Part shown: positions 1-64,000 of the stretch, piece by piece | How the letters are laid out: each line of letters starts with the position of its first letter | How positions within the stretch are numbered: position 1 is the stretch's first letter | Assembly (NCBI RefSeq): GCF_027571385.1 | Contig: NZ_CP085636.1 | Span: forward strand, 4,096,001-4,160,000 | Source of the DNA: Shewanella sp. MTB7 | GTDB lineage: Bacteria; Pseudomonadota; Gammaproteobacteria; Enterobacterales; Shewanellaceae | Direction: 5' to 3' | Length of the DNA stretch: 64,000 nt | The notes under the pieces: model-generated | Seen by the model: the letters and a program-made list of their open reading frames with translations, nothing else | Told to the model about the DNA's origin: nothing | The model's database searches: none | Translations under genes and position numbers: made by a program

Positions 1-1683
1 GGGAATTAACATCAGCTCCTGATATGTTTCAGGTAATCTTTGCTTCCACCTGCCGGGCAAGTGATACCAGCCAAAAGCACTAGACAGGATTGAAACCGGC
101 AGTAAGATCAACAAGACTAAGATCCCCGGCAGATTATCCTCGATTAAAGGAGCAAGCCAAAGCCCAGCCAAAAATCCCAAGATGACAGTGGGTAAGGCTT
201 CCATAATTTCAATGGTGGGTTTGACGACAGCGCGGACTTTAGGAGACATGAAATATGCGGTGTACACAGCACCAGCCAGTGCTAAAGGCGTAGCGAATAG
301 CATGGCATAGAATGCGGCTTTCATGGTACCGAACGCCAGCGGCATTAAGCTTAACTTAGCTTCAAAATCATCAGAACCTGAAGTTGATTGCCATACATAT
401 TTAGGCTCTGGGTACCCCTCATACCAGACCTTGTTCCACATGGCGTTCCATGACACTTCAGGGTGTTCATTTTTCACGCTAAATAGGTGTAATTGATCAC
501 CCGCTTCGACAACAAGTGCATTAGATCGCGGGCTAAAGCCCATTATCTTAGGGTCATTGAGATCAAATGTCTCAGAAAACAGCTTACGTTGACTGGTGGT
601 ATAGAGCAGTGAAAGCTCGCCTTGCTCACTGATTGTGATAAAGCTTTTTCGATAGAATTCACTGGCAATACTGGCAATAGGCCCAAGTTTATCGAAACTT
701 CTTATCTCTTGATATTGACGACCCTTTTCACCATTAACTTGAAAATACTGAGCCACTAAACCTGAATCATAACTCACAAGCAGTGAACTGGCGCCTGCAA
801 GTAAACTCACCTTTTTTACTTTGGCATTGGCTAATTCAAGCTCGATCACTTGCATTAATTGCAAATCTTCAACATCGCGAATATCGTAAACAAATAACTT
901 ATCAGCGCTTCTTAAAATGAGTTGGCGCTGATCTGGTGTCATCAATTGCTGCTGAACAGAAAAAGGTGTTTCTTGAATAATTCCCTTCGACGAGACCCAT
1001 TCGACCTCTTCAGTCATCATGTTCTCTTCGCCCTCCTGACGCGCCAAACGCCAGACCTTAGCATCATCTTGATAGATAAAACTCATCATCTCACTGTTAT
1101 AACCAAAGGCTAGGTTATGAAGTGCTGAACCATTTTCATCAATGGTTAACGCATCCTGACCCGCAGGAAACCGAATCTCAGGTGTAATAAGGCGATGATT
1201 ATTCGGGTAGGTCACCCCAAAATTCACTTCAGCTAACAGGAGCTGACCATTATCTAAGCCGAGTGCAAATCGCTGTTCACTCGGTGCAGAGACCGCACCA
1301 CTGGAAACGTGTACACCATCAGGTAAAACCAAGTGTTCCCGCTCGATAAGTTTCCCTGCTGTAGCGGTGTAAAAATCTACCTGACCGGTGTCCGATACAC
1401 GGTAAATGATCTCATTTTGCTCATCGCTACCGACCATCAACGCGGGCGTTACATCACTGAACAGATCGACATTGATCACAGGCTTTACTTCAGCGCCGTC
1501 AAAGATAGGTTTAACTATGTATAGGAGATAAAAAAAGATCAATAACAGCGCCACAAAAACCATGGTTCCACCTATGGTCACTCCCACCTGAGTCAACTTG
1601 TCTGTTATAGCTCTGCGACGTGAACCTTTACCCATAAGTAGGTTTTTAACCTTAGGTTCAGATTTTATCGCTTGAGTATCCAT
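1..1683 (-). CDS. pstC: PstC-like phosphate ABC transporter permease (3' end outside window)
   Basis: Inner-membrane permease subunit of a phosphate (Pst-type) ABC importer. The minus-strand frame is open from an ATG at 1683 to the window edge: 561 codons, no stop. It starts MDTQAIKSEPKVKNLL, has a first membrane segment at about residues 34-57, then roughly 370 residues of soluble periplasmic sequence. The permease core begins near residue 430 (LSLMPLAFGTMKAAFYAM) and contains EALPTVILGFLAGLWLAP, the EAA-type loop typical of PstC. The large insert between the first and second membrane segments matches the long PstC variants of Shewanella and Vibrio as I recall them; ordinary PstC is about 320 residues. 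Its repeated strand-rich pattern suggests a beta-propeller-like fold, which is inference. The partner permease and ATPase would lie beyond position 1. No clear Pho box was seen upstream. Confidence 0.85.
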   Translation of the reverse strand, partial: MDTQAIKSEPKVKNLLMGKGSRRRAITDKLTQVGVTIGGTMVFVALLLIFFYLLYIVKPIFDGAEVKPVINVDLFSDVTPALMVGSDEQNEIIYRVSDTGQVDFYTATAGKLIEREHLVLPDGVHVSSGAVSAPSEQRFALGLDNGQLLLAEVNFGVTYPNNHRLITPEIRFPAGQDALTIDENGSALHNLAFGYNSEMMSFIYQDDAKVWRLARQEGEENMMTEEVEWVSSKGIIQETPFSVQQQLMTPDQRQLILRSADKLFVYDIRDVEDLQLMQVIELELANAKVKKVSLLAGASSLLVSYDSGLVAQYFQVNGEKGRQYQEIRSFDKLGPIASIASEFYRKSFITISEQGELSLLYTTSQRKLFSETFDLNDPKIMGFSPRSNALVVEAGDQLHLFSVKNEHPEVSWNAMWNKVWYEGYPEPKYVWQSTSGSDDFEAKLSLMPLAFGTMKAAFYAMLFATPLALAGAVYTAYFMSPKVRAVVKPTIEIMEALPTVILGFLAGLWLAPLIEDNLPGILVLLILLPVSILSSAFGWYHLPGRWKQRLPETYQELMLIP

Positions 1684-1858
1684 TAAAACCTCGTTAATTA
1701 AGTCATCGGTTGACTTTTCACTGGGATTATTTCGATTGCTATGCTAAAAAGAGTCAAGCTCTTAATTCAGATAACTAGCATTATATGACGCAAAGATGAC
1801 ACTAGTGTTACAGCGGATTAGGCTAGAGAGAATAATTAATCATAGGAGAAATATCAAC

Positions 1859-2353
1859 ATGTTACGCTACTTAGTTACTCTTCAGGTACCGGATAAAAAT
1901 GGATTGGTTGAACAGATTTCTCATGCTGTAAGTCGACATGGAGGAAACTGGTTAGATTCAGAACTGCGTCACATTGATGGTATTTTTGCCGCCATCCTAT
2001 TATTAGAGGTTCCTGCATCAAATTGGGAGACCTTAGTCGAAAATCTAGAATGTATTGAAGGCTTAAGTTTAACCTTTGCAAAAACCAGCAAAGAACCTCT
2101 ACTATCTACCCATAAAAGCTACTCTTTAGTCGCCTATGACAGGCCCGGTTTAGTGCATGATATATCAAATAAAATCAGTGCTCTTGGAATAAACATTGAA
2201 CATTTTAGTACCCGTTATGAAAGTGCTGGTCATACCGGAGTCGCCCTCTTTAGAGCAAACTTTGATGTAGGCATGAACAGTGACGAACAAGAGGAACGAC
2301 TAAGCCAAGCCCTTTACGCCATAGGTGATGATGTCGTGTTAGACGAAATCTAG
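1859..2353 (+). CDS. gcvR: Double ACT-domain regulator, GcvR-like
   Basis: A 164-residue protein made of two ACT domains (about residues 3-75 and 88-160), the architecture of GcvR, the co-repressor that works with GcvA on the glycine cleavage operon. Motifs include VTLQVPDKNGLVEQIS at the start of the first domain and SLVAYDRPGLVHDISNKIS at the start of the second. I chose the ATG at 1859 because AGGAGA at 1844-1849 sits 9 bases upstream; the longer frame opening at 1796 adds residues with no family resemblance. GcvR proteins are usually 170-190 residues, so this is slightly short. A strong hairpin follows the stop. Other ACT-only regulators cannot be excluded. Confidence 0.8.
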   Translation: MLRYLVTLQVPDKNGLVEQISHAVSRHGGNWLDSELRHIDGIFAAILLLEVPASNWETLVENLECIEGLSLTFAKTSKEPLLSTHKSYSLVAYDRPGLVHDISNKISALGINIEHFSTRYESAGHTGVALFRANFDVGMNSDEQEERLSQALYAIGDDVVLDEI

Positions 2354-2365
2354 CTAAACATCTGT

Positions 2366-2397
2366 ATTTATAAGGGAGGAGCATCTCCCTTATAAAT
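2366..2397 (+). terminator. Hairpin after gcvR-like gene
   Basis: A perfect 13-bp inverted repeat (ATTTATAAGGGAG / CTCCCTTATAAAT) with a 6-base loop begins 12 bases after the stop. It lacks a long trailing T run, but the outer stem is A/T rich. Probable terminator. Confidence 0.6.
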
Positions 2398-2602
2398 ATC
2401 AATCAAGATCACCTTAAAGCACTCCACTGCAGATCCTATACTTCCATCCAAACAATCGAAAAAATCAATCAAGAATCATGTCAACAATCTGATAGACTAC
2501 TCGAAAATAAACACTATTAAATACAAGAGTCAATGGGGACAGGATTAACTCTCCCTGCAGAGCAAAAACGCACTTGCCAACAATTCAGGCTAGGAATACC
2601 TC

Positions 2603-3418
2603 ATGTTAGGACTTATAAGAAAAATGCGCGCCACGCTGGATGATAACCAACAGGTGCAATACCAACTGCCAATCGGTGATCAGTTACTCGACATGAACCC
2701 ACTGATAGGCACGACAGTGACCTTGACCCATACGGGTAAAATTTGTTGCAGTAATTGCGGTAAGAAAACCAAGAAGAGTTACTCTCAAGGCCATTGCTTT
2801 GTCTGTATGAAGAAACTGGCCAGTTGTGATATGTGCATCATGAAACCTGAGACTTGCCATTTTGCACAAGGAACCTGTCGTGAGCCCCAGTGGGGAGAAG
2901 CGAACTGTTTCGTGCCGCACTATGTTTATCTTTCAAATACTTCAGGACTTAAAGTGGGCATTACCCGTCACACTCAGTTACCTACCCGCTGGATAGATCA
3001 GGGCGCGACTCAAGGCCTGCCTATTTTGAAAGTATCAAGCAGACAAATTTCAGGTCTTGTGGAAGTTGAACTGGCTAAAATGATTGCCGATAAAACTAAC
3101 TGGCGCACTATGCTCAAGGGCAATGCAGAAGATATAGATCTCAAAGCTAAGGCCGCAGAACTACTGCCTGAAGTTGAACATAAAATATATGAGATCTGCA
3201 TGACTAATGGAGAGTACGCCATTGAGAAGTTAGATGAAGAGATACAGGGCATTCACTTTCCTGTGACTGAATTCCCCACCAAAATCAGCTCACATAATTT
3301 CGATAAAGACCCCGTCGTTAGCGGGATATTACTCGGCATTAAGGGGCAATATTTAATCTTCGATACAGGGGTAATTAATCTTAGAAAGTTTACCTCTTAT
3401 GAGATCAGTGTTAGCTAA
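2603..3418 (+). CDS. DUF2797 family protein
   Basis: A 271-residue soluble protein that I assign to the DUF2797 family; function unknown. The N-terminal half has a cysteine cluster (CCSNCGKKTK, HCFVCMKKLASCDMC, then TCHFAQGTCREP, about residues 48-93) that looks like metal-binding knuckles. After it comes HYVYLSNTSGLKVGITRHTQLPTRW, reminiscent of the GIY-YIG nuclease core (Y-x-Y then G-x-T plus R). A nucleic-acid-related role is inference only. AGGAA lies a short distance before the ATG at 2603; an ATG at residue 9 is an alternative start. A small terminator follows, so it is probably monocistronic. Confidence 0.8.
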   Translation: MLGLIRKMRATLDDNQQVQYQLPIGDQLLDMNPLIGTTVTLTHTGKICCSNCGKKTKKSYSQGHCFVCMKKLASCDMCIMKPETCHFAQGTCREPQWGEANCFVPHYVYLSNTSGLKVGITRHTQLPTRWIDQGATQGLPILKVSSRQISGLVEVELAKMIADKTNWRTMLKGNAEDIDLKAKAAELLPEVEHKIYEICMTNGEYAIEKLDEEIQGIHFPVTEFPTKISSHNFDKDPVVSGILLGIKGQYLIFDTGVINLRKFTSYEISVS

Positions 3419-3432
3419 CACATTGTATTTAT

Positions 3433-3454
3433 AGGGCTAGAAACTGGCCCTTTT
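3433..3454 (+). terminator. Terminator after DUF2797 gene
   Basis: AGGGC / GCCCT stem (3433-3437 with 3447-3451) with a 9-base loop, followed by TTTT, 14 bases after the stop. Typical short rho-independent terminator. Confidence 0.65.
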
Positions 3455-3627
3455 AGACTTCCAATAAAACCACTGAACAGTCACCCCAAATATCACTGTA
3501 ATTAATTCCCTTAGATTACACATGGACAAAACACTCACATTAATTTAACATTTAAATAACATGGAAGTTAGTCGACTCATTAGTATAATAATTTAACTAC
3601 TAATAGAAAAACACAAGGGAGTGTATC

Positions 3628-3939
3628 GTGACAGATTTAACACCAGTTATTCCCCCCTATCAAACCTTCAAACAACTTATTGGTAGAGCAGTAAATGTTG
3701 AAGATACCCAAGGCAACTCTCTCGAGCTCATTTTAGATGAAGTCGTTCCCGGATCTGCCCATAGCCAAAATTATGAAAGCTTTACCACACGTCTAAAAGA
3801 CACCTTACCCAACCGCGTTCCACAAGGTTGCTATACCTTCAGCCACCCAATGATTGGCAAGCAATGGCTATTTTGCTCAGCAATCTCAGCCACTCAATAT
3901 GAAATTGTCATTAATAGGGAAGCAGAGACTAAGCTATGA
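3628..3939 (+). CDS. DUF6916-like small protein
   Basis: A 103-residue soluble protein without signal peptide. Its pattern (FKQLIGRAVNVEDTQGNSLELILDEV, ESFTTRLKDT, VPQGCYTFSHPMIGKQWLFCSAI, YEIVIN) resembles the DUF6916 family, small beta-rich proteins often found beside microcystin-dependent/tail-collar proteins. A tail-collar gene lies 600 bases downstream, which supports the assignment. AAGGGAG lies about 9 bases upstream of the ATG. Its 3' end overlaps the convergent acetyltransferase gene by 11 bases. Function unknown. Confidence 0.65.
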   Translation: MTDLTPVIPPYQTFKQLIGRAVNVEDTQGNSLELILDEVVPGSAHSQNYESFTTRLKDTLPNRVPQGCYTFSHPMIGKQWLFCSAISATQYEIVINREAETKL

Positions 3940-4453
3940 CGTTATTACTCGCTCGGTTCTCGGCTCGCCACTCCATTAACAGATACACCTCGTCGGTCAC
4001 CGTCTTTAACTTAAAACCCAAACGTTCATATAAACCTCTGGCTGGATTATTTCGCTCAACGTGTATGGTCACAGCTAAACCTAAATCTCTAGCTTCAGCA
4101 AACAAGTTTTCAAACAACTTAGTTGAAATGCCTAAACCACGAAACTCAGGTAACAAAGAGATATCAACGATACGGATCTCTTGACGTTCATCGAGCCAGT
4201 AATCAACAAACAAGCGACCTACAGACTGATTCTGTAAATAGATAATATTAAACCTGTCAGCTGAGTAATGCTGACAATAGTAACGGTACTGGGCATTGAA
4301 CTGCTCAGATAAAAAGGAATTTAATTGCGATTCAGGCCAGTTAGCAGCAGCAAATTCATCTCGGCGAACACTGGTATAGAGGCGTAATAGAAAGGGCAAA
4401 TCGACTTCACTATGAGGTTTTAAAACCAGTGAAGAGAGTTGTAAATCGCTCAT
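3929..4453 (-). CDS. GNAT family N-acetyltransferase
   Basis: A 174-residue GNAT acetyltransferase, transferring an acetyl group from acetyl-CoA to an unknown amine. The acetyl-CoA pyrophosphate-binding motif A is seen as LPEFRGLGISTKLFENLFAEA, followed by ARGLYERLGFKLK, the usual alpha4-beta7 element. It is antisense between the DUF6916-like and tail-collar genes, an arrangement I recall for microcystin-dependent-protein cassettes, so it may modify a product of that cassette (inference). The start at 4453 is divergent from the tail-collar gene, with about 80 bases between them. Its stop lies inside the end of the DUF6916-like gene. Confidence 0.85.
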   Translation of the reverse strand: MSDLQLSSLVLKPHSEVDLPFLLRLYTSVRRDEFAAANWPESQLNSFLSEQFNAQYRYYCQHYSADRFNIIYLQNQSVGRLFVDYWLDERQEIRIVDISLLPEFRGLGISTKLFENLFAEARDLGLAVTIHVERNNPARGLYERLGFKLKTVTDEVYLLMEWRAENRASNNVIA

Positions 4454-4533
4454 GTTTGGACATTTTTATGCAGTAAATGATGAGTACCCAACATACGCAA
4501 AGGAATGAAAATAACAAGCTTAGGAGAGTAACA

Positions 4534-5142
4534 ATGTCAGAACCTTTTATAGGTGAAATCAAAATGGTGTCCTTTAATTATGCCCCTCGTAGCTACGCTA
4601 AATGCGATGGAGCCCTTCTTCCTATTTCACAAAATGATGCCATGTATGCACTGTTAGGTACGCAGTATGGTGGAGATGGTCGAACAAACTTTAAACTACC
4701 CGATCTACGAGGACGAACGCCTATGCATCAAGGAAATGGGCCAGGTCTTACTTCTCGCGCGATGGGACAAAGTTTTGGTAGCCAAACCAACAGATTAGAT
4801 ATATCACAGCTCCCTACTCACTCGCACTCACTTGCCGACATTGAAGCGCCTATTAATGCTGAATTGAATATTAGCATTCCCGCTTCAAGTGAAAATGCCA
4901 CTCAAGACTCACCTATCGATGGTGTGATGGCAACAGCCATTTCAGCAGGGCGAGCAGTGCCCTCTTACGCCGCCGAGTCAAACGGGGATATGAAAGCCTT
5001 TAAAGCGGGGTTTAATACCACCGCACAGCTTAACGGTAACACTCAAAATACCGATAATAATACTGAAATTAACAATCTGCAGCCAGTGCAAGTCGTTAAT
5101 TTTATTATCGCTCTGCTGGGAATCTTCCCTCCGAGAAGCTAA
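4534..5142 (+). CDS. Microcystin-dependent / phage tail-collar protein
   Basis: A 202-residue protein with an N-terminal tail-collar domain: FIGEIKMVSFNYAPRSYAKCDG, LLGTQYGGDGRTNFKLPDLRGR, then LPTHSHSL, and a C-terminal PVQVVNFIIALLGIFPPR. These are hallmarks of the MdpB/microcystin-dependent family, which is named for a cyanobacterial gene and is found on many bacterial chromosomes outside prophages. There is no signal peptide. The ATG at 4534 has AGGAGA at 4522-4527; the longer frame from 4477 is less likely. No other phage genes are nearby, so this is not a prophage remnant. A strong terminator separates it from the giant surface protein, but the same cassette logic may apply. Role unknown, probably trimeric fibre-like. 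Confidence 0.85.
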   Translation: MSEPFIGEIKMVSFNYAPRSYAKCDGALLPISQNDAMYALLGTQYGGDGRTNFKLPDLRGRTPMHQGNGPGLTSRAMGQSFGSQTNRLDISQLPTHSHSLADIEAPINAELNISIPASSENATQDSPIDGVMATAISAGRAVPSYAAESNGDMKAFKAGFNTTAQLNGNTQNTDNNTEINNLQPVQVVNFIIALLGIFPPRS

Positions 5143-5165
5143 TTATTATTTTTGAAAATCTTACA

Positions 5166-5189
5166 AGAGCAGCTCTGCTGCTCTATTTT
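5166..5189 (+). terminator. Terminator after tail-collar gene
   Basis: Perfect 8-bp stem AGAGCAGC / GCTGCTCT with a 3-base loop, followed by ATTTTA. It lies between the tail-collar gene and the giant gene and overlaps the latter's leader. Confidence 0.75.
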
Positions 5190-5212
5190 AAAAAATAACC
5201 AGGATGACCACC

Positions 5213-8200
5213 ATGAATAGGCTCTCACTCCACACAATGACACTTATTGCAGTGACTATTTTTTCCCCTTGGGTACACAGTGCTGCCGATGTGGACTTTA
5301 TCGGTGTAGTAGCCAATGCCAACCTAGGTCAACCCTATATCCATGGTGATTTTACTTTTGATCAAGATGTTAGTGGAGGTGGAGCTGAATTTATTGGGAT
5401 AATTGGTGGGGGAGCAATAGGAAACGTGGATGGGGGCTTAAACTCCAACATAGTGACCTTTAAAACAACAGACGGTAGTGAGTTTAGCCTTGTTTCTTTC
5501 CAACTGGAATCGGCAGCAGGCGATGATATTTACCTCGTTTCCGCTTATAAGGATGGTACAATACTCATTGGCGAAAGTTGGAATTTAACTGGCCAATATG
5601 GTTCTTACTTTACCTTTACCCCCACGAGTACACTTTTTAACGACACTGATGAGATACGGATAAGTAATAATGACAATTCAATCGGATTTATTGTTGTTAA
5701 CCTCGACAATATCGACGTTGATGTTGCCGTTCCACCTAACTCAGCCCCAATCACAGCCAACTTCAATGGTGACAGCTTCAGCTACACCGAAGGCGATGGA
5801 ACACAAACACTCGATCAGGGGACCAGCGCAACACTGACCGATGCTGACAGCGCCAACCTCAATGATGGTAATCTGACACTCACCATCACCTCAGGCAAAG
5901 ATGCAACAGAAGACTTATTATCAATCGATACTAGCGGTTCAGTCACATTAGCGGGAATCACTGCAGGCAACAATGTATCAATAACAGGCCCTGGCGTCGT
6001 TGGCACCTTGGGCAATAATATCGCTGCAGGGAATGACTTTGTCATCAACTTAAACGCCACAGCAACCCCTGCACATCTGCAAACATTAGTACGCGCCCTC
6101 ACCTACCAAAACAGCGATATTGATAATCCCACTACAGGGGCTCGAAATATACGTTTAACAGTCAATGATGGTGATGGCGGCACATCAGCTAATGCCGATA
6201 TCACTGTGACGGTAGCTGGCAGCAATGATGCTCCAGTTCTCACCAATTTGAGTGGAGATAGCTTAAATTATAATGAGGGTGATGGTGCTAAACTGATCGA
6301 CCAAGCCGCTAATGCCAGTCTAAACGACGTAGACTCATCTGATTTTAATACAGGTAACCTAAGCGTTTCTATTATTACCAATAAAGATGCTGCTGAAGAT
6401 ATTTTAGGTTTTGATAATAGCGTGACAACAAGCGGCGGTGCAGGAGATACTGTCACCATTAGTGCAACAAACGTAGGTACGCTAGCAAACTCCATCTCTG
6501 CTGGTAATGACTTAGTTGTTAACTTTACGAACAATGCCAACCCAGCGTTAATTCAAGCCCTTATCCGCAGCGTGACTTACACCAATAGTGATAACCTGAT
6601 CCCGACGCAAAGTACACGAACGGTAAGATTTACCGTGTCTGATGGTGATGGTGGAACCAGTTCAAATAATGATACGAGTGTTATCGTCAGCCAAGTTAAC
6701 GGTGCTCCCCTAGGGAGCAATAAGACGTTAACCCCCAACCAAGCGAGCATTCTCCCCCTTACCACCAGCGATTTTAGTTACAGCGATCCTGAAGGTGACA
6801 CATTAAACCGTATCACTATCATCAATGCACCTGCCAGCGGTTCACTCTGGGTTGATCTAGATGCGAGTAACAGCATAAATAATGCTGAATCGGCGCTCAC
6901 TTCCAGCGATACTGTCACTAAAGCAAACTTAGATGCGAGCTTATTAAAATACAGCCCCAGTGGGTCAACAAGTACTAATTTCACCTTTACCGTCAATGAT
7001 GGCAGTGCTGACTCCGCAAGCAATTACACCATCACATTAACGGTTAATGCCCAGCCTACAGTGACCATTAATCAAGCTTCGGGACAGAGCGATCCCACCA
7101 ATAATGCCACCGTGACGTTCGACGTGGTGTTTAATGAATCTATCTCAGGCTTTGATATAACAGATATCGACTTAAGTGGCGATGTGACTGCCAATGTGAC
7201 CTCGGTTTCCGCTTCTTCTGGCACAGGTTTTACCGTCACAACCAATATCAATGCCAATGAGGGCGATATTATCGCTCAAATCATTGCGGGCGGAGTGACC
7301 GATGCCTCTGGGGCCACGAACCAACCCAGTACCAGCACTGACAACACAATAGAATACGATATTAGTGCACCAGCAAGCCCAAGTGGTTTAGACCTTGTCA
7401 TCAGCTCAGATTCAGGCAACAGTGATAGCGATAATCTCACTTCTGATACAACACCTGAGATTTCAGGCAATGGTGAAACAGGAGCAAGCATTACGCTATT
7501 TAGTGATATTGATCACAGCGGCACTCTCAATGGTAGTGAAGCCTCAGTAACAACAAGTGTCAGCACGGGGACTTGGTCAGTGTCAATGCCGACTATAGCC
7601 AGTACAAGCCACTCTTTAAAAGCATTTCAAACCGATCCTGCCGGTAACGCGTCACCAGTGAGTGCTACTCTCACCATAGAGATAGATACCGTTGCTCCTA
7701 GCGGACATGGTGCAGTTATTGATCAAGACCCGATAAATAACGGTAATCAAGATTCGGTCAGTTTTACCTTTACTGCAGGCGAGGTAAGCAGCAATTACTC
7801 ATACACATTAACCAGCTCTGGTGGCGGAACACCTTTGACAGGTACTGGCACGCTATCAACAGCAATCGATACCATAACCAATATTGATGTCAGTAGCTTA
7901 ACTGATGGGACATTGACCCTTAGCACGATTTTAACTGATGCTGCAGGTAACAGTGCTGCGGCAGTAAACGATACCAGCGTTAAAGACAGCAGTGCGCCAA
8001 ACGGGCACGATGTCAGCATAGATCAAGCACTTATTTTAACCTCCAACGATAATGCACTGAGTTTCACATTTTCAGGAGCTGAATCCGGTGCTAACTTCGT
8101 CTATACAATCAACTCCAGTGGTGGAGGAAGTATTAACGGAACGGGGTCTTTAACCACAGTAAATGACACCATCTCCAATATCGATATGACGTCTCTTAGC

Positions 8201-11200
8201 GATGGAGTCTTAACTCTATCAGTGGTTGTAACTGACATTAACGGTAATGCAGCAACGGCAGTAATCGATACCGTAAACAAAGATGCCTTAGGCCCTGTGA
8301 TTCAATCTGTAGGATTAAACACTGGCAACATTAAGGCTGATGAGACCATCTTAGTCTCTGTGCAGTTTGATGATATCGTAATACTTTCAGGGTCTAACTC
8401 TACAGCCACGCTTTCAATTGGCGGCATCAGCCGAACCGCGGTTTATACCAGTGGGCACAACACATCCAGCTTAGACTTTAGTTATACTGTTATTAGTGGT
8501 GATAACGACAGTGATGGTGTCACGCTAACATCTGTTCAAGGGAATTCTGATACAGCGAAAGATGCCAATGGCAACGATGTCGACTTTAGCTTTACAGCTT
8601 TTACTGAAGCAAATTTACTCGTTGATACACAAACTCCGGTAGTGGCAACACCACTTCAGGCATCGCAAACAGTCAATGCAGATACGCTAACCTTATCTCA
8701 AAACAATTACCCAGAAGATGGGATCACTGTGATTGCACTCTCCGATTCAGATGGCAATGGTATCGCTGACAATAATACGCCATTAGCCAGTATCACATCA
8801 AACTCAGGCTCATGGTCTCTAACCCTTAATCTGTCTCAAAATGCGGATAACTACTTTATCTTGCGCACTACAGATCAAGCTGGAAACATGACAGATACAG
8901 CAATAGGCAACTATCTTGAAGATTCGATAGCTCCAGACGATGCTATCATCTTGAGTCCTATTGCCCACGTGTATCAATCTACTAACACAATTACAATTCA
9001 AGGCAGCCAGAGTGAGAATGGGGTATCGGTAAGTCTCTATTCAGATGCTGATAACAATGGTGTCGCCGACAGTAATACAGCTGTGGCATCAAGCGTAGTT
9101 GTGGCAAACAGCTGGAACATAGCGCTAACCTTGTCCGATAATACAAATGCTAACTATGTGGTTATAGCTCAAGATGATGCAGGAAACAGTGCCCAAGCTG
9201 TGGATCTCGTTACCCTCACCCATGACAATATCAACCCTATCGCTGACATAACTATAGTAACAAGTTTAGATAACACTCCGACTCTTAGGGGGTCAGTGAC
9301 CGATGCAGGGGGAATAGCTAACCTATCTTTTACTTTGGAAGCCAGCGACAACACAATTTTTGGACCTTTCGATGCCGACAGCTTTAGCGATATAAATAGC
9401 GGTGAATGGCTCGACAGTGAACTGGCAAGTACGTTAATTGACGACAGCTATGACGCTCACCTCTCACCCATAGATCTAGCTGGCAATACACAAATCCTCA
9501 CTATTTCAGATGCGATCAGAATCGATACGATTAGTCCCAACGGGTACAGCATAGAAATAGAACAAGATAGGATCGATACCAACAATGAGTCGGCACTTAG
9601 CTTTATCATTACAGGTGGAAATATTGGTGAAAGTTTTATCTATCAGATAAGTGACGGCAGTAGCTCTGTCACTGGTAGCGGCACCATTAATATTAGCAAT
9701 AACAGTAATTCGCAAACCATCAGCAATATTGATGTCAGCAGTTTAAATGAAGGCACACTTACTTTAACACTTTCATTGACTGATATCGCTGGAAATCAAG
9801 GTCTGAATGTCACTGACAGTCTAAACAAGTTCTATAACCTTGCGCCAGTGATCACCCAAGGAAACACGATAACTGTCACCATGAGTGAAGATGCAACACC
9901 AACCCCCTTTAGTCTCAATTTAACCGCTTCAGATCAAGATGGTGATTCGCTCAACTGGCAAATAACCTCGGGGACGAATAAAGGAGCAGCTTTACTTCAG
10001 GTCTCTGGCTATAACACCACAGTCAGCTACCTTCCAACAGCGAACTTCAATGGCAATGACAGCTTAACAGTGCAAGTCAGTGATGGAAGCTTAACCTCAC
10101 AGATCACGATCAACATTGTAATCACAGCGGTTAACGATGCTCCAAGGATCTCAGGTAATCCAATCACTTCAATTAGTGAAGATATCCCCTTTAATTTTGC
10201 ACCTGTGGTTAGTGATATAGACAGCACCCTTCTTAGTTGCAGTATTAGCGGATTGCCAACATGGGCAAGTTTTAATACCGTAACAGGAGTGTTAAGTGGT
10301 ACTCCGACTAACGCAAACGTGGGAACTCATGAGCATATCATTATCACTGTAAAAGACAATTTAGGTGCTATAAAGAGCCTGCCAAGTTTTAGCATCACAG
10401 TGACCAATGTTAATGATGCGCCTGTTATCAGTGGCTCACCTGCCAGCTCTGTTGATGAAGACAGTCTTTACAGTTTCACGCCAACCATGCTTGATGCCGA
10501 CAGTGATGACACTCACCAGTTTTCAATCAGCAATAAACCTGACTGGGCAAACTTTAACAACAGCAACGGAACTCTGTCTGGCACTCCAGTCAATGAAAAT
10601 ATAGGCACAAGCAGTAATATCATTATCAGCGTCACCGACAGTGCCAACGCAACAGCAAGCCTGTCCGTCTTTAGCATTGAAGTTAATAATACGAATGACG
10701 TTCCTGTTCTCCATACTTCCGAGCTTGAAGCCAAAGAAGATTCTGAGCTATTGTTTAGCTTAAATATCAGTGATGATGACAATGATGAATTGACCCTTAC
10801 TTTAGTCACTCAGCCTCAACACGGCTCTCTTAACACCAGCGGTTCACTGTGGCGCTATCAAGCTGATACCAATTACCATGGCGATGACAATTTCACCATT
10901 CTCATTAACGATGAGGAAACCAGCTCAGAACCTATTGAGGTGAGTATCAATGTACTTCCCGTCAATGATGCTCCTCAGGCGCACAATGACAGTTTCGAAC
11001 TCGACTATACGCCCAACAGGAATTACAGTTTACCGGTTTTGGCTAACGATCAAGATGTCGACGAAGACACACTTACCTTAGTCAGTGCTCAGTCGAGTTT
11101 AGGCGAAGTGATAATAGAGAATGAAGCACTACTGCTTACTTTAAATTCAGGTGTCACTGGCGATATTAACTTAAGCTACCTCATCGTTGATCCAGATGGT

Positions 11201-13951
11201 GAGAGCAGCCAAGCAGAAGTTAGTCTGCAGATAAAACCGAACGATGAAGCACTGCCCATATTAACGGTTCCCGAAGCCGTTAGTGTCCAAGCCCAAGGTT
11301 TATTTACCCGAGTTGATCTAGGCGTAGCAATCGCATTCGACAGTAAAGGTGAAGCGCTGCCAGTTAGCCTTCGATACGGACAGCCTCTATTCCAACCAGG
11401 TCGTCATTTGGTCTATTGGGAAACCACTGACAGTAACGGCAATACTAAAGTTGCCAGTCAACAGGTCGATGTCTACCCCTTAGTCAACTTCCATAAAGAT
11501 CAATTTGTTGTAGAGGGAACTTCAGCATCAGTTACTCTCTCCCTCAATGGCGATTCACCGCAATATCCCGTCGTTATCGACTTTACCCTTGAAGGCGATG
11601 CACGGGTAGATGAAGACTATCGTCTGTCCAGCCAGCAAGCTGTTATCACATCGGGACGGGATGTGACACTGATGATAGAGATCCTTGCTGACAATATCGA
11701 TGAGCCTAAGGAGCAGTTAGAACTGGTTATCGATGAGTCGGTTAATCGTGGCTATAAACCAAACCATACTCTATATATCGTTAACCACAATGTCGCACCA
11801 GAAATAGCGTTTGAGATAAGCCAAGCATCAGATCAAAGACAGATGCTTGGCATTGATGGCGGAGAGATCATTATTACCGCCAAATACTCAGATATTAACA
11901 GCAGTGATCAACTTACGCTCAGTTGGAATTTGAACACAATGCAGGTCCAAGATTTAGATCCATCAACCGATGTAATACGTTTCGACCCTATAGAGTTAGA
12001 ACCTGGCTACTATCCAATCAGAGCAGAGGTATCTGATGGGGTATTGGGCACCCAAGTTCAGGCCAACCTTCACTTAGTCGCCAGCTTGCCCACACTCGAC
12101 AATACTGATACTGATGGTGATATGATCCCGGATAATTTTGAAGGTTTTGGTGATGATGATCTAGACGGAGTCCCAAATTTCCAAGATGCACTACCGAGTT
12201 GTAACGTTCAGCCTGAGAATGTGGATGAACAGGTTCAATACCTCACTGAAGGGGAAGCTGGCGTATGCATTAACGTAGGCAGTATTGCCACTGGCGGGCA
12301 ACGAAACACTCTATTGCTTGATGAAGATGATGCATTACCAGAAGACAGTGAATTTCGCTTTAGCGGTGGAGTATTTGATTTTGTGGCTAGCGGCCTTCCA
12401 GTTCAAGGTAATCAATACCGTATTGTTCTACCCTTAACTAAGGCGATCCCCACCGATGCTATATACCGTAAATATAGTGAGACTCAAGGTTGGTACGACT
12501 TCGTTCAAGACGAATTTAATCAACTCCACAGTAGCCTGGGTGAACCCGGATACTGTCCATCTCCAGGGGATCTCAGTTGGCAAACAGGCTTAATAGAGGG
12601 AAGCTGGTGTATACAGTTAACAATCGTTGACGGTGGCCCTAATGATGACGATGGTGAAGCCAATTTTCACATCACAGATCCTGGCGGAGTTGCCACCATA
12701 AATACCAGCAACTTAGCGCCCCATGCTGAGGATGACATTGTGGTGCTTATTGAGTCCAGCTTGTTGCTGTTAGATCCAACACTGAATGATAGCGATCCTG
12801 AAGGCGGTAATATTCAGTTACTCAATGCTCAAGGCAGATTAGGTGCTGCTAGCATTAACCAAGCAGGCCTTTTGCAATATCAGGCACCTGCAGGTTACCT
12901 AGGAGAGGATGAAGTGCACTACACCATTATCGATAGAGAAGGCAATAGTGCCACCGCCCGCGTACTCATCACAGTTAAAGCAAATAAAATGCCAGTAACA
13001 GTAAACGATCACGCAACAACCGATGATAGAACCAGCATAGTGGTAGATGTGATCTCCAATGACATCGATGAGCAGGTGTTGCAGCTTATCTATGTCGATG
13101 CCGAAATAGGAAAAGTGGGTATCACGGCCAATGACCAGCTTCAATACACACCACAATTAGGTTATGAAGGAGAAGATCAGGTACTTTATCGCATTCAAGA
13201 TCCACTAGGTGCACAAATGGAAGGAATACTCATTGTGACAGTAGATGCATACCAGATAATTGAAGTGAAAAATGAGAGTAGTGGCGGCTCAATGGGCTTA
13301 TTTAGTGCCGCTCTGCTGCTATTATTGGGAGCCTTGAGGCGAAGTAAGGGCCTTATAAGCTTACTAAGTGTTAGTCTGATATTTTGTGGCGCAGCCCATG
13401 CACAATGGAGTGTTAATGCCCAAAGCGGCTATAGCCGGACATCAAGTGACGTTGACATATCACAACTTGAAAGCCTCGGCTTACTGGTTGATCAGTTCTC
13501 AAATAATAATAGAGATTGGAGTTGGAGCCTAGGCATAGACTATGAGGTAGTTCCAAACTGGCAAGTAAACTTAGGCTATCAAAATCTGGGTAACTATGAA
13601 TTTAGCGTTCAAGGAGAGGCATTGAGCCTAGCTCCCATTATTGGGTTGGCCTCCACTTTGGGTCCACGTTCAGCAACGGGAATCGACCTCGGACTCAGTT
13701 ATCGCTGGGAGGTGAGTGATTCTATCGGTTTAATGCTAGGTGGTGGTTTCTGGTTCTGGGAGAGTGATTTTACTAGCCTAATAAACCAGACACGGGTAAG
13801 TATTGATGAAAATGGCAGTGACTGGTTTAGTGATATATCAGTTTACTGGAGAATTGCTCCCCAATGGCAGATAGATCTAGGATGGCAACGCTTCATTATT
13901 GATAAGAATCATATCGACAACGGCTTTGCGCGTATCAGCTTTATGTTTTAA
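5213..13951 (+). CDS. Giant secreted multi-Ig/cadherin-like protein with C-terminal beta-barrel
   Basis: A 2912-residue surface protein. I chose ATG 5213 because AGGA (5201-5204) is then 8 bases away; ATG 5204 has no room for a ribosome site. A signal peptide covers residues 1-24. After a non-repetitive domain (about 25-170) come two ~160-residue repeats (about 176-495, each with a YTEGDG or YNEGDG motif), cadherin-like and bacterial Ig-like modules, and three copies of a GHxVxIDQ-type module (near 827, 930, 1441). Next are tandem-95/He_PIG modules (1542-2015, LSGTP and NDAP signatures), a Calx-beta-like unit (about 2092-2190) and thrombospondin-3-like calcium repeats (DTDGDMIPDNFEG, near 2300). 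The end is exceptional: GlyGly at 2691-2692 plus a hydrophobic stretch and RR (GlyGly-CTERM-like), then a signal-peptide-like segment ending GAAHA at 2730, then a 182-residue OmpA/OmpW-type barrel ending in FMF. Probably an adhesin or matrix protein. Confidence 0.85.
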   Translation: MNRLSLHTMTLIAVTIFSPWVHSAADVDFIGVVANANLGQPYIHGDFTFDQDVSGGGAEFIGIIGGGAIGNVDGGLNSNIVTFKTTDGSEFSLVSFQLESAAGDDIYLVSAYKDGTILIGESWNLTGQYGSYFTFTPTSTLFNDTDEIRISNNDNSIGFIVVNLDNIDVDVAVPPNSAPITANFNGDSFSYTEGDGTQTLDQGTSATLTDADSANLNDGNLTLTITSGKDATEDLLSIDTSGSVTLAGITAGNNVSITGPGVVGTLGNNIAAGNDFVINLNATATPAHLQTLVRALTYQNSDIDNPTTGARNIRLTVNDGDGGTSANADITVTVAGSNDAPVLTNLSGDSLNYNEGDGAKLIDQAANASLNDVDSSDFNTGNLSVSIITNKDAAEDILGFDNSVTTSGGAGDTVTISATNVGTLANSISAGNDLVVNFTNNANPALIQALIRSVTYTNSDNLIPTQSTRTVRFTVSDGDGGTSSNNDTSVIVSQVNGAPLGSNKTLTPNQASILPLTTSDFSYSDPEGDTLNRITIINAPASGSLWVDLDASNSINNAESALTSSDTVTKANLDASLLKYSPSGSTSTNFTFTVNDGSADSASNYTITLTVNAQPTVTINQASGQSDPTNNATVTFDVVFNESISGFDITDIDLSGDVTANVTSVSASSGTGFTVTTNINANEGDIIAQIIAGGVTDASGATNQPSTSTDNTIEYDISAPASPSGLDLVISSDSGNSDSDNLTSDTTPEISGNGETGASITLFSDIDHSGTLNGSEASVTTSVSTGTWSVSMPTIASTSHSLKAFQTDPAGNASPVSATLTIEIDTVAPSGHGAVIDQDPINNGNQDSVSFTFTAGEVSSNYSYTLTSSGGGTPLTGTGTLSTAIDTITNIDVSSLTDGTLTLSTILTDAAGNSAAAVNDTSVKDSSAPNGHDVSIDQALILTSNDNALSFTFSGAESGANFVYTINSSGGGSINGTGSLTTVNDTISNIDMTSLSDGVLTLSVVVTDINGNAATAVIDTVNKDALGPVIQSVGLNTGNIKADETILVSVQFDDIVILSGSNSTATLSIGGISRTAVYTSGHNTSSLDFSYTVISGDNDSDGVTLTSVQGNSDTAKDANGNDVDFSFTAFTEANLLVDTQTPVVATPLQASQTVNADTLTLSQNNYPEDGITVIALSDSDGNGIADNNTPLASITSNSGSWSLTLNLSQNADNYFILRTTDQAGNMTDTAIGNYLEDSIAPDDAIILSPIAHVYQSTNTITIQGSQSENGVSVSLYSDADNNGVADSNTAVASSVVVANSWNIALTLSDNTNANYVVIAQDDAGNSAQAVDLVTLTHDNINPIADITIVTSLDNTPTLRGSVTDAGGIANLSFTLEASDNTIFGPFDADSFSDINSGEWLDSELASTLIDDSYDAHLSPIDLAGNTQILTISDAIRIDTISPNGYSIEIEQDRIDTNNESALSFIITGGNIGESFIYQISDGSSSVTGSGTINISNNSNSQTISNIDVSSLNEGTLTLTLSLTDIAGNQGLNVTDSLNKFYNLAPVITQGNTITVTMSEDATPTPFSLNLTASDQDGDSLNWQITSGTNKGAALLQVSGYNTTVSYLPTANFNGNDSLTVQVSDGSLTSQITINIVITAVNDAPRISGNPITSISEDIPFNFAPVVSDIDSTLLSCSISGLPTWASFNTVTGVLSGTPTNANVGTHEHIIITVKDNLGAIKSLPSFSITVTNVNDAPVISGSPASSVDEDSLYSFTPTMLDADSDDTHQFSISNKPDWANFNNSNGTLSGTPVNENIGTSSNIIISVTDSANATASLSVFSIEVNNTNDVPVLHTSELEAKEDSELLFSLNISDDDNDELTLTLVTQPQHGSLNTSGSLWRYQADTNYHGDDNFTILINDEETSSEPIEVSINVLPVNDAPQAHNDSFELDYTPNRNYSLPVLANDQDVDEDTLTLVSAQSSLGEVIIENEALLLTLNSGVTGDINLSYLIVDPDGESSQAEVSLQIKPNDEALPILTVPEAVSVQAQGLFTRVDLGVAIAFDSKGEALPVSLRYGQPLFQPGRHLVYWETTDSNGNTKVASQQVDVYPLVNFHKDQFVVEGTSASVTLSLNGDSPQYPVVIDFTLEGDARVDEDYRLSSQQAVITSGRDVTLMIEILADNIDEPKEQLELVIDESVNRGYKPNHTLYIVNHNVAPEIAFEISQASDQRQMLGIDGGEIIITAKYSDINSSDQLTLSWNLNTMQVQDLDPSTDVIRFDPIELEPGYYPIRAEVSDGVLGTQVQANLHLVASLPTLDNTDTDGDMIPDNFEGFGDDDLDGVPNFQDALPSCNVQPENVDEQVQYLTEGEAGVCINVGSIATGGQRNTLLLDEDDALPEDSEFRFSGGVFDFVASGLPVQGNQYRIVLPLTKAIPTDAIYRKYSETQGWYDFVQDEFNQLHSSLGEPGYCPSPGDLSWQTGLIEGSWCIQLTIVDGGPNDDDGEANFHITDPGGVATINTSNLAPHAEDDIVVLIESSLLLLDPTLNDSDPEGGNIQLLNAQGRLGAASINQAGLLQYQAPAGYLGEDEVHYTIIDREGNSATARVLITVKANKMPVTVNDHATTDDRTSIVVDVISNDIDEQVLQLIYVDAEIGKVGITANDQLQYTPQLGYEGEDQVLYRIQDPLGAQMEGILIVTVDAYQIIEVKNESSGGSMGLFSAALLLLLGALRRSKGLISLLSVSLIFCGAAHAQWSVNAQSGYSRTSSDVDISQLESLGLLVDQFSNNNRDWSWSLGIDYEVVPNWQVNLGYQNLGNYEFSVQGEALSLAPIIGLASTLGPRSATGIDLGLSYRWEVSDSIGLMLGGGFWFWESDFTSLINQTRVSIDENGSDWFSDISVYWRIAPQWQIDLGWQRFIIDKNHIDNGFARISFMF

Positions 13952-14463
13952 CCGCTCTAGGTTATGGCCCTATCGCGCACACTAAAATAAATATAACGTC
14001 GGTGTCCTATCATTTTTCTGGCCACCGCCTATCTTCATATAGCAAGTTAATATTAGCTTGCAGCCCATCCTTCCTATCAATTCTGCCAAAAGCTTGATCA
14101 GTTCAAAACACTTATAAACTCGATATTAAGGGGGATGGCAAACATAATGACTAAAAAACCAGAGTGGAATAAATTATTTTATTAACACAATATTAACCTA
14201 ATAATTTCCTATTCATGTCTTAAACAACAGTTAAAGTAACCGATATTACTGAGTTTTTTTATAAACACTAATTTAAAACAAGCTTGAAAGTCGCTTGATT
14301 ACTGGCTTTGTGAAAAAAATAACTATTGCCTCCTCTGGTCTAATCAGTTAACAATAATGAAACATGGTTACTTTTCATACAAGATTGACTTAAATCAACA
14401 AGAGAGATAACCACTAACAAGATGATTGATGATCATTTTAACAAGACAAAACTGGGGAACTTT
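13952..14463. other. AT-rich intergenic region before lipase operon
   Basis: About 510 bases, strongly A/T rich, without a plausible gene, clear terminator or recognisable operator. It presumably contains the lipase promoter. Confidence 0.5.
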
Positions 14464-15381
14464 ATGAAAACATGGCTCACTGTTATTTCACTCCTTTTAA
14501 TCAGCTTATTTTACCCTGCTCAATCCGACGCTGCCGCGACTAAATACCCTGTTGTACTGGTTCATGGCTTCATGGGCTTTGATGATGCATTAGGAATAGA
14601 TTATTTTTATGGTATTCCTCGTGCTTTGAGAAACCAAGGCGTACAGGTTTTTGTTGCAAGAGTATCACCGGTTAACTCATCTGAAGTCAGAGGTGAGCAA
14701 CTCAGACGTTACGTACAATCGGTACTTGCTTATACTGGCGCTCAAAAGGTGAACTTAATAGGCCACAGTCATGGCGGACCAACTGCACGCTATGTGGCCA
14801 GTGTAAGTCCCCAAATGGTCGCAACGGTAACCTCTGTTGGTGGAGTGAATTGGGGCAGTAGCTTCGCTGATTTTCTTAGGGGAGCTATTCCTGTCAACTC
14901 TTGGGTAGAGTGGTCAGTCAACATTGCATTTAATACGTTATCTCGACTCGTTACAGGTGTATCTGGTGGTGGAAACTACCCTGCTGATACATTAGCCTCT
15001 ACAGAGTCTCTCACCACCCGCGGTTCTATCAAGTTTAACCAGAAATATCCCGAAGGCATACCAAACCAGTATTGTGGTTATGGATCTGCAAGAGCTAATA
15101 ATGGGGTAAATTACTACTCTTGGTCAGGAACAAGTCATAGAACCAACTTTTGGGATGCCAGTGATGCGGCATTAAACGTGACAAGTTGGGTATTTAACGA
15201 ACCTAATGATGGTCTAGTATCACGATGTAGTTCTCACTTAGGAAAAGTGATCCGCGACAACTATAATATGAACCACTTAGATGAAATAAATCAGTTATTT
15301 GGTTTAGTAAGCTGGCGTGAAACTAATCCAAAAACCTTATACAAAGCACATATTAACCGTCTTGCAAATAGTGGATTTTAA
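14464..15381 (+). CDS. lipA: Secreted triacylglycerol lipase (family I, foldase-dependent)
   Basis: A 305-residue extracellular lipase hydrolysing triacylglycerols. Signal peptide at about residues 1-24 (MKTWLTVISLLLISLF ... SDAAA). The oxyanion motif is VVLVHGFMG (30-38), and the nucleophile is Ser102 in IGHSHGG. The acid and base are in NDGLVSRC and MNHLDEIN, and two cysteines (NQYCGYG and SRCSSH) match the conserved disulphide of Pseudomonas/Burkholderia family I.1-I.2 lipases. The ATG at 14464 is preceded by GGGGA at 14454-14458; an upstream ATG adds 14 unlikely residues. It overlaps the foldase start by one base (TAATG), so the two are translationally coupled. Export should be Sec plus type II secretion. 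Confidence 0.93.
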   Translation: MKTWLTVISLLLISLFYPAQSDAAATKYPVVLVHGFMGFDDALGIDYFYGIPRALRNQGVQVFVARVSPVNSSEVRGEQLRRYVQSVLAYTGAQKVNLIGHSHGGPTARYVASVSPQMVATVTSVGGVNWGSSFADFLRGAIPVNSWVEWSVNIAFNTLSRLVTGVSGGGNYPADTLASTESLTTRGSIKFNQKYPEGIPNQYCGYGSARANNGVNYYSWSGTSHRTNFWDASDAALNVTSWVFNEPNDGLVSRCSSHLGKVIRDNYNMNHLDEINQLFGLVSWRETNPKTLYKAHINRLANSGF

Positions 15382-16343
15382 TGCAAAATAAAAGCAGCAA
15401 TAACAGCCCTCTCCCTACAGCACGTATTTTGCTTTTAAGCTTAATATTGATCTTAATGGGGGGGGGGCTTATCTACTTCAATGGTCCACACGACGTCTTC
15501 GAAGGCCATACTCTACACAGCGGAAATGAGATACCTCAAACTCAACCGGAGTTGGTTGCAGAAGGTATAACAACTCCCATCTCTACAGGATTATCACAGC
15601 TCATTCTGAATCAACAGCTGAGATGGGATTTTGATGATCTCATTCTGACGCACCAAGAAACCGGTCAAACGATAACTTCCCTGTTATTCGCACTTTCGAA
15701 GCAACGTAATTTAACCCCTGACGCCCATCATTATTTAATGGATCTATTTAATCGATATCGAGACTACAAAATAGCCTTGGTTGAGGTAAAGAAGATGGGG
15801 CCAAACATGCTTAATGAACTCGATATTGAAGATACACTCGATTTTATAGAACGAGCTCATCAAAGTCAATTTGATTACTTTACTCAAATAGAGATAGATG
15901 CGTTTTTTAGTGATGAGAATGCCTATGATATTCAGGCTATTGAGAGAATGGCTATCCTACAAGATAGTTCGCTTTCCAGTGAACAGAAACAGATGTTAAT
16001 TGCCCATCAAATAAGCCAGATGGATGCCGAAGAGAGAGAGGTTTATGAACCTAGTCTACAGGTTTTTAATATTGTCGATAATCTTGAAGGCAAAAGCAGC
16101 CAACTCAACGAATTCACACCTGAGGTGATCGAACGCATTGAACAACTAAAAAAGGATGAGCAAGTTTGGAAAACAAAAATTACCGATTTTCTGGCTTTTC
16201 AAGTTCAAAGTAGAAATGAACAAACTGATGACACTCTCGCGCAAGAAACTATAGATAATTATCAAAATAGAAACTTTAGTGCCAACGAACTTAAACGGCT
16301 TCAAGTGTATATCGACAACCCCGAGTTATTAAATACCCATTAG
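15381..16343 (+). CDS. lifO: Lipase-specific foldase (Lif) with poly-G tract
   Basis: A 320-residue inner-membrane-anchored periplasmic chaperone that folds the lipase encoded just upstream. One N-terminal membrane segment (about residues 16-34) is followed by a helical, acidic, glutamine-rich body typical of Lif. The family motif R-x-x-F-D-Y-(F/C)-L-S-A-x-G-E is only partly kept: LRWDFDDLILTHQETG. The start overlaps the lipase stop. A run of ten G bases (15458-15467) codes the last base of Met26 and Gly27-29 inside the membrane anchor. A one-base slip there would truncate the foldase and abolish active lipase, so this may be a phase-variable switch (inference). Confidence 0.88.
   Translation: MQNKSSNNSPLPTARILLLSLILILMGGGLIYFNGPHDVFEGHTLHSGNEIPQTQPELVAEGITTPISTGLSQLILNQQLRWDFDDLILTHQETGQTITSLLFALSKQRNLTPDAHHYLMDLFNRYRDYKIALVEVKKMGPNMLNELDIEDTLDFIERAHQSQFDYFTQIEIDAFFSDENAYDIQAIERMAILQDSSLSSEQKQMLIAHQISQMDAEEREVYEPSLQVFNIVDNLEGKSSQLNEFTPEVIERIEQLKKDEQVWKTKITDFLAFQVQSRNEQTDDTLAQETIDNYQNRNFSANELKRLQVYIDNPELLNTH
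15458..15467 (+). repeat. Homopolymeric G10 tract inside foldase gene
   Basis: Ten consecutive G bases within codons 26-29 of the foldase. Other G/C runs noticed in the window do not exceed about seven. Candidate slipped-strand contingency tract. Confidence 0.8.
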
Positions 16344-16403
16344 CCGAATAAGTTCTGCATAAACAATCAACATATATTCTCTCTTAGAAGTGACTTTACG
16401 AGA

Positions 16404-16967
16404 CTAAATAGCCGGGACTGATATCAGCATGATTGAGACAAAATCATTGACCCCTTGTTGACGCTCAGCCCCATCTTTTTCAAAATCAGTAAACCCCTGA
16501 CCCAATGCACGCCAAACAGGTTCAGGGAATTTAGGATTAAACAGTGCGACTAGCACTGATCCTTTCTCATATTTTTCCATATCCACACCGAAGGTAGATA
16601 ACCCAGGTACCAACCCCGCTTTGTTTAGGATCTCGCTATCACTCATATCAGAGCTTAATGCTACACCAAAGCCTACCAGTAATGCCGGAGAATATTGATT
16701 TGACACAAGTCGATAACCTTTCGCCTCCATCACTTTCTTTAAAGAAAACTGCATATTTTTGATCACTGTATCATTATCGACCCTATCATCAGCAATCACT
16801 TTAGCAAGTGTCGGATGCCAAGCAAAATCTCGAGTCTGGGGGGATAAAAAACCAAGGTCACCAGTGGCAACCATTGTCGTACGATGTGAAGTAGGCACCA
16901 TGACTTCAGAGACAGTACAGGCACTTAACGTAGAGATAAGCAATAAAGCGCAAATTTGTTTTATCAT
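16404..16967 (-). CDS. DUF4136-like outer-membrane lipoprotein
   Basis: A 187-residue lipoprotein. The lipobox is LSAC (Cys17) after MIKQICALLLISTL. The mature part, with TRDFAWHPTLAKV, LKKVMEAKGYRLV, PALLVGFGVAL and a C-terminal VSIMLISVP, resembles DUF4136 proteins of unknown function. It is convergent with the foldase gene and divergent from the DUF1415 gene, so probably monocistronic. The ribosome site is weak (GGTAA just before the ATG). Confidence 0.75.
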   Translation of the reverse strand: MIKQICALLLISTLSACTVSEVMVPTSHRTTMVATGDLGFLSPQTRDFAWHPTLAKVIADDRVDNDTVIKNMQFSLKKVMEAKGYRLVSNQYSPALLVGFGVALSSDMSDSEILNKAGLVPGLSTFGVDMEKYEKGSVLVALFNPKFPEPVWRALGQGFTDFEKDGAERQQGVNDFVSIMLISVPAI

Positions 16968-17155
16968 ATGATTACCATTTAACTTCCATGTTATTGATAT
17001 TAATTAAAACAAGATTAACCTAAGCTGACCCATTAGTCATTCATCCTGTAAATCCATAAAGCACTCTTGCTTGTTGTATCTATCATCCCTATGATCACCC
17101 TCTAAATAAGGGATACTCAGCCTTATCGGTAAAAGTAAAATTGAAAGAGGCAAGC

Positions 17156-17731
17156 ATGACACAGCAAGAACACGACACTGAACTTCAATTATTCACCGAT
17201 CATACGCAAAACTGGGTCGAGCGTATGATAATGAAGTACAACATCTGTCCCTTTGCACGACGTGAAGTCGAGCGTCGCAGTATTCGCTATGCCGTCATTG
17301 ATGAATCTAAAATGCACAATGTTCTCGAAGCATTAATTAAAGAGTGCCAGTATTTAGATGCAAATCCTGAGATTGAAACCACACTCTTTATTGTTCCGCG
17401 AGGATTTGAAGGGTTTTATCCATATTTGGATCTTGTGGACATAGCAAACGATCTACTTGTGGAGCAGGGTTATGAAGGTGCCTATCAACTTGCCAGTTTC
17501 CACCCTGATTACTGTTTCGATGGCGAACCTATGGACGATCCATCTAACTACACTAACCGCTCACCCTACCCAACACTTCACATCATTCGCGAAGTCAGTA
17601 TGGAATTAGCCTTAGAAAATTATAATGACCCTGAATCTATTCCTGAGCGTAATATCGCTTTTGCACAGAAAAAAGGCAGTGATTTTTTTGCAAGAGTATT
17701 AGCTGGCTGCATGGGCAAAACATCACACTAA
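17156..17731 (+). CDS. DUF1415 family protein
   Basis: A 191-residue cytoplasmic protein of the DUF1415 family; function unknown. Recognisable blocks are NWVERMIMKYNICPFARRE and QLASFHPDYCFDGEPMDDPSNYTNRSPYPTLH, the latter containing conserved His, Asp and Cys that could bind metal or act in catalysis (inference). The ATG at 17156 has AGAGG 5 bases upstream, better than a TTG at 17141. It stands alone between a divergent lipoprotein gene and a convergent operon. Confidence 0.85.
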   Translation: MTQQEHDTELQLFTDHTQNWVERMIMKYNICPFARREVERRSIRYAVIDESKMHNVLEALIKECQYLDANPEIETTLFIVPRGFEGFYPYLDLVDIANDLLVEQGYEGAYQLASFHPDYCFDGEPMDDPSNYTNRSPYPTLHIIREVSMELALENYNDPESIPERNIAFAQKKGSDFFARVLAGCMGKTSH

Positions 17732-17781
17732 TGTTACCACCATCTTAAGGCTGCAGCCTCTCAAATAGGGCTGCAAACCAC

Positions 17782-18831
17782 TTAATGACAGTAGACAAAG
17801 CCACCATAAAGGTATTTTGTTGCCTCCGCTCCCAACACTAATACCTTATCTCCCTTTAAGAGTCGACCACTGTTGACTAGTTTGGCAAAACTTACCCATA
17901 TTGCCGCTGAACCCTGATTTCCAAAGTGCTTGGCATCATTTATAATACGTTCAGGCTCAATACCTAGCGCTTCTGCTAGCATAATATCAATATGTCCATT
18001 TGCCTGATGAGGTAAAATATAGGTAAAGTCGTCTAATTGATAACCTCTGGACAATACAGCTTGCAGGCCTAATTCAAATAACTGACTGCCATTGGCACGC
18101 ACAGCTTCGGTGTTATGATGAAAACGAGTCATCTCCCCGTTACCTACATCCATTGAACCAGAGTCCAGATAAAACCCCGGTTCCTTACCCTCACCAATTT
18201 GCCCCAAATAAATATCGGTTAACCGTCCCTCTTCCCCTTTAGCTGGACCTAATATCACAGCCCCTGCACCGTCTCCCATCTGCACATAATTCACCAACTG
18301 TTCAGTGGTTAAAAATGACTTAGCAATCTCAAAATATACTGAACCAGTTTCAATACCTACTATAGCTACTGGTGCCTCATCGATGGAGCAAAACGCCGAT
18401 GCGATCTGCAGCGCATTGGCAAAGCCAGTACAGGCTTGTCGGAGCTCTAAGTAAGGTCCTTGGAAACTAAGCCTGTCAGCCAACCAAGCCGCATTGGGAG
18501 GAACCTGAGTATGAGGAGTACAAGTATGACTAAGTAGATACTCTAACTCATTTATATCAAGGTTAGCCTTACCTAATACTTGAGTAAGTACTTCAACTCC
18601 CAGATCGATACTACTGGGAGAGGGTTGGCTCTTTGCCTCTGCTAAATCTCGAACCAAATAACGACTTTCAACCCCTAAACGCTTAGCAATAGTTCTGGCC
18701 TTACGTTTAGCCAAGGCGCCACAATGTTCACCTAAAGCCGTTAATAGCGTCTCATTTGAAACCCGTTTATTAGGCAATACAAAGGCTGATGACAACAGAG
18801 TCAACTCATTTTTTGCAAACTTTACACCCAT
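17782..18831 (-). CDS. Beta-ketoacyl-ACP synthase III (FabH-like)
   Basis: A 349-residue thiolase-fold condensing enzyme. The KAS III triad is visible: Cys134 in LRQACTGFANAL, His275 in LPHQANGH and Asn305 in HFGNQGSAA. This suggests decarboxylative condensation of an acyl-CoA or acyl-ACP starter. It is not in a fatty-acid synthesis cluster, so it is probably a specialised paralogue rather than housekeeping FabH. Its start overlaps the upstream di-iron gene by 10 bases (ATGGGTGTAA), so it is the third gene of a coupled operon with an RND exporter and a ferritin-like protein. Substrate unknown; a role in a secreted or envelope lipid is inference. Confidence 0.88.
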   Translation of the reverse strand: MGVKFAKNELTLLSSAFVLPNKRVSNETLLTALGEHCGALAKRKARTIAKRLGVESRYLVRDLAEAKSQPSPSSIDLGVEVLTQVLGKANLDINELEYLLSHTCTPHTQVPPNAAWLADRLSFQGPYLELRQACTGFANALQIASAFCSIDEAPVAIVGIETGSVYFEIAKSFLTTEQLVNYVQMGDGAGAVILGPAKGEEGRLTDIYLGQIGEGKEPGFYLDSGSMDVGNGEMTRFHHNTEAVRANGSQLFELGLQAVLSRGYQLDDFTYILPHQANGHIDIMLAEALGIEPERIINDAKHFGNQGSAAIWVSFAKLVNSGRLLKGDKVLVLGAEATKYLYGGFVYCH

Positions 18832-19562
18832 TTATCCTCCAGTTTGGTAAAGATCTTTGTCAACTCTACCCCCAATGTTTCAAAGTGCTCAGACTGAGAA
18901 GAAAGGAGAGTGTAAAGCCTTGGTAAAACCATTTCATGTTCGGTGACAAACATAGCCTTAGTTGCTCCTAAATATTGGGCATGGTGCTTAGCTACATACA
19001 CATGTTTTGCTTCATCTTTCTTAATCAACCCACATAAGCGAGCAAAAGGATGACCTCGTCCAAGCCCCGAATGTTCAAATTCGTGCATGATCTGAGTGAC
19101 ACAAGTATCTAATATTGCAATTCGAACAAAATGCTCACAGTAAGAATTTACTCTGCCAAGATGGAGGTAGAAACGTTTTGCTTGCCGTTGTATATCAACA
19201 AGTTGCTCCACTGTAGGTAGCTCTGACTGCACTTGCTGCAGAGCAACATCATGTACAAGTTCTTCAGCCTCCACCTCTTTTAAACTGAGTATCAATGAGG
19301 AGACCGCCACCTCATTGGATGCTGACAGTCGATGAATTTCAGTGTTAAACACCAATTGTGCCGACTGTTCGCCGCAAAGTAGAAGCGGGATCAAATGGGC
19401 CAAACTAACTCTCTCTTCCTCACTATAATAGATGGGACTGTTATACCTGTTAGCCATCCATTTTCTGATCCTTACGCTATTGACGCCTGAACAATCAATG
19501 AGAGTATTCACACTCGGCTTAAGTGGGCTGGGGAAGCAACGGTTTAAAATATGCTCATTCAT
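18822..19562 (-). CDS. Ferritin-like di-iron protein (putative oxygenase)
   Basis: A 246-residue helical protein carrying the ligand pattern of a di-iron carboxylate enzyme: Glu65 (CGEQSA), E101-x-x-H104 (EELVH), Glu161 or Glu163 (MHEFEHSG) and E184-x-x-H187 (DEAKH). This is the E / ExxH / E / ExxH arrangement seen in rubrerythrin-, COQ7- and AurF-type families. I infer an oxygenase, desaturase or N-oxygenase acting on the KAS III product, but no specific family was recognised. The ATG at 19562 overlaps the end of the exporter gene by 8 bases; a GTG at 19574 would add MVAG. It sits in the middle of the three-gene operon. Confidence 0.7.
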   Translation of the reverse strand: MNEHILNRCFPSPLKPSVNTLIDCSGVNSVRIRKWMANRYNSPIYYSEEERVSLAHLIPLLLCGEQSAQLVFNTEIHRLSASNEVAVSSLILSLKEVEAEELVHDVALQQVQSELPTVEQLVDIQRQAKRFYLHLGRVNSYCEHFVRIAILDTCVTQIMHEFEHSGLGRGHPFARLCGLIKKDEAKHVYVAKHHAQYLGATKAMFVTEHEMVLPRLYTLLSSQSEHFETLGVELTKIFTKLEDKWV

Positions 19563-21714
19563 ACCAGCCACCAATGATCAATTTATAGAGAATAGGAAGC
19601 CACAGAAGATCGAACATAAATGCCAAAGCCACTATCAACATAGAGAGGAAGCTTAATTCAACGATGGGGAAAAAATCTGAACTCAGGCCTAAGGCAAAGC
19701 CAAAAAACAGTAACAAACTAGTAAAAGCAACCGCTGGCATGACAGAAGTTAACGTTCTCGAGATAACATTAAGTTTATCAGAGGCTTTATCATTCACCTT
19801 TAACAGCAGATGAAGTGAATCATCAATAATAATCCCAAGCATCATGCCCATCACCACTGCACTGCCTAAACTAAGACTTCCCCCTAACCATTGCCATAAA
19901 CCAAAGACCCAAATAAGTGGCAATAGGTTCATGGCAAGTGCCAGTAAACCTAACTTAAATGATGTTTTAAGTAGACTGACTATTAGCAATAAAAACAACA
20001 AAGCCGCGGCAAATGAGGCGAGCATGGTCCGGGCATTAGACAAACTTAAATGGGCAAAAATAAGGCCCTGGCTCAAACCTTGCTCTATTGATACCTCACT
20101 GACATTCTGACGGTTCCAATCGGCAACTTTTGCCTCAAATGCAATAAGTTCAGCTGCCGTCATAGGAATGAGGTCCACAGTGACGACTGAAGCGTTACCA
20201 TCTTGATTTATCAGATGCTTTACCTTTGAGTCCATCACACTAGCATCATTAAGTAGCAGATTTAAACGACTAGGACCTATACCGTAAAGTCTAATCCAGT
20301 CGACAATAGAGCTCACCTTTAATACCTCATCCTGCAGCCTTAAAAAACGACTAAACAAATTGATTTTACTGACATAATCTCGCTGCGCCACTCCCTGTTC
20401 ACCCAGTGAATTCGCGGCACTGTCAACGACATAATAGAGCTGATTTACACCATTAAAATGTTGCTCCATCTTCAACTTAGATTGATTAAACAGATTAAAC
20501 TCAGGAAAATAATTCAAAGCATCATCATCAAACTTAAGCCCAGAAACACTATAAATAGCCAGTAAAGAGATCAGTAAACCGCCCCCTAACACACTGCGTT
20601 TATAACGCCAACATATCTGATCAATTGCAGCGAAAAACCGCGTCTGTACCTTAAGACTTACAGTCACGACACTCGCTCGTTTAGCAAAGGGGAGCAACAC
20701 CGTTAAGTTGACCAAAAAATTAACCATGACGGCAAATGCCACCAACTTACCAAAGTCTTGGATCGGTGGAGAGGGACTCAATGCCAATAGAGAAAACCCC
20801 ATTGCGGTTGTCAGTGCCCCCCAAAACAATGGTTGTATATTAACTCTTAATGAATACGCTAATGCCTCTGGTTCACTCTCCCCTTGGTCTATGGCGTTAC
20901 GCCAACCGAAATAAAGATGCACAGCATAAGCAACACTCAAACTAACCACGACAACAGGGATAAAACCACTAATCGCGGCTAAAGTGAACCCGCCCCAGCC
21001 AGCAAGACCGACAGTCAAAACTAAAGTAATCAAGGATGAAACACCTATCCCAAAGAGCCACATTCGCTCCCTAATCACGAGCAAAAGCATTAAGCTGAAC
21101 GTCAATGCTAAACTAGGAATGAACCAAGACAGATCATGTTTTAGCACTGCAGCATATTGCCAATTGAGCGCTAGAGGACCTGAGTAATAAACATGAAAGG
21201 GTTGAGTCCTATTGATATCTAGTTCATCGATATAATCTTTAACAGACAAAACACTGGCTAATAGTGCCTTGGTCCCTTTTATTGCATTGGGCTTAAATGA
21301 CACAGCTACAAGCACAGCTTGAGCATCGGATGAGAGAAAACCCATATGGCTAGGTTTAGTTTTATAGGAAAGCGGTAATCTTGATGAGGAAGCATCTGGG
21401 CTATAGCCATTAACCTCCTCTATCGCCGATAGTTTAAGTAAACCCGACTTCAACTGAGAAAACGTGTTATCCCCCAAAGGAAAAGTTATCCCAGGAGCAG
21501 CCTCCAATAACAAGATAAGCTCATCTTGCTTAAAAAATTCACTTTGATATTGTTTAAACGCATTATAAAGGGGGTCACCTTTAGAAAAATATGCACTATA
21601 GTCAGCATCTAATCTCAACTTGCTAAATCCAAACAAAGCGATCAAACACAAAAAGAGCCAAAAAATGGCACTAATCTGTTCAGCTTTTCTCGTTAGCAAG
21701 CAAGATTTTAGCAA
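19555..21714 (-). CDS. RND/MMPL family exporter
   Basis: A 719-residue inner-membrane transporter of the RND superfamily (MMPL/HpnN-like). Residue 15 onward gives membrane segment 1, followed by a large periplasmic loop (about 35-190), five clustered segments, a second loop (about 400-555) and the last five segments. It includes GMMLGIIIDDSLHLLLK, where acidic residues fit proton relay. Such proteins often move lipids or hydrophobic metabolites. A perfect AGGAGG stands 9 bases upstream of a TTG at 21714, so I prefer that start over the GTG at 21738, whose codons 4-5 would themselves encode the ribosome site. First gene of the operon with the di-iron and KAS III genes. Confidence 0.85.
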   Translation of the reverse strand: MLKSCLLTRKAEQISAIFWLFLCLIALFGFSKLRLDADYSAYFSKGDPLYNAFKQYQSEFFKQDELILLLEAAPGITFPLGDNTFSQLKSGLLKLSAIEEVNGYSPDASSSRLPLSYKTKPSHMGFLSSDAQAVLVAVSFKPNAIKGTKALLASVLSVKDYIDELDINRTQPFHVYYSGPLALNWQYAAVLKHDLSWFIPSLALTFSLMLLLVIRERMWLFGIGVSSLITLVLTVGLAGWGGFTLAAISGFIPVVVVSLSVAYAVHLYFGWRNAIDQGESEPEALAYSLRVNIQPLFWGALTTAMGFSLLALSPSPPIQDFGKLVAFAVMVNFLVNLTVLLPFAKRASVVTVSLKVQTRFFAAIDQICWRYKRSVLGGGLLISLLAIYSVSGLKFDDDALNYFPEFNLFNQSKLKMEQHFNGVNQLYYVVDSAANSLGEQGVAQRDYVSKINLFSRFLRLQDEVLKVSSIVDWIRLYGIGPSRLNLLLNDASVMDSKVKHLINQDGNASVVTVDLIPMTAAELIAFEAKVADWNRQNVSEVSIEQGLSQGLIFAHLSLSNARTMLASFAAALLFLLLIVSLLKTSFKLGLLALAMNLLPLIWVFGLWQWLGGSLSLGSAVVMGMMLGIIIDDSLHLLLKVNDKASDKLNVISRTLTSVMPAVAFTSLLLFFGFALGLSSDFFPIVELSFLSMLIVALAFMFDLLWLPILYKLIIGGWYE

Positions 21715-22028
21715 TGTTCCGCTCCTCCTTAAAATCACAATTTTAGGTTACTAAAGAATAATAGACCTCATAAGTGACCATTTGTATTCAAACATTGGGT
21801 TTAATCCACTCATTGAAGCCACATATGAGACTGTTTGAGTTAACTTAATACAGCTAGGTTTTATTTGTTTATTTTCCTACCACACAAAGAAAACAAAAAA
21901 TAAATTAAAATCAATGCATTACCATTTACCTCTATATTATTCTAACTCTACTTTTTATCTTTGCTTTCTTGAATAAACATGTTTTTCACACTAATTTTAA
22001 TGGAGAGTCATTACTTAATGGGCTAACC
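21715..22028. other. Divergent promoter region (RND operon / FIST operon)
   Basis: About 310 AT-rich bases between divergent operons. It contains AGGAGG for the exporter and a poor near-palindrome at 21786-21805. No confident promoter or operator was read. The FIST gene may start inside this stretch (TTG at 21969). Confidence 0.4.
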
Positions 22029-23162
22029 ATGAAAACTTTTCAAACTCAATGGCATAATGATGATTGGACTCAAAGTGAGACCATTCCTGAGCTAGACGGC
22101 GAGCAGACACTTATCTTACTGTTCGGCGAAATAGATAAATTCCCTGAAGCCATTGAAAACATGCGTAGTTTAGCGCCTAATGCCAATATCACAGGTTGCT
22201 CAACTGCAGGAGAGATCCAAGGTCAGCAGGTACATGAAAACGGCTTGATTGCCACTATTATCGCGTTCGAAAAAACACAAATTAAACTAATACGCGGAGT
22301 AGGAGAAGCTGATACAGATTTTCGAGAACTAGGTTTATCCTTAGCTAAACAACTCAATGAAACCGCAGAACTTTGCCATGTATTCATTCTCAGTGATGGA
22401 TTAGAGTTCAATACCTGCCATCTAGTAGAAGGAATGACAAGTGAGCTGGGACTGGACATTCAAGTGACTGGAGGGCTCGCGGGTGATAGCCAGAACTTTA
22501 TCAAAACTCATGTTTTATTCGAAAATGAAGTCTGTTCATCAGAAGTAGTCGCCATCGGTTTCTATGGTAACCAACTTGAGGTAAGCAGTGGAACACGAGG
22601 CGGGTGGTGTTCATTCGGCATCGAGCGAAGAGTCACTAAAGCGGACAATAACACCTTACTTGAACTTGACAATGAAAATGCATTAGATATCTACAAGAGC
22701 TATCTAGGAGAGCTTGCTGAACAGCTCCCCGCCAGCGGACTTAGGTTTCCGTTAGAGATCAGCGAGCCTAATAAAGTCACTAAAGTAGTCCGCACCTTAC
22801 TCGCCATAGATGAAGATACTGGGGGTATCACATTTGCCGGAAATATCCCTAATGGCGCAACCGCCCAATTGATGCGATCAAATGTAGAATCACTTATCGA
22901 CGGTTCCTTGGAAGCAGGTAAAATCTGCCGCCATAATATCTCCCACAATCCTCAAGTCGCAATATTGGTTAGCTGCGTAGGCAGAAAGCTAGTGCTAAAA
23001 CAGCTTGTTGAAGATGAAATTGAGGTGATTAATGAAGAGTTTGGTGAACAAACCTTACTCTGCGGGTTTTACTCCTATGGTGAAATAGCTCCCTATGACA
23101 GACACAGCCTAGCAGAACTGCATAATCAGACCATGACCATCACTGTCTTTGCGGAAATCTAA
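22029..23162 (+). CDS. FIST domain sensory protein
   Basis: A 377-residue cytoplasmic protein of the FIST family (F-box and intracellular signal transduction), thought to bind small ligands such as amino acids. FIST_N spans about residues 20-215 (LILLFGEIDKFPEAIENM, ITGCSTAGEIQGQQV, VTGGLAGDSQNF) and FIST_C about 225-360 (ENALDIYKSYLGE, LVSCVGRKLVL, LCGFYSYGEIAP). The start is uncertain: ATG 22029 fits the domain start but has a weak ribosome site, and a TTG at 21969 would add 20 residues. Its stop lies 3 bases before the diguanylate cyclase start, so sensor and cyclase form an operon and probably one signalling path. Confidence 0.85.
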   Translation: MKTFQTQWHNDDWTQSETIPELDGEQTLILLFGEIDKFPEAIENMRSLAPNANITGCSTAGEIQGQQVHENGLIATIIAFEKTQIKLIRGVGEADTDFRELGLSLAKQLNETAELCHVFILSDGLEFNTCHLVEGMTSELGLDIQVTGGLAGDSQNFIKTHVLFENEVCSSEVVAIGFYGNQLEVSSGTRGGWCSFGIERRVTKADNNTLLELDNENALDIYKSYLGELAEQLPASGLRFPLEISEPNKVTKVVRTLLAIDEDTGGITFAGNIPNGATAQLMRSNVESLIDGSLEAGKICRHNISHNPQVAILVSCVGRKLVLKQLVEDEIEVINEEFGEQTLLCGFYSYGEIAPYDRHSLAELHNQTMTITVFAEI

Positions 23163-23165
23163 CCT

Positions 23166-24632
23166 ATGCATAGAATGCTAAAACGGCAACTGAAAAAGGC
23201 TTATCCTAATGGATTGCCTGACAGCGTTGAGTTTAGTCATTTTATCGAGTTAATAGAGCAAGCTTACACCTCTATGAGTGAAGAGTTGAGTATCTCGGAG
23301 CGATCACTGGATTTAAGTTGTGAAGAGTTACAACAGCGCCATGATACCTTAAGTAAAATACTCGATGCCTTACCCGATATGAGTATGTGGATAGACCAAA
23401 ATGGCGTGATCCGTGACATTAGGGTTGGCTGCTTTAATCCACCTCTCGTTTCTAAAGAGGATGAATACGCCTCAATAACGTCATTAAAATTTTATAATAA
23501 CTCAATCCCTTTACAACACTTTTTAACTGGATATAAGAAGATTGGTAGCAAGCGGGGTGAACTCGAGCTAAATTGTGATACTTTCACCTATTACGTAGAA
23601 GCAAGATTAACTTCGGTCAGCAAACAACGCTGGTTACTGGTCATTAGGGATATTTCTCTCAGACGAAAATTGATTGAGATGCAGGCCCAAAGGTTAGAGC
23701 AGATAAAGCGAACTCAGAAGCAACTTCAGGGGCTAATCAATGCAGCACCAACGGGGATTTTAATCACAGATGAAAGTAAAAAACTGGTCATGGTCAATGA
23801 TTATATCTGCCAGAAACTGTCTCTGTCTTCCGATGAATTATTAGGCAGAAACCCATTAAGTTTTATCGCAAAAAAATACCGTCTAGAGTATCTGTCCGAA
23901 ATACAGAAACATATTAATGATGATAACTCTATTTTAAACTCTCGACTGGACCTGACTATGGAGTTACCTCACAATGAGGCCATGAATGTCGAAATGGCCT
24001 TTAGCACTTTGCTGTTTGAAGATAAGAAACTAGTCATCACCGCTATCACAGATATCAGTGAACGAAAGCGATTGGAAGCTCAATTAAGGGTGCTGGCTTC
24101 TACCGATCCATTGACTGGAGCTTATAACAGACGCAGTTTTAATGAGATGAGTCATAAAGCTATCTCGACCTGCTTCCGTCAACAACAAGCCTTCTCCATT
24201 TTACTGCTCGATTTAGATTTCTTTAAGCGTATCAATGATAATTATGGGCACACGGCTGGAGATGAGGTCTTGATCGCCACAGTAAAAGCCATAAATTCTT
24301 GTATCCGGGAAGCCGATATTCTCGGTCGATATGGCGGGGAAGAGTTTGTTATCGCGTTGCCAAATGCCAATAACGATAAGGCTAAAGAAGTCGCCAACAG
24401 GATCCGCCTTCATATTGAGAACATGCAACTCAATACCCTAGGCCAGATCATAAAAATCACTGCGAGCATTGGCATAGTAACGACAAGTGATAACAACAAA
24501 CTTGAAAAACTCATCAACCAAGCTGACAACTACCTTTATTATGCAAAGAATAATGGCCGTAACCTGGTTGTCAATGAAGAGATCTACCACTCACAAAATC
24601 AAAGCATTCCTCAAAAAAACAAAGCCAAATAG
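23166..24632 (+). CDS. PAS-GGDEF diguanylate cyclase
   Basis: A 488-residue cytoplasmic protein making cyclic di-GMP from GTP. After a helical N-terminus there are two PAS-like domains (about 60-170 and 185-300; the second begins QGLINAAPTGILITDESKKL), then a GGDEF domain (about 310-470) with STDPLTGAYNRRSF and the active-site RYGGEEF. READ stands five residues before it, which matches the RxxD inhibitory site, so product inhibition is likely. No membrane segment is evident. It directly follows the FIST gene, so FIST ligand sensing probably controls the cyclase. Confidence 0.92.
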   Translation: MHRMLKRQLKKAYPNGLPDSVEFSHFIELIEQAYTSMSEELSISERSLDLSCEELQQRHDTLSKILDALPDMSMWIDQNGVIRDIRVGCFNPPLVSKEDEYASITSLKFYNNSIPLQHFLTGYKKIGSKRGELELNCDTFTYYVEARLTSVSKQRWLLVIRDISLRRKLIEMQAQRLEQIKRTQKQLQGLINAAPTGILITDESKKLVMVNDYICQKLSLSSDELLGRNPLSFIAKKYRLEYLSEIQKHINDDNSILNSRLDLTMELPHNEAMNVEMAFSTLLFEDKKLVITAITDISERKRLEAQLRVLASTDPLTGAYNRRSFNEMSHKAISTCFRQQQAFSILLLDLDFFKRINDNYGHTAGDEVLIATVKAINSCIREADILGRYGGEEFVIALPNANNDKAKEVANRIRLHIENMQLNTLGQIIKITASIGIVTTSDNNKLEKLINQADNYLYYAKNNGRNLVVNEEIYHSQNQSIPQKNKAK

Positions 24633-24761
24633 CTCATAAAACTCTGGTATTAGCCCACAGAACCACCATTTAACCCGGCCTGATGACAAACCATTTGTGT
24701 AATGCCCCTCATTAAGTGATGATGGATGATTAGTGTAAGGGCAAGTGGATAACAGATAAAA

Positions 24762-25523
24762 ATGGCGAGTAAATATTATGTGATTTGGGTGGGACGCAAG
24801 CCCGGGATCTATACCTCTTGGGATGAAGCGAAGCAACAGGTAGATAAATACCCTAAAGCAAAATACAAATCATTTAAGACTAGGGCCGAAGCTGAAACCG
24901 CATTTTCCAAAAGAATCAGTACAGCCCCATACAGTAAAAGCCCTGCTAGTATCTCTAAATCCAAGTCTGTTACGACTCATACAGAACTGGTATCTGATAG
25001 TCAGTATGACGTCGAAATTTACACAGATGGTGGCTGTGAGCCCAATCCAGGTAAAGCGGGATCCGGTGTCGCCGTGTATAAAAAAGGGATACTAACAGAG
25101 CTTTGGTATGGCCTTTACAACAGTTATGGTACCAATAACTCGGCTGAATTAAATGCACTGCATCAAGCCCTGTTAATTGCCAAACAGGCCTTAGCGGATA
25201 AACAAAGTGCACATATTCGCAGTGATTCCCAATACTCCATCAACTGCATCACTAACTGGGCTTATAGTTGGAAGCAAAAAGGCTGGAAGCGTAAAGTTGC
25301 TGGGGATATTAAAAACCTAGAAGTCATTCAAGCCTCACATGCTCTGTATGAAGATCTTAAAGATGAACTCAGCATCTCCCATGTAGCGGCACACATTGGC
25401 ATCGAGGGAAATGAACTTGCCGACAGAATGTCTATCTATGCTATCGATAAGAAAGACACGGCATTTTGCCGTTACCCAGAGCCGATCGACTTAGCATCAA
25501 TATTAAGCCTAAGAGCAGGTTAA
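24762..25523 (+). CDS. Ribonuclease H1-type enzyme with N-terminal viroplasmin/hybrid-binding domain
   Basis: A 253-residue enzyme cutting the RNA strand of RNA-DNA hybrids. Residues 3-50 (KYYVIWVGRKPGIYTSWDE ... YKSFKTRAEAETAF) are the caulimovirus viroplasmin-type hybrid-binding domain found in eukaryotic RNase H1. A serine-rich linker leads to the catalytic domain with the expected acids: Asp in IYTDGG, Glu in NNSAELNAL, Asp in RSDSQYS and Asp in GNELADRM. The eukaryote-like architecture is uncommon but known in bacteria. It is a second RNase H in addition to the ordinary rnhA expected elsewhere. A hairpin follows. Confidence 0.9.
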   Translation: MASKYYVIWVGRKPGIYTSWDEAKQQVDKYPKAKYKSFKTRAEAETAFSKRISTAPYSKSPASISKSKSVTTHTELVSDSQYDVEIYTDGGCEPNPGKAGSGVAVYKKGILTELWYGLYNSYGTNNSAELNALHQALLIAKQALADKQSAHIRSDSQYSINCITNWAYSWKQKGWKRKVAGDIKNLEVIQASHALYEDLKDELSISHVAAHIGIEGNELADRMSIYAIDKKDTAFCRYPEPIDLASILSLRAG

Positions 25524-25537
25524 TAATGCGCTAATCT

Positions 25538-25564
25538 AAGGCGCTAATAAAGATTTAGTGCCTT
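25538..25564 (+). terminator. Hairpin after RNase H gene
   Basis: AAGGCGCTAA / TTAGTGCCTT, a 10-bp stem with one G-T wobble and a 7-base loop, followed by A/T-rich sequence. Weak terminator candidate. Confidence 0.5.
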
Positions 25565-25712
25565 ATAAATAATATCTCACCGCACTTTTTCTCTCTTTTC
25601 TACTAAAATTTGAAGAACTGAAACTCAACTCCCAGAACAACAGCTGCAAAGAAAGCTAATTAAGTTAAAGCTTAACTGTGCTAAAGCCACTCGCTATGAG
25701 ACAATTCGTGTC

Positions 25713-26108
25713 ATGAAAGTATTCGCCCATGTCCATAAAGCTCCAATTCGAGTCTTCCGCATCAGTAAGCGACGTTTTTGGTTACGTTTAAAACGTGATC
25801 TTCTGCTATTGAAAGAAGCTTTAGCCCAAGAGAAACTAGAGACCAAAGAGATGTTGGTCACCTATAAGCGTTACACCAAGAAACAGGCGAATCGTGAAGA
25901 ACTAAAAGAGGCCAATAAACAGTTTGCTGATCTGCTAAAAGGATTAGGGCTGGGAATGTTTGCCGTGCTGCCTTTTGCCCCTCTGACCATTCCACTGATC
26001 GTTAAACTCGGTAAAGTTGTCGGTGTCGACGTCCTCCCCAGTTCATTTAATAATATGGGCGAGAAACGACAGCGTCAAGCGGCTCGCTACCCGGATAACG
26101 AAAAATAG
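25713..26108 (+). CDS. LETM1-like small protein
   Basis: A 131-residue basic protein. The block EELKEANKQFADLLKGLGLGMFAVLPFAPLTIPLIVKLGKVVGVDVLPSSF resembles the membrane-associated core of LETM1-family proteins (mitochondrial ion-homeostasis proteins with bacterial relatives). One hydrophobic segment spans about residues 84-100. No strong ribosome site precedes the ATG. Function in bacteria is unclear. It stands alone between the RNase H and aminopeptidase genes. Confidence 0.7.
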   Translation: MKVFAHVHKAPIRVFRISKRRFWLRLKRDLLLLKEALAQEKLETKEMLVTYKRYTKKQANREELKEANKQFADLLKGLGLGMFAVLPFAPLTIPLIVKLGKVVGVDVLPSSFNNMGEKRQRQAARYPDNEK

Positions 26109-26230
26109 TACTGACCAAACACAACTCTTCTCAAGCAAATGTTCTAACCACTTTCACCTAGGTAAAATCCTTGTTACCCTAGTGTTTTACCTCTCTAATA
26201 ATGATAACTAGCAGCGAGATTTAGCCCCAT

Positions 26231-27592
26231 ATGACTGACTTATTGATTTCAGGTGTTTCAGGTACCCCACTCTCTATTCTCCACGCCGATGCTTTCGATG
26301 CCTGGTTAGCAGAGCAAGCGCCACAAACCAAAAACTGGCTTACCTCCACACAATTTAGCGGCAAGGGAATGAGCCTTATCCCAAGTGCAAACGGTGAGCT
26401 ATCTCAGGCCATTTTTGTGACCAGCGAGCCTGAGTCCTATTGGGTATGTGGCGATCTCGTCAATCTGCTCCCTGCAGGTCAATATCAGATAAAAGCGACA
26501 GAAGAGCAGATCAAAGTTGCCGCCTTCAGTTGGGGGCTCGGTACGTATAAATTTGACCGCTATAAAAAAAATGACAAACAATACCCGACGCTTGTTATCG
26601 ATAACCCAAAGATTGTTGAACAAGCAAAAAAACTGATTCGCTCAATCTCTATGGTGCGCGATTTGGTCAATACACCCGCAGCCGATATGATGCCACAGCA
26701 CTTAGGTGACACCATGGAAGCCCTCGCTGATGAGTTTGGTGCAAAGATCACCCAGATTATCGGTGACGAGCTACTTGAACAAAACTACCCAACTATCCAT
26801 ATGGTAGGACGTGCCAGTGAAAATCTACCTCGCCTTATCGACCTGACTTGGGGTGATGAATCAGCACCTAAAGTGACGTTAGTCGGTAAAGGGGTTTGTT
26901 TCGACTCTGGCGGACTCGATCTTAAACCTGGCGCTGGAATGCGTTTTATGAAGAAAGACATGGGCGGCGCTGCTCATGTTATCGGTCTTGCTCACCAGAT
27001 AATGGCCAGTAACCTACCTATTCGTTTACGTGTATTGGTGCCAGCGGTAGAAAATGCCGTTTCAGCCAATGCATTCCGTCCAGGAGATGTGATTAAAACC
27101 CGTAAAGGGATCACCGTTGAGATAGATAATACCGATGCTGAAGGCCGTTTAGTATTGTGTGACGCTCTTGCTGAAGCTAACAATGATAAGCCTGACTTGA
27201 TGATAGATTTCGCCACCTTGACTGGCGCGATGCGTATTGCTTTAGGCACAGAGCTTCCGGGTTTCTTCAGTAATGATGATCAAGTTGCTGCAGATATGAC
27301 TCAATCAGGCCTTAATGTTCAAGACCCAATTTGGCGCATGCCATTGCATAAACCCTACTTTGATCTAACCACCAGTGATATTGCTGATTTAGCAAACTGT
27401 GGCCGTGTTCCTCAAGGCGGCGCAATTACAGCGGCACTCTACCTTGAAGCTTTTGTCGATAAAGATATCAGCTGGAGTCACTTCGATGTTATGGCCTGGA
27501 ACACCCGCAAGCTGCCAGGTCGTCCTATAGGCGGTGAAGCCTTTGGTATTCGCGCGGTATTTGACTACCTGCAGACGCGTTTCGAAAAGTAA
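26231..27592 (+). CDS. M17 family leucyl aminopeptidase
   Basis: A 453-residue cytosolic metallo-aminopeptidase. Metal-binding residues are seen in VGKGVCFDSGGLDLKP (Asp), FMKKDMGGA (Lys, Asp) and the family signature NTDAEGRLVLCDAL (Asp, Glu). It is shorter than PepA (about 500) and closer to the PepB-like subgroup in length. It probably releases N-terminal amino acids from peptides for turnover. It is followed by a strong shared terminator with the convergent ABC-F gene. Confidence 0.92.
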   Translation: MTDLLISGVSGTPLSILHADAFDAWLAEQAPQTKNWLTSTQFSGKGMSLIPSANGELSQAIFVTSEPESYWVCGDLVNLLPAGQYQIKATEEQIKVAAFSWGLGTYKFDRYKKNDKQYPTLVIDNPKIVEQAKKLIRSISMVRDLVNTPAADMMPQHLGDTMEALADEFGAKITQIIGDELLEQNYPTIHMVGRASENLPRLIDLTWGDESAPKVTLVGKGVCFDSGGLDLKPGAGMRFMKKDMGGAAHVIGLAHQIMASNLPIRLRVLVPAVENAVSANAFRPGDVIKTRKGITVEIDNTDAEGRLVLCDALAEANNDKPDLMIDFATLTGAMRIALGTELPGFFSNDDQVAADMTQSGLNVQDPIWRMPLHKPYFDLTTSDIADLANCGRVPQGGAITAALYLEAFVDKDISWSHFDVMAWNTRKLPGRPIGGEAFGIRAVFDYLQTRFEK

Positions 27593-27613
27593 CCTCAAAG
27601 CCAGGTACAAAAA

Positions 27614-27638
27614 AGCGAGCTAAATAGCTCGCTTTTTT
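27614..27638. terminator. Bidirectional terminator between aminopeptidase and ABC-F gene
   Basis: Perfect 9-bp stem AGCGAGCTA / TAGCTCGCT with a 2-base loop, flanked by A run on the left and T run on the right, so it can stop transcription from both convergent genes. Confidence 0.9.
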
Positions 27639-27685
27639 ATGACTCTATCTGAGATTTGTCTCAGAGAAAAATCTATAAAAAGAGG

Positions 27686-29281
27686 TTAAGCATCAACGCC
27701 TTTGCTTCTTAGGTACTCATCGTAAGTACCTTTGAAATCATTAATCCCATCAGGCGTGATCTCTAAGATACGAGTCGCGATAGAGGATACGAATGCACGG
27801 TCATGACTGACGAACATCAAGGTACCTTCATATTTTTCAAGCGCGTTATTCAATGACTCAATTGATTCCATATCCATGTGGTTGGTTGGCTCATCGAGTA
27901 GCAAGATGTTTGGCTTTTGCATGATTAACTTACCGAAAAGCATACGACCCTTCTCACCACCAGAAAGCACTTTCACTGACTTCTTAATATCATCAGAACC
28001 AAACAGCATGCGGCCTAAATAACCACGAACTGACTGGTCATCATCTTCAGGTTTACGCCATTGACTCATCCACTCAAACAAAGTCATATCATTCTCGAAA
28101 TCTGACTCATGATCCTGCGCATAATAACCAATAGCAGAGTTTTCAGACCATTGAATAGTACCGCTGTCTTGTGGGATGTCATGCACTAAGGTACGCAGTA
28201 AAGTCGTTTTACCCACGCCGTTTTGACCAAGAATGGCAATACGCTCACCGACTTCAGCCATGAGGTTGATGTCTTTGAATAACGGAGTACCATCGAAACC
28301 TTTGGTTAAGTTTTCAACAATTAAAGCATTACGGAACAGTTTCTTCTCTTGCTCGAATCGAATGAACGGGTTCACACGGCTAGAAGCTTTGATATCATCA
28401 AGCTTAATCTTGTCGATAAGCTTAGCACGCGAAGTCGCTTGCTTAGCTTTAGATGCGTTAGCAGAGAAACGTGCCACGAAGCCCTGAAGCTCAGCGATCT
28501 GCGCCTTTTTCTTCACATTATCTGACATCAAGCGTTCACGAGATTGCTGAGCAGCCATCATGTATTCGTCATAGTTACCAGGGAATACACGTAACTCACC
28601 GTAATCCAAGTCAGCCATATGAGTACACACTGAGTTTAAGAAATATCTATCGTGCGAGATAATGATCATGGTGCTGTTACGTTGGTTCAGCATCTCTTGC
28701 AACCAACGAATCGTGTCGATGTCCAAGTTGTTGGTAGGCTCATCGAGAAGCAGTACATCAGGATCAGAAAATAGTGCCTGTGCCAACAGAACACGCAGCT
28801 TGAAACCTGGTGCGATTTCACCCATTAAGCCAAAATGTTGTTCAACACCAATCCCTACCCCCATGAGCAGCTCACCTGCACGAGACTCGGCGGTATAACC
28901 GTCCATCTCAGCAAATTCCATCTCTAAGTCGGCAACTTTAATGCCGTCTTCTTCTGTCATCTCAGGCAGAGAATAGATACGGTCACGTTCCTGCTTAACT
29001 TTCCAAAGTTCAGCGTGGCCCATGATAACAGTATCTACAACGTTGAACTCTTCGTAACCAAACTGGTTTTGACTCAGTTTACCAAGACGCTCATTGACGT
29101 CTAAAGAAACATTACCACCACTAGGCTCAAGATCGCCGGCAAGTATCTTCATAAAGGTTGACTTACCACAGCCGTTTGCGCCGATAAGACCGTAACGGTT
29201 ACCGCCGCCAAATTTAACTGAGATGTTTTCAAACAGTGGCTTAGCGCCAAACTGCATGGTGATGTTAGCTGTAGTAATCAA
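27686..29281 (-). CDS. ybiT: ABC-F ATPase, YbiT-like
   Basis: A 531-residue soluble ABC-F protein that acts on the ribosome rather than in transport. Two nucleotide-binding domains carry Walker A motifs GANGCGKS and GQNGVGKTT and Walker B LLLDEPTN in both halves; the second signature is LSGGEKGR while the first is the degenerate IAPGFKLR. The halves are joined by a charged linker near residues 240-310. I chose the TTG at 29281 ([17 protein letters not shown]) because it gives the length of E. coli YbiT (about 530); the frame stays open 42 codons further upstream but with no family resemblance. Confidence 0.9.
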
Positions 29282-29424
29282 GTATAAAATTCCGAATTTA
29301 GTTATGTGATACGCGGCGACTTCAAAGGCCGATCCTAAATCAGACTTGTATAAAAACAAGCCCACGATACGAGTATGAATAGCCCACGTTAGATTAGGCA
29401 AAATCAAGCGCGAAATTATAGAGG

Positions 29425-29459
29425 AACAGGACTAAATTATCAACTAATCTAGTCCTGTT
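29425..29459 (-). terminator. Hairpin after copA
   Basis: AACAGGACTA / TAGTCCTGTT, a perfect 10-bp stem with a 15-base loop, between the end of copA and the ABC-F gene. No T run follows, so termination strength is uncertain. Confidence 0.45.
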
Positions 29460-29535
29460 ATCCGGCAAGGTTTATTTTCACTATTCACACTAAATGTTTC
29501 ATGAAGTTGGCAAATAGTAATACGAACTCATCATC

Positions 29536-31806
29536 CTAAACCTGTTCGGAACTCAACTTCACATACCTTAACCGATTGGCGTTGGTTACCACAGTGAGTG
29601 AAGACAGCGCCATTGCTGCACCTGCAATCACTGGACTTAATAACAAGCCCGTAAATGGAAACAACACACCCGCGGCAATCGGAATGCCTAAACTGTTATA
29701 GATAAAGGCACCAAAAAGATTCTGTTTAATATTGCGCATACTGGCATTTGCCAGAGTAAAAGTGTCGGCTAACACAGACAAACGGCCCGATAAAAAAGTA
29801 AGATCGGCGCTCTCTATCGCCACTTCTGTGCCATCGCCCATGGCAATGCCAACATCGGCACTCACTAAAGCGGGTGCATCATTGATCCCATCACCCACCA
29901 TGGCCACTATTTCACCTTCTGCTTGCAACGCAAAAATATGTTGCTGCTTCTGCTCTGGTAACACCCCAGCAATCACCTCTTTTATGCCAACCTGATTTGC
30001 TACTGCGCTTGCAGTATGGATATTATCACCACTGAGCAGTACAACGCGTTTGCCCGATTTAATTAACGCTGACATCGCCGTCTTTGCATCGGCTTTAATA
30101 GGATCGGTTATCGCAATAATCATGCTTAACTGACCATCTTGGGCAACATAGACAGGCGTTTTGCCTTGCTCTGCAAACTCACCAACTTCGGTTTCGCGTT
30201 TATCTAAGCCGGAGATCCCCTGACTCTTCATTAACTCTCGATTCCCTACCGCCAATGAAGCACCATCGACGATGCCAAATATTCCTCTTCCTTGAACATT
30301 GGTAAAAGAATCTGGTTCAAAGAGGGTAAGCAATCTGATCTTAGCCTCTTCCAATACGGCACTCGCCAGTGGATGTTCAGAGTGAAGCTCTAAACTGGCG
30401 ACTCGAGTAAGCAGTTGCTCAAGGGCTTGGTCTGTATTATTCCCCTCAATATCTGTTGGTGAAATCAGTAATATATCGGTCACCGAAGGCCGACCTAATG
30501 TGATGGTTCCCGTTTTATCGAGTACCACACAGGTGATTTTACTGGCCATTTGCAACGCTTCACCATTTTTAATCAACACCCCCATCTGCGCCGCTCGCCC
30601 CACTGACACCATAATCGACATAGGTGTGGCCAAGCCTAACGCACAGGGACAAGCAATAATGAGCACACTGGTCAGCACAATCAACGCATGTGACAATTGC
30701 GGAGCTGGACCTGACAAGTACCAGATGACCGAAGCCGTGATCGCGATAAGCACCACTACCGGCACAAAATACGCTGATATCTTATCGGTCAAACGTCCGA
30801 TAGGAAGCTTAGAGGTTTGTGCTTGTTGAACTAAATCAATAATTTTAGCGAGTCGAGTATCACTTAATCCCGCAGTTACTTTATAAATAATACTGCCATT
30901 ACCGTTAACTGTTCCGGCGCTGAGTCGGTCACCCGCTGCTTTAATGACAGGAAGAGGTTCACCGGTCAACATAGACTCATTGATACTGGAACTGCCCTCT
31001 ATCACCTCACCATCAAGGGCTACACGTCCTCCAGGCTTTAATCTGAGTTTGTCGCCTAACTTAATCTCAGCTATCTCGACCTCTTGATCGCCAGAATCTG
31101 TGATCTTAGTGGCCGTCATTGACTGTAAGCCAACCAACCTTTGCACAGCTTCACTGGTTTTTCCTTTCGCTCTAAGCTCTAAAGCATGGCCCAAATTGAT
31201 TAAACCTAAGATCATCACGCTAGCCTCAAAATAGACATGACGAGCCTCGGGTGGGAAAGCTTGTGGCATCAATACCACCACCATAGAATAAAGCCAAGCT
31301 GAGGTCGTTCCCAGCACGATTAAGGTATCCATATTGGCGCTGCCGACCTTAAGGGCACGCCACATTCCTTTATAAAAGTGCCCGCCTGTCGTAGCAAGCA
31401 ATAACAGGGTGATCACGCCCATTCCCCCCCAAGCTAACTGTTGGGCGGAATTATTCACCATCATATCTCCACCTAATAGCCCCCAGATCATCATGGGGAT
31501 ACCCAGACCTAAGCCAAATAGTGATTGGATAATGCGAGTGCGATACTCTTTTGCCTCTTCTTCAGCTTTTGTTTGTGCTGCGCGCTTAACGTCATGAATT
31601 TGCGAGCTAGCATAGCCAACACTGGCAACGGTTTTTATGGCTAAATCGATTGAGATCTCTCCCTGAATCAGCACTTGTTTATCGGCTAGATTCACTCTGG
31701 CAGAAATCGACGTTTGTCCCTGATTTAGCGCAGCAAACGCACCTTCTATTTTTGCGACACAACTTGCACAATTCATCTGGGGAACATATAAAGTTAGGCT
31801 GTTCAT
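29536..31806 (-). CDS. copA: Copper-exporting P1B-type ATPase
   Basis: A 756-residue inner-membrane Cu(I) exporter. One N-terminal heavy-metal-associated domain carries MNCASC (Cys13, Cys16). The membrane ion site is CPC in IIACPCALG, the phosphorylation site is DKTGT and the soluble SEHPLA motif is present, with MVGDGINDAPAL in the ATP-binding hinge. E. coli CopA has two metal-binding domains; one is usual in marine gammaproteobacteria. GGAG lies 8 bases before the ATG. It is divergent from cueR, with a MerR-type promoter between them, so it is induced by copper. Confidence 0.95.
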   Translation of the reverse strand: MNSLTLYVPQMNCASCVAKIEGAFAALNQGQTSISARVNLADKQVLIQGEISIDLAIKTVASVGYASSQIHDVKRAAQTKAEEEAKEYRTRIIQSLFGLGLGIPMMIWGLLGGDMMVNNSAQQLAWGGMGVITLLLLATTGGHFYKGMWRALKVGSANMDTLIVLGTTSAWLYSMVVVLMPQAFPPEARHVYFEASVMILGLINLGHALELRAKGKTSEAVQRLVGLQSMTATKITDSGDQEVEIAEIKLGDKLRLKPGGRVALDGEVIEGSSSINESMLTGEPLPVIKAAGDRLSAGTVNGNGSIIYKVTAGLSDTRLAKIIDLVQQAQTSKLPIGRLTDKISAYFVPVVVLIAITASVIWYLSGPAPQLSHALIVLTSVLIIACPCALGLATPMSIMVSVGRAAQMGVLIKNGEALQMASKITCVVLDKTGTITLGRPSVTDILLISPTDIEGNNTDQALEQLLTRVASLELHSEHPLASAVLEEAKIRLLTLFEPDSFTNVQGRGIFGIVDGASLAVGNRELMKSQGISGLDKRETEVGEFAEQGKTPVYVAQDGQLSMIIAITDPIKADAKTAMSALIKSGKRVVLLSGDNIHTASAVANQVGIKEVIAGVLPEQKQQHIFALQAEGEIVAMVGDGINDAPALVSADVGIAMGDGTEVAIESADLTFLSGRLSVLADTFTLANASMRNIKQNLFGAFIYNSLGIPIAAGVLFPFTGLLLSPVIAGAAMALSSLTVVTNANRLRYVKLSSEQV

Positions 31807-31861
31807 AAATTTGACTCCACATCTTCAGAAAGTTGTTACATTGGTATACTCTGTTAAAGCG

Positions 31862-31892
31862 ATAATAATGTCTCCCCTTATGGGAGAGTCAA
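31862..31892 (-). promoter_or_regulatory. copA promoter with CueR-type operator
   Basis: Reading on the minus strand: -35 TTGACT (31892-31887), a 19-base spacer, -10 TATTAT (31867-31862). The spacer holds the dyad CTCCC-ATAA-GGGGAG. The 19-bp spacer with central dyad is the hallmark of MerR-family activated promoters; the MerR gene starts 42 bases to the right. Confidence 0.85.
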
Positions 31893-31933
31893 TGGTGTTT
31901 GTGCGACACCCATGCTAAAAAGGAAAATAGGCG

Positions 31934-32314
31934 ATGAAAATCGGTGAAGTTGCAAAACTAACAGGCTTATCAGTCAAGAGTATTCGTTACTATCATGACA
32001 TTAACCTTGTGCCGGCCATTCGTGGTGAAAACGGCTACCGAGAATATGATTTGCCTCAGGTGGACTCACTTAAATTTATCCACCACTGTCGGGAACTGGG
32101 TTTCCCACTTGACGATTGCCGTTCCCTGCTAGACCTAAAGCTAGACAAATTAAGAGATGCTGAAGAGGTCAAAGCCTTAGCAAGAGAACATCTACAACAA
32201 ATAAGTCAGCGAATAATCAAACTACAAGCCTTAGAAACTCAATTATCTCAACTTGTCAAAGACTGCCGTGGAGGCGCTCAACCTGACTGCGCGATCTTAA
32301 CCGGCCTAAGTTAA
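31934..32314 (+). CDS. cueR: MerR family copper-responsive activator
   Basis: A 126-residue MerR-family regulator. The helix-turn-helix is at residues 1-40 (MKIGEVAKLTGLSVKSIRYYHD), with a dimerisation helix at about 75-105. The C-terminal loop contains Cys-x7-Cys (CRGGAQPDC), the Cu(I)-binding pattern of CueR, which separates it from zinc- or mercury-responsive relatives. It is divergent from copA and very probably controls it through the 19-bp-spacer promoter. It is convergent with the following peptidase gene, with only 19 bases between stops. Confidence 0.92.
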   Translation: MKIGEVAKLTGLSVKSIRYYHDINLVPAIRGENGYREYDLPQVDSLKFIHHCRELGFPLDDCRSLLDLKLDKLRDAEEVKALAREHLQQISQRIIKLQALETQLSQLVKDCRGGAQPDCAILTGLS

Positions 32315-32333
32315 CCCTTGAGACCCATTGGCA

Positions 32334-34373
32334 TCACTCTTTAGCCATTTTCAGGTGTTCAGCATTCTCCAGTTTAAGCTTAGGGATATCCCCAGCAGGA
32401 GTGAAACCGAACACCGAGCCATAAAATGAAAGTTCAGCTTCCAGTGCTCGAGCCAAATTTTTCGAATCCCTAAGTTTATAATCCTCACCATCAAAAGACA
32501 GATAAGCGGTAGGTACCCCCCTATCTTTAAGCGCAGTAAAAATACCTTTAGATTGCTTATCTGATATAACGGGGTCATCGCTTCCAAGGATCAATAGTAG
32601 AGGCTCTGTGAGCCCGGACAAGTTATGGATCGGCGAACGTTCTCTTAGTTCATCTTCATCATTCTCTCCGATAAGCAACTCTACATAATGAGACTCAAAT
32701 TTGTGAAGTTCCTTATTGAGCATCTCAATATCGCTAATGGCGGAATAACTCACGCCGGCTTTAAAGGTGTTGTAAAAAGCCAATGCTGACAATACTGTAA
32801 ACCCTCCAGCACTGTAACCTCTAATCGCCAACTGAGTACCATTGACCCAGCCTCTGTTAGCCAAAAAACCTGCTGTTCTTACGGCATCTTCAACATCTGA
32901 TTGCCCCCAGTGACCATAAATACTGCGGCGGTATTCACGGCCGAATCCTGAACTGCCACGATAATTAAGATCGATCACAGCAAAACCTCGACTAGTCCAA
33001 TACTGAATGTCCCGTCTAAAGGCTAAACTGGCCTTAGAGGTTGGTCCGCTGTGTAACATGACCAACAAGGGAGGCCGAGTATCATTAGGGGCGATAAATG
33101 CTGGGTTTTTAGGACCATAGAAATATCCATAGACCAATTCACCATCACCTGAATCTAAACTAATGCTCTCCGCCCTCGAGATATAATGAGGATTAAATGC
33201 CGGTAATTTAGGTGAATAGATAAGCTCTGTACCCCGACCTTTAACATGATATATGCCCTTCTCAGGCGTCATCTTATCACCGACAAAATAGATCCCCCCC
33301 TCACCTGCGACTAACTGAGATATCTCACCAAAATCAACTGCAATGGGCTCTGTCATTCCGGTATCGAGGTAAATTCGGATCAAAGACACATCACCGTTAC
33401 GCAGATAACTGGCGATGATTGTATTGTCTGACTCGAAAGCATAATTATGATTACCGAGAGTCCAGTCCGGCACTGCAAACTCTGCATCTATATCTAATAC
33501 ATGCTCAATCTTGCCATTTTCACCAATTCGATATAGGTTCCACCAATTAGTAAAATCGGCCACAAAATAGAGCTGTCCACTGGGACTGAACAATGGCTGG
33601 GTAATTGCGCCTTCAAGCTCAGTAACAATTCGTTTAGGATTGTGAAGACCGCCTTTAGGATCCAGTGACCCGATCCAAAGTTCAGTATTGTCCCAAGGCA
33701 TATTCGGATGTTGCCAGCTAATCCAAGCCAATTGCGAATGATCCGCAGACACACGAGGTGAGGAGTAGAAATCATCACCAGAAATTAAGACCTCTCCTTC
33801 TCCTGCAATGTTCATATTCAAAGCAACTAAACTGGAGACGGCTTCCCCATCACCACGATGGTCTTCTCTAATGCAGATAATTCGGGATCCTTTGGGGTAA
33901 GCGACACAATCTGCATGACGAGTATTTGGAGAGGTGAGCGGCACCGGATCCTGATTTGGCGCAAATCGATAGAGAAGTTGATCATCCCCCTTAGAGACAA
34001 ACAAACTCTGGCCAATGCCGAGAAAAGGAGAACCGCCGTATTCATTAACTTTAGATCTCACATCAAACTCGGCCTTAACTACATCAGTGACCTTACGATC
34101 ACCATCAAGACGTTTAATGCCGACCTTACCACCAAGCTCAGCCTGAGATTGAATAAAATAGATCCCACCGTTAACACTTTGCAATTCACCAAAGTCGTTA
34201 GCAAGGGCGGATACGTCTGCGGCTGTTATAGGCGATTCCCAACTACCATAAACCGCTATCTGGCGGCCACTTTTCTTGTCTACTTCCTGTTTAGGTACTG
34301 ATTGTTCGCACCCGGTCAAAAGCAATGATATAACCCCGCAAATGAGGTAATTCATAAACAAAGGAATTTTCAT
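32334..34373 (-). CDS. S9C prolyl-oligopeptidase-family lipoprotein lacking catalytic His
   Basis: A 679-residue protein with a lipobox (LLLTGC, about residue 22), so probably a periplasmic or outer-membrane lipoprotein. The N-terminal two thirds look like a beta-propeller (repeated SPSGQLYFVADF-type blades). The C-terminal alpha/beta-hydrolase has Ser521 in RGYSAGGF and Asp600 in LGSDDPVIS. Where the family has a GEGHGF-type motif with the catalytic His, this protein reads GEDYKL, with Tyr632 in the His position. It may therefore be inactive or altered. The ATG at 34373 is preceded by GAGG; a GTG at 34385 is the alternative. Confidence 0.88.
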   Translation of the reverse strand: MKIPLFMNYLICGVISLLLTGCEQSVPKQEVDKKSGRQIAVYGSWESPITAADVSALANDFGELQSVNGGIYFIQSQAELGGKVGIKRLDGDRKVTDVVKAEFDVRSKVNEYGGSPFLGIGQSLFVSKGDDQLLYRFAPNQDPVPLTSPNTRHADCVAYPKGSRIICIREDHRGDGEAVSSLVALNMNIAGEGEVLISGDDFYSSPRVSADHSQLAWISWQHPNMPWDNTELWIGSLDPKGGLHNPKRIVTELEGAITQPLFSPSGQLYFVADFTNWWNLYRIGENGKIEHVLDIDAEFAVPDWTLGNHNYAFESDNTIIASYLRNGDVSLIRIYLDTGMTEPIAVDFGEISQLVAGEGGIYFVGDKMTPEKGIYHVKGRGTELIYSPKLPAFNPHYISRAESISLDSGDGELVYGYFYGPKNPAFIAPNDTRPPLLVMLHSGPTSKASLAFRRDIQYWTSRGFAVIDLNYRGSSGFGREYRRSIYGHWGQSDVEDAVRTAGFLANRGWVNGTQLAIRGYSAGGFTVLSALAFYNTFKAGVSYSAISDIEMLNKELHKFESHYVELLIGENDEDELRERSPIHNLSGLTEPLLLILGSDDPVISDKQSKGIFTALKDRGVPTAYLSFDGEDYKLRDSKNLARALEAELSFYGSVFGFTPAGDIPKLKLENAEHLKMAKE

Positions 34374-34421
34374 AACACGCCTCACACACTTAACGTAAAC
34401 ATGATGACACTAGCGAATTCG

Positions 34422-34652
34422 TTACTTTTTTCTATAGAATTTAGATTTAAACCAAACAACTACGGACTTTTGTTTATACGTAGGTAGACCAAAAAAAATG
34501 CATATCCAAGGTGAGAGTATGCCATACCAGGGGATAGCTAGTGTACTACGGCCACTCAGTAAAAGATAAAAGAAGCCACCATAAATCACGACAACGCCCA
34601 ATATTCCAACAGATAACAACACGTACTTAATCACTCTTTCTAACCAAAGCAT
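34422..34652 (-). CDS. Small membrane protein, unknown
   Basis: A 76-residue protein with two hydrophobic segments (about 8-34 and 39-55) and a basic C-terminus (WFKSKFYRKK). No family recognised. AAGGA lies upstream of the ATG but at about 12 bases, so translation is plausible rather than certain. A CRP-like site lies 33 bases upstream of the start. It may be co-transcribed with the peptidase gene 48 bases downstream. Confidence 0.5.
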   Translation of the reverse strand: MLWLERVIKYVLLSVGILGVVVIYGGFFYLLLSGRSTLAIPWYGILSPWICIFFGLPTYKQKSVVVWFKSKFYRKK

Positions 34653-34684
34653 CGAATTCTTGGATCCTTATATCTATGCAAATA

Positions 34685-34700
34685 TGTGATCATTATCACC
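34685..34700 (-). promoter_or_regulatory. CRP-like site
   Basis: TGTGA-TCATTA-TCACC, 9 of 10 consensus half-site bases with the correct 6-base spacer, upstream of the small membrane protein gene. Function not shown. Confidence 0.4.
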
Positions 34701-34751
34701 TAGCTTAGGGCTAATACCTATTTTCCCACAAAATCGTTTTGAGCAGATATT

Positions 34752-34776
34752 AAAAAACGAGCCTAGGCCCGTTTTC
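34752..34776 (-). terminator. Terminator of branched-chain degradation operon
   Basis: AAAACG / CGTTTT plus GCC / GGC around a central TA with one internal mismatch; on the minus strand it is followed by a T6 run. It lies 30 bases after the stop of the last operon gene. Confidence 0.75.
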
Positions 34777-34805
34777 TAATTATGTACTCAGAAGCGTAAC
34801 TTTCT

Positions 34806-35564
34806 TTAAATACGAATGCCGCCATCAATCTCAAACACACGACCATTTACATAGTCGTTTTCAATGATGAACTTCACCGTAGATGAGATCTCACTAGGCT
34901 GACCCAGCCTGCCAACAGGTACCATTTTTTCCATACGCTCAAGCGCTTCAGGCTTCATGGCAGCTGTCATCTCAGTTTCAATAATCCCTGGCGCCACAGC
35001 TGCACTGCGGATATTGTAACGAGCCAACTCTTTTGCCCAGCCAACAGACATGGCTGCCACACCCGCTTTTGAGGCTGAATAGTTTGTCTGACCAATATTG
35101 CCAGCTTTGGCTAAGCTAGAGATGTTAATGATCACCCCTTCTTGGCCTGATTCAATCATGGCAGCCGCCGCTTCACGACCACAAAGGAATGTGCCGGTTA
35201 AGTTCACATTAATCACAGCCTGAAACTGTTCATATGACATACGCCCTGTCACTTTGCCCTCTTTGGCTTTAACTAGCATGCCATCAAACAAGATCCCAGC
35301 GTTGTTAATCAAGACATTGATCTTACCAAAGTCTTCCATTATGAAACCAAAACCAGCCATCACGTCTTCTTCGTCGGTAATGTCGAAAGCGTAACCTTGA
35401 ACTTCAGTTCTATCACCAATATCGGCACAAGCGCGCTCAAGCTTCTCTTGATCCACATCGATAAGTGCCAACTTAGCCCCCGCTTCGGCCAAGTCCAGCG
35501 CCATAGCTAAACCCAGTCCGCCCGCACCACCAGTGATGACAACAACCTTATCTTTTAAATCCAT
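34806..35564 (-). CDS. SDR family oxidoreductase, probable 3-hydroxy-2-methylbutyryl-CoA-type dehydrogenase
   Basis: A 252-residue classical short-chain dehydrogenase. NAD-binding motif TGGAGGLGLAMA (about 11-22), LINNAG, catalytic Ser in NISSLAK and YSASK. It is the last gene of the branched-chain acyl-CoA operon, which points to oxidation of the 3-hydroxyacyl-CoA intermediate of isoleucine (inference from position; FabG-like activity is possible). ATG 35564 with AGGG upstream is preferred over the longer frame that runs into mmsB. Only 4 bases separate it from mmsB, so translation is coupled. Confidence 0.85.
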   Translation of the reverse strand: MDLKDKVVVITGGAGGLGLAMALDLAEAGAKLALIDVDQEKLERACADIGDRTEVQGYAFDITDEEDVMAGFGFIMEDFGKINVLINNAGILFDGMLVKAKEGKVTGRMSYEQFQAVINVNLTGTFLCGREAAAAMIESGQEGVIINISSLAKAGNIGQTNYSASKAGVAAMSVGWAKELARYNIRSAAVAPGIIETEMTAAMKPEALERMEKMVPVGRLGQPSEISSTVKFIIENDYVNGRVFEIDGGIRI

Positions 35565-35568
35565 CGAA

Positions 35569-36486
35569 TTACCCTTTGTTTTTAATCTGTTGAGAATTAG
35601 TAAACTGTTCAAAAATACTGGAAAAATCTCGTGCACCATTACCTTGCTTGGCATGGTTCACATATAAACTGCGCGCTAACGCCCCCATTGGAGTACTTGA
35701 ATTTGACACTAATGCCGCCTCTTGAGAGAGACCGAGATCTTTCACCATCAAATCCACCATAAACCCGCCTTGATAGTCATTGGACGAGGGCACATTTGGC
35801 ATCACATCCGGACAGGGATTGTATTTATCTAATGTCCAGTTGCTGCCACTGCTCACCTTCATGATTTCAGATAACACGTTAGGATCTAACCCGTGGTCGA
35901 TCCCCATCTGCAATGACTCACTGGTTGCAACCATCAGGACCGACAGCAACATATTATTACATATTTTAGCCACTTGACCTGCACCCGCTGCGCCAGCATG
36001 CAAAATATTCGCCCCCATGTGACCCAAAACCGGTTTTGCCAACTCAAAGGCGCTGTCTTCGCCGCCGCAAATAAAGGTCAAAGTCCCCGCTGCCGCACCG
36101 GCAGTACCGCCAGATACCGGCGCATCAACAAAACCTAGCCCTTTCTCAACCGCTGATTTAGCCACTGCTTGCGCACTCATAGCATCAATGGTTGAGCAAT
36201 CTATCAATAAAGTACCTGCAGCAACCACATCAATCAGACCTTTATTGTCATCATCGCCAAGATAGAGCGAACGAACATGCTTGCCTGCCGGCAGCATAGT
36301 GATCACCACATCAGCCCCAGCTGCAGCGCCGCAAGCACTGCTTGATGAGAACGCACCTAAGTCTGTCAGTGACTTCATTGCTTGGGGTACGAGATCGAAA
36401 ACGCGTACCGTTAATCCAGCTTTAACCAAATTGGCAGCCATGGGGGCTCCCATATGTCCTAACCCGATAAATGCGACACTTGTCAT
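35569..36486 (-). CDS. mmsB: 3-hydroxyisobutyrate dehydrogenase
   Basis: A 305-residue NAD-dependent dehydrogenase converting 3-hydroxyisobutyrate to methylmalonate semialdehyde in valine breakdown. The N-terminal dinucleotide motif is GLGHMGAPMAANL, and the family signature DAPVSGGTAGAAAGTL and the catalytic lysine region GAAGAGQVAKICNNML are clear. AGGAG lies 6 bases before the ATG. Its product is the substrate of MmsA, encoded in the same operon. Confidence 0.93.
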   Translation of the reverse strand: MTSVAFIGLGHMGAPMAANLVKAGLTVRVFDLVPQAMKSLTDLGAFSSSSACGAAAGADVVITMLPAGKHVRSLYLGDDDNKGLIDVVAAGTLLIDCSTIDAMSAQAVAKSAVEKGLGFVDAPVSGGTAGAAAGTLTFICGGEDSAFELAKPVLGHMGANILHAGAAGAGQVAKICNNMLLSVLMVATSESLQMGIDHGLDPNVLSEIMKVSSGSNWTLDKYNPCPDVMPNVPSSNDYQGGFMVDLMVKDLGLSQEAALVSNSSTPMGALARSLYVNHAKQGNGARDFSSIFEQFTNSQQIKNKG

Positions 36487-36542
36487 CTCATACTCCTCAT
36501 TCTGTACTGTTAACTACATCTGTTACTCAACCAACCCTTTAT

Positions 36543-37688
36543 TTACATATTTTTTAGAGGATGCTGTTCTTGCTCCCAAGGCGATTTGAGTATCTGCTCA
36601 ATCAAGTTTTCTGGCACTTGTTCAACGCTTTCATAACGCCAATGCGGCGTTCTATCCTTATCAATTAGCAGCGCCCGAACGCCTTCAGAAAAATCACCGA
36701 TGGCACAACAATTCACGCTCAAACCTAGCTCAAATTTAAACACATCGGCCAGACTTAACTCTGTTCCCATCTGAGCTTGTCGATAGATAAGATGCCAGCT
36801 AATAGGACTTCCAGATAAAAAAGTCTTCATAGGACGAGCTAACCAGCTCTCACTGAAATCACTCTGTTGCACTCGTTCAACGATCTCATTTAAGCTACCA
36901 ACCATTAGTGCTGAGATCTCCGCCTGCTGCAGTGCTAATTGAGAGTCAGGCATATCAATCATCACTTTTAGCTCTAGCTGATCAAGTTCATGTGAGAGCA
37001 GTCCATGATTAGTATTCGCATCATCGCTCCATGGCAAGGTCGCCAAATGATCTAACATAGGCTCCTTATCATCACTATTAAGATAATGATTACCAATCCC
37101 AACAAATCTCGCATCACCCGCGTTCATGTTGTAGGCCGTTAAGCCAAGAAACAAGCCAGTACCACCAGGCATACGATTTAAAAAATAGCTACCGCCAACA
37201 TCAGGATAAAGCCCAATAGTGACCTCAGGCATCGCAATACGAGAATACTCTGTTAATATCCTATGGCTCGCGCCAGCCATCAAGCCAAGACCACCGCCCA
37301 TCACAATGCCGTCACCCCATACCATTATTGGTTTACCGAAACTGTGCAGCAGATAATCCAGCTGATACTCATTTGCAAAAAACTCAACGGATCCTTGGGT
37401 TAACTCACCAGGAGTATTAACCGAGGCGTGATATATCGCGCGCACATCACCACCCGCACAGAAGCTTTTTTCACCGGCGCCATCGAGCATCACCAGCGCA
37501 ATATCATCATCTTTCTGCCACGCAGTTAGCTGCGCAGTCATGGCGTGCACCATCTCAAGATTAAGCGAATTAAGTGCCTTCTCAACATTGAGTGTAATCA
37601 CACCAATCTGCTTGCCTGAGGCCGTCCCTAACGTTTGAAATACGACACTATTGCTATTCACAACTTGCTTATCTGTTTGAATCGTCAT
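36543..37688 (-). CDS. 3-hydroxyisobutyryl-CoA hydrolase (crotonase family)
   Basis: A 381-residue enoyl-CoA hydratase/isomerase-family protein of the long HIBCH type. The oxyanion-hole region reads FCAGGDVRAIYH, and GDGIVMGGGLGLMAG and MPEVTIGLYPDVGGSYFLNRM carry the acidic residues used for thioester hydrolysis. HIBCH frees 3-hydroxyisobutyrate from its CoA ester, the step before MmsB, which fits gene order. Typical crotonases are about 260 residues; the extra C-terminal 110 residues are normal for HIBCH. Simple hydratase activity is the less likely alternative. Confidence 0.88.
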   Translation of the reverse strand: MTIQTDKQVVNSNSVVFQTLGTASGKQIGVITLNVEKALNSLNLEMVHAMTAQLTAWQKDDDIALVMLDGAGEKSFCAGGDVRAIYHASVNTPGELTQGSVEFFANEYQLDYLLHSFGKPIMVWGDGIVMGGGLGLMAGASHRILTEYSRIAMPEVTIGLYPDVGGSYFLNRMPGGTGLFLGLTAYNMNAGDARFVGIGNHYLNSDDKEPMLDHLATLPWSDDANTNHGLLSHELDQLELKVMIDMPDSQLALQQAEISALMVGSLNEIVERVQQSDFSESWLARPMKTFLSGSPISWHLIYRQAQMGTELSLADVFKFELGLSVNCCAIGDFSEGVRALLIDKDRTPHWRYESVEQVPENLIEQILKSPWEQEQHPLKNM

Positions 37689-37718
37689 TGAATATCCATC
37701 CTGTTAACAATCAGCTGC

Positions 37719-38492
37719 TTATGCATTTTTCCAATTGGCACTGCGCTTATCCAGAAAAGCATTAACCCCTTCAGTTTGATCTTCGGTATCAAACAGATCG
37801 ACAAACATCTCACGCTCTAGAGGTAAAGCCTTCGCTCTTGGCATGATTCGTCCGGCCTGAATAAGCTGCTTACACACAGCGACACTGCTTGGACTTTGCT
37901 TGGCCACTTTTGCAGCCAACGCAATAGCGGCAGTCAGTGACTGGCCCGTCTCAACGACCTCTTCCACTAATCCCAATGATTCAGCCTTTTCAGCTTTGAG
38001 GCGCTCACCACATAAGATCATCCGTTTTGCCCAGCCTTCTCCCACCAATGCCGTCAGGTTTTGTGTGCCGCCAGCGCAAGGTAGCAAACCGACCGAAGCT
38101 TCAGGCAGTGCCATCACAGCTTGCGTTTCTGCAATGCGAATATCACACGCCAATGCGACCTCTAAACCGCCTCCCATGGCATAACCATTAATTGCCGCTA
38201 TCGAAACGCCGCGAAATTGACTCAATGCCTCGAACGCTTCGCCGAAACACTTCGCCATTGAGGCCGCCACCCCTTTATCACCATCAGCAAAGAGCTTAAG
38301 ATCGGCGCCAGCTGAGAAAAACTTATCACCTTCGCCGGTGATCACCAAAGCGTAGATATCTTTATTATCATTAAGCTCAAGCACTTTAAGTTTCAGTGCT
38401 CTTAAGCTTTCATCTGTCCAGGTATTCGCTGGCGGATTACTCATGGTCAATATTGCGGTGTTACCCTCAATAAGTTCAATTATTCCAGTCAT
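37719..38492 (-). CDS. Enoyl-CoA hydratase
   Basis: A 257-residue crotonase that probably hydrates methacrylyl- or tiglyl-CoA. Motifs: FFSAGADLKLFADGD (oxyanion hole) and AINGYAMGGGLEVALACDIRIAE followed by ALPEASVGLLPCAGGTQNL, with the two catalytic Glu positions kept. ATG 38492 has GGAG 7 bases upstream; a TTG at 38495 is the only nearby alternative. It is the fourth gene of the operon; the 30-base gap to the hydrolase gene supports co-transcription. Confidence 0.9.
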   Translation of the reverse strand: MTGIIELIEGNTAILTMSNPPANTWTDESLRALKLKVLELNDNKDIYALVITGEGDKFFSAGADLKLFADGDKGVAASMAKCFGEAFEALSQFRGVSIAAINGYAMGGGLEVALACDIRIAETQAVMALPEASVGLLPCAGGTQNLTALVGEGWAKRMILCGERLKAEKAESLGLVEEVVETGQSLTAAIALAAKVAKQSPSSVAVCKQLIQAGRIMPRAKALPLEREMFVDLFDTEDQTEGVNAFLDKRSANWKNA

Positions 38493-38621
38493 CAATTCAC
38501 TCCTTCAACGAGTACATTTCTTATGTTGTAACGATTAACCTTCTCTACTTTCACAAAATCAATTAGTCTGATTTTTGAAAAGTCCACCTAATGGTATAAA
38601 TAGAAATGCGCAGCAGATCGA

Positions 38622-39779
38622 TTAAAGGATTGCACCCGCATCTTCATTCAATAAACGGCGGGCAATGATCAAGCGCATAATCTCATTGGTGCCCTCTAAA
38701 ATCTGGTGCACTCGCACATCTCGCACATGGCGCTCTAGCGGGTACTCACGAATATAGCCATAACCACCATGAAGCTGTAATGCTGCATCACATACCTGAA
38801 AACCAACATCGGTAGCGAAGCGTTTTGCCATGGCACAATAGGCCGTCGCCTCCGGATCTTGCTCGTCAAGTTTAAAGGCCGCCAAGCGCACCATCTGCCT
38901 TGCAGCCACGAGTTCTGTAGCCATATCGGCCAACTTAAACTGCAGCGCTTGAAACGCGGCAATTGGTTTACCAAACTGCTTACGTTCTGTCATATATTGA
39001 GTGGCTCGTTCAAGAGCAGCTTGGGCTGTACCGATAGAGCAAGTGGCGATGTTAACGCGACCACCATCGAGTCCCTTCATGGCGAATGTAAAACCTTGGC
39101 CCTCTTCACCTAACAGATTAGCCACTGGCACACGCACTTGAGTAAAGGTTATTTCACGTGTTGGCTGGGCATTCCAGCCCATCTTATCTTCCGCCTTGCC
39201 ATAGGTAACGCCATCGGCATCAGCTGGGACGACGATAGCAGAGATCCCTTTAGGCCCCTCTTCGCCTGTACGGCACATAACCACCAATAACTCAGTGGCA
39301 CCCGCACCAGAGATAAACATCTTGGCGCCAGAGATAACATATTCATCCCCCTCTCTGACCGCTTTAGTCTTCAGTGACGCCGCATCACTGCCCGCGCCCG
39401 CTTCGGTTAAACAGTAAGAAGCCAGCTTCTGACCTGTCGTTAGCGGCTCAGACCATTCACTTCTGACGGCTTCTGAGCCAAAGCTGGTGACCATCCAAGT
39501 GGCCATATTATGGATCGTCAACATCGCTGTTGTGGCTGTACACCCCATGGAAAGCTGCTCAAAGATAATCGATGAATCGAGACGACTCAGTCCCATGCCA
39601 CCTTCGCTTTCTGGCGAATAGAGGGAGCAAAAGCCTAACTCACCAGCGCGCTGAATAACATCTTTAGGGAAGTGATGTTCCTCATCCCATTTCGCCGCGA
39701 ATGGGGCTAACTCTTCACGAGAAAACTGCTGAGCTAAGTCAGCAAACTGACGTTGGTCGTCATTCAGATTAAAATCCAT
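38622..39779 (-). CDS. Acyl-CoA dehydrogenase (isobutyryl/2-methylacyl type)
   Basis: A 385-residue FAD enzyme of beta-oxidation type. Motifs: CLTEAGAGSDAASLKTKAV (FAD/substrate loop), MKGLDGGRVNIATCSIGTAQAALE, and the C-terminal QLHGGYGYIREYPLERHVRDVRVHQILEGTNEIMR with the catalytic Glu in EGTNE. In this operon it should oxidise isobutyryl-CoA and 2-methylbutyryl-CoA (inference). Electrons pass to ETF. AGGAGA lies close before the ATG. It begins 10 bases after the mmsA stop. Confidence 0.92.
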   Translation of the reverse strand: MDFNLNDDQRQFADLAQQFSREELAPFAAKWDEEHHFPKDVIQRAGELGFCSLYSPESEGGMGLSRLDSSIIFEQLSMGCTATTAMLTIHNMATWMVTSFGSEAVRSEWSEPLTTGQKLASYCLTEAGAGSDAASLKTKAVREGDEYVISGAKMFISGAGATELLVVMCRTGEEGPKGISAIVVPADADGVTYGKAEDKMGWNAQPTREITFTQVRVPVANLLGEEGQGFTFAMKGLDGGRVNIATCSIGTAQAALERATQYMTERKQFGKPIAAFQALQFKLADMATELVAARQMVRLAAFKLDEQDPEATAYCAMAKRFATDVGFQVCDAALQLHGGYGYIREYPLERHVRDVRVHQILEGTNEIMRLIIARRLLNEDAGAIL

Positions 39780-39789
39780 CTGATATCTC

Positions 39790-41295
39790 CTATTTTAAAT
39801 CTATAGTCATATTAGGTGCAGCGTGCTCAACATCGGATATTTGAGATTCAAACCAACGAGCTGTGATGGTCTTCGTTTCCGTATAAAAACGCACCGCTTG
39901 CTTACCGTAGGCGTGTTGATCGCCATAGAAACTCCCTTTCCAACCAGTGAAGGAGAAAAATGGCAAGGGCACAGGAATAGGCACATTGATCCCCACCTGA
40001 CCCACTTCAATTTCATGTTGATATTTACGAGCAACGGCGCCACTGGCAGTAAAAATCGAGGTACCATTTCCGTAAGGACTGTTATTGACCACTTCAATTG
40101 CCTCTTCCAAGGTGTCGGCTTCCATGCAGCAAAGTACGGGACCAAAAATCTCCTCTTTATAGATGCTCATCTCAGTTGTAACCTTCGTAAACATGGTCGG
40201 TCCAACCCAGTTCCCTGACTCATAGCCTGGTACGGTAAAACCTGATCCATCGAGTACACACTCAGCGCCTTCCGCTTTACCTTGCTCAATGAGTGACAGG
40301 ACTCGCGCTTTAGCCGCAGGGCTTATCACCGGGCCATAGCCTGCCTCTCTATCATCCCAAAGGCCTGGCTTAACCTTAGCAATCACATCTCTAAGCTCAG
40401 GGATCCACTCTTTAGCCGCACCAACAAAAATTGCCACCGACAGCGCCATACAGCGCTGACCCGCAGCGCCAACTGAAGCACCAACCAGATTATTAATAAC
40501 TTGCTGTTTATTTGAATCAGGCATAATGACACAGTGATTTTTAGCACCGGCAAACGCCTGCACTCGCTTTAAATTATCGGTACCTGTTTTATAGATATAT
40601 TGACCCACACCCACAGAGCCAACAAAAGAGATTGCCTTGATATCTTTATGGTTAAGCAGCACATCCACTGCCACTTTGTCACCATGGACAAGCTGTAGAA
40701 CCCCCTTAGGTGCGCCAGCTTCTTCAAACAACTCCACCAGACGTTGTGGCGTCATAGGATCTTGCTCTGAAGGTTTAAGCACAAAGGTGTTACCACAAGC
40801 AATAGAGAGCGGGAACATCCACAATGGGATCATGGCAGGAAAATTAAACGGAGTGATGCCCGCACACACGCCAAGAGGCTGAGTGTAACTGTAGGTATCG
40901 ATACTGCGTGCCACGTTTTCAACGGTTTCACCCATCATCAAGGTCGCAATATTACAAGCATGCTCAGCCACTTCGATACCGCGCCAGACATCGCCTTTTG
41001 CATCATCGAACGTCTTGCCTGTCTCTTGCGCCAGAATCGTTGCAAGCTCATCGTGATGCGCCTTAAGCAGATGTTGATAGTTAAACATCACACGGGCACG
41101 TTCAGATACTGGCACCTCTTTCCAACTTTTAAACGCCTGCTTAGCACTGGCAACGGCAGTTTCAACCTCTGAAACTGTTGCGGCATTTATCACTGCAATG
41201 GCTTGGTTATTGGCCGGATTGGTCACCGAAATTTTCTGTTGTCCTTGGCCTTCAATAAACTGACCATCAATATAGTGCTTCACCTGAGTTGTCAT
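39790..41295 (-). CDS. mmsA: Methylmalonate-semialdehyde dehydrogenase (acylating)
   Basis: A 501-residue CoA-dependent aldehyde dehydrogenase turning methylmalonate semialdehyde into propionyl-CoA. The catalytic Cys is in [17 protein letters not shown]; the NAD site includes [15 protein letters not shown] and [27 protein letters not shown] and [15 protein letters not shown] are typical of the MmsA/IolA subfamily. I chose ATG 41295 because GGGAAG lies just before it; a start 4 codons earlier is possible. Its product links to the propionyl-CoA pool also fed by the synthetase at 61788-63716. Confidence 0.95.
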
Positions 41296-41412
41296 ATTGC
41301 TTCCCATTAAAACTTATTGGTACTGAGTAAGGTACAATTTAATTATTATGATATTGTTTACTTATCTCAGTTATCTTGTTGATTACTTTACCTGTACTCG
41401 TTTGTAGCTGAC

Positions 41413-42603
41413 TTAAATCTCTATCGCCATCGCAGTGGCTTCACCGCCACCGATACACAATGATGCGACGCCTCGCTTTAAACCACGGGCATGGAGTGCA
41501 TGGATCAAGGTCACTAAAACTCGCGCCCCAGAACAACCAATAGGATGACCTAGGGCACAAGCACCACCGTTAACATTCACTTTTTCAGCATCAATAGAGA
41601 GCTCAGAAATCGCCAGCATAGTCACCATTGCAAAGGCTTCATTGATCTCAAACAGATCCACATCATCGACACTCCAATTCACTTTATCGAGCAGCTTATT
41701 CATCGCTCCGACAGGGGCCGTGGTAAACATAGCGGGTTCCTGTGCATGTGTCGTATGGCCTTTAATTGTGGCCAAGATAGGCAGACCAAGCACATTTGCT
41801 TGCTGAGCTGTCATCAACATTAAGGCCGCTGCACCATCAGAGATAGAACTTGAGTTTGCCGCTGTGATAGTGCCATCTTTAGTGAAGGCAGGTCGCAGTG
41901 TAGGAATTTTATCTGGGCGGGCATTACCAGGTTGCTCATCAGTATCAACAAAGGTGTCACCACGACGACTTTCTACCGTCACTGGTGATATCTCATCTTT
42001 AAATGCACCAGTTTCAATCGCTTTATTGGCTTTTTCAAGCGAACTCAAAGAGAAAGCGTCCATCTGCTCACGGGTCAATTTAAAGTCATCGGCGGTCTTT
42101 TGAGCGAACGTTCCCATAGCACCACCAGTGTAGGCATCTTCTAGGCCATCGAGGAACATATGGTCCATCACTTTGCCGTGACCCATACGCATTCCGCCGC
42201 GGGCTTTATCTAATAGATAGGGCGCCTGACTCATGCTCTCCATTCCACCAGCAATAACAATGTCGGCGCTACCCGCTTTAATCAGATCATGGGCTAACAT
42301 AACGGTTTTCATGCCTGAACCACAGACCTTATTCACGGTGGTGGCACCAACAGATAAAGGTAAACCAGCGCCTAGTGTCGCTTGACGAGCCGGGGCCTGA
42401 CCAAGACCTGCTGGTAGCACACACCCCATTAAGACTTCATCGACAGCATCTGCTGACACGCCGGTTTGTACCATCAAACCTTTAATGGCAGTTGCAGCTA
42501 ATTTAGGAGATGGAACAGTCGATAAGACACCCTGAAAGCCTCCCATAGGCGTTCGCTTAGCGGCTACAATCACGATCTCTTGACTTAATTGCTCTGTACT
42601 CAT
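41413..42603 (-). CDS. Acetyl-CoA C-acyltransferase (thiolase)
   Basis: A 396-residue thiolase that cleaves 2-methylacetoacetyl-CoA or acetoacetyl-CoA. Active-site Cys in NKVCGSGMKTVMLA (near residue 93), the His motif in NEAFAMV, and the second Cys in GGACALGHPIGCSGARVLV near the end (SLCIGGGEATAM). It is the first gene of the seven-gene operon, with GGAG before the ATG. A 16-bp palindrome-like site lies 107 bases upstream and probably controls the operon. AtoB-type acetoacetyl-CoA activity is equally possible from sequence. Confidence 0.93.
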   Translation of the reverse strand: MSTEQLSQEIVIVAAKRTPMGGFQGVLSTVPSPKLAATAIKGLMVQTGVSADAVDEVLMGCVLPAGLGQAPARQATLGAGLPLSVGATTVNKVCGSGMKTVMLAHDLIKAGSADIVIAGGMESMSQAPYLLDKARGGMRMGHGKVMDHMFLDGLEDAYTGGAMGTFAQKTADDFKLTREQMDAFSLSSLEKANKAIETGAFKDEISPVTVESRRGDTFVDTDEQPGNARPDKIPTLRPAFTKDGTITAANSSSISDGAAALMLMTAQQANVLGLPILATIKGHTTHAQEPAMFTTAPVGAMNKLLDKVNWSVDDVDLFEINEAFAMVTMLAISELSIDAEKVNVNGGACALGHPIGCSGARVLVTLIHALHARGLKRGVASLCIGGGEATAMAIEI

Positions 42604-42709
42604 TGTCCACTCCGTCTTTGTTATCCTATCCCAACCAGATAAGCTTAAACTCTGCTTAAGTTATTTAAGCCAGAATATTATTGTTTCGTTTAATAATATC
42701 ACTGTGACG

Positions 42710-42725
42710 TTTACGCGAACGTAAA
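42710..42725. promoter_or_regulatory. LiuR-like operator upstream of branched-chain operon
   Basis: TTTACGCGAACGTAAA differs from the perfect palindrome at 63934-63949 only in the two central bases. Reading on the minus strand, a -35-like TTTACG and an A/T-rich -10 region about 19-20 bases downstream fit a MerR-family promoter. LiuR is known to regulate these genes in Shewanella; assignment of this site is inference. Confidence 0.7.
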
Positions 42726-42819
42726 GCAAGTACAGTCACTTAAACATCTACCAAAGTATTAGCTTGGAGATGTCACTCAACATTTACAGTTTTAGGATAA
42801 GCACAGGGTGAAATAGATA

Positions 42820-42844
42820 AAAAAAGCGCCAAGATAGGCGCTTT
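42820..42844 (-). terminator. Terminator of M6 protease gene
   Basis: AAAGCGCC / GGCGCTTT, 8-bp stem, 6-base loop; on the minus strand followed by a long T run. Clear rho-independent terminator. Confidence 0.85.
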
Positions 42845-42898
42845 GAGGTATAACTTATGTCGCGTTAACGGCTATGATCATGCTGCAGCCAAATGCCG

Positions 42899-45229
42899 CT
42901 AGCGATAAATTTTAATCGCTCCCACGCTTCTGTCTCTACTCTGGTTAATAACACGTATCTTCAAGCCATAATTTGTTACGTTTCGACCAGCATCGGGGAT
43001 GTCACTGTCAATATAACGTTTGCGGTCGTAGAACATACGTTGCCCTTTGATATGGTTATCTCGTAAAGAGACACCATATTGCTCTTCGAGATCTAAGAAC
43101 ATCCTCTCGTGCCTGTCGATGCTAAAGGCGGCGTCATGGATCTGATATCGGGTAGAAGCCGCTGCACCATCGCTCCATTTAAGTACTCGCTGATCCGCAT
43201 CAACCACGCCTAAGAATCCATCTCCTGGGTGTATTCCCACCCAGTTGTCTGAATACTGATCATCGACATACCAAATAAGCATACCTTCTTCATAGACCAT
43301 GGTTTCTCCACCCGCATTGATGTGCGCTAAGCCACTATCAATACCATGGTGTGTACGCCACTCAAGTAGGTAGTAATGATCGGTATAGTTAACCCCTGAA
43401 TTAGCCGTAAAACCTGTAAAGCTAAAGGGTTCATTGTTGGGTTCATCGGCGTTAGCTGCCAGAATTTCAGCGCCATCAGCCTCAACACTAAAATTATCAA
43501 TATAGATGCCTGGATTAGCCACACCACCATCGGTTTCATACATAAGCACAAGGTTAACCGCTTGACCTGCAAATGCGCTCAAATCAAACTCAGCATCGAC
43601 CCAACCATCTGAACTCCCTGTAATACCATTGCCTCTATTGATCCCTTCAGGATCATCATTGGTGGTAATATTACCTTCAACAAAAACATTGCTATCATCG
43701 GTAGCCACGATCAAATAGGCATAGTCATAATCAGACTCTATATCATACCAGGTTTTAAACTTAGCAATAGCAGAGTTCGCTCCAGTCAAATCTACCGGAG
43801 TCACCATCTGATTAGTCAAATTATCAACGGAGCCACTGAAATAGGCATATTCACCACTGACAGGGGTTGTGACCCTTTTCTCTTTTTGTGGCAGATTAAC
43901 GCGAATGGCATCATGATTGGTGCCCTTACTTGATGCCTGATCCAGCAGACCTAGCACACCTGCGCGAGTGATCTCATCAAACTCAACGGTCGCACCATGT
44001 AACCAATTACCTCCCATGGACGCTTGTAGCTGCTCTTTCGCCCAAGCACTGAAACCAGTAGGCTCTGTACCGCCTAATCTTCCAGCCCAGCTCCCTGATG
44101 ACATAAGTGACCACATAGACACTGGCTCGCCTCGTCCCGTATAGCGAGTATCGTATTCATCCGGTAAGCCAAGATCATGGCCATATTCATGGCTTATCAC
44201 ACCAACCGCACTGTCAATTGGCGCAATAGTGTAGTCATACGCCACCATAGCGCCCCCCCAATAGGGCACATCTGAAACAGCCCCTGGAATGGCAAAAATA
44301 CTGCCTAAGTTCCAACGATGAGCCCAAATAGCATCTTCACCAAGTTGGCCACCACCAGCCTCTTCGCCAACGCTTGAATGGAAAATCATCACATGATCAA
44401 CTAAACCATCAGCCTCCCAATAATCACCATCGCCATCAAGATCATATCTGTCTTCGATGTCGAACTGCGAGAGATCCACATCAGCATCGGCCGACGCTGC
44501 GGTTAGAGCCTCACGCACTAAACTCCTCGCATCACCATCCACATTATTACCATAAAATGCTGCAGGTTGACTCGCCATATACCAGCCAGCAACATCACCG
44601 ATAACAGAATAACTGCCACCGGATTGAGCTTCATAATTTTGCTTAAATGAATCAGCATGGTGGCCATTTGGGGCTAACCAGCCATCATCACCAAATAAAA
44701 TTTGGCGATAGTGATCTTGGTTATAATCTTCGTAATACATACCAGTATCTTCTGGCAGTATTGAATTATGAGGGAAATCGGGAAACTCCATCAAGATGGC
44801 TAATACACGGCCTTCGCGTGACGTACCATCATATTGCTCTAACTCTATGTTAGCCGGACGATGACCTCGACCACGGCCTAAGGTTTTATTTTTCTCACCT
44901 TTTACTCTCTTGATCTTCTTACTGTTGGCCTTTAATTCGCTGCTCATAGCGAATTCACTACTGATTTGCTCGTCGGCCTCAGTCGCCCTTAGTGATTCCT
45001 GTTTTTGACGGTTTCTTAAGTAACCTCGCAACGCCACTTCCGCCTCTTTAATCGAAGCTCCCTGAGAGATTTTGCCCGATGCTTTTAACATCTGTATTAG
45101 TTTCTGCTCATCGGCAATCACCATATCAAATGCACCAGCATCGACATTAGCAACAGGCTCAGCAGAAATCGCGGTGATCGGCAATCCTGCCAGCACAAAG
45201 GCCAAAGGTATAACTTTTTTATTAAACAC
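42899..45229 (-). CDS. Secreted M6 (immune inhibitor A-like) metalloprotease
   Basis: A 776-residue extracellular zinc protease. Signal peptide at residues 1-23 (MFNKKVIPLAFVLAGLPITAISA). A propeptide runs to about 130. The catalytic domain contains the zinc motif HEYGHDLGLPDEYDTRYTG and nearby GSWAGRLGGTEPTGFSAWAKEQL. Downstream is a jelly-roll-like module (VTPVDLTGANSAIAKFKTW ... GIYIDNFSVE), as in InhA and PrtV proteases. It starts with GTG at 45229; AGGGG lies 6 bases before it. Two near-identical 14-bp direct repeats 22 bases apart lie just upstream. Probable role: digestion of environmental or host protein. Confidence 0.92.
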   Translation of the reverse strand: MFNKKVIPLAFVLAGLPITAISAEPVANVDAGAFDMVIADEQKLIQMLKASGKISQGASIKEAEVALRGYLRNRQKQESLRATEADEQISSEFAMSSELKANSKKIKRVKGEKNKTLGRGRGHRPANIELEQYDGTSREGRVLAILMEFPDFPHNSILPEDTGMYYEDYNQDHYRQILFGDDGWLAPNGHHADSFKQNYEAQSGGSYSVIGDVAGWYMASQPAAFYGNNVDGDARSLVREALTAASADADVDLSQFDIEDRYDLDGDGDYWEADGLVDHVMIFHSSVGEEAGGGQLGEDAIWAHRWNLGSIFAIPGAVSDVPYWGGAMVAYDYTIAPIDSAVGVISHEYGHDLGLPDEYDTRYTGRGEPVSMWSLMSSGSWAGRLGGTEPTGFSAWAKEQLQASMGGNWLHGATVEFDEITRAGVLGLLDQASSKGTNHDAIRVNLPQKEKRVTTPVSGEYAYFSGSVDNLTNQMVTPVDLTGANSAIAKFKTWYDIESDYDYAYLIVATDDSNVFVEGNITTNDDPEGINRGNGITGSSDGWVDAEFDLSAFAGQAVNLVLMYETDGGVANPGIYIDNFSVEADGAEILAANADEPNNEPFSFTGFTANSGVNYTDHYYLLEWRTHHGIDSGLAHINAGGETMVYEEGMLIWYVDDQYSDNWVGIHPGDGFLGVVDADQRVLKWSDGAAASTRYQIHDAAFSIDRHERMFLDLEEQYGVSLRDNHIKGQRMFYDRKRYIDSDIPDAGRNVTNYGLKIRVINQSRDRSVGAIKIYR

Positions 45230-45750
45230 GTGAATCCCCTATCAATTTCAATTGTTATAAGAGTTATTTCAATCATTTATAAGAATTATTACGTGTCTAG
45301 CAATACGGCTATTTTGCTAGGCAAGAGGATCAGCTTAACTGACCCCAAAATACCAAACTACAAACCAGCCTAATTTCAGACCAAAGGCGTAAGCCTTAAG
45401 TCTAAAGCAGAGTGATTAGTGATGTAGATTTCAATAAACAGCAGAAAAGTCACTATTGAGATATCCACAAAGATAGGGATTAGGCCGACCATCAGAGCTG
45501 TGGCTACAAAATGGGCATCTGCACATTACAGTTAGAAATGGGTCGGGAAAGGTTAACGGAGAGATGACATAAAAAAGCGATTAACAAAGATAGACACCAT
45601 AAGCCAAGGTAAATTCTCTTTTGAATATGACTATTTAGGTCAAATACTCCTTGTATGTAAATAGCGTGAAATTTACACAAACTTACTAATTACTGACACT
45701 GGACTACAACTAAAGGAGTATAGTCAAGTGAACAATAACGGAGAGGTGAC
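45230..45750. other. Divergent intergenic region, protease / EF-hand gene
   Basis: About 520 bases without a gene. It contains direct repeats at 45255-45290 near the protease. No convincing RNA gene was read; the EF-hand gene has a ribosome site but no clear promoter. Confidence 0.45.
45255..45290. repeat. Two 14-bp direct repeats, 22-bp period
   Basis: TTATAAGAGTTATT at 45255-45268 and TTATAAGAATTATT at 45277-45290, one mismatch, start to start 22 bases (two helical turns), 26-61 bases upstream of the protease start. Candidate regulator binding site. Confidence 0.6.
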
Positions 45751-46068
45751 ATGATGAAGACCAATAAACTAAACATAATGACAATTGTTGCTCTAGGCCT
45801 GTTATCAACAATAAGTGTAGCCGAGGCGCGGTGGCACAACGAGAGACCTCAATTCACCCAAATCGATTTTAACGTAGATGGAACGATTGACTCAGCAGAA
45901 TTTGAGCAATTTCATCAACAAAGAATGGATGAACGCAAGGCTCATGGGCATATGATGAGACATAATAAACAAGGAGGTATGTTCGATATTATTGATCAGA
46001 ACCAAGACGGTTTACTCAGCGCCGAAGAGTTTAGTCAGCACCAAACCCAAGGGTGTAAAAATTGGTAA
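45751..46068 (+). CDS. EF-hand calcium-binding exported protein
   Basis: A 105-residue exported protein. Signal peptide at about residues 1-26 (ending SVAEA). Two EF-hand loops are readable: DFNVDGTIDSAEF and DQNQDGLLSAEEF, each with the Asp/Asn/Asp and final Glu ligands. Between them is a His/Met-rich stretch (HGHMMRHNK) that might bind other metals. GGAGAGG lies 4 bases before the first ATG and 7 before the second, so either may be used. Probably a periplasmic calcium-binding protein; role unknown. Confidence 0.85.
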   Translation: MMKTNKLNIMTIVALGLLSTISVAEARWHNERPQFTQIDFNVDGTIDSAEFEQFHQQRMDERKAHGHMMRHNKQGGMFDIIDQNQDGLLSAEEFSQHQTQGCKNW

Positions 46069-46137
46069 CCTTGATACTTAACACCAATTTTTTATTACTG
46101 TTTCCCTCTGGTACTTGCTAACATTCAGCAATAAACA

Positions 46138-46164
46138 AAAACCGCCATAAGTCGCGGTTTTTTA
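46138..46164 (+). terminator. Terminator after EF-hand gene
   Basis: AAAACCGC / GCGGTTTT stem with an 8-base loop, followed by a T run and ending TTATTTT, 70 bases after the stop. Confidence 0.8.
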
Positions 46165-46289
46165 TTTTCTATCAATTAGATATGATTAATACCAAGTCAA
46201 CGAATTTATCCCTATTTGTTATAGCAAAAATTTTTGCTTAACATTAGTAATTTTTCAATGACTTAATATATAAATATGAGCATGGTTAG

Positions 46290-47234
46290 TTAACTTTCAC
46301 TGTCACAAGAAGCAATTCCGATCATATCATCTAGATTATAAGGTGTTAGCTGATAAACATAGTAATTCAACCAATTGCTGACCAGCAAACTACCATGTCC
46401 ATGCCAACGCGCTACCGCCTCACCTTCTGGGTTATCATCTCTGAAGTAATTCTGTGGCACCTCTGGCTCAAGACCTTGTGCCAGATCTCGGAAATATTCA
46501 TCTTTAAGCGTCGACTTTTGATACTCTGGATGCCCCATCACGAACAAGTTACGATTATTAGTACTCAATACCATATAGGCACCGGCCGAATCAGATTCAG
46601 TGAGCACTTGTAAAGCCGGATGAGCCTTCAGTTGATCAACGTCCATTTCAGCAAAGCGTGAGTGAGGGGCAAGAAACTCATCATCAAAACCTCTTAGCAG
46701 AGGGAAATGTTGGCTGGTACGGCTGTGAACAAAAACACCTGTACGTTTCTGCTTTAGTAGTTTTCGGTTCAAACCATAGAGATGAAAAAGTGCAGCGTGA
46801 GCAGCCCAACATAAAAATAATACTGAGGTGACATGTTGTTGAGACCAGTCAATAATGTCCCGAATATCATCCCAGTAGCTTACGTCTTCAAATTCAACTT
46901 GCCCAAGCGGAGCGCCAGTTATAATCAGACCATCATAATTTTTTTGCCGTATCGCCTCAAAATCACGATAGAAATTATTCATATGATCGATGGAAGTATG
47001 TTTTGACTCCTTATCATGGATCCGAAGTAGATCCACATCCACCTGCAGTGGTGTATTTCCCAGTAGTCTGAGTAACTGGGTTTCCGTTTCAATTTTATTC
47101 GGCATCAAATTCAAGATAAGCACTTTCATCGGACGAATATCTTGATTGGCTGCCCGAGTTTCGGACATCACAAAAATATTTTCAGATTCTAAAATCTCTG
47201 CAGCTGGCAGATCATCGGGAATTTTTACCGGCAT
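46290..47234 (-). CDS. metA: Homoserine O-succinyltransferase
   Basis: A 314-residue cytosolic enzyme, first committed step of methionine synthesis (homoserine plus succinyl-CoA). Catalytic Cys in [10 protein letters not shown] (near 142) and His/Glu in MGHPEYQ (near 235-237) are present, as is the N-terminal [15 protein letters not shown]. Length matches the family (about 310). AGGAAGAGG lies before the ATG. The YbaY-like lipoprotein gene lies 82 bases upstream on the same strand with no convincing terminator between, so both may be one operon controlled from MetJ-like boxes at 47760-47783. Confidence 0.95.
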
Positions 47235-47316
47235 ACCGCGCCTCTTCCTTTTAAATTGATTAACGCTTAACGAATTAATTTAAGGAGCCCGGCGCGTCTT
47301 AACATTGATGCGTTAA

Positions 47317-47733
47317 TTAACGACCGACCTTCTGTACCAAAACCGACATAGGCTCACTCGACTCTAAATCTATCTTGTAAGCTTGAGTGTTGATAAACAT
47401 CAGTTTGCCATTTAGGCTGATGCTAGCACCGACAGAATAAGTGTGCCCTTTTTCAAATTGATCACGATTGATGATAAATTGAAACGGTGCAGGCGTAGTC
47501 ACATCTCCCCTCTCTATCTCAGCTATAACAACCGCAGGAGCATCCATTAAAGACACGTCTTTCACCTGCACAGTCAACATCGCTTCAGGTGGCAGCGCCA
47601 TTCGCTCCTTAAACCAAATATCTCCGTGGATCTCTACCCCAGCATTGGGCGTTGCACATCCAAAAAGCAAACTGCCCGAAATAAGACCGACTGTCATCAC
47701 TAGAGGTGAAGCTGACTTTAACCACTTTTTCAT
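47317..47733 (-). CDS. YbaY-family lipoprotein
   Basis: A 138-residue lipoprotein. Lipobox LLFGC (about residue 26). The mature beta-sandwich (EIHGDIWFKERMALPPEAMLTVQVKDVSLMDAPAVVIAEI ... PFQFIINRDQFEKGHTYSVGASISLNGKLMFIN) is the YbaY/META-like fold. A related protein lies at 50408-50803 in this window. MetJ-like repeats begin 27 bases upstream of the start, an unexpected setting for a lipoprotein gene unless it leads an operon with metA. Function unknown. Confidence 0.8.
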   Translation of the reverse strand: MKKWLKSASPLVMTVGLISGSLLFGCATPNAGVEIHGDIWFKERMALPPEAMLTVQVKDVSLMDAPAVVIAEIERGDVTTPAPFQFIINRDQFEKGHTYSVGASISLNGKLMFINTQAYKIDLESSEPMSVLVQKVGR

Positions 47734-47759
47734 ACACTATTGCTCCCAATCATACATTA

Positions 47760-47783
47760 AGACTTCTGGATGTCCATATGTCT
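47760..47783 (-). promoter_or_regulatory. MetJ-like tandem boxes
   Basis: Three adjacent 8-mers: AGACTTCT (7 of 8 to AGACGTCT), GGATGTCC (5 of 8) and ATATGTCT (6 of 8). Tandem imperfect 8-mers are how MetJ sites look. They lie upstream of the ybaY-like/metA pair, over -35-like sequences on the minus strand. Confidence 0.5.
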
Positions 47784-47920
47784 ACGTTTAAAATTCAATA
47801 TAAATGTTAGAGCTGATATTTTTATATCAGCTAGTTTACTCCGCACTTAAGGCGCTTGCACCTTGTCCTTACTAAGATATCTCCCTATCATAAGCTACCT
47901 TTTCCAAGTCGAATAGCCTA

Positions 47921-48688
47921 ATGACACAAGCTACAGCCATTATCGTGGGTGCAAACTCACTCCTGAGTCGTGAGATAGCAAAACAACTCTCAGAACAAGG
48001 TGTTGAACTTGCACTACTTGCACAAGATCCTGACTCGCTAAAGGACTTCTGTGAAAATTTGCCAAGCCCTGTGCACCTATTCCCGCTGAATATTTCAGCG
48101 CCTTCAGCAATCATCTCAACCCTTGAAAGTGTTTGGCAGTCTATCGGCGGTGCTCACCTAGTCTTAGTCAATACAGGGCTAAACAGCTATAATTCAGAAC
48201 TTCCTTGGATCCCTGAACAAGATATCATCACGGTCAATGTCCAAGGCTTCGCTGCTATCTGCAATACCAGTTTCCGCTTGTTCAAAGAACAAGGTTATGG
48301 CCAACTTGCCGCCATCAACTCTATTGCAGGTCTACGTGGTGGTCCAAGTGTGGCCTATCACGCTTCTAAAGCCTTTGCCACCAACTACCTCGAAGGGTTG
48401 AGCATGCATGCTCAGCGGTTGAAACTGCCTATCACTATCACGGATCTTCAGTTAGGTTTACTCGATAAAGCTGCCATGCAAAAAAGCAGAATTTGGCTAT
48501 CTCCACCAAGTGAAGTTGCCCGCCAAATTATTAAAGCGATGAAGGCTGGAAAACGTCAGGTCTATGTGACTAAGCGTTGGCGTTTAGTGGCTTGGTTAAC
48601 TAAGTTGCTGCCAGAATTCGTCTATAACACCCGTCATTGGCGAACTAAGGCCGAACGTTTGGCTGCCAAGGCTGAAGGGAAGAAATAG
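47921..48688 (+). CDS. SDR family oxidoreductase
   Basis: A 255-residue short-chain dehydrogenase. The cofactor motif is unusual (VGANSLLSREIAKQL, lacking the third Gly of TGxxxGIG). Catalytic Ser (NSIAGLRGG) and YHASK are kept. The basic C-terminus with a hydrophobic stretch (YVTKRWRLVAWLTKLLPEFVY) suggests membrane association, as in several lipid-acting SDRs. Substrate unknown. It is divergent from the ybaY-like gene and immediately followed by a 7-bp tandem repeat array. Confidence 0.85.
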   Translation: MTQATAIIVGANSLLSREIAKQLSEQGVELALLAQDPDSLKDFCENLPSPVHLFPLNISAPSAIISTLESVWQSIGGAHLVLVNTGLNSYNSELPWIPEQDIITVNVQGFAAICNTSFRLFKEQGYGQLAAINSIAGLRGGPSVAYHASKAFATNYLEGLSMHAQRLKLPITITDLQLGLLDKAAMQKSRIWLSPPSEVARQIIKAMKAGKRQVYVTKRWRLVAWLTKLLPEFVYNTRHWRTKAERLAAKAEGKK

Positions 48689-48742
48689 TTTCGAGTTTCG
48701 AGTTTCGAGTTTCGAGTTTCGAGTTTCGAGTTTCGAGTTTCG
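48689..48742 (+). repeat. Tandem array of 7-mer TTTCGAG
   Basis: Seven complete perfect copies of TTTCGAG plus five bases, beginning directly after the SDR stop codon (48686-48688). No spacers, so it is not a CRISPR. Likely length-variable between strains by slippage. Confidence 0.95.
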
Positions 48743-48757
48743 TAAAAATTAAAACAC

Positions 48758-48780
48758 AAGAGGAGCCTAAGGCTCCTCTT
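48758..48780. terminator. Bidirectional terminator, SDR / ompW
   Basis: AAGAGGAGCC / GGCTCCTCTT perfect 10-bp stem with a 3-base loop, between convergent genes; T-rich on the right. Confidence 0.9.
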
Positions 48781-48790
48781 TAACTCACAT

Positions 48791-49441
48791 TTAAAAAGTG
48801 TAACCAATACTCACCATATATACCCATGGATCAATATCTGTTTCAACTTTTAGTGCATCATCACCTAGATTAAACTTAACGTCAGTGCTTATCTGTGCAT
48901 ACCAAATTGACGCATTAACTAACCAGTTTTGATTCACTTGGTAATCGATTCCGACCTGAGCCGCAACACCCCAAGAGTTTGAAAGACTCAAATCTGACAG
49001 ACCTGCATCTTTAGCATCTTGATTGAATTCATTATCGAAAAAATTAGTAAAATTAACACCCGCACCAATATAAGGACGAAGCTTAGAATCAGATGAACCA
49101 AAATAGTACTGAGCCACTAAAGTGGGTGGCAGCTGTTTAGTTTCAGCTATCTTTCCAAGCACACCTAATGAGATGTCGTGACTGAAAGGCGTCGCAGCTA
49201 ATAACTCAATCCCTATGTTGTCAGTCAGCATATAACCAAAGTTCAAACCAAGTTGAGTATTATTGCCCACTTCAAACTCAGCGATATTGGCAACAACAGG
49301 GCTAGATTCGTTTGATGCAACCACAATCGCACCAGCACGAACAATAATATCACCCGCTTGGTGAGCAGATATAGAGGCGGTAAAACCAGCAGAAAGTAGG
49401 GCGGTAGCAACTAAACCAGACACGATATTTTTTTTCATCAT
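48791..49441 (-). CDS. ompW: OmpW family outer-membrane protein
   Basis: A 216-residue outer-membrane eight-stranded beta-barrel. Signal peptide ends SISA (about residue 26). The mature start HQAGDIIVRAGAIVVA, the middle PPTLVAQYYFG ... PYIGAGVNFTNFF and the terminal SIGYTF are diagnostic of OmpW. Probably a channel for small hydrophobic molecules. Two ATGs in tandem; GGAG suits the second. A perfect FNR-type site lies about 91-104 bases upstream, so anaerobic regulation is likely. Confidence 0.95.
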   Translation of the reverse strand: MMKKNIVSGLVATALLSAGFTASISAHQAGDIIVRAGAIVVASNESSPVVANIAEFEVGNNTQLGLNFGYMLTDNIGIELLAATPFSHDISLGVLGKIAETKQLPPTLVAQYYFGSSDSKLRPYIGAGVNFTNFFDNEFNQDAKDAGLSDLSLSNSWGVAAQVGIDYQVNQNWLVNASIWYAQISTDVKFNLGDDALKVETDIDPWVYMVSIGYTF

Positions 49442-49745
49442 ACTACTCCATCAATACAACACGAAATGCCGTTATTATTATCAAGTTCCTTACATTTGCA
49501 CGCATCCTGCCAGAAATTGAGCGGTAGTTTGTTGATCCACATCAATTAAAGTGACTGACATCCATTTGCAAACCAACAGTATGGATCTAACTCACACTTC
49601 CAAAAGGAACATGATAAATGCCACTTCAACTTTAGTGAGCTAGCTCATGAATATAAAAACTTAACGCGAAGAATAAAATGAGGGGGATAAAACGCTAACC
49701 ACAATATTGCAACAAACCTTCGATTAAAAAGGGTTGAACTCGTAA
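49442..49745. other. ompW upstream region
   Basis: About 300 bases between ompW and the nucleotidyltransferase gene end. It holds the FNR-like box and an A/T-rich -10 area with TTGATAATAATAA (minus strand, about 49483-49471). No gene seen. Confidence 0.5.
49532..49545 (-). promoter_or_regulatory. Perfect FNR/EtrA box upstream of ompW
   Basis: TTGAT-CCAC-ATCAA matches the E. coli FNR consensus (TTGAT-N4-ATCAA) at all ten positions. EtrA is the Shewanella counterpart. It lies about 90 bases before the ompW start. Confidence 0.75.
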
Positions 49746-50348
49746 TCAATTAATGATCAATTTAGGATAATAAACTGCCCATTTTTTGTCCGCTAGTCGA
49801 GCTTCAAACAGAGCGAGGGATCGTTTGTTATTGGGGGTCAGTTTTAGATTAAACAAGGACTCAAAACCAAATGCAGACACCAGTTTAATTCCATCATCAC
49901 ACTTACCCTTCTCTGCGATGGCTCCTGTATGCAGCATCACTCCGACAGCCGTCTCCTGCTCAGGCCAATAACTCATGGCATCCAGAGATGACAGATAAGG
50001 AGCATCATCATTGCGAATATGCATTCTGGCTTGATTTTTAACCGACCAAGGTAACTCTGGAGCAAGCTCTCTTAACTCAAGTTCATAGGCTTTGTCTGCA
50101 GCGGCTGAAATATCACTAGGGTTAAAATAGATAACATCAATATCAGCAAGTAGCCTGTTACATTCAACCCCATGCAATCTGTCCCACACGAGATTTCTGA
50201 CAAAGCCAGCCGCAATAAAACCTTGGGGAAGATGGAGTACTTGAACTAACTGTAGCGCTCGCATTCTTAGCGGGTCCTGACGTATCCAAGCTGTCAGTTG
50301 TACCTCATGAGAAATTAAGCTTTTGCTGTCGCTTTCATCTTGATTCAA
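49746..50348 (-). CDS. Nucleotidyltransferase family protein (NTP_transf_6-like)
   Basis: A 200-residue cytosolic protein of the uncharacterised nucleotidyltransferase group DUF925/NTP_transf_6. Motifs AAGFVRNLVWDRLHG and LLADIDVIYFNP (the D-x-D metal site) followed by a C-terminal FGFESLFNLKLTPNNKRS are family features. It starts with TTG at 50348; GAGGAG lies 9 bases upstream. The ribosome site sits right beside the terminator of the preceding lipoprotein gene. Substrate unknown. Confidence 0.85.
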   Translation of the reverse strand: MNQDESDSKSLISHEVQLTAWIRQDPLRMRALQLVQVLHLPQGFIAAGFVRNLVWDRLHGVECNRLLADIDVIYFNPSDISAAADKAYELELRELAPELPWSVKNQARMHIRNDDAPYLSSLDAMSYWPEQETAVGVMLHTGAIAEKGKCDDGIKLVSAFGFESLFNLKLTPNNKRSLALFEARLADKKWAVYYPKLIIN

Positions 50349-50370
50349 AACCTAGGCTCCTCTTTAAACA

Positions 50371-50392
50371 AAAAAGGAGCCGAAGCTCCTTT
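50371..50392 (-). terminator. Terminator with UUCG loop after lipoprotein gene
   Basis: AAAGGAGC-CGAA-GCTCCTTT; on the minus strand the loop is TTCG, closed by C-G, followed by T6. Classic stable terminator. Confidence 0.85.
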
Positions 50393-50407
50393 ATAACTAA
50401 CCTAATC

Positions 50408-50803
50408 TTACTTACCCGGAACTGCTTTCATTATGACTTCGGTGGTAAATTTATCATTACCAATCACAGGGTAGCGGTCATAAGTCTGAAAAATGACTTG
50501 CCCCTGATACAAGATCATAGCCACAACGCCATAGTTGACATCATCTTTAACTGTATCTGCCGGAAGAATAAATTTAAACGGCACCGGAGCACGGGCGATA
50601 TCAAAACTCTTCTGCGCCATAATCACACCAGGAGTATCAAGATCGATGATTGCAATGGTAATAGAGCATCCCTGAGGAAGAGTGATCTTTTCTAGATACC
50701 CAGCGGCACCATTGACGATCACAGGTTGTGTCTCTTGTACAGTGACACATGCCGTCAGAAGTAGGCAAAGAAGCAATACTGAATTTTTTACTAATTTAAT
50801 CAT
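50408..50803 (-). CDS. YbaY-family lipoprotein (second copy)
   Basis: A 131-residue lipoprotein with lipobox LLTAC (about residue 19). The mature part (GAAGYLEKITLPQGCSITIAIIDLDTPGVIMAQKSF ... VPFKFILPADTVKDDVNYGVVAMILYQGQVIFQTYDRYPVI) shares its plan with the protein at 47317-47733. The ATG at 50803 (GGG upstream) gives a good signal peptide; a start at 50824 adds charged residues. It lies 22 bases after tesB on the same strand and probably shares its transcript. Confidence 0.8.
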   Translation of the reverse strand: MIKLVKNSVLLLCLLLTACVTVQETQPVIVNGAAGYLEKITLPQGCSITIAIIDLDTPGVIMAQKSFDIARAPVPFKFILPADTVKDDVNYGVVAMILYQGQVIFQTYDRYPVIGNDKFTTEVIMKAVPGK

Positions 50804-50825
50804 GTTATAATCCCTTTTACTCATT

Positions 50826-51704
50826 TCACTTTACGCTCTGCTTGTCATGCTTCATTCTGATCAAGCCTTCCTGAGTTGCCGAAGCAAGCAGTTTACCTTG
50901 CTGATTAAAGAACTGCCCCTTAACAAAACCTCTGCCGCCACAGGCATTAGGACTATCATTGCTATACAGTATCCAGTTATTCAGATCGATTGGGCGATGA
51001 AACCACATTGCATGATCAATGGTAGCCAGACGCATTCCAGGCGTTAAAAATGAAACCCCGTGTGGCTGAACAGCCGTCACTAGAAAGTTGAAATCCGATG
51101 CATAAGCTAACAGGTATTCATTAACTGAATGCTCTTTTGGCACACTACCATTGGCACGGATCCAAATATGCTGCTTAGCTTCTCTAGGCTTAGGATTCAA
51201 GAGACTTTGAGGGTCGACTAACCGCATCTCGATAGGCGAATCAGCCATAAATTTTTCAAGCATCTGAGACGGAACCTTATCTCTTAAGGTCATCGCGAGA
51301 TCTTGTTGGTTCAACAAACCATCAGGCCCTGGTACATCAGGTATCATGGCTTGATGTTCAAACCCCTCTTCATGCTCTTGAAATGAACAGGTCATATAGA
51401 AGATAGGACAGCCTTTCTGAATAGCCTTTACTCGCCTTGCACTGAAACTGCCACCATCGCGCATGATCTCGACATCATAGACTATGGGCAACTTATCATC
51501 ACCAGCTCGTAAAAAATAGGAATGAAAAGAATGTACTTTCCGTGTTGGTGCAACCGTCTGTTTAGCTGCACTGAGTGCTTGACCCATAACCTGACCGCCA
51601 AACACATGACCTAAGCCTATGTCCTGGCTTTGTCCTCGAAATAAACCAACCTCTATCTGCTCAAGTGAAAGCAAAGATAATAGATCATCCAATACCTGAC
51701 TCAT
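50826..51704 (-). CDS. tesB: Acyl-CoA thioesterase II
   Basis: A 292-residue double-hotdog thioesterase hydrolysing acyl-CoA to free acid and CoA. GHVFGGQVMGQALSAA and RKVHSFHSYFLRAGD in the first hotdog, and ATIDHAMWFHRP with the catalytic Asp plus QGKLLASATQEGLIR in the second, match TesB. Length equals E. coli TesB (286) within a few residues. It heads a two-gene unit with a YbaY-type lipoprotein; E. coli also has ybaY next to tesB, which strengthens both calls. Confidence 0.95.
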   Translation of the reverse strand: MSQVLDDLLSLLSLEQIEVGLFRGQSQDIGLGHVFGGQVMGQALSAAKQTVAPTRKVHSFHSYFLRAGDDKLPIVYDVEIMRDGGSFSARRVKAIQKGCPIFYMTCSFQEHEEGFEHQAMIPDVPGPDGLLNQQDLAMTLRDKVPSQMLEKFMADSPIEMRLVDPQSLLNPKPREAKQHIWIRANGSVPKEHSVNEYLLAYASDFNFLVTAVQPHGVSFLTPGMRLATIDHAMWFHRPIDLNNWILYSNDSPNACGGRGFVKGQFFNQQGKLLASATQEGLIRMKHDKQSVK

Positions 51705-51818
51705 TCGACCTCTAAATTCCCAAATAATCGATCTAATAGCTTAACTCAGATAACGGGTTATAGGCTAGGGCTTTAGGATCCCCATGACTTGCTGGTCCAA
51801 AAAAGTCAAAGTAAATAG

Positions 51819-52745
51819 CTACTCAATTCTTATATGGTGTTCAGAAGCACCACGACGCGCCCAAGCGAGCACTTGATCTTCACCACTATTGTGCAGCGTT
51901 ATCGGTGTGGCATGATGAAGTTTCTGCCAACCAGAGAGTAAAGCTTCAGGTTTACAGGATTCAGACTGGAAATACATAGGTTTAAACTCGGCAAATTGCC
52001 CATGACTAACACTGCCTGCAGCGGTAAGAAGGTGTTGACCTGAAGGCGCTTCAGAGCTACAAAGAAACAGCATAGCCGCTGTAATAGATGAGACTGAAAA
52101 TAATGGTTTAACTGACGAAGCCAGCTTATCTCTCGTCATAGAGGTTAGTGCGTGAGGGGTTAAGCTGTTAACTTTAATATTATGTTCATCACCCTCCATA
52201 TGCAAGCTGTTAACTAAGCCAATCAAGGCCATCTTGCTCGCACTATAGGAGGTCTCATACATATCTCCATATAATGCACTGACACTGCAACTCATCATAA
52301 TTCTGCCATAACCACGATGCTTCATCAGGCTCCAAACTGCTTTTGTCATGTAGAAGCTGCCGTTGAGATCCACATCAAGCTGTTCCTGCCACATATCTAT
52401 TGTTAAATGCTCAAAAGTACAGGAACGATGCACTCCCGCATTGTTAACTAAGATATCGATATGACCCCATAAATCAGCTATCTCATTGACCACACGAGTC
52501 ACCCCAGCACTATCCCTTACATCAAGCTGAAACATTGCAGCGCTAACACCCAACTCTTCAACAGCTTGATAGCATGACAAAAGATTTTCAGCATTTTCTT
52601 TGCCATTATGTGCATCACATCCAGCTGATGAGCAGGTATCAATGAGGGCAACGTTGGCTCCCCGCTCGGCTAAAGCTAACGAATAGGCTCTTCCTAATCC
52701 TGTGCCCGCGCCGGTAATAACTGCAACCTGATTATCAAAACGCAT
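51819..52745 (-). CDS. SDR family oxidoreductase (MFE-2-like N-terminal domain)
   Basis: A 308-residue SDR. TGAGTGLGRAYSLALAERGANVALID, ILVNNAG, SCSVSALYGD and YSASK give the complete Rossmann and catalytic set. The sequence resembles the 3-hydroxyacyl-CoA dehydrogenase part of peroxisomal multifunctional enzyme 2, with a 60-residue C-terminal tail. A role in beta-oxidation is inference. It is alone on its strand; the 323-base region upstream separates it from menA. Confidence 0.85.
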   Translation of the reverse strand: MRFDNQVAVITGAGTGLGRAYSLALAERGANVALIDTCSSAGCDAHNGKENAENLLSCYQAVEELGVSAAMFQLDVRDSAGVTRVVNEIADLWGHIDILVNNAGVHRSCTFEHLTIDMWQEQLDVDLNGSFYMTKAVWSLMKHRGYGRIMMSCSVSALYGDMYETSYSASKMALIGLVNSLHMEGDEHNIKVNSLTPHALTSMTRDKLASSVKPLFSVSSITAAMLFLCSSEAPSGQHLLTAAGSVSHGQFAEFKPMYFQSESCKPEALLSGWQKLHHATPITLHNSGEDQVLAWARRGASEHHIRIE

Positions 52746-53068
52746 TGATACTTTTCCTCATTGAATAGTTCAAATGACAATATTTACCTAATCCATACTC
52801 ACGGATTTTAACGGTCTTTGAATACAAGGTATTCCCACCCAAAATCATGTGCTGGTATTATTGCTAGTGCGATTATAAAACCATATCCGGAAAATATTTA
52901 CTTTGAGCGAGGTAACAAAATCACATACAATTTCAACAAGAAGCGACTTAACACCTCTTCATATAGCACCACATGACTTAACCCTAATGAATAGGTATAA
53001 TACCCAGTCTAAAATTGTGTAAACGGCATTAAGCCCCTGCTCACCCTATTAATAAATCGATTATTTAA
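52746..53068. other. Divergent promoter region, SDR / menA
   Basis: About 320 bases. It contains the candidate menA promoter (52973-53001). Nothing else was recognised. Confidence 0.45.
52973..53001 (+). promoter_or_regulatory. Candidate menA promoter
   Basis: ATGACT (-35, 4 of 6), 17-base spacer, TATAAT (-10, perfect), about 67 bases before the menA start. Confidence 0.55.
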
Positions 53069-53941
53069 ATGAATCCTTGGATACTGGCCATAAGGCCTCG
53101 CACTTTACCTGCGGCTATCGGGCCACTTTTGGTTGGCAACATATTGGCACTTCAGTTAGAGCAATTTAGCTTAGTTATCGCCTGCATCTCTATGCTATGT
53201 GCGCTTCTATTGCAAATTGCGGTTAACTTAGCGAATGACTATTTTGACTTTAAAAGTGGCGTCGATACCGAAGAACGGCTAGGCCCACTTCGTGTTACTC
53301 AAAGCGGACTCTTATCACCAACAAAAGTTCGTAACGCCATGATTTTCAGTCTATTCCTCGCATTTCTGGTGGGTTCATATTTAATTTGGCACGGTGGCTG
53401 GCCTATCGCAATACTCGCAGCAGCAGTCATACTCGGCGCGCTAGGTTACAGTGGTGGACCTTATCCCCTCGCCTCTCATGGGCTTGGCGAAGTCGCAGCT
53501 TTTGTTTTCTTTGGCTTAGTTGCTGTGGTTGGCAGTTACTATCTTCAAGCGGGAAGTACCAATATCTCAGCCTGGTTATTAGGCTGTGCTATCGGTTTCC
53601 TCAATGCTGCGATTATGTTGGTGAATAATACTCGGGACATGGTAACGGACATTAAAGCAGGTAAACAGACACTGGCGATCCGCATTGGACTCGGCCAAGC
53701 GAGATTGCTATATCAAGCTTTTGTCTTCCTGCCTTTCGCTGTGATCATAGGAGGTTTTTTGCTTGGATTCTTACCTGGCCTACCCGTTTTACTGGCGGGT
53801 TTATCATTAATATTAGCGCGTAAGCTCAACAGTGATTTCAGCAATACCTCTGGTGCAGATCTGAATCCTTTGTTGGGACGAACGGCTAAACTAACAATGA
53901 TATTCAGTGGTTTATTTAGTATCGGCTTGGCATTTGTTTAA
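53069..53941 (+). CDS. menA: 1,4-dihydroxy-2-naphthoate polyprenyltransferase
   Basis: A 290-residue multi-pass inner-membrane prenyltransferase that makes demethylmenaquinone. The two aspartate-rich motifs are NLANDYFDFKSGVDTEER (about 52-68) and NNTRDMVTDIKAGKQTLA (about 187-205), with about eight hydrophobic segments. MNPWILAIRPRTLPAA is the typical MenA start. No clear ribosome site precedes the ATG. Menaquinone is used for anaerobic respiration, which is consistent with this organism type. Confidence 0.95.
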   Translation: MNPWILAIRPRTLPAAIGPLLVGNILALQLEQFSLVIACISMLCALLLQIAVNLANDYFDFKSGVDTEERLGPLRVTQSGLLSPTKVRNAMIFSLFLAFLVGSYLIWHGGWPIAILAAAVILGALGYSGGPYPLASHGLGEVAAFVFFGLVAVVGSYYLQAGSTNISAWLLGCAIGFLNAAIMLVNNTRDMVTDIKAGKQTLAIRIGLGQARLLYQAFVFLPFAVIIGGFLLGFLPGLPVLLAGLSLILARKLNSDFSNTSGADLNPLLGRTAKLTMIFSGLFSIGLAFV

Positions 53942-54019
53942 GACCAAGAGATGTGAGTTCAGGATTGAATCATCATAAGGCCAAAATCATGATGATGTAT
54001 CTTAATAGGCGAAGGGTAT

Positions 54020-54274
54020 ATGACCTGCAAAGGCTGTGACAGCTCGATTTTCCGACAAAAGATTGGCCGTTGTAAAGCCTGTATGTGGCAGCTAACTGTG
54101 CTGTCACTTATCGGCTGGCCTCTGTGGTGGCAGCTCTATGCCGACAGCCCTAAACAGATAAATTCAATCGCGTTACTGTTTTTTTGTACTGCTTTTACCG
54201 GTCTTCTCGCCTTGCATTTAATCGTATTGGGTTATCGCACGCTTATTGTTCGACTCAACAAGCAGAACAAATAA
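54020..54274 (+). CDS. DUF3624-like small membrane protein
   Basis: An 84-residue protein. CKGCDSS and CKACMW form a four-Cys knuckle (residues 3-6 and 18-21), followed by two hydrophobic segments (about 25-39 and 48-73) and a basic tail. It fits the DUF3624 family of marine gammaproteobacteria as I recall it. AAGGG precedes the ATG. It lies 78 bases downstream of menA on the same strand and may be co-transcribed. Function unknown. Confidence 0.75.
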   Translation: MTCKGCDSSIFRQKIGRCKACMWQLTVLSLIGWPLWWQLYADSPKQINSIALLFFCTAFTGLLALHLIVLGYRTLIVRLNKQNK

Positions 54275-54296
54275 TCGCTCTGCCCATTATTATTTA

Positions 54297-54701
54297 TTAT
54301 CCATTTTTGGCTGGCTGATGAAACTCAACCACGTTACTGTCAGGATCTCTGATAAAGATAAACATAGCGCCGCTCGGTACAGTGATCGGACCTTCAGTAA
54401 TCGCAAAACCTAATTCGGCTAAGCGTTGCTGGACCGCATCAATATCGGTTATCTCAAGCGCAATATGCGTAAACCCTGTGTGTTTCTCAGGCAAGTCCAT
54501 CAACACATTTTGCACTTCTGTGTCTGAACCATTAAGGATAAAGTTAATGTTTATCCCACACGGATGCTCCATCACCGCAACCGGCTCAGGCCCAATAGGG
54601 CCGACAATAAACTCAAAACCCAACTGTTCATAAAAAGCACGGGAGACCGCTAAACTTTTAACTCTCAAACCGACATGATTAATCCGAACTATCTCTTTCA
54701 T
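54297..54701 (-). CDS. VOC (glyoxalase-like) family protein
   Basis: A 134-residue two-module betaalphabetabetabeta protein of the VOC superfamily. INHVGLRVKSLAVSRAFYEQLGFEF opens module one and FTHIALEITDIDAVQQRLAELGFAI module two; metal ligands are the His residues in NHVGL and THIAL plus Glu in VVEFHQP. It could be a lactoylglutathione-lyase-like, dioxygenase-like or resistance protein. It lies 59 bases after the methyltransferase gene on the same strand. Confidence 0.85.
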   Translation of the reverse strand: MKEIVRINHVGLRVKSLAVSRAFYEQLGFEFIVGPIGPEPVAVMEHPCGININFILNGSDTEVQNVLMDLPEKHTGFTHIALEITDIDAVQQRLAELGFAITEGPITVPSGAMFIFIRDPDSNVVEFHQPAKNG

Positions 54702-54760
54702 TCCATTCCCTTAATATTTTCTTATTATTGATGCCTTACTCACGACTCTCATTTCGAAAT

Positions 54761-55591
54761 CTATTTTTTATAGGCAATTAACTCAACAGGCGCAATATAA
54801 CCAGCGCGAATGTTGTTCAGCATATTGCCAATCTTGTCCACCGTGTTACGGCCCATCAACGTATGTAAACCCAGTGGAGGTAGCCCACCATTAGTTTGGT
54901 TACGCGCTTTCATTTGGCTAAAAAACTCAAGCGCAAATACACCTCGATTATCCACATGATGAACCTCAAATCCAGCCTGTGTCAGGGCTAACTGATAATG
55001 TTCAAGTGTGCTGACATGACTGCAATCAACATCGGTAGCCCAAGGAACAGGATAAAGTAACTCTCCACTGCCCATACGCATGATATCATAAATGACAAAG
55101 GTGCTAATGGGCTTGAGAACTCGATAAACTTCACGGAATAATCCGACTTTATCTTGGATATTCATGCCAACATGAAACATACTGGCCCCGTCAAAGGCCT
55201 CATCGTCAAAGGCCATAGAGAGCGCATTACCACAGCAAAGACTTACCTGTTTATCTAAACCTACCCATTGAGATAGGCATCTACCGGTTTCAATATACTC
55301 GGCGGTAAGATCGATTCCAGTGACCCGATTATTAAACTGACTCGCTATGTATCTTGCAGTGCCACCTAAGCCGCAACCCACATCTAGAATATGCTGCTCA
55401 GCTGTAAAGTTAATTTGAGCAAAGAGATGTTCTGTGGCTAATCTGCCCCCGATGTGAAACTCATCAACGGGAGCGATATCATCTGAAGTGAGCTTATCGA
55501 TGGAGTGACCCTGCTGGAGCAAAGCTCCTTGAATAGCTTCAAGAAGCTTACCATGAGTATAATGCTGTGATATTAGATTGTCAGTCGCCAT
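54761..55591 (-). CDS. SAM-dependent methyltransferase
   Basis: A 276-residue class I methyltransferase. Motif I is LDVGCGLGGTARYIA (about 71-85), followed by VTGIDLTAEYI (motif II) and VYRVLKP. The layout, with a leader helix and QHYTHG, resembles sarcosine/dimethylglycine and sterol-type methyltransferases. The true substrate is unknown. ATG 55591 has AAGG 8 bases upstream and is preferred over one at 55609. Confidence 0.85.
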   Translation of the reverse strand: MATDNLISQHYTHGKLLEAIQGALLQQGHSIDKLTSDDIAPVDEFHIGGRLATEHLFAQINFTAEQHILDVGCGLGGTARYIASQFNNRVTGIDLTAEYIETGRCLSQWVGLDKQVSLCCGNALSMAFDDEAFDGASMFHVGMNIQDKVGLFREVYRVLKPISTFVIYDIMRMGSGELLYPVPWATDVDCSHVSTLEHYQLALTQAGFEVHHVDNRGVFALEFFSQMKARNQTNGGLPPLGLHTLMGRNTVDKIGNMLNNIRAGYIAPVELIAYKK

Positions 55592-55672
55592 AACGTTTGC
55601 CTTAATCAAACCAAGGGAATTATAAGACTAGATTTACTAAGCTAGTTAGGTCAAGAAAAGCTAACTTTCTCA

Positions 55673-56227
55673 CTAAGGTTGAACCGAACCATCCGCATTA
55701 TAAAAAGCAGAGGTAACCACCACCTCTCCAGTGTTAAAATAGTAATCCATCACCTGCGTCGACCCACCACGCTGTATGAAGTACAGATCACGATAAACAC
55801 ATCTATCTCCTGCGTAGGTGTATGCTATATCCACATCTGAGGTCATTAAATCCCCATCTGTCACATGGGCGATGGTAAAGTCTGTGTTGGTAATACCATG
55901 CCACAACTGTTCGCAGGCATGAAATACCGTCGTATCAACAAGAATACCCGATGTTGAGAAGGGATAACCTGCAGGACTTGATGCAACATTTCCCTCTCCG
56001 AAACCAGCAAGTTTATCAATAGCATCAGTATTTCCCTGAGTTAACCAGCCACTGTGGTAGAGTTTGACCGCACTTTTGAACGCGGCAAACTGAGCATCCA
56101 TAGTGGACCTTCTGGCATCGTCTTGCAGATTGATAAACTTAGGCAGTGCCACTACAGCCAAGAGACCCAGTATGATAATCACGACCACTAACTCAATTAA
56201 GGTAAATCCTCTTACACTCGCTTTCAT
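55673..56227 (-). CDS. Type IV pilin-like (MSHA-type) protein
   Basis: A 184-residue prepilin. The leader MKASVRG is followed by the cleavage site and FTLIELVVVIIILGLLAVVALPKF, with Glu at +5 and the usual hydrophobic N-terminal helix. Two Cys (FHACEQLW and GDRCVYRD) may form the C-terminal D-region loop. It resembles MSHA pilins, but no other pilus gene is near, so it is an orphan. An 8-base tandem repeat lies just upstream. ATG 56227 is preferred to the GTG at 56230. Confidence 0.88.
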   Translation of the reverse strand: MKASVRGFTLIELVVVIIILGLLAVVALPKFINLQDDARRSTMDAQFAAFKSAVKLYHSGWLTQGNTDAIDKLAGFGEGNVASSPAGYPFSTSGILVDTTVFHACEQLWHGITNTDFTIAHVTDGDLMTSDVDIAYTYAGDRCVYRDLYFIQRGGSTQVMDYYFNTGEVVVTSAFYNADGSVQP

Positions 56228-56240
56228 CACAACTCTCTAT

Positions 56241-56263
56241 TTCTTAGGTTCTTAGGTTCTTAA
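56241..56263. repeat. Short tandem repeat TTCTTAGG x3
   Basis: TTCTTAGG-TTCTTAGG-TTCTTAA immediately upstream of the orphan pilin gene. Two exact copies and a partial third. Confidence 0.6.
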
Positions 56264-56422
56264 CTAATAAAAACAGCATCTAGTCGCAAAATTCGACCTG
56301 CAGTTTACTCTCCTGAGTTCAGGGCTAATTTGATCTGTACCTAAAAAATGGCAATGAGTTATAGATGCAGGTAAAATCGCCCCTCAAAAATATGAATGAA
56401 CAAAAGAGTGAGTTAACCAGAG

Positions 56423-58699
56423 ATGAGTAGAAAAATTGAGTTGTTAGCACCGGGCGGTGATGTTGAAGCGATCAAAGCAGCGATTGTTGCTGGTGCGAAC
56501 GCCGTCTATTGTGGGCTGGATAATTTTAATGCCCGTAACCGCGCCGCTAACCTCTCCTTTGATGATCTTTGTGGTATACTCAGGCTCGCCCACCAATATG
56601 ATTGTGAAGTGTTTCTGACCATCAATGTGGTGATTTTGGAGCAGGAACTTTCCGCCCTATTCAAACTACTGAACCAGCTAGTGAATACCAGCTTAGATGG
56701 CATTATCGTTCAAGATTTAGGCTTATTTAATCTGGTAAAAAAACACTTCCCGACACTTGATATTCACGCCTCAACTCAGCTAACGACCCACAACGAAGGT
56801 CAGATCCATTTTCTGAGTAAGATTGGTGCCTCACGCATAAACTTGTCACGTGAACTCAACTTAGGTGAGATAACATCATTAACCGCCCTTGCCCACCAAC
56901 ACGGCATGCTAACTGAGGTATTCGTGCACGGCTCTTTGTGTATCGCTTTCTCGGGGCAGTGCTATTCAAGCTCTGTCAGTGTCGGTAACTCAGGTAATCG
57001 AGGACGCTGCAGCCAAGCGTGTCGTGATGAATATGAGGAGACAGCTGCAGGCAACAAGTACCCACTCAACTTAAAAGATAACTCAGCCTATTTCGACCTC
57101 CCAGAGCTAGTTGAAGCTAAGGTAGACTCCCTTAAGATAGAGGGACGCATTAAAGGAGCGCATTACGTCTACACAGTGGTTGATAGCTGGCGTAAACAGA
57201 TCAACCAATTTGTCGACACTGGTAAACTACTCAATGATGACTCAAACCTCTATAAGGTGTTCAATCGAGACTTTACCAACTCGTTCCTCAAGGGGGATCT
57301 GACCAAAAACATGTTTATCGATAACCCACGCGATAACAGTGTTAACCATGCCGTTGAGCAAAAAAATGCCATCTCAGTGGTGCAGATCCAAGAGGTAAGA
57401 CAGAACCTTAGGGCTGATAAAAATGAGCTAGGTTTAACACTAGAGCAAAAAATACAGTTCCTCAATATTGATAAAATGCCACTTACCCTTACTTTCTCAG
57501 GACAAGCGGGGTTGCCGTTCACCATCAAAGCCAAGGTCGAAGCGGTGTCAAATCAGCCAGAGCAGGACTCACAGTTCCATGAGTTTACCCTAGCGTCGGA
57601 TTCTGCGTTACAGCTTTCAGATAAATCAGCCCTCGATCCCACAGTGCTTGAAAAACGCTTCAGAAGCTTTAATGATGCAGACTATATTATTCAAGATTAT
57701 GATTTTAGTCAGCTATCAGCAGGGCTCAGTATTCCATTTAAGGAGTTAACCGCCCTTAAAAACAGGCTAGCTTACTTACTCAATGACTCAGTGGAAGTGA
57801 TAGCGCCCGTCGAACTTCCGGTACTGATACAGGCTGACAAAATTGATGAACAGCCTAAGCTGTCTCTGCTTATCTGTGACGAAAAAGATGCCCACCTGTG
57901 CGATATCACAGCAGCTGACATTTACTTTAAACTGCCAGAGAGTTTTAAGAAGGGCTGCAATAAGTTTATCGAACTATTGCAGCGCAACCCTAGATTCATC
58001 CCTTGGTTTCCAACAGTATTGATTGGCAAAGACTATCTCGAAGCGGTAAGAATACTCGAACAAGTCAAGCCTAAACGCATCGTAACCAATAACACCGGCG
58101 TGGCTTACAAGGCGTTCGAGATGGGTATCGACTGGATAGCCGGGCCATTATTAAATACCACCAACTCCTATGCTCTGCGCACCATGCAGGAGGAGCTCAA
58201 CTGTTCTGGCGCGTTTATCTCCAACGAGATTAACCGGATGCAAATTCGTAATATCAAACGTCCAGCCGGATTCAAGTTGCTCTACAGCATCTACCACCCC
58301 ATCTTGATGATGACCAGTAGACAGTGCTTCTTTCAACAGACCGTTGGCTGTAACAAACCCAGTATTGAAGATGGCTGCATGCTCAAGTGTGAAAAAGCCA
58401 CCACGATCACTAACGTCAAAGGGATCTCTTTTGCAGTCGATAAGCAAAAAGGTGGCTACCCGAGTATCTATAACGATGAGCAATTCTTAAATCTGGATGT
58501 AATTAAGGATTTCTCTAGCCTATTTGATGAGTTCTTTATCGACTTAACCGATATCGGCTCAGGATCTAAAGCTAAGCTTGATAAAGTTAAGCTGGTTACA
58601 CATTTTGAAAACCTGCTTAACGGCGAAGCTGATGCGATTTCACAGCTTAATACTATGGTTGCGGTATCAACCAATGCCCAGTATCAACAAGGGCTTTAA
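56423..58699 (+). CDS. Peptidase U32 family protein (RlhA/YhbU-like)
   Basis: A 758-residue soluble protein of the U32 family, whose best-known members are tRNA/rRNA hydroxylation factors (RlhA, TrhP) rather than proteases. N-terminal barrel: LLAPGGDVEAIKAAIVAGANAVYCG, then IVQDLGLFN and ASTQLTTHNEGQ. The Fe-S cluster cysteines are in GSLCIAFSGQCYSS and RGRCSQACRDEYEE, and the U32 C-terminal signature DSLKIEGRIKGAHYVY is present. The second half (about 300-758) ends with further Cys (SRQCFFQQTVGC, DGCMLKCEKA). Length exceeds E. coli RlhA (about 650). Exact substrate not assignable here. Confidence 0.85.
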   Translation: MSRKIELLAPGGDVEAIKAAIVAGANAVYCGLDNFNARNRAANLSFDDLCGILRLAHQYDCEVFLTINVVILEQELSALFKLLNQLVNTSLDGIIVQDLGLFNLVKKHFPTLDIHASTQLTTHNEGQIHFLSKIGASRINLSRELNLGEITSLTALAHQHGMLTEVFVHGSLCIAFSGQCYSSSVSVGNSGNRGRCSQACRDEYEETAAGNKYPLNLKDNSAYFDLPELVEAKVDSLKIEGRIKGAHYVYTVVDSWRKQINQFVDTGKLLNDDSNLYKVFNRDFTNSFLKGDLTKNMFIDNPRDNSVNHAVEQKNAISVVQIQEVRQNLRADKNELGLTLEQKIQFLNIDKMPLTLTFSGQAGLPFTIKAKVEAVSNQPEQDSQFHEFTLASDSALQLSDKSALDPTVLEKRFRSFNDADYIIQDYDFSQLSAGLSIPFKELTALKNRLAYLLNDSVEVIAPVELPVLIQADKIDEQPKLSLLICDEKDAHLCDITAADIYFKLPESFKKGCNKFIELLQRNPRFIPWFPTVLIGKDYLEAVRILEQVKPKRIVTNNTGVAYKAFEMGIDWIAGPLLNTTNSYALRTMQEELNCSGAFISNEINRMQIRNIKRPAGFKLLYSIYHPILMMTSRQCFFQQTVGCNKPSIEDGCMLKCEKATTITNVKGISFAVDKQKGGYPSIYNDEQFLNLDVIKDFSSLFDEFFIDLTDIGSGSKAKLDKVKLVTHFENLLNGEADAISQLNTMVAVSTNAQYQQGL

Positions 58700-58774
58700 G
58701 TTAAGCCGTTAACTCAATAGAAACAAAGTATCTTGATGCTTTGTTTCTATTAGCACCTGCTTATGGAGAGCACT

Positions 58775-59437
58775 ATGCCTTTGCCAATACTCTATTCACT
58801 GCAACACTGCCCCTATGCCATGCGAGCTCGAATGGCAATATTATTGGCAGAGCAAAGCGTGATGTTGCGGGCGATAGTGATGAAAAACAAACCCGAAGCC
58901 ATGTTGCAAATCTCACCCAAAGGCACTGTTCCAGTGTTAATCATTGAAGATCGCGACGCTACTAAAATAATTGATGAAAGTCTGGATATTATGCTGTGGG
59001 CACTTAACAAAAATGATCCACTAGGTCTGCTCTATCCTCAAATACCTGAAGTGTTGCCTCAAATGCTCAAACTGATTGAGTACAACGACAAGGTATTTAA
59101 GCCTTTATTAGAGCAGTACAAGAGTGCAACACGTTATCATAAAGACTCAGAAATCCATGACAGAACCCAATGCGAGTCCTTCATTGCTCAGTTAGAAATA
59201 AAGCTAAACCAACATACATTCATCATGGGCGACAGCCTGAGTCTGGCTGACTACGCACTACTTCCTTTTGTGCGTCAATTTGCCAGAGCCGATCGCCACA
59301 AGTACCTAACTGCTCCCTACCCTAAGCTGCAACACTGGCTAAAGGCCCATCTAGACAGCCCATTTTTCTCGAAAGCCATGGCCAAATACTCCCTCTGGCT
59401 AGACAGTGGCGAAGAGCACCTGTTTGGGGATAAGTAA
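58775..59437 (+). CDS. Glutathione S-transferase family protein
   Basis: A 220-residue thioredoxin-fold plus helical GST. N-terminal YSLQHCPYAMRARMAILLAE has a Cys-Pro-Tyr-Ala active site, as in omega/lambda-type or glutaredoxin-2-like members, and PKGTVPVLI carries the cis-Pro. The helical domain (about 90-215) contains FIMGDSLSLADYALLPFVRQF. ATG 58775 has GGAGAG upstream; the ATG at 58763 itself overlaps that site. Substrate unknown. Confidence 0.88.
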   Translation: MPLPILYSLQHCPYAMRARMAILLAEQSVMLRAIVMKNKPEAMLQISPKGTVPVLIIEDRDATKIIDESLDIMLWALNKNDPLGLLYPQIPEVLPQMLKLIEYNDKVFKPLLEQYKSATRYHKDSEIHDRTQCESFIAQLEIKLNQHTFIMGDSLSLADYALLPFVRQFARADRHKYLTAPYPKLQHWLKAHLDSPFFSKAMAKYSLWLDSGEEHLFGDK

Positions 59438-59942
59438 ACTTATTGAATCACCCACAATTAAAAAACAATAGACTTTATCCACTAACTTCAAAATACTGGG
59501 TGCTTTAAACTCAAGTAAGATATTAATTTTTATTAAATTAAAATTACCTCATATTTTATTCAATTACAGTAAGTAAACAAGATGAGGCAAAACCGTAAGA
59601 AGATTAAATTCTTTGCCTAATTTCAACAGTCAAACAGATCTATTAGCCACAGAGAAAGACAATAGCTAAAAGATTGTTTAAATCTTCAGCTCTTCTGCAT
59701 GAACTCTGTGTAAGCGAAGCGTAACAACGTCAATGTTTAAGTGCCAGTTCGTATCTGCCAGACAGGAAGTCTCAATGTCGTAAAGGACAGGAGTCCGAGA
59801 ACGACCCTAGCTCTCGTTCATTAGCACATAGCTTCGCTACATTCACCGTGGTGAGAATATTTTTTGCTTTACCTACTTATGAAACCAAGGCATAAAACAA
59901 AAGAGTCACAGCTAAATACTCTCAATCCCAAAAAGCCTTACA
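59438..59942. other. Intergenic region with structured repeat-like element
   Basis: About 505 bases, AT rich at both ends, with a less AT-rich core at 59700-59845 that is unlike its flanks. No gene seen. Confidence 0.5.
59709..59841. repeat. MITE-like element with inverted ends
   Basis: TGTAAGCGAAGC (59709-59720) and GCTTCGCTACA (59831-59841) are near-perfect inverted ends. Inside are a smaller hairpin (GAACGA 59799-59804 / TCGTTC 59814-59819) and a direct repeat of CAGGA-type sequence. The composition differs from flanks. A repeated mobile or structured element is suspected but no second copy lies in this window. Confidence 0.4.
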
Positions 59943-61496
59943 TTAAACTCTATCTAACTCTCGCTTAGCACTGCTCCAGTTCAGGTGATACTTCTCACCT
60001 GCGGGCTTATCGGTGCGCTCAAATGTATGGGCGCCAAAGTAGTCACGCTGACCTTGGAGTAAATTTGCCGGCAAGGTCTCACTGCGGTAGCTGTCGTAGT
60101 AGGCCAAAGCCGAGCTAATACAGGGTGCCGGTATTCCTTTGAGAACTGCCGTTGATACAGCTTGACGCCAATCGAGTTGCTTAGCGGAGAGTGCTTGGCT
60201 GAATACATCCGCCATCAGTAAGTTCTCCAGCTCGATACCTGTCGTCGCTGCGGCTTGATAGGCTTGAGTTATTGACTGTAGGAAAGTGGCGCGGATGATA
60301 CAACCCGCACGCCAAATCTTTGCTATTTCGGCAAAATCCAGTGTCCAGTTGCGCTCTTTAGCATTCATAGCCATCAATTGAAAACCTTGGGCATAGCTGG
60401 CAACTTTGGCACAATAAAGGGCACTTTCCAGCTGGGTAATAAAAGCATCACGCTCCTCATCGCTAGGTTTGACGGCAACAGGGCCAGTCAAAAGTTGGCT
60501 CAACTTTACTCTTTGATCTTTTTGGGTACTCACGGCGCGAGCATAAACGGCCTCAGCAATGGTTGGTGCAGGACAGCCTATCTGCAAACTGCTCACCGCA
60601 GTCCAAAGTCCAGTGCCCTTTTGGCCCGCCTTGTCCAAGATCATCTCGACCAAAGGCTTACCTGAAATAGGATCCGCTTGCTTTAGCACCTCTGCGCTGA
60701 TCTCCATCAAATAGCTGTTTAAGCTACCTCGATTCCAACGTTCAAACAGATTGGCTATCTCATCGGCAGACATATTGAAGCCGTCGCTCAGTAGCTGATA
60801 GGCTTCGCAGATAAGTTGCATATCAGCATATTCGATGCCGTTATGTACCATTTTGACATAATGTCCAGCGCCCGCAGGGCCAATATACGTAGTACAGGGC
60901 TCACCTTCTGTCACTGGATTACCCGGCTCTTGACGCTCAATAGGCAAGCCCGTTTCAGGGTTAACTTTAGCCGCTATTGCCTCCCAGATAGGTTTAATCC
61001 TGTTCCAAGCCTTGATATTGCCGCTTGGCATCAATGAAGGCCCAAAACGCGCGCCCATTTCTCCGCCAGAAACAGCTGAACTAAAGAAGATAAATTTATC
61101 GGCGTAGCGCGCTTCACGTTCGACCGTATCAGTCCATAAACTGTTACCCGTATCGATGACAATATCATCTTGCGCGATACCTGCGTCAATTAAGGTATTG
61201 CATACCCCATCGACAGGAGCACCAGCAGGAACTGACAGCACAATAATTCGAGGTTTCTCGAGACTGGATAACATTTCAGAAAGATTATTACAGCCACTAA
61301 CACGCAGTGGGACATGGAGCTGTTTGCTGGAGATTCGGTCCGCTTTCTCTTGCTGAACCACGCCTTCAACTTTCTTAGCATCTAAGTCGAAAGCGACAAC
61401 GCGATACTGATTATCAGCAATATTTAAGGAAAGATTTTTTCCCATGACGCCAAGGCCTATAACGCCGACATCATATAAATTGGTGTGATTTTCCAT
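59943..61496 (-). CDS. gnd: 6-phosphogluconate dehydrogenase, decarboxylating
   Basis: A 517-residue NADP-dependent enzyme of the oxidative pentose phosphate pathway, giving ribulose 5-phosphate and carbon dioxide. N-terminal GVIGLGVMGKNLSLNIAD, SGGEMGARFGPSLMPSG, catalytic Lys/His region GAGHYVKMVHNGIEYADMQLICEAY and DKAGQKGTGLWTA are all present. It is longer than E. coli Gnd (468), as in other long Gnd enzymes. It is the only pentose-phosphate gene in the window; zwf and pgl are not here. Confidence 0.95.
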   Translation of the reverse strand: MENHTNLYDVGVIGLGVMGKNLSLNIADNQYRVVAFDLDAKKVEGVVQQEKADRISSKQLHVPLRVSGCNNLSEMLSSLEKPRIIVLSVPAGAPVDGVCNTLIDAGIAQDDIVIDTGNSLWTDTVEREARYADKFIFFSSAVSGGEMGARFGPSLMPSGNIKAWNRIKPIWEAIAAKVNPETGLPIERQEPGNPVTEGEPCTTYIGPAGAGHYVKMVHNGIEYADMQLICEAYQLLSDGFNMSADEIANLFERWNRGSLNSYLMEISAEVLKQADPISGKPLVEMILDKAGQKGTGLWTAVSSLQIGCPAPTIAEAVYARAVSTQKDQRVKLSQLLTGPVAVKPSDEERDAFITQLESALYCAKVASYAQGFQLMAMNAKERNWTLDFAEIAKIWRAGCIIRATFLQSITQAYQAAATTGIELENLLMADVFSQALSAKQLDWRQAVSTAVLKGIPAPCISSALAYYDSYRSETLPANLLQGQRDYFGAHTFERTDKPAGEKYHLNWSSAKRELDRV

Positions 61497-61787
61497 TGAT
61501 ATATTTTCCGCAGGTAACAGAAGATAATATACCCAGTCTATTATTGGTAAGTTAACTCACAGAGTTAGCCTTCTCTTTTATACTAGAGAGCCCTGCATTG
61601 GGGCATAGACGAGAGGTATTATTTGCTCAGGATTATACATACTATGGTAAGTAAATTACTAGGATCCGTAGATTTGTTTACAAAAAAAAGCCTATCTCAG
61701 TTCAAAAGATAACAACACAGCCTATCCAGGGGTGATGATAAAGTCCTCTGGATAAGCCGATTATTTCATATCACTCCTGCTAACGGA
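61497..61787. other. Intergenic region between propionyl-CoA synthetase and gnd
   Basis: About 290 bases holding the gnd promoter region and a hairpin at 61723-61754. No gene recognised. Confidence 0.4.
61723..61754 (-). terminator. Hairpin after propionyl-CoA synthetase gene
   Basis: TATCCAGGGG / CCTCTGGATA, 10-bp stem with one wobble pair, 12-base loop, 34 bases after the stop. No T run follows. Confidence 0.4.
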
Positions 61788-63716
61788 TTATTGTTGACGG
61801 GTCGTCAACGCATCGGCGTAACCCATACGCGTCAGCGCGTTACGCACCAGCTCTAATGTTTGCGGATCTTCGATGGTGGCAGGTACTTTATAATCTTGAT
61901 TATCAGCAATTTTTCGCATTGTGCCGCGCAAAATTTTGCCTGAGCGAGTCTTGGGTAACTTTTGCACCACACTGACCAATCGAAATGAAGCCACGGGGCC
62001 AATATTCTTGCGTACTAAGCTTATCAACTCTTTATACAGTGTTTCATCACTCAAGCTTACCCCTTTTTTAAGCACCACTAAGCCTAATGGAACTTGACCT
62101 TTAAGCTTATCATCAACCCCTATCACGGCCACTTCCGCCACGGCTTCATGTTGACACAACACCTCTTCAAAACGTCCAGTAGAAAGTCGATGCCCAGCAA
62201 CATTGATGATGTCATCGATACGACTCATGATATACAGGTAACCCTCCTCATCCATATAACCAGCATCACCCGAGAGGTAGTAGCCCGGATACATAGATAA
62301 GTAACTGTCTAAATATCTCTGTTCATTTTGCCACAGGGTGGTCAAGGTTCCCGGCGGCAAAGGCAGCTTAATCACCACATTACCTGAGGTATTCGCCTCC
62401 ACCTTATTCCCCATCTCATCGACAACCTCAACTTGATAACCCGGCACAGGTAGCGCAGGCGATCCAGGCTTTACTTCAACAGGAGCTGTACCCATCAAAT
62501 TAGCAGCGACAGGCCAACCAGTTTCAGTTTGCCACCAATGATCGATGACGGGCTTTGCTAAACGCTCCTCCGCCCAACGCAGGGTGTCGGGATCGCAGCG
62601 TTCTCCGGCTAAAAACAGTGTATGCAGACAAGATAGATCGACATCTTTAATAAAGTCACCATCGGGATCGTCTCGCTTTATCGCCCGTATCGCTGTAGGG
62701 GCAGTAAAGAAACTCTTAACCTGATACTTAGCAATTGTGCGCCAAAATATCCCCGGATCGGGTGTGCCAACCGGCTTACCTTCAAACATAAGCGTGGTCG
62801 CCCCTACCAACAAAGGTCCGTAGACAATATAGGAGTGTCCAACCACCCAGCCCACATCCGATGCAGCCCAGAAAGTATCCCCCGCTTCGATGTTGTAGAT
62901 ATGCTTCATCGACCAGGCAAGTGCCACGCCATGGCCGCCATTATCACGTACCACGCCTTTAGGTTGCCCCGTGGTCCCAGAGGTATAAAGGATATAAAGG
63001 GGATCTGTCGCGGCAATACTCAAGCAGCCAATATCTGGGGCACTGGCAACTGCGCTCTGCCAGTCGACATCACGTCCCGGCACTAGCTCTGCTTGATGTT
63101 GGCTTCGATTGAGGATAATACACTGCTCAACTTTATGACTCGATTGGGCAATAGCATCGTCCAACAAAGGCTTATAAGCCACAGCACCTGAGGGTTCAAT
63201 GCCACAAGAAGCCGACAAAATAAGCTTAGGTTTAGCGTCGTCAATCCGGCTCGCCAATTCATTACCAGCAAAACCGCCAAAAACCACAGAGTGAATTGCG
63301 CCAATGCGTGCACACGCCAGCATGGCATAGGCCGTTTCTGGCACCATCGGCATATAGATGATAACGCGATCGCCCTTTTTCACGCCAACTGAATCCATGT
63401 AACCCGCCAGTCGGCTGACTTGGGCTTGCAGTTCTGTATAGGTAATGCCGTATTCAGTGTCGGTCACCGGACTGACATATTGAATAGCAATCTGCTCGCC
63501 CCGCCCACTATCTACATGTCTGTCCACCGCGTTATAACAGGTATTAAGTTCACCACCAGCAAACCAAGTATAGAGTGGCATATTGCTGTCATCGAGGACG
63601 CGATCCCAAGGTTTATCCCAACTTAACGCCGTAGCTGCATCAGCCCAAAATTGCTCAGATTGCGCTATAGAGGCTGTATGCATCTGTTGATGTAGCTTAT
63701 GATTCTCGCTCTTCAT
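61788..63716 (-). CDS. prpE: Propionyl-CoA synthetase-like AMP-forming ligase
   Basis: A 642-residue acyl-CoA synthetase of the Acs/PrpE group. ATP motif ILYTSGTTGQPKGVVRD, then WWQTETGWP, INVAGHRLSTGRFEEVL and the C-terminal TRSGKILRG lysine, the usual acetylation target. The subgroup features DNGGHGVALAWSMKHIYNI and KRDDPDGDFIKDVDLS point to propionate rather than acetate. GGGGAGAGGG precedes the ATG. A perfect 16-bp palindrome shared with the branched-chain operon lies 218 bases upstream. Acetate or acetoacetate as substrate cannot be excluded. Confidence 0.9.
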   Translation of the reverse strand: MKSENHKLHQQMHTASIAQSEQFWADAATALSWDKPWDRVLDDSNMPLYTWFAGGELNTCYNAVDRHVDSGRGEQIAIQYVSPVTDTEYGITYTELQAQVSRLAGYMDSVGVKKGDRVIIYMPMVPETAYAMLACARIGAIHSVVFGGFAGNELASRIDDAKPKLILSASCGIEPSGAVAYKPLLDDAIAQSSHKVEQCIILNRSQHQAELVPGRDVDWQSAVASAPDIGCLSIAATDPLYILYTSGTTGQPKGVVRDNGGHGVALAWSMKHIYNIEAGDTFWAASDVGWVVGHSYIVYGPLLVGATTLMFEGKPVGTPDPGIFWRTIAKYQVKSFFTAPTAIRAIKRDDPDGDFIKDVDLSCLHTLFLAGERCDPDTLRWAEERLAKPVIDHWWQTETGWPVAANLMGTAPVEVKPGSPALPVPGYQVEVVDEMGNKVEANTSGNVVIKLPLPPGTLTTLWQNEQRYLDSYLSMYPGYYLSGDAGYMDEEGYLYIMSRIDDIINVAGHRLSTGRFEEVLCQHEAVAEVAVIGVDDKLKGQVPLGLVVLKKGVSLSDETLYKELISLVRKNIGPVASFRLVSVVQKLPKTRSGKILRGTMRKIADNQDYKVPATIEDPQTLELVRNALTRMGYADALTTRQQ

Positions 63717-63790
63717 TACCCTCTCCCCAGAACATAAAATTGAATAATTCGGCTTACAGCTAAAGACTATAAGCCTAGGCTAGACACATT

Positions 63791-63809
63791 ATGCTCACAG
63801 ACTGAGCAT
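63791..63809. promoter_or_regulatory. Inverted repeat near prpE promoter
   Basis: ATGCTCA-CAGAC-TGAGCAT, 7-bp perfect arms and 5-base spacer, about 75-93 bases upstream of the synthetase start. Possible operator; not matched to a known regulator. Confidence 0.4.
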
Positions 63810-63933
63810 TCCCATTAGACCTTATGATTAGGTTGGATATTGAGCGGTTCACATATCTAATAAACTGGCAAATTTACTTTCCATAAACAACCAATCAAAA
63901 ATCAAAAAAATAAGTGAACACCGAACCACCATC

Positions 63934-63949
63934 TTTACGTTAACGTAAA
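63934..63949. promoter_or_regulatory. Perfect palindrome, LiuR-like operator
   Basis: TTTACGTTAACGTAAA is self-complementary and 14 of 16 bases identical to 42710-42725. It lies between the synthetase gene and whatever gene starts beyond the window, so it could serve either or both. Confidence 0.75.
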
Positions 63950-64000
63950 CTTCATGTAAGGTAATTAAAAGTTAAATATTATGGTGTTTTTAATGAGTGA

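Follow-up and report, generated by a model that had tools for sequence, protein, structure and literature searches.

An internal GlyGly-CTERM-like tail between a giant adhesin and an OmpA-like barrel in one open frame of Shewanella: a candidate bacterial polyprotein

Introduction

The cytochrome b/c1 precursor FbcH of Bradyrhizobium is made as one chain that contains two proteins and an internal signal peptide and is cut by signal peptidase. Autotransporters (type V) combine a large N-terminal surface part, the passenger, with a C-terminal 12-strand translocator in one chain, while the general porins form pores of 16-18 strands. The GlyGly-CTERM/rhombosortase system (TIGR03501/TIGR03902) is represented by VesB from Vibrio cholerae, in which the new C-terminal Gly gains a glycerophosphoethanolamine-containing group after the rhombosortase cut. 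In the published description, rhombosortase substrates are defined by a tag at the extreme C-terminus, with the signal peptide as sole other transmembrane segment (PMC3237569). Within the covered portions of the open-access literature, we found no description of an internal GlyGly-CTERM (PMC3237569, PMC6219818, PMC13393428 and PMC12153261 included), no adhesin-barrel precursor like the one described here and no report of rhombosortase cleavage at an internal site. Here we analyze such a gene, encoded in a stretch of 64,000 nucleotides from Shewanella sp. MTB7 (contig NZ_CP085636.1, positions 4,096,001 to 4,160,000), hereafter the window. The gene probably encodes a polyprotein that is cut by rhombosortase and signal peptidase into an adhesin and a barrel.

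Architecture of the predicted precursor

The gene is a single open frame on the plus strand (5204-13951), as are all features given below, and it encodes 2915 amino acids counted from the first ATG (MTTMNR). A sequence-only reading had placed a GlyGly-CTERM-like tail, a second signal peptide and a barrel in one frame, which is confirmed by the extent of this frame, by the TIGR03501 match and by the junction controls; its residue numbers were lower by three, as expected if MNR is taken as the start (2912 aa, which is also the length of P0002). The frame runs from the adhesin over the GlyGly motif, a first transmembrane segment (TM1), the residues RR and a second signal peptide ending in AHA to the barrel. 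The N-terminal signal peptide (MTTMNR...VHSA, 5204..5284), with its cleavage site read by eye, is followed by the adhesin part (5285..13276), for which Pfam and NCBIfam scans revealed Ig/cadherin-like repeats (Big_9, Cadherin_4/5, He_PIG, Big_13, tandem-95) and a choice-of-anchor U domain, with its best stretch at residues 2469-2497.

The adhesin part passes into SSGGS, TM1 and RR (residues 2692-2713, 13277..13342), a predicted rhombosortase site. In the genome scan TIGR03501 scores 20.2 bits here (E 0.011, one genome searched), and on the cut-out piece it scores 16.0 bits; both values exceed the cut-off of 15.5. It is not listed at E <= 1 when the whole 2915-aa protein is scanned. For comparison, one of 14 control genomes has a match above the cut-off and 11 have some match at E <= 10. 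In analogy to VesB, the tail combines a Gly-rich motif without Cys, a hydrophobic stretch and basic residues with a score above the curated cut-off, and rhombosortase and a type II secretin are both encoded in the genome. In contrast to the published GlyGly-CTERM, which sits at the extreme C-terminus, 202 residues come after it, and a second transmembrane segment (TM2) and a barrel of 182 residues lie downstream. As the extreme C-terminal position is missing, we regard the tail as a variant, placed inside the chain, of a sorting signal that is already known. Eight of the 11 GlyGly matches of the genome were located; seven of these stop 0-4 residues past the motif and only the window gene continues, by 202 residues.

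The basic loop and TM2, ending in GAAHA (SKGLISLLSVSLIFCGAAHA, residues 2714-2733, 13343..13402), form a predicted internal signal peptide, and TM2 is a helix in the AF2 model, at low confidence. The C-terminal part (Q2734-F2915, 13403..13951 including the stop), which ends in Phe, matches the Pfam family OMP_b-brl. Foldseek on the AF2 model gave 9fzc and 9fzd as best matches (target TM 0.78-0.81; OmpA transmembrane domain), and together with a PDB profile search it places OmpA, Ail and OmpX as best barrel matches, so that the modeled barrel is assigned the fold of the OmpA transmembrane domain by Foldseek match and not by strand count. The earlier designation as porin does not hold, since a barrel of 182 residues with these best matches is no pore of 16-18 strands. 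With OmpA, Ail, OmpX and AcfA-like small barrels it shares the fold and a distant sequence match, but it stays below the cut-offs of the NCBIfam families that carry a name (23.0 bits for the AcfA family, where 100 are required) and it forms the end of a giant precursor. In joining a large surface part at the N-terminus to a barrel at the C-terminus, the chain resembles an autotransporter. However, instead of a 12-strand translocator joined to a passenger there is a small OmpA-like barrel with a transmembrane hairpin in between, and the export of the adhesin would be expected via type II secretion rather than through the barrel.

Conservation of the junction

Among 82 fused frames (the 81 described below and G097), 80 were scored, the window gene included, and G434 was judged by eye to have the junction. 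A second hydrophobic segment (10-residue mean >= 2.0) is present in 79 of the 80 scored genes versus 2.3 expected, followed by [AVS]xA in 74 versus 27.7 expected, with expectations drawn from elsewhere in the same frames. The fused gene L130 (G227) has no TM2. The basic loop does not count as independent evidence, as a basic residue after TM1 belonged to the search rule. Pooled over 17 pairs, dN/dS is 0.29 for loop and TM2 and 0.215 for GG and TM1, compared with 0.11-0.13 in the flanks; judged from these substitution ratios, purifying selection acts on the junction.

These data bear on the question which protease acts. If signal peptidase were the sole cutter, after AHA, TM1 would keep the adhesin anchored to the inner membrane, with the GlyGly motif as a relic or slowly cut. 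This is rather unlikely: TM2 and AxA are indeed the best supported parts, and no precedent was found in the literature covered for rhombosortase cleavage of an internal GlyGly, but GG is present in 77 of the 80 scored genes. In alignment A1 (n=40; 27 members match TIGR03501 at E <= 10 and 13 do not), conservation reaches at least 90% at G, G, S and the first Arg, against a mean column identity of 40%. Such near-invariance is unlike a relic, and the association with rhombosortase described below also speaks against it.

The junction could also hide a translation start from which the barrel is made separately. Met follows GG[S/A] in 31 of 77 scored motifs, their motif Gly codons are GGA in 33% versus 13% frame-wide, and a Shine-Dalgarno-like sequence precedes the ATG in 19 of these 31 versus 6 of 46 others; moreover, the loop before TM2 contains an excess of ATG (16/80 versus 7.0 expected). 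However, the pattern at the motif comes mostly from a few related Shewanella genes and is not seen in the window gene, which reads GGC GGC TCA ATG, and a start with Shine-Dalgarno sequence in the loop occurs at chance (2/80 versus 1.8 expected), making an internal start highly improbable. A wider count of 27/82 versus 4.4 expected was discarded, because its stretch included the GlyGly codons and the loop alone is at chance.

Fused and two-gene forms

For the comparison with relatives 102 matches were examined, i.e., the 65 genus matches of at least 100 bits minus two contig-edge pieces of G097, two weaker genus matches (G092 and the second of G028) and 37 outside the genus; we left aside other genus matches below 100 bits, as well as weak matches in G016 and on contig 11 of G041. 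Excluding G084 (fragment), G097 (cut by the contig end) and, as covering < 150 profile positions, G092 and the second G028 match, 98 near-complete barrels remain. Of these, 81 are fused (80 relatives and the window), 14 are split and three stand alone, with fused meaning that the barrel begins > 240 residues into a frame and some frames being cut by contig ends; the frame of G122 keeps only about 250 residues ahead of the barrel. Among the three alone, L116 of G204 is near a contig end, so that its upstream gene lies out of view. The earlier reading had named a stop between tail and barrel in most relatives as the outcome that would speak against it, which is not what these counts show.

The split form consists of two adjacent genes, the upstream frame ending in a GlyGly-CTERM-like tail and a stop. 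Taking the ATG closest to the stop, as chosen by us, the barrel starts -8 to +22 nt from the upstream stop in 13 of 14 cases. Of the 14 tails, 13 show a Gly-containing motif ahead of the transmembrane segment, and 10 show a GG pair. This arrangement of tail, stop and ATG suggests that each half carries its own signals, and the existence of two-gene relatives supports the earlier view of a fusion of two complete genes. On the barrel tree, seven changes between fused and split state are required, four of which are forced by well-supported branches.

That the window tail alone of eight readable GlyGly tails of its genome runs on would be explained if a stop codon had been lost through an error in assembly or sequencing. 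A single-protein query of genome contigs returned one locus, in Shewanella hanedai. The relative P0003 has 97% identity over the junction region and lies on a separate contig of 75,897 bases. With 80 other fused barrels, which rule out both a sequencing error and a recent fusion, the probability of such an error is practically negligible; on the sequences compared, the fusion is not an error or recent accident.

At class level, types assigned by eye comprise eight fused with hairpin, four split, four direct and six alone, the 862-aa frame of L169 being judged a lone barrel. Two of the split forms have gaps of 195 nt (L168) and of 27 nt with a Cys-containing tail (L160). In the direct joins (four genomes: L148/L172, L159, L173, L155), the barrel is attached to repeats or other sequence without a GG hairpin. 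They favor the view that adhesin and barrel are not cut apart, with the barrel as covalent anchor and the hairpin tolerated. For the window gene this is quite improbable, given that two hydrophobic segments would retain the chain in the inner membrane and that the 14 split forms indicate that the two parts can be made as chains of their own.

Association with rhombosortase

The window genome encodes a rhombosortase (175 bits), as the sequence-only reading had proposed to look for. Within the genus, rhombosortase is above the cut-off in 128 of 129 genomes, the sole miss being a genome of 52% completeness. In the order sample, it is found in 41 of 43 barrel genomes versus 189 of 351 others (Fisher p 1.3e-8, ignoring relatedness), and the barrel genomes G227 (99% complete) and G284 (80%) have sub-cut-off rhomboids only. 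In the class sample, rhombosortase is present in all 12 genomes that have either the GG hairpin or the split arrangement, compared with two of six with the barrel alone. At L163, the fused gene is followed after 41 nt by a rhombosortase gene (137.6 bits) on the same strand. Three of the four genomes with direct joins also have rhombosortase, suggesting that uncut forms may exist.

Proposed processing as a polyprotein

For the favored polyprotein, Sec would carry the adhesin part to the periplasm, TM1 would halt the transfer, leaving RR in the cytoplasm, and TM2 as internal signal peptide would resume it and bring the barrel across. Signal peptidase I would cut after AHA to free the barrel for the Bam machinery, and rhombosortase would cut at the GlyGly motif to free the adhesin, which the type II system would take to the surface. 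The resulting pair would match what the two-gene relatives encode, namely a surface protein with a GlyGly tail and a barrel that has a signal peptide of its own. The anatomy fits the earlier proposal that a secreted part is released and that the barrel becomes a protein of its own; the term self-cleaving does not apply, as two host proteases are predicted to make the cuts. FbcH likewise carries an internal signal peptide within a chain made up of two proteins, but it comprises respiratory subunits and involves neither a sorting protease nor an outer-membrane product. Our guess is that the barrel serves as outer-membrane partner of the adhesin.

Implications

The internal tag, conserved across the genus, the order and in genomes outside the order, is apparently functional. 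The gene makes it directly testable whether the tail must be free at its C-terminus for rhombosortase to act, whether a bacterial polyprotein is split jointly by intramembrane and signal peptidases, and whether an outer-membrane partner is dedicated to GlyGly-tagged surface proteins of this type. As a tentative broader view, for which the odds are somewhat against, the GlyGly site, the transmembrane hairpin and the OmpA-like barrel might form a movable, widespread C-terminal cassette through which rhombosortase and signal peptidase would turn one product into a lipid-tagged surface protein and its dedicated outer-membrane receptor or anchor in equal amounts, with lineages switching repeatedly between the one- and two-gene forms.

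Architecture of the fused gene

The frame 5204-13951 (+) encodes a product of 2915 residues. Its N-terminal signal peptide is followed by Ig/cadherin-like and tandem-95 repeats and a choice-of-anchor U domain, after which come SSGGSMGLFSAALLLLLGALRR and then SKGLISLLSVSLIFCGAAHA; the C-terminal end is a barrel of 182 residues with Phe as last residue. Both when the genome is scanned and when the piece is cut out, the GlyGly tail scores above the cut-off of its family; it is unlisted at E <= 1 when the whole protein is scanned. The MTB7 genome, a single contig of 6.37 Mb, contains 11 GlyGly-CTERM matches, eight of them with readable tails; seven of these stop 0-4 residues past the motif, whereas the window gene runs 202 residues beyond it. 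This internal position differs from GlyGly-CTERM as defined, for which the consulted text of the defining paper requires a C-terminal location and describes members without another TM segment (PMC3237569). One relative is already annotated by NCBI as GlyGly-CTERM protein and the tail is therefore known to annotation; unlike the tail itself, its internal position has, as far as found, gone unnoticed, with no account of an internal GlyGly-CTERM in the portions of the open-access literature that were searched. Past the end of the gene, positions 14422-16343 encode a lipase-like alpha/beta hydrolase and a lipase chaperone.

Fused and split relatives

The nearest named locus is found in S. hanedai (70% identity), and named protein relatives comprise four from Shewanella and one from Ferrimonas. 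A single barrel sequence as query matches 53/129 genus genomes (E <= 1e-3) and the barrel profile A2 matches 126/129 (E <= 1e-5), with only 65 matches in 52 genomes at 100 bits or more; most of the weaker ones listed lie in frames some 200-430 aa long and were taken as ordinary OmpA-like proteins. In the order sample the barrel is found in 43/394 genomes and 16/114 genera (E <= 1e-18), in the class sample in 23/369 genomes including the window's own.

Inspection of 102 matches from genus and order yielded 98 near-complete barrels (window included): 81 are fused, i.e., the barrel lies more than 240 residues into the frame, 14 are split into two adjacent genes and three stand alone. Where the genes are split, a GlyGly-type tail closes the upstream frame, with a Gly-containing motif visible before the TM segment in 13/14 and a GG pair in 10/14. 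The nearest ATG of the barrel lies at -4 nt from the upstream stop in six loci, at -1 nt in two, at -7, -8, +1, +7 and +22 nt in one each, and at +216 nt in genome G315. On the barrel tree, built by a quick method with 35/93 inner branches weak, the fused and split states require seven changes, four of them forced by starred branches. The 22 further class-sample genomes contain eight fused forms with hairpin, four split forms, four barrels joined without hairpin and six barrels alone. In L148/L172, L159, L173 and L155 the barrel is joined to repeats or other sequence without GlyGly motif or TM hairpin; in the split locus L160 the upstream tail carries a Cys-containing Gly motif closer to MYXO-CTERM.

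The domain scan covered seven fused proteins besides that of the window. Their outer parts contain Ig/cadherin repeats (L126, L082, L132), Ig-like, cadherin-like and bacterial TSP3 repeats (L120), a lactonase-type propeller with Listeria-Bacteroides/InlB-type repeats (L138), DUF11 (L174), or InlB-type repeats accompanied by a sub-cut-off lectin-like match (L163). As these parts differ, hairpin and barrel look like a cassette on different surface proteins.

Barrel fold and conservation of the junction

In the AlphaFold2 model (mean pLDDT 82.6, falling to about 49-68 in the hairpin) a barrel is preceded by two short helices. Among solved structures the modelled barrel best matches the OmpA transmembrane domain, Ail, OmpX and NspA, and a sequence profile search gave the same assignment.

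Alignment A1 comprises 40 fused sequences, that of the window among them; its mean column identity is 40%, yet conservation reaches at least 90% at G, G, S and the first Arg. TM1 and TM2 are separated by a loop of 3 to 36 residues (79 fused genes). Among 80 scored fused genes, 79 have the second hydrophobic segment (2.3 expected), followed in 74 by [AVS]xA (27.7 expected). Pooled over 17 pairs, dN/dS is 0.112 for the last 200 adhesin codons, 0.215 for GG+TM1, 0.29 for loop+TM2 (single pairs up to 0.68) and 0.131 for the barrel. The junction is under constraint, though looser than its flanks; looser constraint is usual for signal peptides.

Shine-Dalgarno-like Gly codons with an ATG at the motif, a possible internal start, occur in 19/31 genes with Met after the motif and 6/46 others, mostly in related Shewanella genes (e.g., L053, L054, L060); the signature is absent from the window gene. 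The paralogues L086 and L094 (G024) are near-identical in adhesin end and barrel and very different in the GG-hairpin junction, as if it had been swapped or had escaped gene conversion. L130 (G227) is a fused 545-aa frame in which a single hydrophobic segment precedes the barrel; its genome has no rhombosortase over the cut-off. In the 4116-aa frame of L099 (G123) about 270 partly repeated residues separate GlyGly motif and barrel.

Distribution of rhombosortase

The sequence-only reading had proposed cleavage at the GlyGly motif, and the rhombosortase sought in the same genome is present in MTB7 (175-bit match), which also encodes a type II secretin. Within the genus 128/129 genomes have a rhombosortase over the cut-off, so no contrast can be drawn there. 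In the order sample it is found in 41/43 barrel genomes vs. 189/351 others, counts that ignore kinship; the two exceptions, G227 (99% complete) and G284 (80%), have only sub-cut-off rhomboids. In the class sample it accompanies all 12 genomes with fused-hairpin (eight) or split (four) form, 3/4 with the barrel joined without hairpin and 2/6 with the barrel alone.

At L163 (807-3529) a rhombosortase gene lies 41 nt 3' of the fused gene on the same strand. Rhombosortase adjoining its dedicated target is described in the consulted text (PMC3237569), and given this pattern the adjacency supports the fused protein as a rhombosortase substrate. A second copy is encoded elsewhere in that genome. Leaving aside loci taken for rhombosortase itself, only two loci showed a rhombosortase match; in most loci examined, the sequence beyond the gene is just a few kilobases long. 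At L164 (3-1774) rhombosortase and barrel genes are convergent, their ends 41 nt apart; in G106, which has the fused barrel gene in three copies, the rhombosortase matches (L141, L144) are broken over two frames, through either error or decay.

Proposed processing and role of the barrel

By the positive-inside rule, positively charged residues remain on the inner side of the membrane; because of this, TM1 would act as stop-transfer and TM2 as internal signal peptide. In the parts consulted, it is reported for Vibrio cholerae VesB that the rhombosortase cut exposes the second Gly, which then gains a glycerophosphoethanolamine-containing group ahead of type II export (PMC6219818). GlyGly-CTERM is reported to be an independent targeting motif, functional on unrelated proteins too (2026, PMC13393428). 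The same cut, modification and export probably take place at the internal GlyGly site of the fused protein, and signal peptidase I would release the barrel; both cuts are predicted for the fused precursor. The split relatives show that each half can bear complete signals of its own.

A role of the small OmpA-like barrel as export channel seems unlikely. The barrel occurs repeatedly together with a GlyGly-type surface protein, either in one chain or encoded by a touching gene, and direct barrel fusions without hairpin exist; these gene arrangements suggest that it may serve as an outer-membrane partner.
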